From an uncultured Verrucomicrobiales bacterium (GTDB lineage Bacteria; Verrucomicrobiota; Verrucomicrobiia; Verrucomicrobiales; Akkermansiaceae), in assembly GCA_937934595.1 (NCBI GenBank), contig CALGZA010000107.1:1-43112 (forward strand): a stretch of DNA of 43,112 bases, in the 5' to 3' direction. Shown piece after piece: positions 1-43,112 of this stretch (position 1 is the stretch's first letter; every line of letters begins with the position of its first letter). A model generated the notes under the pieces. The model had not been told where the DNA came from, searched no databases, and saw nothing but the letters and a program-made list of their open reading frames with translations. A program made the position numbers and the translations under genes.

Positions 1-120
1 TACCTGAAACAAGTCCTGACGCACTTGCCCGCAAACCCGACCCAAGCTGAAGCCGCCAGCCTAACACCCAGAGCTATCGCCAAAACCCAAAAACGGCACC
101 CAAAAGCATCCAGTCAATAA
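1..120 (+). CDS. IS66-type transposase, C-terminal tail (partial, 5' end outside window)
   Basis: The frame is open from base 1 to a TAA at 118-120, giving 39 codons. The segment YLKQVLTHLP matches the conserved end of IS66 TnpC transposases (the IS66 C-terminal element, usually of the form YLxxVLxxLP), which normally lies within about 40 residues of the stop. The remaining tail, rich in Ala, Thr and Lys, is not conserved. The catalytic DDE domain would lie to the left, outside the window, so intactness cannot be judged. Confidence 0.68.
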   Translation, partial: YLKQVLTHLPANPTQAEAASLTPRAIAKTQKRHPKASSQ

Positions 121-141
121 GGAGAAATATGTGACGCTTAC
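1..141 (+). mobile_element. Right end of an IS66-family insertion sequence (partial)
   Basis: The window opens inside an insertion sequence. A transposase tail ends at 120, and 10 bases later the sequence gtgacgcttac ends at 141. Read inward from that end it is GTAAGCGTCAC, which fits the GTAA-starting terminal inverted repeats known for IS66 elements. If this is the true tip, the next bases, agttgtta (142-149), would be one copy of the 8-bp target duplication typical of the family. The left end is outside the window, so neither the repeat pair nor the duplication can be confirmed. Confidence 0.68.
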
Positions 142-227
142 AGTTGTTAGATGAATTTAGGAAATCTTTAATTCTGCAAATTGAGGTTGGCGGAGGTTGC
201 CTTACGGTGAACACAGTCGGCAACAAA

Positions 228-258
228 CAAAAAAGTTCCTTGCCGAGACAAGGAACTT
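228..258 (-). terminator. Rho-independent terminator of the PEP-CTERM operon
   Basis: There is a perfect 10-bp stem, aagttccttg (233-242) with caaggaactt (249-258), and a 6-base loop. On the minus strand it is followed by a T-rich tract. It lies 30 bases past the stop of the minus-strand gene ending at 288. Confidence 0.8.
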
Positions 259-287
259 GAAAAGATAAAAAAGTAAAAATTTATAAA

Positions 288-881
288 TTATGATCGTCTG
301 CGGCGTAGCGCAAATCCTAGTAACCCACCAGAAAAGAGCAAAGCCGAAGTAGGCTCAGGAACTATAACTACAAATTCCGCTGTCTGAGTGTTACCAAATA
401 AGTTGTTAAAACTAACATTCTCACCTTCTTTGGGTAATATCCATGTGCTATCTCTAGCAACACCATAAATATCACCAGTATTTAACGTGACACCTGTTCC
501 AGTTAAATCAGGAAACCATATCATCGCCACATTTTGACCAGCAAACGCATCGTTTGCTAAAGGCGTTGAACTAAGATCATAAGGACCTGCTCCTGATGCA
601 ACAAATCCTGTACCTGGTGCAAGAGGAAAAGGCTGTGATTCACCTGCGTCAAGTACGAAATATTTGCCATTACCTATAGTCTGCCCTATACTAACGGTAT
701 CTCCCATGACAATGTCTTCAAAAGAGTCATTGTTAAAAGCTACCAGCAGTGCATAAGTGTTAGGTGAAGTTAATTCTACTCCATTTTCATCGCCTAAATT
801 TGTGACGGTGGCATCAGTTATGGTTATCGTTGCATTGGCTGTCAACAGAGTTGATGCTAGCAAAAAAGCTATTTTTTTCAT
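288..881 (-). CDS. PEP-CTERM sorting-domain protein
   Basis: This is a 197-residue secreted protein. It has a Sec signal peptide (Lys-Lys at 2-3, hydrophobic core to about residue 17) and a body rich in Thr, Gly, Asn and Asp. It ends in a canonical PEP-CTERM signal at about 174-197: VPEP, a hydrophobic span, then the tail RRRRS. Known PEP-CTERM proteins are exported and processed by exosortase/archaeosortase-like enzymes in exopolysaccharide-making Gram-negatives, and many Verrucomicrobiota encode dozens. The body (residues 18-173) matches no enzyme I know. The start lies 9 bp after the stop of the TIGR02597-like gene, so the two are probably co-transcribed, and a strong terminator follows. 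Its exact role is unknown; surface or matrix attachment is inferred from the sorting signal. Confidence 0.88.
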   Translation of the reverse strand: MKKIAFLLASTLLTANATITITDATVTNLGDENGVELTSPNTYALLVAFNNDSFEDIVMGDTVSIGQTIGNGKYFVLDAGESQPFPLAPGTGFVASGAGPYDLSSTPLANDAFAGQNVAMIWFPDLTGTGVTLNTGDIYGVARDSTWILPKEGENVSFNNLFGNTQTAEFVVIVPEPTSALLFSGGLLGFALRRRRS

Positions 882-890
882 ATTATCATT

Positions 891-2018
891 TTATTCCGCA
901 AACGGATTATACGGTAGTGTTGTTTGATGTTGTTTCTTATCATTGGCAGTTTCAGAGGACTTTCTAACTATAAACGCTGAACCTGCTGCTAAATTTATTT
1001 GTGCCGGATTTACTAAACCACCAAGAGGATTAGAGGTATCAACCCATCCACTTCCAGTTATAAATACATAAGAATTTTTAGGTGCTTTGTTAAATCCTTG
1101 CTCATCATTATCGAAAACTAAAAGACGATCGCCGTCAACAGTTAAAACATTCGATGTAGATTTGAATGCTGCTGATGAATCTAGACCTGTTTCAGAAAGT
1201 TTAACATCTACGGGAAAGCCAAAAGCAACATGACTATCCTGCTCGATCACGTTACTAGTAAGTAATAATTTAGAATCGGTTAGAGGCACATCACCAACTA
1301 GATTCTTGGAAACATCTGCATTAGTCAGATTACGCATCATATAAAAAGAATTCCTAGGAAGCACTACATCCTTAACCTGACCTGCTAGCAAATTAGACTT
1401 ATCCACCCAGCCTGTGCCGGTGATAAATTGATAAGTATGGTCCGATGCTATATTTACTCCATCTACATTATTGGGTTTAGTTTGAATACTTGAGCCTGAT
1501 TGCAATACACTAGTAATCTGAGGAAACCCATCACCATTAGGAAACAGTGTATCTAAAGTCCAATGAGGCCTAATTACAAAACTGTCATTTGAAGATGATC
1601 CAAGTAGAGCCTGAACACTCTGATTCCCGTCCTGAGCTAGAGTAATGGATGTTGTACCATTGGATACAACGTCGAAAGATCTGCCTTCAAGAACACCAGT
1701 AGTAAAAAGTAGATAGTATTTTTCCTGCTGGCTTCCATCTGCATACTGCAAAGCATTAGCAGTTAAATCTGCGCTGGAAATATTCACTACGTTACCAGAA
1801 ACACTGGCTACTGCACCACTAAAAACCCTAGGTCTATCCATAGGTAACGAAAACGCAGTATCTGACTGAGCCTTAAATGTTAACTTAACATATCCTACAG
1901 GAGCAGTAACTTCCGCACTGGCAGTCTGGCCAACAGTAGTTAGCGCAATTAAACCAGCCACAGAACAAGCCGTTAATTTAGTTATGATATTCTTTTTTGT
2001 ATAATTATTATTTTTCAT
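891..2018 (-). CDS. TIGR02597-like secreted protein
   Basis: I chose the start at 2018 (375 residues) because it places a signal peptide at the N-terminus: a Lys-rich start, a hydrophobic stretch at about 16-34 and an Ala-Ser-Ala cleavage region. A longer frame begins at 2084. The layout resembles the verrucomicrobial family TIGR02597, including the motif HWTLDTLFP. Two blocks of about 40 residues repeat internally, at roughly 195-235 and 325-365, each with a FITGxGWVDxSN core followed by a hydrophobic segment and an Arg. This suggests a duplicated beta-rich module. No catalytic motif is visible and the family's function is not known to me. It is the first gene of a pair with the PEP-CTERM gene, so the two surface proteins may act together (inference). 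Unlike most of the window, this region lacks strong C-over-G skew. Confidence 0.72.
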   Translation of the reverse strand: MKNNNYTKKNIITKLTACSVAGLIALTTVGQTASAEVTAPVGYVKLTFKAQSDTAFSLPMDRPRVFSGAVASVSGNVVNISSADLTANALQYADGSQQEKYYLLFTTGVLEGRSFDVVSNGTTSITLAQDGNQSVQALLGSSSNDSFVIRPHWTLDTLFPNGDGFPQITSVLQSGSSIQTKPNNVDGVNIASDHTYQFITGTGWVDKSNLLAGQVKDVVLPRNSFYMMRNLTNADVSKNLVGDVPLTDSKLLLTSNVIEQDSHVAFGFPVDVKLSETGLDSSAAFKSTSNVLTVDGDRLLVFDNDEQGFNKAPKNSYVFITGSGWVDTSNPLGGLVNPAQINLAAGSAFIVRKSSETANDKKQHQTTLPYNPFAE

Positions 2019-2084
2019 TGTTTTGTAATTTAGCGGTTGAGAGAAATATGTGCTAACACACCTAACGTTTTGTAATATGAACAT

Positions 2085-2090
2085 ATTATA
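2085..2090 (-). promoter_or_regulatory. Possible -10 element for the TIGR02597/PEP-CTERM pair
   Basis: On the minus strand this hexamer reads TATAAT, 67 bases before the chosen start at 2018. I see no convincing -35 element at the usual spacing, so the call rests on the -10 match and position only. Confidence 0.35.
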
Positions 2091-2131
2091 GCATTTCGCA
2101 AGATATAAAACTAATATTTTTTCACTTTATC

Positions 2132-2150
2132 TGTGGTACATGGTACCACA
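2132..2150. promoter_or_regulatory. Perfect palindrome, operator-like
   Basis: tgtggtac-atg-gtaccaca is an inverted repeat with perfect 8-bp arms and a 3-base centre. It sits about 42 bases upstream of the possible -10 of the TIGR02597-like gene and about 90 bases past the end of the gene at 2242. There is no T-tract, so it fits a dimeric regulator's site better than a terminator. The binding protein is unknown. Confidence 0.4.
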
Positions 2151-2241
2151 AGGATTCACTATTCAAAAATCAAATTCCCTTAAGCATAAAAAAAGAACCC
2201 TTTTAAAAAAAAATCACATACTTGCCCATTGTTTCTCATTA

Positions 2242-2613
2242 TTACAAAGCATCCTCATAGTATTCCTGAAGCTGATCCGGTAAATCAACCAAAATAATAG
2301 GCAACTCTGACTCTATTTCCTCCAAATGACCTAGCTCCACCTCGTTAAGCTCCTGATCCACTGATGTATGACTGCACCATTGACTAGACTGAAATAAGTC
2401 AAGCAACGCATGCGCCCCTACCTCATCCAGCGACTTTAGCAACCCGTCATGATTCAAAGAACTGACCCAGAAGCCATGCAAGCCCTCCTCTTCAGTAATC
2501 GTAACCACCTCAACAGCATTAACTATATGCTTCTCCACATCACTAAGTTTCCTCTCTGGCTCATTTTCCACGCTCTCAAGTAGCTCCTCTATCGCTTCAC
2601 TAAAATCTAACAT
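2242..2613 (-). CDS. Small acidic protein, possibly DUF4375-like
   Basis: A 123-residue cytosolic protein with no signal peptide or membrane span. It is very acidic (many Glu and Asp) and mostly helical by composition. The middle part, with GFWVSS followed by a Leu-Asp-Glu-Val-Gly-Ala-His-Ala segment, resembles the pattern of DUF4375 (DMP19-like) proteins, which have a Gly-Phe-aromatic motif and then an Ile/Val-Gly-Ala helix. The match is from memory and weak. The plus strand over the gene is C-rich like the rest of the backbone, which supports it as a resident gene. It stands alone between the palindrome and a 364-bp gap. Function unknown. Confidence 0.6.
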   Translation of the reverse strand: MLDFSEAIEELLESVENEPERKLSDVEKHIVNAVEVVTITEEEGLHGFWVSSLNHDGLLKSLDEVGAHALLDLFQSSQWCSHTSVDQELNEVELGHLEEIESELPIILVDLPDQLQEYYEDAL

Positions 2614-2977
2614 AATTGATGGCGCTATTCGTCTTTCGTAGGAGAAGTTTTGTCAAACAGATTTTAAAAATTATACCACACATTAAAAAACAGGACACAG
2701 CCACCGAGTAATCCCTGACTTCACTGACACCAGATAATGAAACAAATAAGTCAAATAACTGATTAGGTTTTATTACCATCAAGGAGCAACAAAAAATAAT
2801 GCAGGCATCATAGCTGAAAAATTACGTATAAAGTAACAAAGCCCCCCCCCCCAGATCCACTCAGAATGTGAAACACGTTCTAAAACACCGCATATCATCA
2901 TTTACCTGCCTTGTTCTACAGAGTATTATACAGCACATCAAAACACCTCAACAGACATCACAACCTCCCCCGAGACA
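2614..2977. other. Gene-poor stretch
   Basis: I see no supported gene here. A 60-codon minus-strand frame at 2600-2782 overlaps the start of the preceding gene by 14 bp and shows no family signal, so I do not call it. The notable element is the C homopolymer listed separately. Confidence 0.5.
2842..2852. repeat. Homopolymer run of 11 C
   Basis: Eleven C in a row in a non-coding stretch, about 125 bases past the stop of the minus-strand gene at 2978. Such tracts are prone to slippage and to sequencing error, so its exact length is uncertain. Confidence 0.9.
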
Positions 2978-3253
2978 CTACCCTTTGCCAGGAGGTGTTC
3001 TATGATCGCCAAAATACTTCTCACTTCTATAGCGCAACCACACCCTCAAAACCTGAGGAACCTTTTCCCGCTGCTCCCTAGTAAGCATCTCATAAAGCCC
3101 AATAGCCCGCTCACGCTCACGCCTACAAGATTTATTATTATGTGCATCCCAGTGACGACGCGCCATACGTATCCTACGATTCACCTCCTTAACAAGCTCC
3201 TTCCCTACCAGGGGTTTATTGAGCTTTTTCCGGATATTCTTTTTAGCAGGCAC
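2978..3253 (-). CDS. Small basic conserved-type hypothetical protein
   Basis: A 91-residue, strongly basic protein. Lys and Arg are concentrated in residues 4-12 and in a helix of the type RRERERAIGLYEMLTREQ, followed by a Val-Leu-Arg-Trp-Leu-Arg-Tyr-Arg segment. No signal peptide or zinc motif is present. The charge suggests binding to nucleic acid or the ribosome, but that is only inference. It is divergent from dapL, with 108 bp between the starts, and that gap would hold both promoters. The coding strand is G-rich, as expected for a minus-strand resident gene here. I recall similar short proteins in Verrucomicrobiota but cannot name a family. Confidence 0.6.
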   Translation of the reverse strand: MPAKKNIRKKLNKPLVGKELVKEVNRRIRMARRHWDAHNNKSCRRERERAIGLYEMLTREQREKVPQVLRVWLRYRSEKYFGDHRTPPGKG

Positions 3254-3361
3254 TCACATATAATAGCCATAAACAACAAAACCGTAAACGCTTAATATTT
3301 GATCTCGGAAATCTCGATTTCCGCTTGCATATCGGCCAAATTCGTCAAATATCCGTCAACC

Positions 3362-4591
3362 ATGGCAAGAATCAACGACAATTTCTTAAAACTAAAGGCA
3401 GGATATCTTTTCCCTGAAATCGGCAGACGCGTTGGCGCATTCACACAAGCTAACCCTGATAAAGCAGCATCACTCATAAAGTGCGGCATCGGTGACGTCA
3501 CCGAAGCTCTTCCAGAAGCAGTCCGCGAAGCCATGCACAAAGCAGTAGACGAGCTAGGTAACCGCGACACCTTCCGCGGATACGGCCCAGAACAAGGCTA
3601 CGACTTCCTCAGAGAAGCTATCGCTGACAACTGCTACGTTAACCTAAACATCAGCGCAGACGACATCTTCATCTCAGACGGCTCAAAATGTGACTCCGGA
3701 AACATCCTAGACATATTCGGCCAAGATAATAAAATAGCCATCACTGACCCCGTCTACCCAGTCTACGTAGACACTAACGTCATGATCGGAAACACAGGCG
3801 ATGCAGACGAAAACGGACGCTACGAAGGCCTTGTTTACCTGCCATGCACCGCAGAAAATAACTTTGTCCCCGCTATACCAGATGAAAAAGTAGACATCAT
3901 CTACCTCTGCTACCCCAATAATCCATCAGGCGCATCAGCCACCCGCGAACAGCTCGCAGCATGGGTTAACTACGCAAAAGCTAACGACGCCATCATCCTC
4001 TACGATGCCGCCTATGAAGCATTTATCCAAGACCCAGACGTCCCCCGCTCCATCTACGAAATCGAAGGCGCACACGACTGTGCCCTCGAATTCCGCTCAT
4101 TCTCTAAAAATGGCGGCTTCACAGGCGTTCGTTGCGGATACATTACCATACCAGATTCGGTCACAGGCGCCTCAGCCAGCGGCGAGCGCATCTCAATCAA
4201 ACAGCTCTGGTCACGACGCACCTCCACTAAGTTTAACGGCGCCTCATACCCCGTCCAGCGCGGCGCAGAAGCTATCTTCTCAGAGGCTGGTAAAAAACAA
4301 GTAGCAGAACTCGTAGCACACTATATGGGCAATGCCAAACTACTCCGTGAAGCATGCTCCGAAATAGGACTCAACGTCTTCGGCGGCGAAAACGCTCCAT
4401 ACGTATGGGTCGCTTGCCCAGAAGGACTCACCAGCTGGGACATGTTCGACAAAATGCTAGAAGAAGCTAACGTCGTCATCACACCTGGATCAGGATTCGG
4501 AGCCGCAGGTGAAGGATACTTCCGTATCTCAGCATTCAACTCACGTGAAAACGTCATCGAAGTCTGCACCAGACTCAAAAATCACCTCTAA
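3362..4591 (+). CDS. dapL: LL-diaminopimelate aminotransferase
   Basis: This PLP enzyme converts tetrahydrodipicolinate and glutamate to LL-diaminopimelate and 2-oxoglutarate in one step, bypassing the succinylase or acetylase routes to lysine and peptidoglycan. The 409 residues from the start at 3362 (MARIND...) match the usual length of about 410. The frame extends upstream to 3299, but family proteins begin at this point. Visible motifs are the N-terminal [10 protein letters not shown], the cofactor region [20 protein letters not shown], and [10 protein letters not shown] with the Schiff-base lysine at residue 249. The C-terminal domain carries [17 protein letters not shown] with the substrate-carboxylate Arg. 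There is no Shine-Dalgarno sequence before the ATG. It probably stands alone: a transporter ATPase gene follows after 70 bp. Confidence 0.97.
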
Positions 4592-4661
4592 GCTACAACA
4601 ATAGCAGCTCAAATTCAAAAAACACCTCCACAAACCAACTCACAAACCAAAACCTAAACAA

Positions 4662-5636
4662 ATGGCTATCCTAGAAGTCTCAAACCTCACCACCAGATTC
4701 CACACCAGAAACGGTATCGTGCACGCCGTCGAAGATGTCTCTTTCTCAGTGGATAAAGGTGAAACTCTTGGTATAGTCGGTGAGTCAGGTTCAGGTAAGT
4801 CGGTGAGCTGCTACTCCCTCCTCGGACTCATCCCCACCCCTCCAGGAAAAATCCACTCAGGGAAAGCCATATTTGACGGCTCAGACCTCATCCAAGCCAG
4901 CGCCAGCCAACTACGTAAAATCCGCGGCAAACGAGTATCCATGATCTTCCAAGACCCCATGACCTCGTTAAACCCATACCTCAAGATCTCCACTCAGCTC
5001 ACCGAACCACTAGCAATCCATGAAGGAATCAAAGGCAAAGCAGCACTCCACAAAGCCATCGACGCTCTCGCTGAAGTAGGCATTCCAGAACCCGAAAAAA
5101 GAATCCAGTCCTACCCTCACGAGTTCTCAGGAGGTATGCGCCAGCGCGTCATGATCGCCATGGCCCTCATCACCAGACCAGAGCTCCTCATCTGTGACGA
5201 GCCTACCACTGCACTCGATGTCACCGTTCAAAAACAAGTCCTAGATCTCATAAAAGATAGACAAAATGAGCTCGGCACAGCTGTCATATTAGTCACCCAC
5301 GACCTAGCAGTAGTCAAACAAACGTGTGATAAAGTCAACGTCATGTACTCAGGCAGAATCGTCGAAAGTGCTCCAGCTAACGCCCTTTTCGCAAACCCAA
5401 TGCACGCCTACACCAGAGCCCTCCTTCAGTCTATCCCTGCCACTCATAAGAAAGGCGAAGAGCTATTTACCATACCTGGCCTGCCTCCAGTCCTCACTTC
5501 ACCACCTAAAGGTTGCGCATTCTCGCCAAGAAACACCCTCGGAAACAAAGAACTCTGTATCCAAGACCACCACCCCAAACTCGTGGAAAAAACCCCACAG
5601 CACTTCGTCCAGGACTGCGAAGGCTGCCTCTGCTAA
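4662..5636 (+). CDS. Peptide ABC transporter ATP-binding protein (OppD/DppD type)
   Basis: This 324-residue cytoplasmic ATPase would power a dipeptide/oligopeptide or nickel-type importer. It shows Walker A GESGSGKS (40-47), the Q-loop Gln at about 97, signature FSGGMRQRV (155-163), Walker B LLICDEP (175-181) and an H-loop THD. The C-terminal 90 residues are the oligopeptide/dipeptide transporter C-domain with GLPP, GCAFSPR and a Cys-containing tail. Its length fits OppD/DppD. No permease, binding protein or second ATPase (OppF) is adjacent, so in this window it is an orphan and its partners must be elsewhere. The downstream PhoD-like gene is 30 bp away and may be co-transcribed. Confidence 0.92.
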
Positions 5637-5666
5637 CCCCAAACCATGCTCCCTCAACTTAAAAGC

Positions 5667-6713
5667 ATGAAAAACATCTTCATCATCCTCACTCTCTGCG
5701 CATCAATCGTCGCAGCAAAAGAACCCCCCTCTCAACAATCAAATACAAACACCACCCTCACAAGAATAGCCTGCGGATCCTGCTTCAAACCAAACTACCG
5801 CACTGCCAATAAAATCTGGCAAACCATCGCCTCCACAAAACCTCAAATCTTCCTATTCATGGGAGACAACATCTACGGAGACACCCATGACATGGACGTC
5901 TTACGCGCCAAATACAAAGCACTTACAGAACTTCCCGAATACGCCAAATTCTCGAAACAACACAAAATCATCCCAACCTGGGACGACCACGACTACGGCA
6001 AAAACGATGCCGGTGCAGAATACCCACAAAAAGCCCAATCACAAAAAATCTTCCTAGACACTTTCGGATTCCCTCATAACCACCCCGCAAGAAAACGCAA
6101 AGGAATCTACCATACTCACACCCAAGGAAAAACTGGACAACTCACTCAAATCATCAACCTAGATACCCGCTACCACCGCAGCCCACTCGATCGCAGAAAA
6201 GTCGGTAGACGCAAAAAATACTTCCCCATCACAGACCCTAAAGCAACCATACTAGGAACCGAACAATGGAAATGGCTAGAAGCACAGCTACTCAAACCCG
6301 CAGACCTACGCATCATCGTCTCCAGTATCCAAATCATCTCCAAAGAACACATCTACGAAAAATGGGAAAATATCCCAGCAGAAAGAACCCGCTTCATCCA
6401 GCTACTCAAGAAATCAAACGTAAAACGCCTCATCCTCCTCAGCGGTGACCGCCACCTAGCTGAACTTTCTAAACTCACCCCAAAAGAAACAGGGCTCAAT
6501 TTCAACCTTATAGAAATGACATCCAGTGGACTCACTCATGCCGGTGCCCCAAGAGCTAAAAACCAACACCGCATCCCAGGAAGCTACTCAAATAAAATCA
6601 ACTTCGGCACCTTAGAAATCGACTGGTCAAACAAAATCCCCACCGTCACCCTATCCATACGTGACAGAAATGCCAAAGCCATCAGCACAACCACAACCAA
6701 CTTCAAAGAATAA
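5667..6713 (+). CDS. PhoD-like metallophosphatase, secreted
   Basis: I chose the start at 5667 (348 residues) because it gives a clean Sec signal peptide (MKNIFIILTLCASIVAA). The frame itself opens at 5646. Motifs follow the PhoD/alkaline phosphatase D fold: GSCFKPNY, MGDNIYGDT with metal-binding Asp and Asn, TWDDHDYGKNDAG, and late in the protein SGDRHLAEL with a metal-binding His. The Ca/Fe-dependent members cleave phosphodiesters and phosphomonoesters outside the inner membrane. The N-terminal beta domain of Bacillus PhoD is absent, as in many short bacterial relatives. The substrate cannot be read from sequence. Lys, Thr, His and Asn are abundant, as expected from the C/A-rich coding strand. 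Confidence 0.87.
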   Translation: MKNIFIILTLCASIVAAKEPPSQQSNTNTTLTRIACGSCFKPNYRTANKIWQTIASTKPQIFLFMGDNIYGDTHDMDVLRAKYKALTELPEYAKFSKQHKIIPTWDDHDYGKNDAGAEYPQKAQSQKIFLDTFGFPHNHPARKRKGIYHTHTQGKTGQLTQIINLDTRYHRSPLDRRKVGRRKKYFPITDPKATILGTEQWKWLEAQLLKPADLRIIVSSIQIISKEHIYEKWENIPAERTRFIQLLKKSNVKRLILLSGDRHLAELSKLTPKETGLNFNLIEMTSSGLTHAGAPRAKNQHRIPGSYSNKINFGTLEIDWSNKIPTVTLSIRDRNAKAISTTTTNFKE

Positions 6714-6989
6714 AAGAACAATCTATCCCCCTCCACTAAATCAATACAGAAAAATACCAATATCACCTCTCTTTCCATCTAATACCATTTGAACTGTTAG
6801 AATGGATTGATAGCACAACAAGATAGCAAGAGTAGCAAGGCAAGAGGAAAGCGAATAGTGGTCTATGCATCTGACAAATAACGAAGCTAATCTTGATAGA
6901 TTGTTTTGCTCTTCAAAAAATCAGCTCTGCTGCTCCCAAATGTATTAAAACCACTATCAACCCATAATAACTGTAAAAAACGAGTAACT
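6714..6989. other. Non-coding gap between convergent genes
   Basis: This stretch is AT-rich and lies between the PhoD-like gene and the clpC terminator. I find no open frame with support, no tRNA fold, and no clear terminator for the plus-strand gene. Confidence 0.5.
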
Positions 6990-7026
6990 AACAAATAAAA
7001 AAGCCACTCAACTCAATGAGTGACTT
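6990..7026 (-). terminator. Rho-independent terminator of mcsA-mcsB-clpC
   Basis: A 10-bp stem, aagccactca (7001-7010) with tgagtgactt (7017-7026), contains one G-U pair and a 6-base loop. On the minus strand it runs into a T-rich tract. It lies 25 bases past the clpC stop. Confidence 0.8.
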
Positions 7027-7051
7027 AAGATCAAATAAACGTAAACCTCCC

Positions 7052-9580
7052 CTAACTAGAAGACGCTTTCTCGTCAGATTTAGGTTTCCGCTTTAAAGGC
7101 TTGAAAATTAATTCATCCCCACCCTTCTTACGACTAACCTTCACATTATCCCCCTCCTTCACCTCACCTCTGAGTAACGCTTCCGCCAAAGGATCTTCCA
7201 TAAATCTCTCAACAGCACGCCTCATAGGTCTCGCTCCATACTTAGGATCATGCCCCTTCTCAACCAAAAGATCACGAGCAGCCTTATCGAGCTTAATCGT
7301 GATAGACTTCTGCTCAAGCCTCTCATAGAGCTTACTACACTCAAGATCCACAATAACATCGAGATCCTTCTTCTCAAGCGAATGGAAGACAACAAGCTCA
7401 TCAAGCCTATTCAAAAACTCCGGCTTGAAAAACTTACCAGACTCTTCCAAGGTCTTACTCTTCATACCCTCGTAATCCGCCTCATCCTCACTCATCGCAC
7501 CAAAGCCAAGTGCCGACTGTCGCTTCACTGTCGATGCCCCCACATTGGATGTTAAAATAATAATCGTATTTCTGAAATCAATCTTCCTTCCAAAACTATC
7601 CGTAACCATACCCTCCTCAAGAATCTGTAGTAACAAATTCATCACATCAGGGTGCGCTTTCTCAATCTCATCAAAAAGTATCACTGAATACGGCCTGCGT
7701 CTAACAGCTTCAGAAAGCTGACCACCTTCCTCATACCCCACATACCCCGGAGGTGATCCTATCAACCGACTCGTCGAAAACTTCTCCATATACTCAGACA
7801 TGTCGATCTGTATCAAAGAGTCCGTATCACCAAACATGAATTCCGCCAAGTTGCGAGCTAGATAGGTCTTACCCACTCCAGTAGGCCCCAAGAACAAAAA
7901 TGAACCAATAGGACGTCGTGGATCTTTCAAATCAGCACGTGACCTCCTCAAAGCCTTACTAATAGCTATCACCGCCTCATCCTGCCCTACAACCCGTGAC
8001 TTCAAGTCCTCTTCCATCTTGAGCAGTTTCTCAGCCTCTTTCTCCTCCATGCGCTGAAGAGGTATACCAGTCCACTTAGACACTACTGTCATAATGTCAT
8101 CTTCATTCACCTCTATGACACTCTCATCACTCTCTGTCTTCCAGTCAGATAAAATATCCTCTAACTTCTGCTTCGCCTTCTTCTCCTCATCCCTACATGA
8201 TGCAGCCTTCTCAAAGTCCTGCTCATCTATCGCTCCCACCTTCGCCTTATTGATAACCTGGATCTCAGCCTCTAGCTCCTTCAGCTCAGGCGGTCGCGTC
8301 ATCTGACTAATACGCGCCCTTGAACCAGCCTCATCTAATACATCAATTGCCTTGTCCGGAAGAAATCTACCAGTCAAATAACGAGATGATAACTTCACTG
8401 ACGCCTCCAGTGCATCCTCAGTATACCGCGCCTTATGATGACTCTCATACTTCTCTCGTAATCCTTGAAGGATCTTAACCGTATCTTCCTGTGTAGGTTC
8501 CTCCACCCTCACCTGCTGAAATCGTCTCTCTAACGCTGAATCTTTCTCTATAAATTTCCTATACTCATTCAGTGTAGTAGCACCCACACACTGCAACTCA
8601 GAACGACTCAACGCTGGCTTAATTATGTTAGAAGCATCCATCGCTCCCTCGGCAGATCCAGCTCCCACAATAGTATGAAGCTCGTCAATAAAGAGAATAA
8701 CATCCCCCACCTTCTTAATTTCATCCATCACAGCCTTGATACGCTCCTCAAACTGCCCCCTATACTTAGTTCCCGCCACCATCAGAGCAAGATCCAGTGT
8801 CACCACCTTCTTATCTCGCAACAACTCAGGAACATTTCCAGATACAATCTCCTGTGCTAAACCCTCAATAATTGCCGTTTTACCTACTCCCGCCTCACCT
8901 ACAAGCACCGGATTATTCTTAGTCCGTCGACAAAGAATCTGGATCACACGCTCAGTCTCTGACTGCCTTCCTATAACCGGATCAAGCTTACCCTCTCTCG
9001 CTACCTTGGTAAGATCTCTACCAAATGCCTTCAAAGCTGGTGTCTTTGTCTTATCCTTACCATCAGACCCTTCTTCATCATCGGAATCATCAGATTCATC
9101 TTCAAACGCCTCAAAAATATCCTCATCATTATCATCAGGATCAAAATTAGGATCAATTTCAGCCAAAACCTCCTGACGTGTCGTCTGAATACTTATATTT
9201 AAACTATTTAATACACGTGCAGCCACACCCTCACCTTCATGCAGCAAACCCAGTAAAAGATGCTCAGTCCCTACATAAGAATGATTTAGTTGCTTCGCCT
9301 CCTTGTCCGCTAAACTAAGAACCTTCTTCACACGCGGAGTATAAGGAATCTGTCCAGATATCGTCTGATCCGGTCCCTTACCTACCTGCTTCTCCACCTC
9401 AACTCGCACAGTCTCTAACTGAAGTCCCATCTTCTCTAAAACATTCACAGCCACACCCTGACCTAGCTTTATAAGACCCAGTAGCACATGCTCAGTGCCT
9501 ACGTAATTGTGATTAAAGCGCTCTGCTTCCTTCCTGGCTAACGCCAATACCTGCTGTGCTCTCGGAGTGAAATTATTCAT
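7052..9580 (-). CDS. clpC: ATP-dependent Clp protease ATPase subunit ClpC
   Basis: ClpC unfolds proteins and feeds them to ClpP; with McsB it degrades arginine-phosphorylated substrates. The 842 residues contain two N-terminal Clp repeats (about 1-70 and 80-145), AAA1 with Walker A GEAGVGKT (228-235) and Walker B VILFIDE (294-300), a middle domain with a UVR motif (about 452-475), and AAA2 with Walker A GPTGVGKT (565-572). A Leu-Gly-Phe loop for ClpP docking follows in AAA2. Odd point: residues 147-172 between N-domain and AAA1 are a long, almost purely acidic linker not found in Bacillus ClpC. The gene is last in the mcsA-mcsB-clpC operon, 6 bp after mcsB, and ends at a terminator. No clpP is in the window. 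Confidence 0.96.
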
Positions 9581-9586
9581 TCTATT

Positions 9587-10726
9587 CTAATCTATGGGGG
9601 GCTCTATGGGAAGCTCATCACCATCATCAGTGATGTCTACTTCATTCGCTACATTACTAATAGCAGGTGGTTTTAAATTTTGCAACTGATCACGTATTAT
9701 TTCTGCTCTTATAACATCTCTCTTCTCAGGTTCTAACTCCTTCCCTGCATAGAGCTGTAAATGCGCAGGCTGTATCTCCATCATCAACTCATCACACAAC
9801 TGCATCGTACCCTCAGGAAAATAACCTAAATCAGCACCCAAACGCATCAAAGATATATGCGTAAACGCCTCCTTTGAATCAAATAAATGAGCATGCTTTA
9901 ATATCCCATATGCCCTGCATATTTTATCCGTAAGCGTATCAGAATCCTCCTCCATCATCTTCAACCGTGCATTCCGCTCATGATTCGCTACCTGCTTAAT
10001 CACGCGCTCCAACCGATCTATTATAGATTCCTCAGACTCCCCAAGCGTAGACTGATTAGATATCTGAAATAAATCACCCAGCGACTCAGTACCCTCACCA
10101 AATAACCCTCTCACCACCAACCCTATCTTACCCACTGCCTGAAGCACTTGATTTATCTGATTTGACAACACTAAAGCCGGCAAATGCAACATCGCAGATG
10201 CCCTCATACCCGTTCCCAAATTAGTAGGACACGCTGTAATATAACCTAACTTAGCATCAAATGCATATCGCAACTTCGTCTCAAGCTCCTTGTCTAAAGA
10301 ATCTAGTAAATCATAAGCCTCTCGCAATCGCATCCCAGAATAAATAGACTGCATCCTCAAATGGTCTTCCTCATTAACCATCAATGATAATGACTGCTTC
10401 CTATTTACCACCGCTGCACACCCCTCACTCCTCGCTGCCTGCTCCCTACTGATAAGATGTCGCTCCACCATCACCTGCTTTTGCAATGAATCTAAATTCG
10501 ATAACTCCTGAGAAAAACCATCCTTCATCGTCGCTAAACTCCTCACTTCAGGAAGAATCGTATTCATGATCTCCTTCCGCTCAGCCTTCATAGCCCAGCC
10601 AGGAAAAGGCTCCTCTCGCAGATTACGAGCCAGACGTATCCTACTCGTTATCACCACAGCATTCTCCTTTCCCTTACCTGTCATCCAGTCGGCAGGATGC
10701 TTCACTAATGTCGTAAATCTCATCAT
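9587..10726 (-). CDS. mcsB: Protein arginine kinase McsB
   Basis: McsB phosphorylates arginines on misfolded or regulatory proteins, marking them for ClpC-ClpP. The 379 residues keep the phosphagen-kinase hallmarks: SRIRLARN (28-35, nucleotide-binding arginines), NEEDH with catalytic Glu at 119-120, CPTNLGTGMRAS with the reactive Cys at 166, and VRGLFGEGTESLGDLFQISNQ-type loops. The phosphoarginine-sensing pocket motif RDxxRA is present as RDVIRA (336-341), so allosteric control looks intact. A tail of about 30 residues rich in Asp, Glu and Pro follows the fold. A second Met follows the first, so the start could be 10723. It sits between mcsA (7 bp away) and clpC (6 bp away). No ctsR repressor gene accompanies the operon. 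Confidence 0.95.
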   Translation of the reverse strand: MMRFTTLVKHPADWMTGKGKENAVVITSRIRLARNLREEPFPGWAMKAERKEIMNTILPEVRSLATMKDGFSQELSNLDSLQKQVMVERHLISREQAARSEGCAAVVNRKQSLSLMVNEEDHLRMQSIYSGMRLREAYDLLDSLDKELETKLRYAFDAKLGYITACPTNLGTGMRASAMLHLPALVLSNQINQVLQAVGKIGLVVRGLFGEGTESLGDLFQISNQSTLGESEESIIDRLERVIKQVANHERNARLKMMEEDSDTLTDKICRAYGILKHAHLFDSKEAFTHISLMRLGADLGYFPEGTMQLCDELMMEIQPAHLQLYAGKELEPEKRDVIRAEIIRDQLQNLKPPAISNVANEVDITDDGDELPIEPPID

Positions 10727-10733
10727 ATCACTA

Positions 10734-11234
10734 CTAACCCTCAGATAAACTCTTCCTTAAAACCAATAACTCCTCTTTATACTGACCTGCCTTCTCATAC
10801 TCCTCATTCTCAATAGCCTTTGCCAGCTTCAACTCCAAATCCTCTACTCTCTCTTTACCCTCTATCGCCTGAAGCATCCCTTCAGGAACTTTCCCTATAT
10901 GCTGTGTCCCCTTATGCATATTCCCTATCATATTCCTCACTTCTTGTTCAAAGACCTCATAACACGCACTACAGCCTAATCTACCAACATTATGCAAATC
11001 ATCCAAAGTAAACCCACACTGCAAACACTCACCGCCCATGCTCAATGTATCTCTTCCCACTTCCGGAGTCTCTTGTCCATCATTCATCAGCATATCTGAA
11101 ATATTAAAATTATCTAAATTCGTTATCCCCTTCTCATCTGCACAGCCAGCACAGAGATGGGTCTTTTGTGACTTATCTCCCACTATCTTAGTAAAGATCA
11201 CAGTCGCTTCTTGTTCACAGAATTGGCACTTCAT
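10734..11234 (-). CDS. mcsA: McsA, zinc-finger activator of McsB
   Basis: McsA binds and activates the arginine kinase McsB. From the start at 11234 (166 residues; the frame extends to 11255) it begins MKCQFCEQEA, the first CxxC of a zinc site, completed by CAGC at about 29-32. A second four-Cys pair, CLQCG and CSAC, follows. The last third is a UVR-type coiled helix (about 125-160) of the ELKLAKAIENEEYEKAG form that also occurs in UvrB and ClpC. Length and layout match Firmicute McsA. It is the first gene of the operon, so its upstream gap carries the promoter, but I cannot see a CtsR-type heptad repeat there. Confidence 0.9.
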   Translation of the reverse strand: MKCQFCEQEATVIFTKIVGDKSQKTHLCAGCADEKGITNLDNFNISDMLMNDGQETPEVGRDTLSMGGECLQCGFTLDDLHNVGRLGCSACYEVFEQEVRNMIGNMHKGTQHIGKVPEGMLQAIEGKERVEDLELKLAKAIENEEYEKAGQYKEELLVLRKSLSEG

Positions 11235-11545
11235 TGTTATAATCAAGATACACACGGTTACATTCAGATGCGAAGACTTTTCTCAGGAAAATAACTTTTC
11301 CGTAATACGAATTTCACTTCACTGAACACACACATTGAACATCAACCTCAAAATAAGTGATTTACAACCAATAAACGACCAATCCCCACAAACATTCCCA
11401 CCTTCTCACCAACACTTACATAAAGTAAAACAATGAGAAAAAATAGCAGAACCCCAACCACCGACCACATGACTTTTACTGCGAAGCATTTAACTATAAG
11501 CTTGGTTATATCCATTTTCTAAGAAAAGATACCTCCACTACCCCC
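11235..11545. other. Divergent intergenic region between mcsA and the MATE gene
   Basis: About 310 bp holding the control regions of two divergent genes. I searched by eye for tandem heptads of the CtsR box and for strong -35/-10 pairs and found none that I would call. Confidence 0.45.
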
Positions 11546-12895
11546 ATGACCACTCTCAAAGAAAGCAAGATCATCTTCTGCCTCGCCTTGCCCCTCATCA
11601 TCGGTCAAATAGGCCAAATGCTACTCGGACTCGTAGACTCCATCATGATAGCCAAGCTCGGAGTTACCGAACTCGCCGCTCTCACCATGGCAAACAACCT
11701 TTTCAACATCCCCTTCATTTTCGGAATCGGAATCATGACCTGCGTCTCCATTCGCACAGCAAACGAAAAAGGAGCTAATAACCCCTCTGAAGCCAGAGCT
11801 ATCTGCATCAATGGAACCTACCTCTCTCTCATTATCGGCTCCATATTCTTCCTCCTCTCCTGGATCACCAGCTACCACCTAGATTTCTTAAACCAAGACC
11901 CAGAAGTCGCCACCAGATCAAAAGACTATTTCATCATTATCAGCGTATCACTCATCCCAGGAATATTAGCTGCTACTCTCAAAAACCACGCAGACGCTCT
12001 AGATAAAATGTGGACCGCATTCTCCATCAGCATGGCCAGTGTAGCTCTAAACATCCTCTTAAATTGGATCCTCATCTACGGAAATCTAGGAGCCCCCGCC
12101 ATGGGACTCGAGGGCGCAGGCTACGCCACCCTCATTTCACGCACACTTCTAGCCATATCAATGATTATCTGGTTCACCATGGACTCTAACCTGGCATCAT
12201 GGACACCTCTCAAATGGATTCAAAAAATCAACTGGAAAGAAATCTCTTCACTCTTCAAACTCGGCTTCCCAGCAGGACTACACATCCTCACAGAAGTTGG
12301 AGCATTCGTAATGAGTGGCATCATGATGGGATGGATCAGCAAAGAAGCCCTCGCAGCTCAGCAGATCGCCATGGTCTGCACCGGCACAGCATTCATGATA
12401 CCCCTCGGCATCTCTATCGCACTCACCATGCGCATTGCCGAAACAAGAGGCACCAAGCTCACCTCAGACCTCCGCTCTACATACTTATCTGGTTGGCTTC
12501 TCACCCTCATATTATCCACCCTCACAGCACTTCTCTTCATCATCTTCGGAGAATATCTAGCAACTCTATTCATAAAAAACACCCCCACCGTAATCTCATT
12601 CGCCACTAGCTTCCTAATCGTCGCAGGCGTATTCCAAATTGTCGATGGTCAGCAAGTCGCCTCCGCAGGCATGCTCCGCGGGCATCAAGATACTAAAACA
12701 CCAGCCATGATCGCATTTATTTCATACTGGATAATAGGCATACCCTTCGGTTACACCCTAGCATTCCACTCTAAAATCGGAGCAGTCGGAATATGGTGGG
12801 GACTTGCTCTTGGCCTTACCATTGCTTGCATATCACTCGCCATCAGAGTCTGGAAATTCAATCCATCAAAAAAATACACTAATACCCAGCACTAA
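11546..12895 (+). CDS. MATE-family multidrug/toxin efflux transporter
   Basis: A 449-residue inner-membrane antiporter with about 12 hydrophobic spans in two six-helix halves, the size and layout of NorM/DinF-type MATE proteins. The N-terminus shows the family pattern LALPLIIGQIGQMLLGLVDSIM, and the second half opens with a matching segment, LGFPAGLHILTEVGAF. Such proteins export cationic drugs, dyes or metabolites using a Na+ or H+ gradient; the substrate cannot be read here. There is no Shine-Dalgarno before the ATG. It is divergent from mcsA and appears monocistronic; the metal-binding gene starts 104 bp downstream and could share the transcript. Confidence 0.92.
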   Translation: MTTLKESKIIFCLALPLIIGQIGQMLLGLVDSIMIAKLGVTELAALTMANNLFNIPFIFGIGIMTCVSIRTANEKGANNPSEARAICINGTYLSLIIGSIFFLLSWITSYHLDFLNQDPEVATRSKDYFIIISVSLIPGILAATLKNHADALDKMWTAFSISMASVALNILLNWILIYGNLGAPAMGLEGAGYATLISRTLLAISMIIWFTMDSNLASWTPLKWIQKINWKEISSLFKLGFPAGLHILTEVGAFVMSGIMMGWISKEALAAQQIAMVCTGTAFMIPLGISIALTMRIAETRGTKLTSDLRSTYLSGWLLTLILSTLTALLFIIFGEYLATLFIKNTPTVISFATSFLIVAGVFQIVDGQQVASAGMLRGHQDTKTPAMIAFISYWIIGIPFGYTLAFHSKIGAVGIWWGLALGLTIACISLAIRVWKFNPSKKYTNTQH

Positions 12896-12999
12896 CTCAA
12901 AACAGACAAAAATTCTCTGGAATAAAAATCTCTCATCACTCTCATACCTTCGTAAACCAACTGGACAAACCAGTAAAACACAACTAAACTAAAACCAAT

Positions 13000-13599
13000 A
13001 TGAAATTACTATACACTATTTTATCAGCATCCACACTAGGCTTTACAGCGATCGCTTCAGCAGAGAAAACATGCAAATTAAACCAAAAACACTGTGCATT
13101 AACGACAGCGAAAACAGAAAAATGCAGCAAACAAAAATGCGATACAGAATGTGACGAAGACTCACTAACCAATCTCGTAGTCACAGGCATGACATGCGGC
13201 AAATGCTCCACTAAACTAAAAGCATCACTCGCCAAAATCGAAGGAGTCACTGTCAAAAAAGTCTGCCTCAAGTCCGGCAACGTCGCAGTCAAAATCAACG
13301 CAGATAAAGCCAACGCAGCTAAAGTTCACGCCGCCATCGCAGACACCGGCTTCAAAGTAGCCGGCGAGAAACTAAACATCCCAGTAACAGGAATGACATG
13401 CGGAGCATGCACCAAAAAAGTAAGCACCGCCCTCACATCACTAGAAGGATGTTCTGTGAATAGTGTTTGTCATAAGTCAGGCCACGCATCAGTCACCATA
13501 GACACAGCGAAAACATCGAAAGAGAAAGTCATCAAAGCTATCACCAACTCAGGATTCAAAGTAACAACAGCAAAAAAAAGCGCACCTGTGAAAGGCTAG
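13000..13599 (+). CDS. Secreted tandem heavy-metal-associated (HMA) domain protein
   Basis: A 199-residue exported metal-binding protein. Residues 1-21 form a signal peptide ending in ASA. A Cys-rich spacer (about 22-55) has five cysteines at 25, 32, 42, 47 and 51. Two HMA domains follow, each with GMTCGxC: residues 63-69 and 131-137. Isolated HMA domains (CopZ, MerP, CopA N-domains) carry Cu(I), Hg or Zn in the CxxC pair. Each domain also has an extra Cys pattern after the first helix (VCLKSGN and VCHKSGH), which shows the two arose by duplication. No P-type ATPase or metal sensor is adjacent. A periplasmic copper chaperone or scavenger is the likeliest role (inference). A strong terminator follows. 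Confidence 0.9.
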   Translation: MKLLYTILSASTLGFTAIASAEKTCKLNQKHCALTTAKTEKCSKQKCDTECDEDSLTNLVVTGMTCGKCSTKLKASLAKIEGVTVKKVCLKSGNVAVKINADKANAAKVHAAIADTGFKVAGEKLNIPVTGMTCGACTKKVSTALTSLEGCSVNSVCHKSGHASVTIDTAKTSKEKVIKAITNSGFKVTTAKKSAPVKG

Positions 13600-13640
13600 T
13601 AGTCGCTCCAAAAAAAATACATACCCTTTTAAAAAACACC

Positions 13641-13673
13641 AAGCTCTCAGTGCAATCGCACCTGAGAGCTTTT
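13641..13673 (+). terminator. Rho-independent terminator of the HMA gene
   Basis: A perfect 10-bp stem, aagctctcag (13641-13650) with ctgagagctt (13662-13671), can be extended inward by a tgc/gca pairing. A short T-run follows on the plus strand. It lies 42 bases past the stop. Confidence 0.82.
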
Positions 13674-13743
13674 CACGTCCACCCCAAAAACAACTTAAAT
13701 TTAATTTGTTCTCACCTAAACCATCTACTAACTTAACCCCAAC

Positions 13744-14649
13744 ATGAACAGAAGGAACTTTATTAAGACATCCGCCGCCACCATAGTCGCTAACGCACTC
13801 ACCTCACTCAATAGCCCTGCTTCTAATTCACCAACAGCTCCACTATTCGAAATCTCACTAGCGGAATGGTCACTTCACCGCACCATCTGGAAAAAACAAC
13901 TCACAAACCTAGATTTCCCAAAATACGCCAAAGATCAATTCGGCATCACAGCCGTCGAATACGTCAACGTCTTCTTCAAAGATAAAGCCCTAGACAATAA
14001 ATACCTGACAGAACTCAAAAAACGAACTTCAGATGAATCCATCAAAAATCTCCTCATCATGGTAGACGCAGAAGGCCACATCGGAGCCAAAAATCTCAAA
14101 CAAAGACAACAAGCCGTAGATAACCATAAAAAATGGGTCGAAGCTGCAAAATCACTAGGATGCCACTCCATCAGGGTCAACGCCCACACATCAGGAAAAG
14201 ATCGCCACGAAAAAACTCTAAACACCATCGATGGACTCACCAAACTCTCAGAATTCGCAAAACCACTCAACATCAACATCATCGTCGAAAACCACGGCGG
14301 CCTCTCATCTGACGGAGCCTGGCTCGCTAATGTCCTCAAAACCGTCAACCTCCCAAACTGTGGATCACTCCCAGACTTCGGTAACTTCTACAAATACGAT
14401 CGCTACCAAGGAATCTCAGACCTGATGCCATTCGCCAAAGGCGTAAGCGCCAAAAGCAATGCATTCGATGACAAAGGAAACGAAAAATACACAGACTTCT
14501 ACAAAGCAATGAAAATCTGCCTCGATGCCGGCTACCGCGGTCACGTTGGCATAGAATGGGCTGGTAACAAAATCTCAGAACCCGAAGGCATCCTCAAAAC
14601 AAAAGCTCTCCTCGAAAAAATACGCAAATCAATGACCAAAACAAATTAA
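13744..14649 (+). CDS. Tat-exported TIM-barrel protein (sugar phosphate isomerase/epimerase-like)
   Basis: A 301-residue protein with a clear twin-arginine signal (MNRRNFIKTSAAT), followed by a xylose-isomerase-like TIM barrel. Visible barrel pieces are FEISLAEWSLH at the first strand, GCHSIRVNAHTSGK, INIIVENHGGLSSDGAWL, a PDFGNF segment and the final GYRGHVGIEWAG strand. The Glu, Asp, His and Glu residues in these strands are those that usually bind a divalent metal. Folding before export via Tat fits a metal-dependent enzyme. Verrucomicrobiota and Planctomycetota carry many such exported paralogues, thought to act on sugars or inositols, but the substrate is unknown. It stands alone, with 127 bp to the next start. 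Confidence 0.85.
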   Translation: MNRRNFIKTSAATIVANALTSLNSPASNSPTAPLFEISLAEWSLHRTIWKKQLTNLDFPKYAKDQFGITAVEYVNVFFKDKALDNKYLTELKKRTSDESIKNLLIMVDAEGHIGAKNLKQRQQAVDNHKKWVEAAKSLGCHSIRVNAHTSGKDRHEKTLNTIDGLTKLSEFAKPLNINIIVENHGGLSSDGAWLANVLKTVNLPNCGSLPDFGNFYKYDRYQGISDLMPFAKGVSAKSNAFDDKGNEKYTDFYKAMKICLDAGYRGHVGIEWAGNKISEPEGILKTKALLEKIRKSMTKTN

Positions 14650-14776
14650 ATAAACCAACAAAAACAACCCCACTCACTACAAATTGTAAATTTACTCGAA
14701 GTTTTCCCGACCTTTACAAGATTTGCACTTGGAATCTCCTCCCCACTCACCTACCAAGTGCTCAGCAGATCTCACT

Positions 14777-15538
14777 ATGCGCACTTTACACACATTACTT
14801 AAAAAAGAACTGAAGCAATTTTTCTTCTCACCATTCGGCTGGGTTGTATTCGCTATCATCATGCTCCTTCAAGGATACTGTCTATCTTCAGTCCTTGAAC
14901 AATACAGTAAAAAACCAGTAGTAAACAACATCCTCCTAGATAGCCTTTCCAGCTTTATCTTTACCATCTACTTCCTCTTCCTCTTCCCACTCATCACCAT
15001 GAAACTCTTCGCAGAAGAAGAACGCAGCGGAACACTAGAAACCCTAATGACCGCTCCCATAAAAACCTGGCAAGTAGTCCTGTCTAAATACCTAGCAGCC
15101 CTCACATTCTACTGCTGCCTCTGGATACCTCTCTTTATACAAACCAAAATCTTTAGCTTCTTCTCCAGCACACCCATCCCACTCACAGGCGGTGAAATGA
15201 CTGGCGTATTCCTCATCCTATTCCTCATAGGAACCTTCTTTGTCGCCATCGGTTGCCTCGCATCATCTCTCACTTCAAGCCAAATCATCGCAGCCATCGT
15301 CACCTTCGGATCACTTGCACTCCTTATGGCACTCAGCCAAATCCCCATGATGATGGGAACAGAATTCAGCGGATCATACGGAGCCCAGATATTCCACTAC
15401 ATCAACCTAGGTGAACACATCAGCACGTTCGGACAAGGCCTCATAGACTCCCGCCCATTCGTATACTACTTATCCATGACACTCTTCACTCTCCTCCTCA
15501 CTCACCACGTAGTAGACTACCGCCGCTGGAAAAACTAA
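14777..15538 (+). CDS. ABC-2 type transporter permease (GldF-like)
   Basis: I chose the start at 14777 (253 residues, MRTLHTLLKKELKQFF) because ABC-2 permeases begin with this short amphipathic KKEL-type segment before the first span (FGWVVFAIIMLLQGY). The upstream 18 residues of the open frame look unlike protein. About six membrane segments follow, and the cytoplasmic loop EEERSGTLETLMTAP is a hallmark of the GldF/NosY type. The known role is as part of an ABC exporter or gliding-type complex with GldA (ATPase) and GldG. Here it leads a run with a GldG-like and a DUF4340 gene, 12 and 27 bp apart, but no ATPase gene precedes it. Confidence 0.88.
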   Translation: MRTLHTLLKKELKQFFFSPFGWVVFAIIMLLQGYCLSSVLEQYSKKPVVNNILLDSLSSFIFTIYFLFLFPLITMKLFAEEERSGTLETLMTAPIKTWQVVLSKYLAALTFYCCLWIPLFIQTKIFSFFSSTPIPLTGGEMTGVFLILFLIGTFFVAIGCLASSLTSSQIIAAIVTFGSLALLMALSQIPMMMGTEFSGSYGAQIFHYINLGEHISTFGQGLIDSRPFVYYLSMTLFTLLLTHHVVDYRRWKN

Positions 15539-15550
15539 TTTCATAATCTC

Positions 15551-17218
15551 ATGCCGTCTGACATAAACACAACTACTCCAGAAAATAATCCGGAAAACAC
15601 AGCCTCGGAGGACAAAAAAAATACCTCAGAAACGCCCAGCAAAACCGTGACAAATAAAAAATCAAAAAAATCACACATCAACCGCTTCACCATCGGCTCA
15701 GTCATCATCATCCAGATCATCCTTGCATTCGTTTCTGTCTGCCTCATTAACTACCTCACTGCTGACAAACACATCAGAAAAGACCTCACTGCAGGCTCAC
15801 AATACACCCTCTCAAAATACTCACTTGAATTCTTAAAAAGCGACCTCCTCAAAAATCACCCAGACACCATCAAAATATTTGTCATCCTAAAACAAAACCC
15901 AATCTACAGCCAAAGACTACGTAGCCTATTTGAAGAATACAGCAGAAACTCCGCAGCAGAAATAAAAGTAGAGTTTATCGACCGCGTCAAAGACGCAAAC
16001 AGACTCAACGAAATATCCGCCATCTACAGCAAGTCATTTTACCAAGACAGCGTCCTCATTGACGCCACCACAGAAGCAGAAAAAGCATCCACTCATAAAT
16101 CTGCAACCGCTAAAAATAACCCAACCCTAATCAACTCCGTCCCACTCAAACGCATCAGACAGTTCCCTATCCATGAGCTATTCACCATTGCAGAAGACGG
16201 ATCTCGTATCCTAGCTTGGCAAGACGAAAAAATCATCACAACATACCTCCTCAGAGCGATCGAAGGCAAACCAAGAAAGTTCTACTTCATGGTCGATAAA
16301 AGTGAAATAGACGACCTCGGTGACGGCTCACCAGCTTGGACCACATTCAACAGCCTGCTCGACAGCCAAAACATCCAGCTTCTCCCCTTCCAAATCTCAG
16401 CTAATAAACTCATCCCAAAAGACGCAGAAGGCCTTGCCATCATCGGACTAGATGCAGACTTCGATGACCAAGAACTCAGCATCCTCGATGAATACTGGGC
16501 CAGAAACAGCGCATCCATTTTCATCACCATCAAACCAGAAGCAAAACTAGTCAAAATCCGCAGATTCCTCGCCAGCTACGGCGTCGTAATTGAAAATGAC
16601 CGCGTTATGAGCCTCTCCAATGGCAGAAAACTCACCAAAGCACGCGGAATCTTCGTCAGAGGTAACGATATAACTAAAGGATTCGGTGACCAAGCCACCC
16701 AGCTCGACGGCATGACCCGCTCCCTATCTCTCCTCAATGTAGATCAATTAGCATCCAAAAACATCAACGTCTACTCCATCATGAACACCGCACCAGGTTG
16801 GTGGGGTGAAACCAACTACCAAAAAGACAAAATCAAATTCAATCCAGGAAAAGACAACGGCGCAAACCCCAACAGCCCAATACAAAAACCACTATCACTA
16901 TCTATCGCCGTCATCAGAGGTAAAGAAAACCTAGATCGCACCAAACACCTCACATCCAAAATGGTCGTCATTGGAAACACCAAATTCCTCAGACCTAACA
17001 ACATGCGCAGTGAACTTACTCACTTCACCATTTCAACCATCAACTGGCTTGCTGGCAGAGAAGAACTAGTCGGCAACATCGGACAAAAACCAATCATGAA
17101 ACAAAAAATCACCATCCCGCCAAATCAACTATCTCTCATCAATTTCACCATACTAGGTGGCCTACCAACCATCGCAGCCATCCTAGCACTCATTACCTGG
17201 TTTAACCGCCGGTCATAA
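15551..17218 (+). CDS. GldG-like ABC transport auxiliary protein
   Basis: A 555-residue protein. Residues 1-45 are a polar cytoplasmic tail rich in Thr, Asn and Lys. One span follows at about 47-69, then RKDLTAGSQYTLSKYS, the entry motif of GldG/ABC-type uncharacterized transport proteins. A large extracytoplasmic domain (about 80-525) follows, and a last span precedes the Arg-Arg end (about 531-553). This two-anchor layout matches GldG-type proteins that partner a GldF permease. It follows the permease after 12 bp. The domain contains a thioredoxin-like stretch (DTIKIFVILKQNP, then EEYSRNS) common in the family. The cargo or mechanical role is unknown in this phylum. Confidence 0.85.
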   Translation: MPSDINTTTPENNPENTASEDKKNTSETPSKTVTNKKSKKSHINRFTIGSVIIIQIILAFVSVCLINYLTADKHIRKDLTAGSQYTLSKYSLEFLKSDLLKNHPDTIKIFVILKQNPIYSQRLRSLFEEYSRNSAAEIKVEFIDRVKDANRLNEISAIYSKSFYQDSVLIDATTEAEKASTHKSATAKNNPTLINSVPLKRIRQFPIHELFTIAEDGSRILAWQDEKIITTYLLRAIEGKPRKFYFMVDKSEIDDLGDGSPAWTTFNSLLDSQNIQLLPFQISANKLIPKDAEGLAIIGLDADFDDQELSILDEYWARNSASIFITIKPEAKLVKIRRFLASYGVVIENDRVMSLSNGRKLTKARGIFVRGNDITKGFGDQATQLDGMTRSLSLLNVDQLASKNINVYSIMNTAPGWWGETNYQKDKIKFNPGKDNGANPNSPIQKPLSLSIAVIRGKENLDRTKHLTSKMVVIGNTKFLRPNNMRSELTHFTISTINWLAGREELVGNIGQKPIMKQKITIPPNQLSLINFTILGGLPTIAAILALITWFNRRS

Positions 17219-17245
17219 CACACACCCATCAAGCTACTTGAACAA

Positions 17246-19177
17246 GTGAGACTATTCACCACCATATTCCTCGCCCTCTGCACCACCGCTCTCACCGCAT
17301 GGTTCATCGCTGACCTGATTGAACAAAACAACCAGTCTCTACTCGATGACTCAGGCGCCATCCCAAACGGCAGACCTCTCTTCGATAACCCAGCCCTGCT
17401 CGACAGACACACCATCACCCTCTCTAACAAAAACACCAAAGAGCACGTCTTCAAACTAAACCGTAACTCCATCTGGGAATGCACAGCTCCATACCAAGAC
17501 AGAGCAGACGGCATATTCTACATCAAACCCATCCTAGACTTCACTATGGCCGCAGAAGTCATAGAGTCCATCCCTCTCAATGAAATCGAACTCAAAAACT
17601 TCGACCTACAAGATAAATGGACTAAAATCACAGTCAAAGACATCCACAACAACATCGCCGCTAGCTACAAATTAGGAATCAAATCAGCATGGAAACACAG
17701 AGTCACCACCAAAGATGAACGCGGACAAACCGTCAACACAGACTTCCCCACCGTCTACGTCATCAAAGAAAACGCAGAAGACAGCAACATGCTCTACCTC
17801 GTAGCAGACCCCACATTCAAAATACACTCACTCCTAAAGAACAACTTCGAAGGATTCCGTGACCACAGACCATTCGCTCTCAACAGGAAATACATGGAAG
17901 AAATCAGCATCAAAAGAGCCAAACGCGAAATCGTCCTAGACCACTCATCTCACCTCTCCCCATGGAATATCACTAAACCCCTAGAAAGACCCGTTGATAA
18001 AAAAGCCCTCGCTAAACTACTCGTAGACATCTCTACCCTTCAAGCCATCAAGCTCCATCAAAAAGACTCCATCACTCTCCCACAAGAAACAGATAACCTC
18101 ATAGAAGTTAGTATCAAAAACTTCGACTCAGATGATAAAACCACCCTCACCATATACCCTCCAAAAGACCAAAACGCCAAAACCAGCTTCGCCACCATCA
18201 GCAACAGAAACATCATCTTCGAGCTCCCTAACCAACCCATCAAAGGACTCAGAAGCTCAGTCGCATCACTACCCACAAGCGTCAATTCACTCCGAGCACG
18301 CAACATGCTCACACTCGCAAGACAAAACATCAGAGGATTTGTCATCAGAACACCACGCTCACAACCCATCGTCATCGTTAGACCCACCAGAGGAGCGAAA
18401 TACCAACTCCTCACCACCGATAACAAAAAAATAGCACCCAACGAAATCGCCATCGCTAACCTCATAGCCACCATTTCCACAGAACCAGTCAAAGCATTCA
18501 TATCAGACGCAGCCACAGACCTCAGCCTATACGGTTTTAACAGTCCCATCCTCGAAATTGTCGTCACACCCTTCACCGGCAAAAATCAGAGACTCCGATT
18601 CTCACGTAAAGGAGACCGCATATTCGCTACCTTACTCGGTAAATCAGATGTTTGGGAAGTCGACACTTCGCTCTACCTCCGCATCGCTAAAAAAGAATGG
18701 GGATGGAAAAATAACACCATCTGGGACCTCCTAAAAAATGACATCTCCCAATTCACCATCCAGCACAGAAACAAAGAAAAAATCACCGTCAACTACGACT
18801 ACCTCGCAGACTCCATCTCAGCAACAGTAGGCAAATCAAACAGAGACGTCACAAGCCAAATCAACCCCATACAAGTCAAATACTTCATTAACTCCTGTGC
18901 AAAACTAGAGGCCAGACGCAGACTCGGACCATCAGATCAAGCAGCAAAAACTGCACTCAAAAGACCAATACTCAACATAACCATCACCATACAAGAATAT
19001 AACATAGAAGGCATGCCCCTAACTCCTATTACCCACACACTCAGCATCGCTAAAGCCAGCGAAAAATCAAACATCTCACCCTTCTACTTCGCCAAAAGCA
19101 GCACAGATCCTGACTACTTCATGATCAAACCAGCTACACTCAACAACTTCTTCACCAACCTATTCAGTGAAGAATAG
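17246..19177 (+). CDS. DUF4340-containing membrane-anchored protein
   Basis: A 643-residue protein started by GTG at 17246, which places a hydrophobic anchor at once (residues 2-24). The rest is a large periplasmic region with the repeated beta-rich DUF4340 pattern: motifs such as LSNKNTKEHVFKLNRN, WNITKPLERPVDKKALAKLL and a later copy near LYGFNSPILEIVV. In other phyla DUF4340 proteins follow GldF/GldG-type ABC genes, and the order here is the same (27 bp after the GldG-like gene), so it probably completes that complex. Cys is almost absent. Lys, Thr, Asn and Ile are over-represented, in keeping with the strand bias. The next gene, sufS, starts 15 bp on, so one long transcript is possible. 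Confidence 0.85.
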   Translation: MRLFTTIFLALCTTALTAWFIADLIEQNNQSLLDDSGAIPNGRPLFDNPALLDRHTITLSNKNTKEHVFKLNRNSIWECTAPYQDRADGIFYIKPILDFTMAAEVIESIPLNEIELKNFDLQDKWTKITVKDIHNNIAASYKLGIKSAWKHRVTTKDERGQTVNTDFPTVYVIKENAEDSNMLYLVADPTFKIHSLLKNNFEGFRDHRPFALNRKYMEEISIKRAKREIVLDHSSHLSPWNITKPLERPVDKKALAKLLVDISTLQAIKLHQKDSITLPQETDNLIEVSIKNFDSDDKTTLTIYPPKDQNAKTSFATISNRNIIFELPNQPIKGLRSSVASLPTSVNSLRARNMLTLARQNIRGFVIRTPRSQPIVIVRPTRGAKYQLLTTDNKKIAPNEIAIANLIATISTEPVKAFISDAATDLSLYGFNSPILEIVVTPFTGKNQRLRFSRKGDRIFATLLGKSDVWEVDTSLYLRIAKKEWGWKNNTIWDLLKNDISQFTIQHRNKEKITVNYDYLADSISATVGKSNRDVTSQINPIQVKYFINSCAKLEARRRLGPSDQAAKTALKRPILNITITIQEYNIEGMPLTPITHTLSIAKASEKSNISPFYFAKSSTDPDYFMIKPATLNNFFTNLFSEE

Positions 19178-19192
19178 CCTACCAACTAAATC

Positions 19193-20431
19193 ATGGCACA
19201 AACACTAGGCCCCAAGGCCATCCAAAACATCCGCAGCCAGTTCCCCATACTCGATCAGAAAATCAATGGCTCAGATCTCGTCTACCTAGATAACGCCGCC
19301 ACAACGCATAACCCACAATCCGTAATAAACGCATCATCACAATATTACAGCAAAACAAATTCTAACATCCATCGCGGCGCCCACCACCTCTCAAGAGAAG
19401 CCACCGCCGCACACGAAGCCGCTCGCGAAAACATCGCTAAAAACCTAAACGCCACATCCAGCCATGAGATCATATTCACATCAGGAACCACGGAAAGCAT
19501 TAACCTTATCGCCTCCTCTCTAACATTCTCAGGAAAAATCAAAGCAGGTGACCGTATCCTCATATCAGCACTAGAACACCACTCAAACATCGTACCATGG
19601 CAAATGCTCTGCCATAACACCGGAGCAAAACTAGACGTCATTCCTGTTACCGACTCAGGCGAATGGGACCTCACCAATATCGACTCCCTGCTTAACAAAG
19701 ACACAAAAATCGTCGCCATTAGCCACATCTCAAACGCACTCGGCACCATCAACCCCATCGAGACCATCATCTCTAAAGCTAAACAAAAAGGCGCTCTTAC
19801 TCTCATCGATGGCGCTCAATCCGCAGCCCACATGCTCATCGACGTCCAGTCACTCGACTGCGACTTCTACGTCTTCTCTGGACACAAATGCTACGCCCCC
19901 ACTGGCATCGGTGTCCTCTGGGGAAAAGAACACATCCTTAACGAGCTTCCACCATACAAAGGAGGCGGCGAAATGATCAAACAGGTCACTTTCGAAAAAA
20001 CCACCTACAATGAACTCCCATTCAAATTCGAAGCCGGAACCCCAAACATAGAAGGCGCCATCGCCCTATCAGCCGCTTTCGACTGGATCAACAACATCGG
20101 CATCTCAGACATCGCCAAACACGAAGACCTCCTCCTCAAAACAGCAACACATGATATCAAATCAATCGATGGAATCAAAATCTTCGGCACCGCAACACAA
20201 AAAGCTAGCGTCCTATCCTTCAACATAGAAGGCATACACCACTACGACCTCGGAACCATCATGGACCAAATGGGAGTCGCTGTCCGCACCGGCCACCACT
20301 GCTGCCAACCACTCATGGCAAGATTCGGAATCCAAGGCACTGTCCGTGCATCATTCGCTGCATATAATAACGAAGATGACGTCACTAAACTTATTAGTGC
20401 TATCAAGAAAGCTAAAATAATGCTAAGCTAG
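19193..20431 (+). CDS. sufS: Cysteine desulfurase SufS
   Basis: SufS removes sulfur from cysteine as a persulfide for Fe-S cluster assembly. The 412 residues are the usual size for group II desulfurases. The PLP lysine is in SGHKCYAPTGIG (Lys232), the substrate loop is LEHHSNIVPW with its stacking His, and the catalytic Cys is in RTGHHCCQPLM (Cys370). The short active-site loop without an 11-residue insert marks the SufS type rather than IscS. The rest of the suf set (sufB, C, D, U or E) is not adjacent, which is unusual. It lies 15 bp after the DUF4340 gene and 28 bp before lpxA. The persulfide acceptor is unknown. Confidence 0.94.
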   Translation: MAQTLGPKAIQNIRSQFPILDQKINGSDLVYLDNAATTHNPQSVINASSQYYSKTNSNIHRGAHHLSREATAAHEAARENIAKNLNATSSHEIIFTSGTTESINLIASSLTFSGKIKAGDRILISALEHHSNIVPWQMLCHNTGAKLDVIPVTDSGEWDLTNIDSLLNKDTKIVAISHISNALGTINPIETIISKAKQKGALTLIDGAQSAAHMLIDVQSLDCDFYVFSGHKCYAPTGIGVLWGKEHILNELPPYKGGGEMIKQVTFEKTTYNELPFKFEAGTPNIEGAIALSAAFDWINNIGISDIAKHEDLLLKTATHDIKSIDGIKIFGTATQKASVLSFNIEGIHHYDLGTIMDQMGVAVRTGHHCCQPLMARFGIQGTVRASFAAYNNEDDVTKLISAIKKAKIMLS

Positions 20432-20459
20432 CATTTAGCAACCAAGATAACCACTACAA

Positions 20460-21233
20460 GTGATCCATCATACAGCCATCATCTCAGAATCCGCTAACAT
20501 CGGAAACAACGTATCCATCGGACCATACTGCGTCATCGGTGACAACGTTACCATCGGTGACAACTCCACACTCAAGTCACACGTCGTCATCGAAGGACAC
20601 ACCACCATTGGCAAAGACAACCTATTCTTCCCCTTCGCAGCCATCGGACAACTCACACAAGATCTCAAATACAAACATGAACCCACCTTCCTCATCATCG
20701 GCGACAGAAACACATTCCGCGAAAACACCACCATACACCGCTCAACATCTCCAGACACCCCCACTACCATTGGAAATGACAACCTATTCCTCTGCTACGC
20801 TCACGTCGCTCATGACTGCGTCATCGGAAACCACTGCATCTTCTCTAACAACGGTTCACTAGCAGGCCACGTCGTCGTCGAAGACCACGTCATCATCTCA
20901 GGCCTATCAGGCGTACACCAGTTCTGCAGAATCGGTGCTCACTCCATCGTTGGCGGATTCACCAAAGTCGTCCAAGACATCCCCCCATTCACCATCGCAG
21001 ACGGTAACCCAGCATCAGTCAGAGCCATTAACCAAATCGGACTCCAACGCCGCGGATTCACCTCAGACGAAATCGCATTCCTTCGCAGAGCATACAAAAG
21101 ACTCTTCTTCAACAAAAAGAAAAACCTCACAGAAGCCATCGAAGACACAAAACAAGCTGACTGCGCCACCAGCCCGCACGTCCAGCAACTCATCGCATTC
21201 CTAGAAAAAAGCGAACGCGGCGTCACCAGATAA
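20460..21233 (+). CDS. lpxA: UDP-N-acetylglucosamine acyltransferase LpxA
   Basis: LpxA adds the first 3-hydroxyacyl chain from ACP to UDP-GlcNAc in lipid A synthesis, so its presence implies an LPS outer membrane. The 257 residues start with GTG at 20460, just before the first hexapeptide coils (IIHTAI-like). About 9-10 left-handed beta-helix coils follow. HVAHDCVIG carries the catalytic His, and IADGNPASVRAINQIGLQRRGF is the LpxA end of the helix before the C-terminal helical domain. The length is close to E. coli LpxA (262). Other lpx genes are not nearby. It ends 5 bp before the stop of the convergent pseudouridine synthase gene. Confidence 0.94.
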   Translation: MIHHTAIISESANIGNNVSIGPYCVIGDNVTIGDNSTLKSHVVIEGHTTIGKDNLFFPFAAIGQLTQDLKYKHEPTFLIIGDRNTFRENTTIHRSTSPDTPTTIGNDNLFLCYAHVAHDCVIGNHCIFSNNGSLAGHVVVEDHVIISGLSGVHQFCRIGAHSIVGGFTKVVQDIPPFTIADGNPASVRAINQIGLQRRGFTSDEIAFLRRAYKRLFFNKKKNLTEAIEDTKQADCATSPHVQQLIAFLEKSERGVTR

Positions 21234-21238
21234 TCCCC

Positions 21239-21925
21239 CTAAAAACCACCCACCTCTTCCTTCGTCAACTCACGGAACTCACCCTCCTTCAGATCACCCA
21301 GACTCACCCGCCCCACAGACTCCCTCTTCAGCTTAGTCACCCTATTCCCCATCGCACCAAACATCCGCTTCACCTGATGATACTTCCCCTCAGTCAAAGT
21401 CAGCATCCCCGCATGCTCTGATAATATCTCTAACCCCGCAGGCTTCGTCAGCTTCTCCTCATCCCGCAACTGAACACCAGCAGCAAAATCATCAACATAA
21501 GATGCCAACATCGGCAAAACCGTCTCCACATAGTAAACCTTCTCACATGAATAATTAGGAGAAGTCACACGGTGAGACCACTTCCCATCACTCGTGATCA
21601 ATACCAATCCCGTCGTATCCTTGTCCAACCTACCAGCTATATGCAGCTCCTTATGAGTATAGCCATCCAAGAAATCTAAAACCGTATCCTGCTCCTCATC
21701 CTGAGTCGCACATATCACTCCCGCCTGCTTATGCATCACCAGATAAACCTCACCAGACTCCACCAGCTCACGCCCATTCACCTCCACAACATCACCAGAC
21801 TTCAACTTCCGCCCCTGATCCTTCACCACCTCACCATTCACCTCCACTCGTCCCGTCTTTATAGCCATTTTAGCCAGAGTCCGTGTCGCATCTGAATGCG
21901 TAGCCAAGTATTTATCTAGTCTCAT
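21239..21925 (-). CDS. Pseudouridine synthase, RsuA/RluB/RluE/RluF family
   Basis: It isomerises a uridine in rRNA. The 228 residues contain an N-terminal S4 RNA-binding domain (1-50: MRLDKYLATH, GRVEVNGEVV) and the catalytic domain with IAGRLDKDTTGLVLIT, in which Asp101 is the nucleophile. The signature and the late EGKYHQVKRMFGAMGNRV segment are typical of RsuA/RluF relatives. The size is closest to RsuA (16S U516), but the position modified cannot be fixed from sequence, so I give no symbol. It is monocistronic on minus, tail-to-tail with lpxA, and divergent from argF, with 132 bp between the starts. Confidence 0.93.
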   Translation of the reverse strand: MRLDKYLATHSDATRTLAKMAIKTGRVEVNGEVVKDQGRKLKSGDVVEVNGRELVESGEVYLVMHKQAGVICATQDEEQDTVLDFLDGYTHKELHIAGRLDKDTTGLVLITSDGKWSHRVTSPNYSCEKVYYVETVLPMLASYVDDFAAGVQLRDEEKLTKPAGLEILSEHAGMLTLTEGKYHQVKRMFGAMGNRVTKLKRESVGRVSLGDLKEGEFRELTKEEVGGF

Positions 21926-22057
21926 CTGCTGAGCACCCTACCTCCTCATCACCGTTACACAACCAGAAAACACTAGACATTTTGACCTCACACGTGTTTA
22001 TTTCTCACTTTACATCGCCTATCAAGACAGACTTCTAATTAAACATCCACACCTAAC

Positions 22058-22954
22058 ATGAACCGCCTACTTTCTATAGAAGAACTCAATGCAGAACTCC
22101 TCATTGAACTCATAAACTCAGCAGAAAAACTGAAAGCAGAACGTAGTAACCCTTCATCACTCCCACTCCAAGGACAAACCTGGGCCATGATATTCACCAA
22201 ATCATCAACACGAACCAGAGTCTCATTCGAAGTCGGTGTCCGCGAACTCGGCGGTTCCATCATGTTCCTATCATCAAATGATATCCAATTAGGAAGAGGT
22301 GAACCCATCAAAGACACCGCCAGAGTCCTAGGCAGAATGGTTCACGGTTGCATCATCAGAACATTCGCACAGCAAGACGTCATTGACTTCTCAGAATTCG
22401 GTAACATCCCTACCATAAACGCCCTCACAGATGAAGAGCACCCCTGCCAAATACTCGCAGACCTCCTAACCATCAAAGAAATACTAGGCACATGGGAAAA
22501 CAAAAAAGTAGTTTTCATCGGAGACGGAGACAATAACATGTCACGCTCGTGGATCTGGGCCGCTAAGCACCTCGGCTTCCAGCTCGTCATTGCAGCCCCT
22601 AAGTCCTGCTTCCCTCCTCAAGAATTCATGGCTAAAGTGAACGCACCTAACGTCAGCCTCACCGATGATCCCATCTCCGCCTGCAAGGACGCTCACATCA
22701 TAAACACAGATGTCTGGCTCTCCATGGGCCAAGAAGGACAAGCTGATAAAGAAGCACTCTTCAATGCCTATCAAGTCAATAGTGAACTTCTAAATCACGC
22801 TCACCATGATCACATCGTCCTTCACTGCCTCCCAGCATACAGAGACAAAGAAATCACAGAAGAAATTCTAGAAAAACACGCCAGCACCATTTTCCAGCAA
22901 GCAGAAAACAGACTGCATGCCCAAAAAGCAGTCCTTGCTAAAATAGCAAAATAG
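22058..22954 (+). CDS. argF: Ornithine carbamoyltransferase
   Basis: ArgF makes citrulline from ornithine and carbamoyl phosphate in arginine synthesis. The 298 residues show the carbamoyl-phosphate motif SSTRTR (49-54), HPCQ at 128-131, the ornithine-binding DVWLSMGQE region (usually DVWxSMG) and HCLPAYR near the end. The length (298) is on the short side of the 300-335 range. Arginine genes are scattered, as no arg neighbour is present. There is no Shine-Dalgarno; the leader is AC-rich. It ends 4 bp before the stop of a convergent small gene. Confidence 0.95.
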   Translation: MNRLLSIEELNAELLIELINSAEKLKAERSNPSSLPLQGQTWAMIFTKSSTRTRVSFEVGVRELGGSIMFLSSNDIQLGRGEPIKDTARVLGRMVHGCIIRTFAQQDVIDFSEFGNIPTINALTDEEHPCQILADLLTIKEILGTWENKKVVFIGDGDNNMSRSWIWAAKHLGFQLVIAAPKSCFPPQEFMAKVNAPNVSLTDDPISACKDAHIINTDVWLSMGQEGQADKEALFNAYQVNSELLNHAHHDHIVLHCLPAYRDKEITEEILEKHASTIFQQAENRLHAQKAVLAKIAK

Positions 22955-22958
22955 ACCG

Positions 22959-23186
22959 CTAGGCCGCTATTTCATAATGCTTCGCTATGTCATCGAAGAT
23001 CTTATCTCTTCGGTGCCTAGCCTGCTCTACATCTCTCGTCTTCAAAGAAAACCTCAGACGCTCAGCTGTAGCGTCTGACTTATGCACAGTCAAATGACAC
23101 CACCATACACCCCTATTATTCCATAAATGGTGGTTAAGGTTATCCCCGTTCACTCTCAATGCCAATGTTGTTCTTTTTGTAGCCAT
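22959..23186 (-). CDS. Small protein resembling the N-terminus of tyrosine recombinases
   Basis: A 75-residue protein from the ATG at 23186 (the frame extends to 23240). It reads as a short beta-hairpin domain: LALRVNG, then HHLWNNRGVWWCHLTVH, then RLRFSLKTRDVEQARHRRDKI. The last part is like the arm-type DNA-binding domain that starts many phage integrases (an R-x-S-L-x-T-x-D-x-x-x-A-R pattern). The catalytic recombinase domain is missing and no continuation lies downstream before argF. I have seen similar stand-alone short proteins in Verrucomicrobiota, so it may be a real small DNA-binding protein, not a remnant. Function is unproven. Confidence 0.6.
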   Translation of the reverse strand: MATKRTTLALRVNGDNLNHHLWNNRGVWWCHLTVHKSDATAERLRFSLKTRDVEQARHRRDKIFDDIAKHYEIAA

Positions 23187-23307
23187 AATATTTATAGTGT
23201 TAACTGATAATAACTTACACCTACTAAAACATATTAACAATACAAAAAAGTAATGATTAATTCACTTGAGCCACTAGTCACTCTATAACAATAAGTTATA
23301 TTTATAA

Positions 23308-25377
23308 TTATTTTAGTAATGTTTTGACCTCACCCCGTTTAACCCTTATTTTATCCGCCACATCCACCCCCCCATATCTAGATTCTTCATATAAAGCGAT
23401 CAAGCCAGACACCTCTACTAACAAAGCCTCATCCATCCTATCCGCAGAACCACTCACCCAGCTGCGATACGTCTCAGACACACTCCTCTCACCTATCAAA
23501 TCAGACAACCGCCCCTCTATCCCATCAAACACATCACTCCCTCTATAAACTAACTTAGAACCCTCCACCTCTTCACCACCCTTATTACGCACCTTAAATA
23601 AACGATAAATCGCCCATACAAGCAAAACCAAACCAAGCCCCCATAACACCAAACTCACTAAAAACTTATTTTCACTCCTGCTACTCCATATCAAGAAATC
23701 CTGCTTCAGAGTCTTAAACAAATCCTTAAACACCTGAAACCAACCCATCTCCATCTGATCACCCTCCAATGACAACCAGTCAGGCGGCGTCAAATCCACC
23801 ACCTCCCACCTCCCATCCATCCACACACTACACCAAGCATGAGCATGAACTCCACGCATCACCCACGCATCTCCACTCCTCTCTCGTGCCACATACCCCA
23901 CACAGTAACGAGCAGGCACCCCCTGATACCGCAACAACAAAGCAGCCGTCGTAGCAAAATATTCACAGTGACCCTGCCTACAACTCTTATCCATAAACCG
24001 AACAATATCAGACTGATAATGACCCGTCTCAGGCACATCAAAATGCAAAGAATAACGAAACTCATTCTCAAAGAAACCCCTTATTAAAGCCACTTTCCCC
24101 TCCACACTCCCTACGCGGCTTAAACCCATCTCATCACTGAGCTCACGCACAGCCTCCTTACAGCTATCATCAATGTTAAGATCTATCTCCCCATCAGGAT
24201 CACTGTCCAAATACTCCCCATCATCCATCCACATAGTATAATCAATAATAGAATCCCTATTGACCAGCTTCAGAACACCCAGCGGATGAACCGCCGCCCT
24301 CACATCGTCCCCAGCTATCTCACCAACAGCCAGCATCCCCCCAGCACTCGGCACCACACTCTCAACCGTATCAGTCTGCCCCCCACCCCTCAACCTTACC
24401 TTCCCCATATCGCCACCTCTTTTCTGTAAAATCTCATCATGCCCACTCTCAAAAAATAATACATCAGAACTCAAACCACTCGCCGCCACACCTATCCTAC
24501 TATCAAAAGAATCCTCCATTTTATTAAAACCACCCGCTCTATAATCATAGCTCCACATCACCCCATGATGCCTGTTATAACTATTCAGCCTCAGATACTC
24601 AGGCACATCATCACCCCACATTCTCCACTGTATTTCCTTACTCTGCTTAATATCACCCAACTGCCCCAAAACAGAACGATGCACACTTGAACCAGACCCA
24701 CCAGTATCACCAAGATGCAGCCCTCGGCCCGCAAAATACTTATACAAAACAGCAAACTCAGATTGCATCAATAACACCCCTACAACCACTACAGGAACAG
24801 CCCATATCAAACGCCTCAAACCATACCCCGCAGACCCCACCGCAGACACAAGTAGCACCCCCAATAAAAAAAACATCGCCACGTTCACATAAACATTAAA
24901 CGTATCACTACAGCTAGAAACCACCAAAACACCAAACAAATACAAATAACCCGTATTAACCTGCCGAGGATTCACCCTCATCCCACCCCTCAATTCCCGC
25001 TTCATCTTCGACCTCGAAAAATAAAAAAAAGTATTCAAATTCATCGTCCTACGCACCCCATACCGCTGCGCTAATTCAACCGGCAATGCATACAAAGGAA
25101 ACCACTTCATCAACTGATACAAACTATCTCCACCCTCATCATTCACCCATATCATCAAAATCAACAATCCCACCAAACCAAGAAACACCCAAAACGCCCT
25201 AACATAAGCACCATCACCAAAATCCCAGCTAAGCTTAACCCAGTTCTTTCCCTCCAAAAGAATAGCAGCTATTAAACCAAGCACCGCCTCACCACACATC
25301 GCCCCCCAGAAAAGCAACATCACCCCAGCCAACAACCGAGGTGGCTCTAAAACCAATGATTCAGATTTATCAAACAT
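23308..25377 (-). CDS. TgpA-like membrane transglutaminase/protease
   Basis: A 689-residue inner-membrane protein. Several spans (about 15-40, 60-78, 145-180, 188-206) are followed by a periplasmic region and a transglutaminase-like core: GHCEYFA with nucleophile Cys471, then HAHAW with His513 and VVDLTPP with Asp528. One more span (about 570-590) and a cytoplasmic tail containing a DUF4129-like end complete the TgpA (DUF3488 plus transglutaminase) layout. TgpA proteins usually sit beside MoxR and DUF58 genes; here those are absent. The protein is rich in Gly, Val, Asp and Arg, as expected from the G-rich minus strand. The natural substrate is unknown; cell-envelope protein cross-linking or cleavage is inferred. 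Confidence 0.88.
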   Translation of the reverse strand: MFDKSESLVLEPPRLLAGVMLLFWGAMCGEAVLGLIAAILLEGKNWVKLSWDFGDGAYVRAFWVFLGLVGLLILMIWVNDEGGDSLYQLMKWFPLYALPVELAQRYGVRRTMNLNTFFYFSRSKMKRELRGGMRVNPRQVNTGYLYLFGVLVVSSCSDTFNVYVNVAMFFLLGVLLVSAVGSAGYGLRRLIWAVPVVVVGVLLMQSEFAVLYKYFAGRGLHLGDTGGSGSSVHRSVLGQLGDIKQSKEIQWRMWGDDVPEYLRLNSYNRHHGVMWSYDYRAGGFNKMEDSFDSRIGVAASGLSSDVLFFESGHDEILQKRGGDMGKVRLRGGGQTDTVESVVPSAGGMLAVGEIAGDDVRAAVHPLGVLKLVNRDSIIDYTMWMDDGEYLDSDPDGEIDLNIDDSCKEAVRELSDEMGLSRVGSVEGKVALIRGFFENEFRYSLHFDVPETGHYQSDIVRFMDKSCRQGHCEYFATTAALLLRYQGVPARYCVGYVARERSGDAWVMRGVHAHAWCSVWMDGRWEVVDLTPPDWLSLEGDQMEMGWFQVFKDLFKTLKQDFLIWSSRSENKFLVSLVLWGLGLVLLVWAIYRLFKVRNKGGEEVEGSKLVYRGSDVFDGIEGRLSDLIGERSVSETYRSWVSGSADRMDEALLVEVSGLIALYEESRYGGVDVADKIRVKRGEVKTLLK

Positions 25378-25436
25378 TCAAAAAATTATTAATAACAGAA
25401 CCTCAACGAATCAAACAACAAAAACTAAGCCATACA

Positions 25437-25465
25437 CAAAAAAAAACGGCCCATAACCAGGACCG
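25437..25465 (-). terminator. Rho-independent terminator of the CAP lipoprotein gene
   Basis: On the minus strand CGGTCC (25465-25460) pairs with GGGCCG (25452-25447) around a 7-base loop, with one G-U pair. A run of nine T (25446-25438) follows directly. It lies about 30 bases past the stop at 25497. Confidence 0.8.
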
Positions 25466-25496
25466 CCTAAGAATAATAAATGAACTCAACAATGAT

Positions 25497-26078
25497 TTAC
25501 TTAGCAAAAACTTGAGTTGAATAAACCGTATTATCCCTTGTATCAACAGTAACCGCAATACCAGTATGCGTAAAATCTCCCAGTATATTAGCAAAATGCC
25601 CTGGCGACCTCACCCACCCCGTCAAAAACGCCGGCGCCACATCACCACTATTATAACCCCTCACACCACCAGTATTCTCACCGTAAGCCTTAAAGCCTAG
25701 CGCCACTACTGCATCCGCCCTCACCTGCGCATTATCATGGTTCACACTTATATTTGAAAACGGCTGAGACCTACTCATCATATAAGCATTATGATCAGCT
25801 GCCAAAACACTCATATCAGAATTCAATACCAACTCAGGCAAACCAGCATCTGCACGCTGCGCATTTATTCCTATCAAAATCAAATTAGCATACGTGAGCT
25901 CTAACGCCGGATCAGGCGCCTTCGTCACATCGCCAGTATTCAAATTATTCGCACCATCAGGATCATCAGGTAAAGCAATACTTATCAAATCATTCTCCTC
26001 CCCCCCACCATCACAACTCACTAAACCCAAACTCACCAAAGCAACAACCGAAAATGATAATAAATTTTTAATCAACAT
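25497..26078 (-). CDS. CAP-domain (SCP/PR-1-like) lipoprotein
   Basis: I chose the start at 26078 (193 residues), as it gives a lipoprotein signal with lipobox LVSC (Cys22). In-frame Met codons at 26090 and 26129 are alternatives. An acidic, disordered linker (DGGGEENDLI...) precedes a bacterial CAP domain: INAQRADAGLPELVLN, AADHNAYM, NHDNAQVRAD, GENTGG and WVRSPGHFANIL with late THTGIAV and QVF. The paired His and Glu residues of the CAP cavity are present. Bacterial CAP proteins are secreted; few have proven roles (lipid binding or peptidase-like activity are suggested). It stands alone, divergent from the zinc-ribbon gene. Confidence 0.9.
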   Translation of the reverse strand: MLIKNLLSFSVVALVSLGLVSCDGGGEENDLISIALPDDPDGANNLNTGDVTKAPDPALELTYANLILIGINAQRADAGLPELVLNSDMSVLAADHNAYMMSRSQPFSNISVNHDNAQVRADAVVALGFKAYGENTGGVRGYNSGDVAPAFLTGWVRSPGHFANILGDFTHTGIAVTVDTRDNTVYSTQVFAK

Positions 26079-26186
26079 AGTAACTACCATGTATACATCA
26101 AACCCAATTAGAGTCAATATCTTTCTCACTCAAACATCAGTCTAATTCAACTTGCCCATCTCTCTCTTAACCGCTAATAAAAGAAC

Positions 26187-26888
26187 ATGCTACCGCAAAT
26201 CGAAGCCCTACTCGTCATCCAAGACAGAGACCACCAAATCCTAACTCTCAACAACGAACTTGAGAAAATCCCACGTGATGCCGCAGCCATCAAAACAAGA
26301 CTCACAGAAGCTCAGTCATCTCTGACATCAGCCCGCCAAAACATCCAGCAAAATGAACTCACTATCAAAAAAATTGAGCTCGACAGACAAACACGAAAAA
26401 ACACCATCGAACGACTCACAACACAACAATTCGAAACCAAAAAAAATGACGAATTCGCAGCACTCGGTGCAGAAATAATTCGCTACCAAGACATGGTAGA
26501 TGAACTCGAGACCCAAACACTCGAATTCATGGAAAAATCAGACAACCTCAACCTCACACTCAAAGACGCAGAAGCAAAACTCAACATCATCAAAGAGGGA
26601 ATGGCAGATGAAGTTAAAGCCCTCACAGAAAAGAAAAAAAATCACAGCGCCAGAATCGAAGAACTCAAACAAGAAAGAACCATCCTCGCCAAAGACATCG
26701 AACAAAGCACCCTAGCCACCTACAACCGTATCTTCGCAAAAAAAGGCAAAGCCACCGTATCACCACTCCGTGAAAACACCTGCGGAGGATGCCACATGAA
26801 AGTAATCTCAGACACCATCAGCAAAACCATCGAAGAAAAAGAACTCAGCCAGTGCGAAAACTGCGCCTGCTTCCTCTACTCAGTCTAA
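26187..26888 (+). CDS. Coiled-coil protein with C-terminal zinc ribbon (CT398-like)
   Basis: A 233-residue cytosolic protein. Residues 1-185 form a long antiparallel coiled coil, rich in Glu, Lys, Gln and Leu heptads, with a central turn near GAEIIRYQDMVDEL. The end is a C4 zinc ribbon: CGGCHMKV and CENCACF. This fits the C4-type zinc ribbon family that includes Chlamydia CT398 and Helicobacter HP0958. HP0958 binds RpoN and flaA mRNA; CT398 binds sigma-54 and the export apparatus. Whether it acts on sigma-54 here is not known, since no rpoN or flagellar gene is near. It leads dusB by 21 bp, so the two are probably co-transcribed. Confidence 0.9.
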   Translation: MLPQIEALLVIQDRDHQILTLNNELEKIPRDAAAIKTRLTEAQSSLTSARQNIQQNELTIKKIELDRQTRKNTIERLTTQQFETKKNDEFAALGAEIIRYQDMVDELETQTLEFMEKSDNLNLTLKDAEAKLNIIKEGMADEVKALTEKKKNHSARIEELKQERTILAKDIEQSTLATYNRIFAKKGKATVSPLRENTCGGCHMKVISDTISKTIEEKELSQCENCACFLYSV

Positions 26889-26909
26889 AAGATAAACACC
26901 CCTCACATC

Positions 26910-27911
26910 ATGCTACCCTGGTTCGAAAACGGTAAATTCCCCCTCTATCTAGCACCCATGGCAGGTGTCACAGACGTCGTATTCAGAACAATATGTAAAG
27001 AACTAGGAGCAGATGTAGTAGTCACAGAATTCGTCTCCGCAGAAGGCATCATGCAACGTGACGAATACACCCGTAAATACACAGAATTCAACGACGAACA
27101 ACGCCCACTAGGTATCCAGATCTTCGGCGCAGACGGCATACGCATGGGCGAAGCCGCTAAAAAAATCATCGACTGGAAACAACCAGACTTCATCGACATC
27201 AACTTCGGCTGCCCAGTCAATAAAGTAGTCTCAAAAAACGGCGGATCATCACTCCTAAAAGACTGCCCACTCCTCGCCAGCGTCGCATCAGGCGTCGCCA
27301 ATGCCGTCAGCGACCAAGTCCCAGTCACAGCAAAAATCCGCGTAGGCTGGGACCAAGAATCCATCAACGCTCCAGAAGTATGCAAAACACTCGAGGAATC
27401 AGGCATGCAAGCCATCTCCATCCACGGCAGAACACGCTCACAAGGATACCGCGGCCTCGCCGACTGGGATGTCATCCAGCAATGCACTCAGGTCACTAAC
27501 CTACCCATAGTAGGAAATGGTGACATCACATCCGGAGCAGACGTCAAACTCAGACGCGAAACCACAGACGTAAACGGCGTCATGATCGGACGCGCCGCCA
27601 TGCAAAACCCATGGGTCTTCCGTGAAGCCAAGCACTACCTTAATACCGGTGAACAGCTTCCACCCATCCCCATGCAAGAACGCTGGGAACTCATCGTCAA
27701 ACACTGCGCTCTCGCCATACAAAGCACCAGATACGGCGGACAAGAAAAGCACACCATCATGGCAATGCGTGCCAGACTCATGGCATACTGCAAAGGATTC
27801 CCAGGAGCCAAACCACTACGCTCCAGACTCTGCCAAGTCGAATCCCTCAGCGAAGTCCAAGACCTCGCAGACGAGCACCTAAACGGAAAATTCGCTCCCC
27901 TAGAAAAATAA
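26910..27911 (+). CDS. dusB: tRNA-dihydrouridine synthase (DusB type)
   Basis: A flavoenzyme that reduces uridine in tRNA to dihydrouridine using FMN and NADPH. The 333 residues form a TIM barrel plus helical tail: LAPMAGVTDVVFR (FMN strand), TEFVSAEGI, INFGCPVNKVVSKNGGSSLLKD with the conserved Cys, VTAKIRVGWD, SIHGRTRSQGYRGLADW and VGNGDITSG...GVMIGRAAMQNPWVF (phosphate site). The GRA.QNPW ending and length match DusB rather than DusA or DusC. It is second in the transcript after the zinc-ribbon gene, and the following 279 bp are non-coding. Confidence 0.93.
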   Translation: MLPWFENGKFPLYLAPMAGVTDVVFRTICKELGADVVVTEFVSAEGIMQRDEYTRKYTEFNDEQRPLGIQIFGADGIRMGEAAKKIIDWKQPDFIDINFGCPVNKVVSKNGGSSLLKDCPLLASVASGVANAVSDQVPVTAKIRVGWDQESINAPEVCKTLEESGMQAISIHGRTRSQGYRGLADWDVIQQCTQVTNLPIVGNGDITSGADVKLRRETTDVNGVMIGRAAMQNPWVFREAKHYLNTGEQLPPIPMQERWELIVKHCALAIQSTRYGGQEKHTIMAMRARLMAYCKGFPGAKPLRSRLCQVESLSEVQDLADEHLNGKFAPLEK

Positions 27912-27938
27912 ATACCTCTCCAAGAAGCTGAGCTAACA

Positions 27939-27979
27939 CAATGCTCAGGAACAAACTATCACTTGGGCTTAGAGCATTG
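27939..27979. repeat. Inverted repeat after dusB
   Basis: caatgctc (27939-27946) and gagcattg (27972-27979) are perfect 8-bp arms around a 25-base loop, 27 bases past the dusB stop. There is no T-tract, so this is a weak candidate for a terminator or an RNA-end structure. Confidence 0.35.
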
Positions 27980-28190
27980 ACCATGCCTAAAAAAATCTAA
28001 CATCATCAAACAAAAAACCACCCACCAGATACGCTTAACCAAAACGTAATCCATCTAACAGCTACGACAACACAGCCCGAAAATAACACTCAAAACCATA
28101 ACTTCCCCCTAATTAAGAAACACCGGAAATAATCACACACATTAATAAAATAAATTTTGCGTCGTCACTTGTAATATAATAAATAAAATC

Positions 28191-28805
28191 ATGAAAGTAA
28201 ATTTACACCAACCTTCAATTACGCGCAGGCGACTCATAGCCGGTGTTGCATCTTCTTTCTTAGCTTGCAGGACGTTACTCGGAGAGGAGCAGGTAGAGCT
28301 CTTCAATGGGAGTTTAGAAGCTCCTTGCCCTCCCGAATCTATAGCCTCTCTGGTAGATCCTCTAATCAATGGGAAGACCGGTAATGTAGTTTTAACTCTC
28401 GTTCCTCATAGACACCCTTCAACTATGCCACCTGACAAGCGAGCCACGTGGGTTTGTATGCTTGACGGAAAGCCACTTTGGATGATTGCCTCACCTCCCA
28501 GTATGCCAGGGCTCGAAAGCTCGGGCATTTGTGCTGCTGCACTAAAACGCGCACGTAAATTTCTCGCTGAGCAAGAGGAAACCAAAGGTAAGAAGAAAAT
28601 TATAGGCTGGAAGCCCAATAAAAAAGCTATTCTTCCTGAATACCAGTCTAAGAAATATGGGCTGCAAATCACAGAGTTAAAATTGATAGATAGAGAGACC
28701 GAGAGTTGGGAGGTTACTGCAGAACCTATCAAAAATATAATGGGAGGAAAGATATGGATGCGGTTCAGTAAAGGGCAAGCCGTTTCCACTCAATATGGCA
28801 AGTAA
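28191..28805 (+). CDS. Exported hypothetical protein with Tat-like signal, atypical composition
   Basis: A 204-residue protein I do not recognise. The N-terminus has a twin-arginine-like signal (ITRRRLIAGVASSFLAC, residues about 10-26), with a cleavage or lipid site near Cys26. A mixed alpha/beta domain follows with PHRHPSTMPPDKRATW, GKPLWMIASPPSMPG and KKIIGWKPNKKAILPEY. No catalytic motif stands out. The coding strand is G-richer than C (15 G to 10 C in the line at 28561), the reverse of every neighbouring plus-strand gene, and codon endings differ likewise. The gene was therefore probably acquired or inverted recently. A TATAAT at 28175-28180 lies only 10 bases before the ATG, so the leader would be very short if that is the promoter. 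Confidence 0.68.
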   Translation: MKVNLHQPSITRRRLIAGVASSFLACRTLLGEEQVELFNGSLEAPCPPESIASLVDPLINGKTGNVVLTLVPHRHPSTMPPDKRATWVCMLDGKPLWMIASPPSMPGLESSGICAAALKRARKFLAEQEETKGKKKIIGWKPNKKAILPEYQSKKYGLQITELKLIDRETESWEVTAEPIKNIMGGKIWMRFSKGQAVSTQYGK

Positions 28806-29015
28806 AGTGAATTTATAAGTTATTATAATAATCACGCGGACCATTTGTACCTGGCCAATGAAGCATATAATAACATTTTATATTCTTTTTTGTATAAGTG
28901 TAGTCATGAACCTATCTTCTGGAGCCTTCCCTTTGTTGTTTAAAAACGCTAGTCTATAATGAATGAATTACGCCTAAACTTTACGCGTATACCACTATTC
29001 TATTTTTTGGAGCAA

Positions 29016-29548
29016 TTATCGTTCAGGTTTTTCAAAATTCAGTTCTAAAATTTGTATAAGACGATAATAAGCACTCTGCTCACGATTTAATGTTGGTTGA
29101 CCCAATGGTAATAAATTTGGGTATGCATTATCTCCCGTTACTATATATTCGTTTGAATCTTCTCTATACATCACCCTCCATTGCTCTCCATCTAATACGT
29201 TGTAATTAGTATCTATCATTTGAGGACTATACTTTGATTTCCAAGTATTAATATTTAAATCACTGATTAGGTTAACTAACCTAGAAAAATCATCATTTAA
29301 GATTGGAACTTTCATTCGGTCATTCAAACGAAATAAGATTTCTCCATCATCTTTTTGATGTGGATAATAGTGTTCTCGTATTATTGAATCGCGACTTAAA
29401 ATATAGCGAATTTGTTTATTATGAGCTCCACCATAATCCACCTCAACATAACTTTTTTTGCATTAAAATTAATTGTGTTGATAAGATCAACACAACTACA
29501 TAAATATAAACATAATAATGATAAAATTAGATATAAGTTATTTCTCAT
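29016..29548 (-). pseudogene. Lipoprotein gene split by a -1 frameshift at a run of seven A
   Basis: Two minus-strand frames together make one credible lipoprotein of about 177 residues. Frame A starts with ATG at 29548 and reads MRNNLYLILSLLCLYLCSC, a signal with lipobox LCSC (Cys19). It continues to GCA AAA AAA and then runs to a stop after 50 codons. Frame B continues from the same A-run as SYVEVDYGGAHNKQIRY and holds the remaining 145 residues, ending at 29016. The two join exactly if the ribosome slips back one base, or one A is added, at the run of seven A (29453-29459). The domain in frame B carries DGEQWRVMY and VTGDNAYP, similar to a DGxQWxLxI...GxNAYP pattern I recall from unnamed bacterial proteins. 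Frame B alone could start only at a GTG (29441) with no signal. The break may be a mutation, a sequencing error or real recoding. Confidence 0.62.
29473..29495. repeat. Perfect hairpin inside the lipoprotein gene
   Basis: ttgtgttgat-aag-atcaacacaa has 10-bp arms and a 3-base loop. On the minus-strand mRNA it lies 13 bases before the seven-A run of the split lipoprotein gene, within the codons just after the lipobox. Confidence 0.75.
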
Positions 29549-29864
29549 ATATTACTTGTGATTAAATAAAATTTATATACAGGGCAACTGAACAGTCATT
29601 CAGTAAACTATCTCCATACTCTAATAATTATATAGTTGATCATCTACTTCTTGGGAAGTCAAAAACGTCCAAATATGGTGTCAATGCAGCTATGAATATA
29701 GTCCCCTGCCCTCAAGGTTTACAAGACGATTGAGGGGAGAGATTTGGAGGGTGGTTACCTGTGAATGTTGAATAATCAAAAAACATTTATCCAGTATCCC
29801 ACTTACTACAACTATGATTATTCTAAAATAAAGAACCCTATTCTAACATAAATGCTAGGCGCAC
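29549..29864. other. Non-coding stretch with one inverted repeat
   Basis: No supported gene is present. The stretch is AT-rich and not C-skewed. An inverted repeat, ccctcaa (29709-29715) with ttgaggg (29730-29736), has no T-tract. The promoter of the split lipoprotein gene should lie at the left end, but I cannot pick one out. Confidence 0.45.
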
Positions 29865-29910
29865 AAAAAAAATCCAGCAGCGTAGGACACTAACCTACCA
29901 CTGCTGGATT
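29865..29910 (-). terminator. Strong rho-independent terminator of the sigma/VWA operon
   Basis: A perfect 10-bp outer stem, aatccagcag (29871-29880) with ctgctggatt (29901-29910), encloses an inner gtagg/cctac pairing. A T-run follows on the minus strand. It lies 30 bases past the VWA gene stop. Confidence 0.9.
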
Positions 29911-29940
29911 AATATTAACACACACTATTAACTATAAAAG

Positions 29941-32160
29941 TTACTCTTTAACATTAGGATTTTTAATCCCCTTAACCTTCTTAACCAGATTGATAAACTC
30001 ACCTCTATAGCCCTTACCGTCAGCACCCACACCAGACTCAGCTAAGCGCTGAACAAGATCCAGATCACCAGCCCCCTTCTTATCACTATCTCTGAGAACC
30101 ATCCCAAATAAAGCCACTGAAGAAGCAAACTTAAAATCCTCACCCACTTCTTCCCACTTCTTGATCTCATCTTTATAAGGAACTGACAAATACGTGCTCT
30201 CATCATGAACCTTCTGATCAGGTTTCTTATAAGCTAACTTAACATGCATCAACTCATCACTAAGACCAGCAGGCAGCGCTACTTCCTCAACCTCTGGCTT
30301 CTTCTTTTTGCCATACCTGAGACCATCAAGCTCACTCTTATCAACAGCCTTCCCAGGCACTATCTCATAGAACGCAGTCACTCGGTGACTTGCTCCTATC
30401 TCCCCTGCATCAGCCTTCTTATCCAAAAAAGCCGAATTTGGTAACATCCTGTTAGAATAACCTACTAGTCGATACTCCTTCACCTTCTCAGGGTTAAACT
30501 CCACCTGCACCTTAACATCCTTCGCTATGGTAACCATCGTTCCCATCATATCTTCAAGAAGGACTTTTCTGCCTTCTTTGATCGTATCTATGTAACTATA
30601 ATTCCCATTACCATTATTAGTTATCAACTCCAGCATAGCGTCATTAAGGTTACCCTGACCAAACCCAAGAACAGACACATCCACACCTTTCTTGGCTCTA
30701 CTCTTTACCATATCAGCTAGCACCTTAGTATCAGATACCCCAACATTGAAATCACCATCAGTAGCCAAAATAACTCTATTCACACCACCCTTGATGAAAT
30801 TCTCCTGCGCTACCTTATAAGCCAGCTTAATACCAGCTCCACCAGCAGTAGAACCACCTGCACTTAGCTTATCCATCGCAGCCATTATCTTAGCCCTCCC
30901 AGCATCATCCACCTTAGTAGCTGGCAATGCCAAACCTGAAGCCCCTGCATAAACCACCATACTAACAGTATCTTTATCATTCAACTCCTCTAACAAATAC
31001 TTCAAACTATCCTTTAGCAGAGGCAACTTATCTGGATGATTCATAGAACCAGAAACATCTAGTAAAAACACTACATTAGATGCCGGCCTATGCTCCCTAA
31101 CAACATCTTTACCCTGTATTGCTACACGCACTAGCTTGTTCTCCTTATTCCACGGACAAACAACACCATCCACATGCACCGCAAAGGGATGTTCACTATC
31201 AGCTAATGGCTTCTCATAACCATAATCAAAATAGTTAACCATCTCCTCTATCCTCACAGAATCAGCAGGCACAGAGCGCCCTGATTGAATCATCTTTCTT
31301 AAATTAGTATAAGATGCAGTGTCAACATCAACTGCAAAAGTAGAACGCTTACTCTCCTTATCTACAGGTGCCACAAACTCATTCTCCACCAGCTTCCCAT
31401 ATTTGTCTAAAGTAGCTTCAATGTCCACTATGTTGCACCTCTCTCGCTTTCCCCTCATAATACCAGGCAATTTTTTCTTCACGCCAAGGCCAAATACAGC
31501 ACCACCTCCTCCTGCATTTTTACTTATAATTGCTCCTCTATTAATATCGGTATTTGCAGAATTTCTCCTATTCCTTGCAAGCGGATTCGAAAATTTGATT
31601 TTTTTGTTATCAGAAGTAGAATTATTTGATCTTTGGGATATCTTAGGCACAGACTTTGCAATAAACTTATCCAGGTTATTATTTTTTTTAACTTGAAGAA
31701 CATCAGGCTCATTAACATCCACCAGCTTACCTCCTGATTGAACTTCGTTCTTACCATTCAGTGCATCATATTCGACCTCAGACAAAAGCGCTCCTTCAGA
31801 ATACAAACTATTCGTTTCTCTTTTTATCTGCGCTTTTCCAGCACCACTATCAAGAGCTATCTCGTCAGAAGATGCATCCCTCCACGTTGAAGTCCCTACA
31901 AAATAAACCGCAGCACATGCAGCTATACCTATACCCAGTGCTACTACTCGTGAACCGCTTTTACCTCCAGCAGATGAGTCAGATGAGTCATTCATCACTA
32001 TCACCTTCACATCCTGCTCCTCATCTAGCCTTTTCTCCAACTCCTCTAAAAACTCCTCATCCACCCCTTTACTCCTCGCATGCTCTCTAAGTAAACTCTC
32101 AATTATATCTTCTTGTTTTTTCATCTTTTTATTCCTTCTAAATTTTTTGTTATTGTCCAT
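29941..32160 (-). CDS. Membrane-anchored von Willebrand factor A protein (YfbK-like)
   Basis: A 739-residue protein in four parts: a charged cytoplasmic segment (1-70, helical, rich in Glu, Lys and Arg); one span (71-90); a polar spacer; and a periplasmic VWA region. That region begins with the VWA N-domain (SVRIEEMVNYFDYGYEKP, about 301-318) and the metal-ion site DVSGS (368-372), followed by a Ser/Gly-rich second metal loop, and ends in a DUF3520-type C-domain. This is the YfbK layout. The start at 32160 overlaps the sigma-factor gene by 11 bp (its ATG lies inside the last sigma codons), so translation is probably coupled. An anti-sigma role for residues 1-70 is inference. The first in-frame alternative start is 32124. 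Confidence 0.88.
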   Translation of the reverse strand: MDNNKKFRRNKKMKKQEDIIESLLREHARSKGVDEEFLEELEKRLDEEQDVKVIVMNDSSDSSAGGKSGSRVVALGIGIAACAAVYFVGTSTWRDASSDEIALDSGAGKAQIKRETNSLYSEGALLSEVEYDALNGKNEVQSGGKLVDVNEPDVLQVKKNNNLDKFIAKSVPKISQRSNNSTSDNKKIKFSNPLARNRRNSANTDINRGAIISKNAGGGGAVFGLGVKKKLPGIMRGKRERCNIVDIEATLDKYGKLVENEFVAPVDKESKRSTFAVDVDTASYTNLRKMIQSGRSVPADSVRIEEMVNYFDYGYEKPLADSEHPFAVHVDGVVCPWNKENKLVRVAIQGKDVVREHRPASNVVFLLDVSGSMNHPDKLPLLKDSLKYLLEELNDKDTVSMVVYAGASGLALPATKVDDAGRAKIMAAMDKLSAGGSTAGGAGIKLAYKVAQENFIKGGVNRVILATDGDFNVGVSDTKVLADMVKSRAKKGVDVSVLGFGQGNLNDAMLELITNNGNGNYSYIDTIKEGRKVLLEDMMGTMVTIAKDVKVQVEFNPEKVKEYRLVGYSNRMLPNSAFLDKKADAGEIGASHRVTAFYEIVPGKAVDKSELDGLRYGKKKKPEVEEVALPAGLSDELMHVKLAYKKPDQKVHDESTYLSVPYKDEIKKWEEVGEDFKFASSVALFGMVLRDSDKKGAGDLDLVQRLAESGVGADGKGYRGEFINLVKKVKGIKNPNVKE

Positions 32161-32686
32161 TCATACACTCCTTTAAACTAGCCCTAGCTCGCTGTAATCG
32201 CTTACGCAATGTAGCTCCACCTATGGACAACTCGTCAGCCGCATCATCAGTACTTTGCCCGTCATAATAAAAACTCTTCACAGCCTCAGACAGAGTCTCA
32301 GGTAATTTTGATAAACACTGCTCAAGCCTCATAAAAACACTAGGACCACCATCCATTCGAATCGACTGCCAATCACGCATCTCTGCCTCCACACTCTCCA
32401 GCAAATCATCATCTAGAGCCACACTCCTACTATTCTTTCGCAAATGCTCACGCCACTTATTCCGTATTATCCCACGCATCCATGAGCCAAAGTCTCTAGT
32501 AATATCAAACTTATCCTTATTTTTCCAGGCTGCGACAAAGCTATCCTGAACAATATCCCTAGACGTAGTTCCATCGCGTGTCAGAGACCTCGCATAAACT
32601 AAGAATTCCCCATGGAACTCCCGAGCAAGCTCCGAAAACTTTTCACGTTCTATCATTTCTTGATTTTGCACAATTTTTGTCATCAT
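32150..32686 (-). CDS. ECF-type RNA polymerase sigma factor
   Basis: A 178-residue sigma-70 family protein with only regions 2 and 4. Region 2 (about 15-85) has LVYARSLTRD, DIVQDSFVAAWKNKDKFD and FGSWMRGIIRNKWREHLRKN. Region 4 (about 115-172) has LSKLPETLSEAVKSFYYDGQS and a helix-turn-helix DDAADELSIGGATLRKRLQRARASL. It resembles the ECF sigma factors of Planctomycetota and Verrucomicrobiota that are encoded next to a membrane regulator. The adjoining overlapping gene is a membrane VWA protein, so the pair may form a signalling unit responding to an envelope cue (inference). No target promoter could be fixed. The gene is divergent from the acylphosphatase gene, 121 bp away. Confidence 0.9.
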   Translation of the reverse strand: MMTKIVQNQEMIEREKFSELAREFHGEFLVYARSLTRDGTTSRDIVQDSFVAAWKNKDKFDITRDFGSWMRGIIRNKWREHLRKNSRSVALDDDLLESVEAEMRDWQSIRMDGGPSVFMRLEQCLSKLPETLSEAVKSFYYDGQSTDDAADELSIGGATLRKRLQRARASLKECMNGQ

Positions 32687-32807
32687 TCACTAACTATTGT
32701 AAATCACGACCTCAATTGTGACATCTCATTAAAAAAATAATCCTCCACGCAAAAAATACTCACCATTCAACGTTGCCATCACCCTAAATCCTAAGTAACT
32801 CATAATC

Positions 32808-33089
32808 ATGATTACAAAACGCATTATCTTCGAAGGTCGTGTCCAAGGAGTCGGATTCCGCTACGCCACACGCCAAATCGCTCTCGGATTCGATGTCATG
32901 GGATGGGTCAAAAACCTACCAGATGGCTCCGTCGAACTCGTCATTGAAGGTGAAAAACAAGAAGTCACCGAGTTCATCGAAGAAATAACCGAAGAATCAA
33001 CACTAGCCCACCACATCAAAAACCACACACAAGAAGACATCCCTACACTAGAAAACTGCCAAGGCTTCACCATCACGAAGAATGCTTAA
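32808..33089 (+). CDS. acyP: Acylphosphatase
   Basis: A small cytosolic enzyme that hydrolyses carboxyl-phosphate bonds such as acetyl phosphate and 1,3-bisphosphoglycerate. The 93 residues include the signature GRVQGVGFRYATR, where the second Arg is catalytic, and GWVKNLPDGSVELVIEG, where Asn is catalytic. Length and motifs are standard for the family. The 3' end overlaps the end of the convergent hrpA gene by 17 bp. There is no Shine-Dalgarno before the ATG. It is a single gene with no linked partner. Confidence 0.93.
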   Translation: MITKRIIFEGRVQGVGFRYATRQIALGFDVMGWVKNLPDGSVELVIEGEKQEVTEFIEEITEESTLAHHIKNHTQEDIPTLENCQGFTITKNA

Positions 33090-36000
33090 CCAAACCGCAT
33101 GCAGCCATCGCCTCCCCAAGCTTCTTCTCACTCACAGCCCCCTTCTGAGCAATCACAGGCGCCAAACAACTCAACCTAAAACCCTCTAACAAATAACCTA
33201 AAGCAATCAGCCCACCATCCTCCATCCTGCCCTTCCACACATTCTCCCAAGGAACCAAATAATCATGCACCAAATCCATCTTCTCTAAATCCTTAACCAA
33301 AGGCAGTGAAGACAACCTCTTTATCCTCTCCAGCATCCCCTCGAAATACCGTGGATACATCTGCATCCCCTGCCACCCCACCTGCTTCATAAAACCCTTC
33401 CTTAGCAACCAATCCAACTGCCCCCTCAGATCAAACACAACTTCCTCCAAATGCGAATCATTCTTATTCTTAATCAAGAAATCCTCCACCTCCCGAGACA
33501 AATCTATCACCTTACCCAAAATCTCTCCCAACCTCTCCAGACATACGTAAAGCTCACCCCTGCCATCATCACTTCGCTTCCTATAAACTGCTTCTCCCCT
33601 AGGAAAACCACCACCAAAAACACCCTCCACTGCACACCCCAACAATTCAGCCAGATTCACACCACCACCCAAATGAGGCAAATACAACCTCACATCCATA
33701 GATACAGGTATATGCTTCATCACATATTTAATATGATCCACATGCTCTAACAAAAACAACCTAACACAACCAGCTCTGTGACTCCACTCAGCCTCCCAGT
33801 CAGTCAAATAAACTTTCACCCCCACAGCATCACCCTCATCCACTAACGCAGGATAAGCACACTTACCTCTCAGCTCTATCTCCTCAGGAAGATCACCACA
33901 ATCCCAGCCTAACAAACCGCTCATCTCCCACTCAGCTCCACTCTCCCTCTCAAACCTCTCATCTAACAAACCACCAAGCTTCACCCTAAGATCAGCTACA
34001 CTCTTCCCCATACCCAGCTCATTCCCCTCATCATCACACACCCATATCTTAGTCTGCATCTCCTCTGGTAACCTACCAGCATCAAACATCCCAGCCTCTA
34101 TACCCAAACCAGTCCGCTCAGACAAAAACACCGCTAAAACCTCTAACAAAACACCCTCACCAAAACACCCCATACCTCCACCTCTACCCAGACAAGCCAC
34201 AAATTCCTTCGCCGTCGCCCCCGCAGGATTACAAGCCACCCTCTGCCCCTTTGGCAAACTACGGATCAACAGAAATACCCTCTCCTCAAGCATCCCCTCC
34301 ACACCCCAACCAGCCAGTGACTCACTCATCCCTAACAGCTGATCCACATGCACCCCTATCGTCACCCCATCATCCACATCCCCAGGCGCCACCCTATAAT
34401 ACAAAGGATACTCCTCCTCACCATCCCTCACCACACTCGGATAACCAGCCAACTCATACTGAAGCTCAGTAACATCATCATACATCACATCACCCATCTC
34501 TAACATCACCTCACCACCATGCTCTCCCTCCCACTTATTAAACGCCTTAGCCGTATATATCTCCTTCGGAATCCTCGCCTCAAAAAAGTCTAACACCTTC
34601 TCATCACTCCACACCCCTCCCACTCGCCGTAACCTCTGCTCCATATCAACCACCTTAGCACGCAACGAAGCCAACCTCCCCAAACACTTCGGCGTCCTAT
34701 GCAAGCCATCCCCTAACAAACCCTCCCTCAAGAAAATCGACCAAGTAGCACCAGGATCTATCCTCCCAAAATGCACTCGCCTATCATCCACTATCATCAG
34801 CGGACCAAACATAACCACCTCCTTCGCATACACCGCACCCTGCTTCTTATCCCACTTCGCACTATGATACCTATACCTACATAAATCAGGAACAACATCC
34901 TCCAGCCACTTCGGATCAATACTCGCCACACGCCGCGCCCATAACCGAGACGTATCCACCATATCATATGCCAACAACCACTCCGGCTTCTTCTGACCAA
35001 ACATCCCACTACCAGGAAAAATTGCAAACTCACGCGCACTCACACCCTTATAAGCCCTCTCCTCCTTATCATACTTACCCACCTGACGCGGCATCCCCAT
35101 CAGCAGCGCCTTATGCAGCACCTCATGACTCGCCCACCCACGCATCTCTCCCAGCTCACCACGTATCACTCTCCCAGACACCTTCACCTGCCTCAACTCC
35201 GCATGCAGATTCCCCCACTCCATCACCCGCCTAAAATTCAAATAACTCCGCTTGCAAAACTTCCTCAGCTTATTCCTCTGCCACCCCCTCTTCTCCCTAA
35301 ACTCACTCACATCACTCCACATATGCAACAGAGACGTAAAGTCAGACTCCTCATCATCCCATCTCTTATGCGCCTCATCAGCCTCCCTCTGCCTGTCTGC
35401 CGGTCGCTCCCTCGGATCCATAACACTCAGACCACTCACTATCACCAGCATCTCCTCATAACACCCAACCCTAACAGACTCTAACAACATCCGTGCCAAC
35501 CTAGGCTCCACAGGAACCCTCGCTATCGTCCTCCCCACACTAGTCAACCCATCCTCATCATCAAGCGCACCTATCTCCCTCAGCGTCCTATACCCCTCAG
35601 AAACATGCTTCGATGAAGGTGGATTCAAAAAAGGAAAATCCTCAATCTCAGGCAACCCCAAAAACTTCATCCGCAAAATAACCCCAGCCAATGAACTACG
35701 CTTTATCTCAGGATCAGTAAACTCCTCTCGCTCCTCAAAATCCTCCTCACCATACAACCTATAACAAACACCCTCAGAAACCCTTCCACACCTACCCTTT
35801 CGCTGCCTCGCACTAGCCTGACTTATCTTCTCCACCTGCAGCCGCTGCACCTGCCTACTCGGATTCCACCTACTCACCCTTGCCACCCCAGTATCCACCA
35901 CGTAAACAATCCCAGGAATCGTCAACGAAGTCTCAGCCACATTCGTCGCCATCACCACACGCCGCACCCCAGGAATCGTAGTAAAAACCCTCTGCTGCTC

Positions 36001-36834
36001 AGCCATCCCCATCCGCGCATACAAAGGCAACACCTCAGTCCGCGCCAGCCCTCGACCCTCCAAAACCTCAGCACACTCACGGATCTCCCTCTCACCAGGT
36101 AAAAAAACCAACACGTCTCCCATCCCACCCTCACTAATCTCACCCACACACCGCACCACACAACGCGCCATATCCTCATCCTCACGCATCTCCATATAAC
36201 GCGTCTCCACCGGAAACGTCCGCCCCTCCACATCTATCACCGGAACCCCCTCACCAAAAAAATCCGCAAACCCACCAGAATCCATCGTAGCCGATGAAAT
36301 AATCACCCTCAAATCATCACGCTCAGACAGCAACCCCTTCAAATAACCCAACAAAAAATCAATATTCAAACTCCGCTCATGAGCCTCATCAATAATAATC
36401 ACACCATACCCACCCAATCTAACATCCCCCTGAGTCTCCGCCAGAAGAATCCCATCCGTCATAAACTTCAACACCGTATTCTTACCACAAGCATCATCAA
36501 ACCTAACCTGATACCCCACCTCCTCACCTATCTTCACTCCCAGCTCATCAGCCACACGCTTAGCCACACTCGCCGCAGCTATCCTCCTCGGCTGAGTACA
36601 ACCCACCAACTTCTCACGCCCACCACTACCACCTCTACCACCTCTACCACCACTACCACCAGAAACCTCACGCAGATACTCCAGCGCCATCTTCGGCAGC
36701 TGAGTCGTCTTCCCACTCCCCGTATCACCCACCACCACTACAACCTGATGATCCCTCAGCGCAGAAATCACCTCATCCCTCGCCCCACTAACAGGCAAAT
36801 CCGGATAACTAAATGTCCTCTCTTCCTCCATCAC
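33073..36834 (-). CDS. hrpA: ATP-dependent RNA helicase HrpA (DEAH-box)
   Basis: A 1253-residue helicase of the HrpA type. The core has Walker A GDTGSGKT (36-43), DEAH (149-152), the SAT motif ISSATMDS, the VVMATNVAETSLTIPGI motif and QRKGRCGRV. A helicase-associated domain and a long DUF3418-type C-terminal half follow; E. coli HrpA is about 1300 residues. HrpA rescues stalled ribosomes and remodels mRNA in E. coli. Odd point: a Gly/Ser/Arg run at 59-72, made of GGS and GGR units, is inserted just after the Walker A helix. It is encoded by a 9-bp tandem repeat (36621-36660). Gly, Val, Glu and Arg are greatly enriched, as expected from the G-rich minus strand. A Met follows the first Met, so the start could be 36831. 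Confidence 0.93.
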   Translation of the reverse strand: MMEEERTFSYPDLPVSGARDEVISALRDHQVVVVVGDTGSGKTTQLPKMALEYLREVSGGSGGRGGRGGSGGREKLVGCTQPRRIAAASVAKRVADELGVKIGEEVGYQVRFDDACGKNTVLKFMTDGILLAETQGDVRLGGYGVIIIDEAHERSLNIDFLLGYLKGLLSERDDLRVIISSATMDSGGFADFFGEGVPVIDVEGRTFPVETRYMEMREDEDMARCVVRCVGEISEGGMGDVLVFLPGEREIRECAEVLEGRGLARTEVLPLYARMGMAEQQRVFTTIPGVRRVVMATNVAETSLTIPGIVYVVDTGVARVSRWNPSRQVQRLQVEKISQASARQRKGRCGRVSEGVCYRLYGEEDFEEREEFTDPEIKRSSLAGVILRMKFLGLPEIEDFPFLNPPSSKHVSEGYRTLREIGALDDEDGLTSVGRTIARVPVEPRLARMLLESVRVGCYEEMLVIVSGLSVMDPRERPADRQREADEAHKRWDDEESDFTSLLHMWSDVSEFREKRGWQRNKLRKFCKRSYLNFRRVMEWGNLHAELRQVKVSGRVIRGELGEMRGWASHEVLHKALLMGMPRQVGKYDKEERAYKGVSAREFAIFPGSGMFGQKKPEWLLAYDMVDTSRLWARRVASIDPKWLEDVVPDLCRYRYHSAKWDKKQGAVYAKEVVMFGPLMIVDDRRVHFGRIDPGATWSIFLREGLLGDGLHRTPKCLGRLASLRAKVVDMEQRLRRVGGVWSDEKVLDFFEARIPKEIYTAKAFNKWEGEHGGEVMLEMGDVMYDDVTELQYELAGYPSVVRDGEEEYPLYYRVAPGDVDDGVTIGVHVDQLLGMSESLAGWGVEGMLEERVFLLIRSLPKGQRVACNPAGATAKEFVACLGRGGGMGCFGEGVLLEVLAVFLSERTGLGIEAGMFDAGRLPEEMQTKIWVCDDEGNELGMGKSVADLRVKLGGLLDERFERESGAEWEMSGLLGWDCGDLPEEIELRGKCAYPALVDEGDAVGVKVYLTDWEAEWSHRAGCVRLFLLEHVDHIKYVMKHIPVSMDVRLYLPHLGGGVNLAELLGCAVEGVFGGGFPRGEAVYRKRSDDGRGELYVCLERLGEILGKVIDLSREVEDFLIKNKNDSHLEEVVFDLRGQLDWLLRKGFMKQVGWQGMQMYPRYFEGMLERIKRLSSLPLVKDLEKMDLVHDYLVPWENVWKGRMEDGGLIALGYLLEGFRLSCLAPVIAQKGAVSEKKLGEAMAACGLVKHSS

Positions 36835-36975
36835 TCTCTAATCAATAACCTAAAATCTAATAAAAAACCGAACAAATGAACCCTCACTCATCCTCACACA
36901 AAAACAACTAAACCACCATCACCACAAGTAAAGAGCAACCAACAGAAAAATCAAACCAACCACCATCCCAAACCC

Positions 36976-37063
36976 AAAACCCCAAAACTCCAAAACTACA
37001 AAACTCCAAAACTCCAAAACTCCAAAACTCCAAAACTCCAAAACTCCAAAACTCCAAAACTAC
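36976..37063. repeat. Tandem array of an 8-bp unit, 11 copies
   Basis: Eleven consecutive 8-base units of aaaactcc run without gaps. The first (aaaacccc), third and last (aaaactac) are variants and the other eight are identical. A run of 8 C (37065-37072) follows, and the hsdR stop codon is at 37075. The array fills part of the non-coding gap between hrpA and hsdR. Such arrays vary in copy number. Confidence 0.95.
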
Positions 37064-37074
37064 ACCCCCCCCAT

Positions 37075-40000
37075 TCAACGATACTGCTTAAAGTTCTCCG
37101 CCTGCTCAAAGATCTCTTTATAAACCTCATCCCTATCCACTGGTGGATAACCGTTATGTGCTAACAGAATGATGAGATCCACTTTCAGCTCAGCCTTAAT
37201 ATCATCGCGCTGACTCCAGTCTGTATACTTAGTCTTATCATCGACCACAGACTTCACCTCCTTAGCAAGATGAATAAGTTTATCCTCGGGATAATCAAAG
37301 TCGTATTTATGAGCTAGGGATTTGAGAATGTCGTAGAAGGACTTCTCTTCCAGATCGATCCCCATCTCGCCAAAAGACTCCTTCTCCTTTTGCAGCGCGT
37401 GAAACAGCTCGATCATCTCTTCGGGAATGGTTTCAAGAAAGGTGCTATCGAGAACGTCTTTCTCGTCCCGTTCGTTGTACTTTTGCACGAGCGCCTGGAA
37501 CTGTTTGCTGAAATCAACACCCTTGATCTTGTTGACCTTCTTGAAGTCCTCGATGGCGCGTTTGAGCAGTTGCTGGAGTAGCTTGATCTTGGTGTTGGGC
37601 AGTTTGACCTTCTCGATCTTGGCAAGATAGTCGTCACCGAAGATGTCGATCTCGGTCGCGCCGTCTTCGCCGAGCTTAAAAATCTCTTCGATCCCATCGC
37701 TTTGCAAGGCCTCTGAAATCATATCCCGCACCTTGGCATTCATCTGGGCGCTGTCCGGTGCCTCGCCTTTAGTCAGCTTGGCGATGATGGAACGCACGGC
37801 GAGGTAGAAGTGGATGTGGTCGCGCTCGGACTGGGTGAAAACTTCCGAGCCACAGCAAATGTCGTAGGCCGCTTTGAGGCGCTTCACCAGAGCCATGACC
37901 CGATTCTCGATCTTGTCGGCACGCTGGACGAATTCGGCTGCCTGGTTCAGGCATTGCAGTTGCTCGACCGGAGATCCAATGAAGTAGGGCCTAGTGTCAA
38001 ACTGATGGAAGATCCGCCCCAGCAGATCGAGGTGGTCCCGCACCACGATGATGGAGGCCTCGATCTCTTCGATGTTGCTGCTGTCCGCCTTCGAGTAGTG
38101 CGCCAGCGCAAGATTCATCTGCTTCTTGATGCCGATGTAGTCGACAACCAGTCCCTTCTTCTTGTTCTCAAACTTCCGGTTCACCCGCGAGATGGTCTGG
38201 ATCAGGTTGTGCCGCTGGACCGGCTTGTCGATGTAGATCGTATCTAGGAAGGGCACGTCAAAGCCCGTCAGCCACATGTCCACCACAATGGCGATCTTGA
38301 AGTTGGATTCCGCCTTCTTGAACTGAGTATCGAACTTCTTGCGCTCGTCCTTATTACCGAGCATGTCGTAGAGCCCCTTCTCGTCGTCCTTGCCCCGCGT
38401 CATCACCATCTTGATGCGCTCCATAGCCAGGATTTCCTTCTTCTGCTGATCGCTCAGCTCCACGCCCTCGGCACAGACCCGCACCTCCGCCCACCCCGGA
38501 CGCAGCGCGATGACCTGCTTGTAGAAATCATAGGCAATCTGCCGGCTGCTGCTGACAAAAATCGCCTTACCCGCCACCGTGGAGCCTTCGTCGACGCGCT
38601 TCTCGTAGTGCGCCACAAAATCCGCCGCCAACGCCTCAATGCGTTGCGGGTCGCCGAGGATGGCACCCATACTGGCCATCGTCTTCTTACTGTCTTCGAT
38701 GGCATAATCACTAGATCCCGCCTCCGCACATTCACTATAATAACTCTCTATCTCCTCCAGCTTCCCGTTATCGAGAATCACCTTAGCAGCCCTCCCCTCG
38801 TAAACGATCGGCACAGTTATCTCATCCACTACCGACTCGGTCATCGTGTAGCTGTCCACCACCTCACCAAAGACATCAAGCGTAGCATCGATCGGAGTAC
38901 CAGTGAAACCAACATAGGTCGCGTTCGGCAGCGAGTCGTGCAGATACTTGGCAAAGCCAAAAGTCCGCTTCACCCCGTCTTCCGTAATCTTGAGCTTCTG
39001 GTCCAGATTCACCTGACTGCGGTGCGCCTCGTCGGAAATACAGATCACATTGGTGCGCTCCGTCAGCAGCTCAGTGTCCTCAGTGAATTTATGAATCGTG
39101 GTGAGAAAAACCCCGCCGCTGTTGCGCCCCTTCAACAGCTCACGCAGGTGATCGCGGCTCTCCACACTGACCACCGTCTCATCGCCGATGTAGCCCTTGC
39201 CATTGGTGAATAAGCCCGAGAGCTGATCATCCAGATCCGTGCGGTCGGTGATCAGGACAATGGTCGGGCTGGAGAGATCCACGCTCTTCATCAGCAGCCG
39301 TGCCAGAAACAACATGGTGTAGCTCTTGCCGCAGCCCGTCGCCCCAAAGTAGGTACCGCCCTTGCCATCGCCTTCCGGCTTCATGTGCGAAAGGATGTTC
39401 CGATACAGCTTCGTCGCCGCGTAGTATTGTGGATAGCGGCAAACTATTTTTTCTTCACGGCGCGATGTATCCGGGAAATAAATAAAATTGCGGATGACAT
39501 CCAACAGCCGCTTCTGGTGAAAGAGCCCCTGGATCATGGTATAGAGCGAGTTGATCCCGTCCTTCTCGGTGAAGTCACTACCGTCTGTCTTGCGCCAGGC
39601 ATAGAAAAATTCGTAAGGCGCGAAAAGGGAGCCGACCTTGTTGTTCACCCCGTCCGAGATGACCGTCAGCGCATTGTATTTTAGAAGCTCCGGAATATCG
39701 CGGCAGTAGCGGTTTGTCACCTGCTTAAAGGCTTCATGGATGTTTACCTCCTCGCGGATCGCGCTCTTAAATTCAAAGACAACAAGGGGCAACCCGTTAA
39801 TGTAGAGAATGCCGTCAGGGATGCGCTTCTCGCTGCCAGTAATTTCCAGCTGGTTGACGATCTTGAAAATATTCTGGGAGAACGTAGCTCCAGCTGCGTT
39901 ATACTCCACCTCTTCCTCTGCAACAATAGAAGTCAACTGATCCGGTGTCGGCTCGCGAAACGCCACCAGCTCCGAGTAATCGATCAATTGGATATACAGG

Positions 40001-40302
40001 TCCTTCTGGCTGCGGTCTTCCCGCTTCAGCAGAAAGCCATCCGAGACCAGCTTCATGATGGCCTTGTTGCTCGCGTAAAGGTCGGCCGCCGAATAGGATT
40101 CAAGTTGTTTGATCACCGCCTCTATTTCTTGCGAGGTAATCTTGTCGCCTGCGTATTGCTTAGAGAGGAAAGTCCGCAGGTCGTCTTTGATGAGAACCTC
40201 ATTAGGTTCACGATCAATCGCCTCGCCCAAGACATGCCGATAGCCCTCCTTACCGAGGAGTTCGATGATGGCTGATTCGAGTTGGGCTTCCGTGAATTTC
40301 AT
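37075..40302 (-). CDS. hsdR: Type I restriction enzyme subunit R (HsdR)
   Basis: The motor-nuclease subunit of a type I restriction system: it translocates and cuts DNA that lacks the partner methylase's mark. The 1075 residues show an N-terminal nuclease with PDG (Asp163) and FEFK (Glu177, Lys179), a Gln/Tyr pair (194, 199), Walker A GATGCGKS (320-327), DEAH in CISDEAHRSQ (424-427), FTGTPI, and a RecA2 half with RVNRKFENK. Length and order match family HsdR (about 1000-1100). The companion hsdM and hsdS are not seen and would lie right of the window. It follows the Fic gene by 22 bp on one strand. C and G are balanced here, unlike the backbone, so the gene is probably foreign. Confidence 0.95.
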   Translation of the reverse strand: MKFTEAQLESAIIELLGKEGYRHVLGEAIDREPNEVLIKDDLRTFLSKQYAGDKITSQEIEAVIKQLESYSAADLYASNKAIMKLVSDGFLLKREDRSQKDLYIQLIDYSELVAFREPTPDQLTSIVAEEEVEYNAAGATFSQNIFKIVNQLEITGSEKRIPDGILYINGLPLVVFEFKSAIREEVNIHEAFKQVTNRYCRDIPELLKYNALTVISDGVNNKVGSLFAPYEFFYAWRKTDGSDFTEKDGINSLYTMIQGLFHQKRLLDVIRNFIYFPDTSRREEKIVCRYPQYYAATKLYRNILSHMKPEGDGKGGTYFGATGCGKSYTMLFLARLLMKSVDLSSPTIVLITDRTDLDDQLSGLFTNGKGYIGDETVVSVESRDHLRELLKGRNSGGVFLTTIHKFTEDTELLTERTNVICISDEAHRSQVNLDQKLKITEDGVKRTFGFAKYLHDSLPNATYVGFTGTPIDATLDVFGEVVDSYTMTESVVDEITVPIVYEGRAAKVILDNGKLEEIESYYSECAEAGSSDYAIEDSKKTMASMGAILGDPQRIEALAADFVAHYEKRVDEGSTVAGKAIFVSSSRQIAYDFYKQVIALRPGWAEVRVCAEGVELSDQQKKEILAMERIKMVMTRGKDDEKGLYDMLGNKDERKKFDTQFKKAESNFKIAIVVDMWLTGFDVPFLDTIYIDKPVQRHNLIQTISRVNRKFENKKKGLVVDYIGIKKQMNLALAHYSKADSSNIEEIEASIIVVRDHLDLLGRIFHQFDTRPYFIGSPVEQLQCLNQAAEFVQRADKIENRVMALVKRLKAAYDICCGSEVFTQSERDHIHFYLAVRSIIAKLTKGEAPDSAQMNAKVRDMISEALQSDGIEEIFKLGEDGATEIDIFGDDYLAKIEKVKLPNTKIKLLQQLLKRAIEDFKKVNKIKGVDFSKQFQALVQKYNERDEKDVLDSTFLETIPEEMIELFHALQKEKESFGEMGIDLEEKSFYDILKSLAHKYDFDYPEDKLIHLAKEVKSVVDDKTKYTDWSQRDDIKAELKVDLIILLAHNGYPPVDRDEVYKEIFEQAENFKQYR

Positions 40303-40324
40303 GAATGATTGGAGTAGATTATTT

Positions 40325-41419
40325 CTAAGACGGATCAGACTCGTTTAGCAGAAGGGTTAAGTAACTTTTATGGATGAAGAGCTTTTCTCTGCCTACTTTT
40401 TCTTCCTCAAGTAATCCTAGATTAACGAGCAAGTGAAGGTAAGTGGAGGCTGCTTGACGTTTTGCTACACCAGCTTCCACGAGGTCTTGAATGCGGCAGT
40501 AGGGTTGACTGAAGAGCACGTCGAGAAGTTCTGCGGAATAGATTTTCGAGGCATTTTCCTTGAGCCATGCTTTGGTGTTGCGTTTTAGATCACGGATTTC
40601 TGTGATTTTGTGGTTCGTCCAGAGAGCGGCCTCTTCCACGGTTTCGAGGATATAGAGAATCCAGCTTTGCCAATCTCCGGTGCGTGTGACCCCATTGAGG
40701 TTCTGGTAGTATTCTGCCTTCCGTTTGATAATACTGCGGCTGTGGTAAAGGATTGGAGTTTCGAGTAAGCCTGCGGAAATGAGGTAAAGTAGATTGAGCA
40801 CCCTCCCCGTTCTGCCATTACCATCGGTAAATGGATGAATGGCTTCAAATTGATAGTGGGAAACAGCCATGACCACCAATGGATCGAGCTCGGATTCTTG
40901 GTTATGAATGAATGTTTCCCAATTGGCTAGTTTCTCGCGGAGAAGATCTTCGCCTACAGGTGGTGTATAGATTGTTTCTCCAGTTGAGTCATTTTGCAGT
41001 GTGGTGCCAGGCACTTGGCGAACCCTCATTTCAGACTTCTTGATTTCACTGCAGATTTGTTCAGCTGTATTGGTACAGAGCGGAGTCGTCTCTAAGCTGC
41101 GATAGCCAGCGTAGAGAGCATGTCGGTAGTTCATTGCCTCCTTGGTCGCGGGATCAAAGCTCGTGCCAGTCAGCGAGCTTCTAAATAAGCTATCCGTCGT
41201 AGTGACGATGTTCTCAATTTCAGAACTTGCCTTAGCTTCTAGAAGCGGGAGAATATTGATGAGTAACGATTGATTCGGGAGAAAACCTGCCGCCTGATTG
41301 AGGTTGGCGAGTGCTGTTCTTGATTTTATACACTGCTTCAGCACTGGCACGGTTTCTAGCTCCGCTGCAGGGGGCAGGAGAGGTAGGTCATTGTATGCAA
41401 GTGCTGGATCCCAGGTCAT
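40325..41419 (-). CDS. Fic-domain protein with built-in inhibitory helix (class II)
   Basis: Fic enzymes transfer AMP (or related groups) to proteins. I chose the ATG at 41419 (364 residues); a TTG at 41452 would add 11 residues. The family layout is complete: a Fic N-domain with the inhibitory motif SSEIEN (65-70; S/TxxxEG/N form), then the active-site loop HPFTDGNGRTGR (195-206), all invariant residues kept, and a C-terminal winged-helix-like end. The inhibitory helix before the Fic core marks class II, so it is probably self-inhibited until triggered. It precedes hsdR by 22 bp and lies 166 bp after an hsdR fragment. Fic genes inside type I restriction loci are known; what it modifies is not. 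The upstream gap carries repeated elements. Confidence 0.93.
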   Translation of the reverse strand: MTWDPALAYNDLPLLPPAAELETVPVLKQCIKSRTALANLNQAAGFLPNQSLLINILPLLEAKASSEIENIVTTTDSLFRSSLTGTSFDPATKEAMNYRHALYAGYRSLETTPLCTNTAEQICSEIKKSEMRVRQVPGTTLQNDSTGETIYTPPVGEDLLREKLANWETFIHNQESELDPLVVMAVSHYQFEAIHPFTDGNGRTGRVLNLLYLISAGLLETPILYHSRSIIKRKAEYYQNLNGVTRTGDWQSWILYILETVEEAALWTNHKITEIRDLKRNTKAWLKENASKIYSAELLDVLFSQPYCRIQDLVEAGVAKRQAASTYLHLLVNLGLLEEEKVGREKLFIHKSYLTLLLNESDPS

Positions 41420-41433
41420 GATGATTAAATTAA

Positions 41434-41555
41434 ATTTTATCGACAGGTTCAATCAATAGGTCGATGACGTAGACATGTCAATGAAACATGTCTTCATTTT
41501 TTGATTTTATCGACATATTTGAAAAATGTGTCGATATCTTTAATGTTTATCGACT
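41434..41555 (-). promoter_or_regulatory. Repeated control region of the Fic-hsdR unit
   Basis: The gap before the Fic gene holds a perfect 12-bp direct repeat, attttatcgaca, at 41434-41445 and 41504-41515, with a related tgtttatcgact at 41544-41555. A perfect inverted repeat, agacatgt (41471-41478) with acatgtct (41486-41493), lies between the first two. Further GTCGAT half-sites occur at 41460 and 41530. Such clustering in 120 bases fits operator sites for a regulator of the Fic and hsdR genes; the factor is unknown. Confidence 0.5.
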
Positions 41556-41564
41556 CGTCGAAAA

Positions 41565-41816
41565 CTTCATGATCGCCTTCTTGCTCTAGTAGAGATCAGC
41601 GGCGGAGTAGGCTTCAAGCCGGTTGATGACCGCTTCGATTTCCTGCGGTGTGATATGGTCCGCCGCATACTGCTTGGCGAGGAAGGTTCGCAGGTCGGCC
41701 TTGATGAGCACCTCTTGCGGCTGGCGCTCAATCGCCTCGCCCAAGACGTGCGGGTAGCCCTCGGCTCCGAGGAGTTCGATGATGGCTGATTCGAGTTGGG
41801 CTTCGGTGAATTTCAT
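41565..41816 (-). pseudogene. hsdR fragment (first about 84 codons), cut off
   Basis: The ATG at 41816 opens a 76-residue frame that matches residues 1-76 of the full HsdR at about 63 of 76 positions by hand count (MKFTEAQLESAIIELLG is identical). At the codon where HsdR has Ala77 there is a TAG. The match then resumes for seven more codons (SKKAIMK against SNKAIMK) and stops near 41565. The gene is therefore a remnant, not a short functional protein. It starts 4 bp after the stop of the AAA-DUF4435 gene, the place where an intact hsdR might be expected. It probably marks the break-point where the Fic-hsdR unit entered. Confidence 0.85.
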
Positions 41817-41820
41817 TGCG

Positions 41821-43112
41821 TTATGAAGATGGCGCCGGACTCTCGATAGCCCCCGTTTCAGATTTTAAGCTTGTAAAGGTTTCTACAAGACAAGTTGGGA
41901 TTAATGCAGAAAATTTATTGGTCTGGTAGTCTATATACTTCGTACTTGTTCCATCGGTTCCGATGATTTTCCCGGTTTCTCTGATAAAAGGGATTTTATT
42001 TAACTTTTCTCCAATCTTTTCTTGTAAGGTATGACCACGTTCAAGTTGCCACTCTTCAGAAATATCAATTTTTAGCCCCCCAATATAGCGGACGCCAATT
42101 TTGGTTTGTTGCGGGAGATCAAGTAGCCTTTCTAGTTCTCCGATCATAAGTTCAAGTATTTCGGCTGTTTCTTGCAAAAGATTGGCAGATGTTTGAGATG
42201 TGTTGGTCCACATTTCAAAAAGGCTAGCACCACCATTATCCACAAGAATTGCGAGTAGCGTAAGAGGATCTAGTAAGTAATTTTCTAAAGCACTTCTTTT
42301 TATAACCGTTACATTTTCTGAGGCCGTATTTGCATCTTGTCTAGGATCCCAATCGATTAGCCCTCTGAATTTCGATAGATTTAGATCTGATAGCTTTTCG
42401 GCCCATTGCTTAGCTTGTGCACAGCCACCGCCCACACCAGAGTTTGCTTTATTGCTGGCTGGGATAAAGCGCAAAGCAGGGCTGCTTGGTATCAGTTCTA
42501 ACTGAACTAATCGATTATGAACCTTTTGGTAGTAATTTGCATCGTCAATAGCTTCACAAATTATAATTTGGTCATCGGGAAAGACTGAGAGAAAGCCAGA
42601 TGAAAGTATTGATGAAGCTGTAGATGATGAAATTTTACGTAGCTCTTTGTTAACTCGGGTAAGCTCAAATATTTCAGCCCCGGAACTTTCAGCCAAAGCA
42701 ACTGTGCTAGGTGAGTGAGTTGCAAGAACTATTTTTATTCCCTGATCTACAAAATTTTCCTTTAATATTTGCAGAACTATTTTTGTGAATGATGGGTGTA
42801 GGTGTGCATCAATCTCATCAAGTAGAAGTATTTTGGGTAGATGCTTTATTCCATCCTTTAAGGTAGCTTGATAACGCAAAGAAAAGAGAGCTAGTAACCC
42901 GCGTTCTCCCGAAGACAATTCTTTAATTGCTACTTCGTCTCCTGATTCCTTATCAATTAGCCTTAGCTGATATGCTCCACTAAGATCGAATACTGTGCCT
43001 GAAGGTCGGTTAAATTTATAGGGGAGCTCTGCATCCTCTAGGATTTTGTTGGCCGTATCCCAAGGCTCATAACCATGATTTTCATAAAATTTTTCATCGC
43101 TTTCATATTCGA
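41821..43112 (-). CDS. AAA ATPase fused to DUF4435/TOPRIM-like domain (PARIS-like; N-terminus outside window)
   Basis: The frame is open to the window edge, so the N-terminus with Walker A is missing; about 429 residues are visible (the TTG at 42918 is not the start). The first visible part ends the ATPase: ELSSGERGLLAL (signature), KILLLDEIDAHLHP (Walker B) and VLATHSP (switch His). Then DDQIIICEAIDDANYYQKV and RGLIDWD give the Glu and DxD of a TOPRIM-type metal site, and SALENYLLDP matches the ENYLL motif of DUF4435. AAA plus DUF4435 is the pairing of AriA and AriB in the PARIS anti-phage system, including single-chain forms. It abuts the hsdR fragment (4 bp). Alternatives are an OLD-like nuclease or a generic restriction-linked ATPase. 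Family assignment is from motif memory, not a search. Confidence 0.72.
   Translation of the reverse strand, partial: EYESDEKFYENHGYEPWDTANKILEDAELPYKFNRPSGTVFDLSGAYQLRLIDKESGDEVAIKELSSGERGLLALFSLRYQATLKDGIKHLPKILLLDEIDAHLHPSFTKIVLQILKENFVDQGIKIVLATHSPSTVALAESSGAEIFELTRVNKELRKISSSTASSILSSGFLSVFPDDQIIICEAIDDANYYQKVHNRLVQLELIPSSPALRFIPASNKANSGVGGGCAQAKQWAEKLSDLNLSKFRGLIDWDPRQDANTASENVTVIKRSALENYLLDPLTLLAILVDNGGASLFEMWTNTSQTSANLLQETAEILELMIGELERLLDLPQQTKIGVRYIGGLKIDISEEWQLERGHTLQEKIGEKLNKIPFIRETGKIIGTDGTSTKYIDYQTNKFSALIPTCLVETFTSLKSETGAIESPAPSS

What the first reader, a model, noticed from the sequence alone, without database searches (positions are those of the whole stretch)
37075..43112. PARIS-like AAA-DUF4435 fusion, Fic protein and HsdR in one defence operon
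Going down the minus strand, four coding units lie in one direction: an AAA ATPase whose C-terminal part has the Glu, DxD and ENYLL marks of DUF4435, an hsdR remnant, a self-inhibited Fic protein, and HsdR. It is established that PARIS (AriA ATPase plus AriB DUF4435 nuclease) is triggered by anti-restriction proteins such as Ocr. A PARIS-like protein inside a type I restriction locus would guard the very system such proteins block. The Fic protein could be a third layer, silenced by its own inhibitory helix. I have not seen this exact combination described.
Basis: partly seen in the sequence, partly recalled or inferred. Interest (0 to 1): 0.82.

Follow-up and report, generated by a model that had tools for sequence, protein, structure and literature searches.

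The report
Layered defence locus with hsdR scars
This bacterial locus stacks a PARIS-like alarm protein and a Fic toxin beside a restriction enzyme, and the broken restriction-gene stub between them turns out to be a recurring scar that suggests how such bacteria add new anti-virus genes.

Summary
On the minus strand lie the 3' part of an ATPase-nuclease fusion (cut by the contig end), a 252-bp hsdR 5' stub, a SoFic-type Fic gene and a complete hsdR. The fusion is PARIS-like: its ATPase half matches AriA, its C half folded alone matches AriB best (Z 12.5 and 11.3; next family 7.3), though Pfam DUF4435 does not hit it. Its two closest full-length relatives have Walker A and sit behind hsdS. No HsdM was found in this assembly, so a working type I system is unproven. 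Fused AriAB, SoFic and defence genes between hsdS and hsdR are in print. The stub is the less expected part: in this hsdR family I found 24 such 5' stubs in 19 genomes, 19 of them within 30 nt of an upstream gene's stop, 16 of those genes of known or candidate defence families. Two mirror cases put a 3' stub on the far side of an insert. Best explanation: defence genes arrive joined to a piece of an hsd gene, recombine there by homology and break illegitimately at the other end, leaving the resident gene's end as a scar. Joint function is untested.

The parts
41821..43110 (-). PARIS-like (AriAB-type) ATPase-nuclease fusion, 3' part only (429 aa); N-terminus lies beyond the contig end
   Evidence: AAA_21 52.7 bits and AAA_15 38.5 bits, both over cut-off; PADLOC AriAB fusion model 62.7 bits; full-length relatives L002/L004 (57%) and L003/L006 (38%) carry GxNGSGKTHLLEA
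41824..42660 (-). C-terminal AriB-like domain of the fusion, residues 151-429
   Evidence: model pLDDT 85.7, pTM 0.81; best structural matches 8ux9_A Z 12.5 and 8v46_D Z 11.3, chains of PARIS complexes taken as AriB by their length (305-306 residues; AriA chains are 464), next OLD nuclease 7.3; AriAB model 27.2 bits and AriB 16.3 bits on this half alone
41565..41816 (-). hsdR 5' scar: codons 1-84 of a second hsdR allele, in-frame TAG at codon 77, 4 nt behind the fusion gene's stop
   Evidence: 252 nt at 80% to the hsdR start; 90% DNA identity over 225 nt to a stub in G008 and 89% to the R. persicicus full hsdR, against 80% to the window's own hsdR; position
41420..41564 (-). Fic leader with repeated TATCGAC-type motifs; the part next to the gene is shared with Fic genes in three other genomes; likely its own promoter/operator region (inference)
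   Evidence: alignment of WIN, G005, G011, G051 leaders; repeats D6 and D7
40325..41419 (-). SoFic-type Fic protein, class II self-inhibited AMPylase with a SoFic-like C-terminal domain
   Evidence: NCBIfam NF046030 559.4 bits (cut-off 550); PADLOC SoFic 375 bits; motifs
37075..40302 (-). HsdR, type I restriction subunit, complete
   Evidence: T1RH-like_C, SWI2_SNF2, HSDR_N, T1R_D3-like; PADLOC REase_I 1305 bits

Best explanation
The locus is a type I restriction operon that has accreted defence genes. What each part most likely does: the fusion is a PARIS-like sensor and effector (AriA-type ATPase that holds an AriB-type nuclease until a phage protein is sensed), plausibly a guard of the restriction system; the Fic protein is an independent, self-inhibited AMPylating toxin of the SoFic kind; HsdR is the restriction motor and nuclease. 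How it was put together: the Fic gene arrived as DNA already joined to the 5' part of another hsdR allele. That DNA recombined with the resident hsdR by homology on its right side and joined by illegitimate recombination inside the resident hsdR on its left side. The resident hsdR start was left behind the fusion gene as a dead 84-codon stub. Shown: the gene order, the folds, the stub, its recurrence and two mirror cases. Inferred: the order of events, the recombination route, and all functions.
For: 24 hsdR 5' stubs in 19 genomes of the phylum (list and count; found), five of 6-13 codons found only by a pattern scan of loci already fetched. 19 of 24 begin within 30 nt of an upstream gene's stop, 14 with an exact 4-nt overlap. 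Of those 19 genes 16 belong to known or candidate defence families: AriAB-like, FRG, DUF3644, TIR, AbiEii, RhuM, AAA_13, DUF4268 (10 scored with PADLOC; 6 by Pfam or close homology). Break points differ (6 to 202 codons). Of 14 loci with a whole-length hsdR and at least two upstream genes in view, 9 hold a stub; the seven found by searches that could also see 3' pieces are all 5' pieces. Mirrors: G307 hsdR C-terminus, AbiEi, AbiEii, then an hsdR 3' stub; G005 hsdM, RhuM, hsdM 3' stub, hsdS. Other genes hit show 5' stubs too: RhuM in G033, abiEi before Fic in G005. 5 of 7 stubs resemble a copy in another genome more than their own hsdR, as best of many. G101: stub 92% to the G008 stub but 68% to its own hsdR start, and its hsdR body is close to G137 (199/243 fourfold sites) while its start is not (4/16). 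One junction (G240) lies inside a 23S_rRNA_IVP-like gene with a shared AGC. One stub lies in a single-contig genome (G624). One-sided recombination of this kind is known (PMC3240628, start of abstract).
Against: The window's own HsdR shows no mosaic break against R. persicicus (46/88 versus 129/223 fourfold sites, p 0.38). In G005 and G470 the stub is most like its own hsdR (89% and 81%), as a local duplication would give, and in G139 the margin is 2 points. 5 of 14 loci have no stub, and the simple uninserted order exists too (Klebsiella plasmid). Isolated 3' pieces of hsdR occur elsewhere in the order (G307, G210, G346, G383 and G275 among loci fetched), so general decay also happens. Donor upstream sequence is not known, so the left joint of the window cannot be read for microhomology.
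Confidence: 0.6

Rival explanations
1. Local tandem duplication and decay: hsdR (with an inserted gene) was duplicated in place, and the first copy then eroded to its 5' end.
For: In G005 and G470 the stub is closest to its own hsdR; isolated hsdR fragments show that decay happens.
Against: In 5 of 7 cases the stub is closer to some copy in another genome than to its own hsdR; the G307 3' stub is 82% to its own hsdR, no more than to G304 or G682 (83-84%). Erosion should leave 3' or internal pieces as often as 5' pieces; the seven two-sided finds beside whole hsdR genes are all 5'.
Confidence: 0.15
2. Integrase-free cassette array: each defence gene plus an hsdR 5' repeat moves as a circle or fragment and enters or leaves by a single homologous crossover between hsdR repeats, so the locus is a living exchange array.
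For: Gives exactly gene-stub-gene-hsdR; two stubs each in G008, G299, G240, G275; gene-stub units with no hsd gene in the fetched stretch in G653 and G669.
Against: Stub and downstream hsdR start within one locus are 70-90% alike over 84 nt in the 7 pairs compared, no sign of homogenisation; no circle or excised state was seen; left ends vary.
Confidence: 0.15
3. A site-specific mobile element (for example a RAYT or REP element, or a 23S_rRNA_IVP element with its hairpin) drives the insertions and hsdR is only its usual target.
For: Y1_Tnp domains sit in frame in RhuM of G101 and HsdR of G304 and G005; three tiny stubs precede a four-helix/23S_rRNA_IVP-like gene with a hairpin-like stretch between.
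Against: Pfam typing of the inserts shows no recombinase besides the Y1_Tnp in G101; break points in hsdR differ. REP/RAYT content was not surveyed systematically.
Confidence: 0.08
4. One reading: one co-adapted operon in which the PARIS-like protein guards the type I enzyme and Fic is a third, coupled layer.
For: The fusion sits directly behind hsdS in two type I loci with diverged hsdM (29% over part of the protein) and different gene order (L004 and L006); in G299 and G240 an AAA_13 ATPase fills the slot behind hsdS; PARIS senses an anti-restriction protein and PrrC guards a type I enzyme (PMC12707154, passages).
Against: Fic and the fusion are separated by a scar and at the locus each occurs without the other (G005; G033); Fic has its own leader; only 3 of 36 loci of fusion relatives have hsdS next to it; the AAA_13 protein of G240 scores best to the candidate family PDC-S06 and only weakly to PrrC (47.8 bits); no function was tested.
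Confidence: 0.3

Closest known systems
PARIS, fused AriAB form (Rousset et al. 2022, PMC9122126, passages read)
   Same: AAA_21/AAA_15 ATPase joined to an AriB-like nuclease domain in one protein; fold of both halves
   Different: Pfam DUF4435 does not hit the window protein; relatives sit behind hsdS in a type I operon; trigger and target unknown
SoFic (PMC12249575, passages read)
   Same: class II Fic, inhibitory motif, SoFic C-terminal domain, NCBIfam equivalog score over cut-off
   Different: only 22 bp separate it from hsdR, so no AS1-like gene lies directly behind it; placed in front of hsdR with a scar before it
Defence genes embedded between hsdS and hsdR, e.g. DarTG2 in the RRDM island (PMC12255303, passages read)
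   Same: same position in a type I operon; that paper calls the site a potential recombination hotspot
   Different: the passages I read do not mention hsdR stubs; here the stubs give a physical record of the insertions
PrrC-EcoprrI and RloC (PMC12707154, passages read)
   Same: accessory nuclease; PrrC is encoded inside a type I locus and reacts when restriction is blocked
   Different: different protein family; here a PARIS-like fusion fills that place
Homology-facilitated illegitimate recombination (PMC3240628, start of abstract only)
   Same: one homologous end, one illegitimate end
   Different: reported there as a DNA-uptake or conjugation outcome; here inferred as a repeated natural route for defence genes

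Membership tests
PARIS (AriAB fusion) | AAA_15 or AAA_21 ATPase domain | tested here: met
   AAA_21 52.7 bits (cut-off 27), AAA_15 38.5 (cut-off 32.1)
PARIS (AriAB fusion) | Walker A in the N-terminal part | not testable with these tools
   lies beyond the contig end; present in relatives L002 and L003
PARIS (AriAB fusion) | Pfam DUF4435 (PF14491) match | tested here: not met
   no match in the window protein or the assembly; 6 of 31 aligned sequences match at E<=0.1, best 6.1e-6
PARIS (AriAB fusion) | match to the ATPase+DUF4435 fusion profile (published cut-off 20 bits for the AAA_21 form; whether PADLOC's model is that one was not checked) | tested here: met
   62.7 bits whole, 27.2 bits for the C half alone (rule read in PMC9122126)
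PARIS (AriAB fusion) | AriB fold of the effector domain | tested here: met
   Z 12.5 to 8ux9_A over 202 residues, rmsd 4.2; Z 11.3 to 8v46_D; next family 7.3; Foldseek best 8v46_D, E 1.2e-3. That these chains are AriB is inferred from their length and the entries' titles
PARIS (AriAB fusion) | triggered by an anti-restriction protein such as Ocr; cuts tRNA | not testable with these tools
   needs experiment
SoFic | SoFic family score and domain set | tested here: met
   NF046030 559.4 bits (cut-off 550); Fic_N, Fic, SoFic-like_C
SoFic | Fic active motif and N-terminal inhibitory motif | tested here: met
   HPFTDGNGRTGR at 195, SSEIEN at 65 (motif rules recalled)
Type I restriction-modification system | HsdR with nuclease, motor and C-terminal domains | tested here: met
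   TIGR00348 468.8 bits, cut-off 284.55
Type I restriction-modification system | HsdM and HsdS in the locus | tested here: inconclusive
   N6_Mtase 0 matches in the assembly, but the contig ends inside the fusion gene; HsdS was not searched in the assembly; in relatives hsdM and hsdS lie upstream

The most novel reading that the evidence does not exclude
Ends of hsd genes act as shared recombination handles, so that type I loci in this phylum work as an integrase-free exchange array: unrelated defence genes (AriAB-like, SoFic, AbiE, RhuM, TIR, Septu, AAA_13) are traded between species joined to a piece of hsdR, and the stubs are a readable layer-by-layer record of past acquisitions.
Probability: 0.3. 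Interest if true: 0.75.

Novelty: new variant of a known kind. Interest (0 to 1): 0.58.

Why it matters
Defence genes are known to gather inside restriction loci, but how they get in is mostly unknown. If stubs mark the joints, the route, direction and order of acquisition can be read from sequence alone, and stubs become a search handle: whatever lies between a stub and an hsd gene is a candidate defence gene. The PARIS-like fusion directly behind hsdS also gives natural pairs in which to test whether PARIS-type proteins guard type I enzymes.

Tried and rejected
Rejected: the stub as a chance match or lone pseudogene (similar stubs in 18 other genomes). Rejected: the stub as assembly error (one stub lies in a single-contig genome, G624; in the 7 pairs compared, stub and own hsdR differ by 10-30%). 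Rejected: Fic and the PARIS-like gene as a fixed pair (at the locus each is found without the other). Considered and left: the stub as an expressed peptide or translation leader; several contain stops and sizes run from 6 to 202 codons. Considered and dropped: a claim that the window HsdR is mosaic (no break against G033).

Led nowhere: profile of the C domain against PDB sequences gave 0 hits at E<=10; a search for a paper holding PARIS, DUF4435 and 'type I restriction' together gave 0, which says little as many papers are not held. Literature on hsdR stubs: listings and passages of PMC12255303 and PMC12707154 showed none; rlo genes: listing only. Plasmid records: 8 of 72,556 hold this hsdR start, each at one place (very short stubs would be missed). 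In the structural second look of the full-length model only residues 1-408 were well tested, hence the separate C-domain model. The promoter scan gave one weak match in 41380-41830, so the Fic promoter is an inference.

Rows left out of the count of 14 loci: G137, G038, G667, G191, G172, G307, G367 (hsdR cut by a contig end), G463 (hsdR broken after codon 408), G531 (one upstream gene in view), G149 and other hsdR of under 60% identity, and hits never fetched (of: G547, G596, G574, G415, G480, G454, G144; the weak ones near 30%). G139 is counted though its hsdR is split into two frames. G613 (internal piece at a contig end) is not counted as a stub. The G428 stub outside an hsd locus starts at residue 3-4, not 1. 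Of the isolated C-terminal pieces, seven loci were fetched.
Full report
What is there. The window is one whole contig, C107 of a 3.15-Mb assembly in 123 contigs. On the minus strand, going left from the contig end, lie the 3' part of an ATPase fusion (41821-43110), an hsdR 5' stub (41565-41816), a 145-bp leader, a Fic gene (40325-41419) and hsdR (37075-40302), then hrpA (33073-36834).

The ATPase fusion. The held 429 residues score over the curated cut-offs for AAA_21 and AAA_15 but do not match Pfam DUF4435 (also 0 matches in the assembly). Two full-length relatives in the same family of genomes, Roseibacillus persicicus (57%) and Luteolibacter pohnpeiensis (38%), begin with a Walker A (GVNGSGKTHLLEA, GKNGSGKTHLLEA) (names). 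Among PADLOC models the fused AriAB model is best (62.7 bits), and the C half alone still gives it 27.2 bits and AriB 16.3. Of 31 aligned sequences 6 match DUF4435 weakly (best 6.1e-6). Eleven columns of the C domain are invariant, among them E, D, DxD, R, E and DP. A model of the R. persicicus protein (pLDDT 83) matches SMC heads, PtuA and AriA (8ux9_B, Z 13.2) over residues 1-408. The window C domain folded alone (pLDDT 85.7, pTM 0.81) matches chains of two PARIS structures at Z 12.5 and 11.3, then OLD nucleases at 7.3 and below; I take these chains as AriB from their length (305-306 residues, AriA is 464). So it is a diverged PARIS-like fusion by profile and fold; the Pfam family match fails.

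Its setting. I surveyed 36 loci that encode full or partial relatives. By my searches hsdS lies directly upstream in three, all Verrucomicrobia: L004, L005 (with a broken fusion) and L006. L032 has an hsdR-like ORF about 4.5 kb away on the other strand. The other 32 show no hsd gene, but several of these stretches are short. L004 and L006 differ in gene order and hsdM (29% over part of the protein), so the link arose twice or was carried over. In G299 and G240 the gene behind hsdS is an AAA_13 ATPase, the Pfam family I recall for PrrC and RloC; but the G240 protein scores best to the candidate family PDC-S06 and only weakly to PrrC. This fits a guard role for the slot but does not prove it. 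In this assembly HsdM is not found (0 matches with N6_Mtase), so whether a working type I system exists here is open.

The Fic gene. It is a SoFic by NCBIfam (559.4 bits, cut-off 550) and PADLOC, with active and inhibitory motifs. Its leader, rich in TATCGAC-type repeats, is partly shared with Fic genes in G005, G011 and G051. I infer an own promoter and perhaps autoregulation. In G005, same genus, an 89% identical Fic also sits directly before hsdR, without the PARIS-like gene.

The stub. It starts at the hsdR ATG, 4 nt behind the fusion gene's stop, and follows hsdR to codon 84, with a stop at codon 77. It is 80% identical in DNA to the window's own hsdR start, but 89% to the R. persicicus hsdR and 90% to a stub in G008 (225 nt). 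It is therefore a different hsdR allele, not a recent copy of the neighbour.

The stub recurs. Searches with the hsdR N-terminus in 386 genomes of the order and 387 of the phylum (the samples overlap), with maps of fetched loci, give 24 isolated 5' stubs in 19 genomes (counted): window, G033, G183, G101, G005, G008 (2), G024, G139, G299 (2), G240 (2), G275 (2), G116, G346, G223, G624, G653, G669, G428 (2) and G470. Lengths run from 6 to 202 codons. Five of 6-13 codons came only from a pattern scan of fetched loci. 19 of the 24 begin within 30 nt of the stop of an upstream gene of 100 aa or more, 14 of them with an exact 4-nt overlap; the other five are 87-231 nt away or have no such gene within 400 nt. 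Of these 19 upstream genes 16 belong to known or candidate defence families: AriAB-like (3), FRG, DUF3644, TIR, RhuM (2), AAA_13 (2), AbiEii (5), DUF4268; ten were scored with PADLOC, six typed by Pfam or close homology. The remaining three are two AlbA_2 proteins and a kinase-like protein. Several loci are layered: G008 has hsdS, ATPase and PtuB-like HNH, stub, TIR, stub, AbiEi-AbiEii; G033 has hsdS, fusion, hsdR stub, RhuM stub, AlbA_2, hsdR. Of 14 loci with a whole-length hsdR and at least two upstream genes in view, 9 have a stub and 5 (G304, G682, G520, G630, G560) have none.

Polarity and mirrors. Beside whole-length hsdR genes, the seven stubs found by searches that could also see 3' pieces are all 5' ends. 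As a control I searched 386 genomes with the hsdR C-terminus: isolated 3' pieces do exist (G307, G210, G346, G383, G275 among fetched loci), so hsdR also decays. One of them is the mirror image: in G307 the order is hsdR C-terminus (running in from the contig end), AbiEi, AbiEii, hsdR 3' stub, and that stub is only 82% identical to its own hsdR. In G005 RhuM lies behind hsdM and is followed by a 3' stub of hsdM, then hsdS. In each case the whole gene lies on one side of the insert and the stub of that gene on the far side.

How it probably happened. DNA that carries a defence gene joined to one end of an hsd gene enters, pairs with the resident hsd gene and crosses over there; the other end joins illegitimately, often inside the resident gene or an older accessory gene, and cuts it to a stub. 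Support: 5 of 7 stubs resemble some copy in another genome more than their own hsdR (the best of many others against one; margin only 2 points in G139); G005 and G470 do not. In G101 the stub is 92% like the G008 stub while its own hsdR start is only 68% like it, and the hsdR body matches G137 at 199 of 243 fourfold sites against 4 of 16 in the N-terminal part (p 3e-6). Window against G101 shows the same (26/76 against 135/225, p 1e-4), but window against G033 does not (46/88 against 129/223, p 0.38). One junction, in G240, runs from hsdR codon 11 straight into the middle of a 23S_rRNA_IVP-like gene with a shared AGC. Such one-sided recombination is known from competent bacteria and conjugation (PMC3240628, start of abstract in listing).

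Relation to what is known. Fused AriAB is in print (PMC9122126, passages), as are SoFic (PMC12249575, passages) and defence genes between hsdS and hsdR, a site called a potential recombination hotspot (PMC12255303, passages). Three listings and these passages showed no mention of hsdR stubs as scars; a preprint on embedded defences cited there (Payne et al. 2024) is not held, so I cannot exclude that it treats them.

Verdict. Observation confirmed; interpretation partly supported. The PARIS-like fusion and SoFic are diverged members or look-alikes of known kinds. The scars are, as far as I could check, a new and testable feature of type I loci in this phylum. They were tested for one hsdR family only; 8 plasmid records with this hsdR start showed none.

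Noticed in passing
L200:769-4425 (-), L199:4034-7807 (-), L198:1547-5233 (+): HsdR of G520, G470 and G531 carries a DUF559 domain in frame between HSDR_N and the motor, so these HsdR may have two nuclease-like domains.
   Followed up: partly
L167:11428-15309 (+), L123:4529-8527 (-), L122:5876-7708 (-): A Y1_Tnp (RAYT-like) transposase domain lies in frame inside HsdR of G304 and G005 (residues about 730-850), and in the C-terminal half of a RhuM protein in G101; reading frames stay open.
   Followed up: partly
window 36950-37072: Tandem array of an 8-bp unit (CCAAAACT) between hrpA and hsdR.
   Followed up: no
window 33073-36834; L167:1726-5436: A HrpA helicase gene lies next to the type I locus in the window (downstream of hsdR) and, judged from its N-terminal sequence only, in G304 (upstream of hsdM).
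   Followed up: no
L192:1812-3657, L193 (reverse strand): AbiEi-AbiEii pairs followed by an hsdR stub with no hsd gene in the fetched stretch (G653, G669): either decayed loci or units that moved with an hsdR tail.
   Followed up: partly
L196 (G667) oriented 5602-8056: A partial four-helix/23S_rRNA_IVP-like match followed by a second, fuller copy, and a short RhuM piece followed by a RhuM gene: tandem accessory-gene remnants.
   Followed up: no
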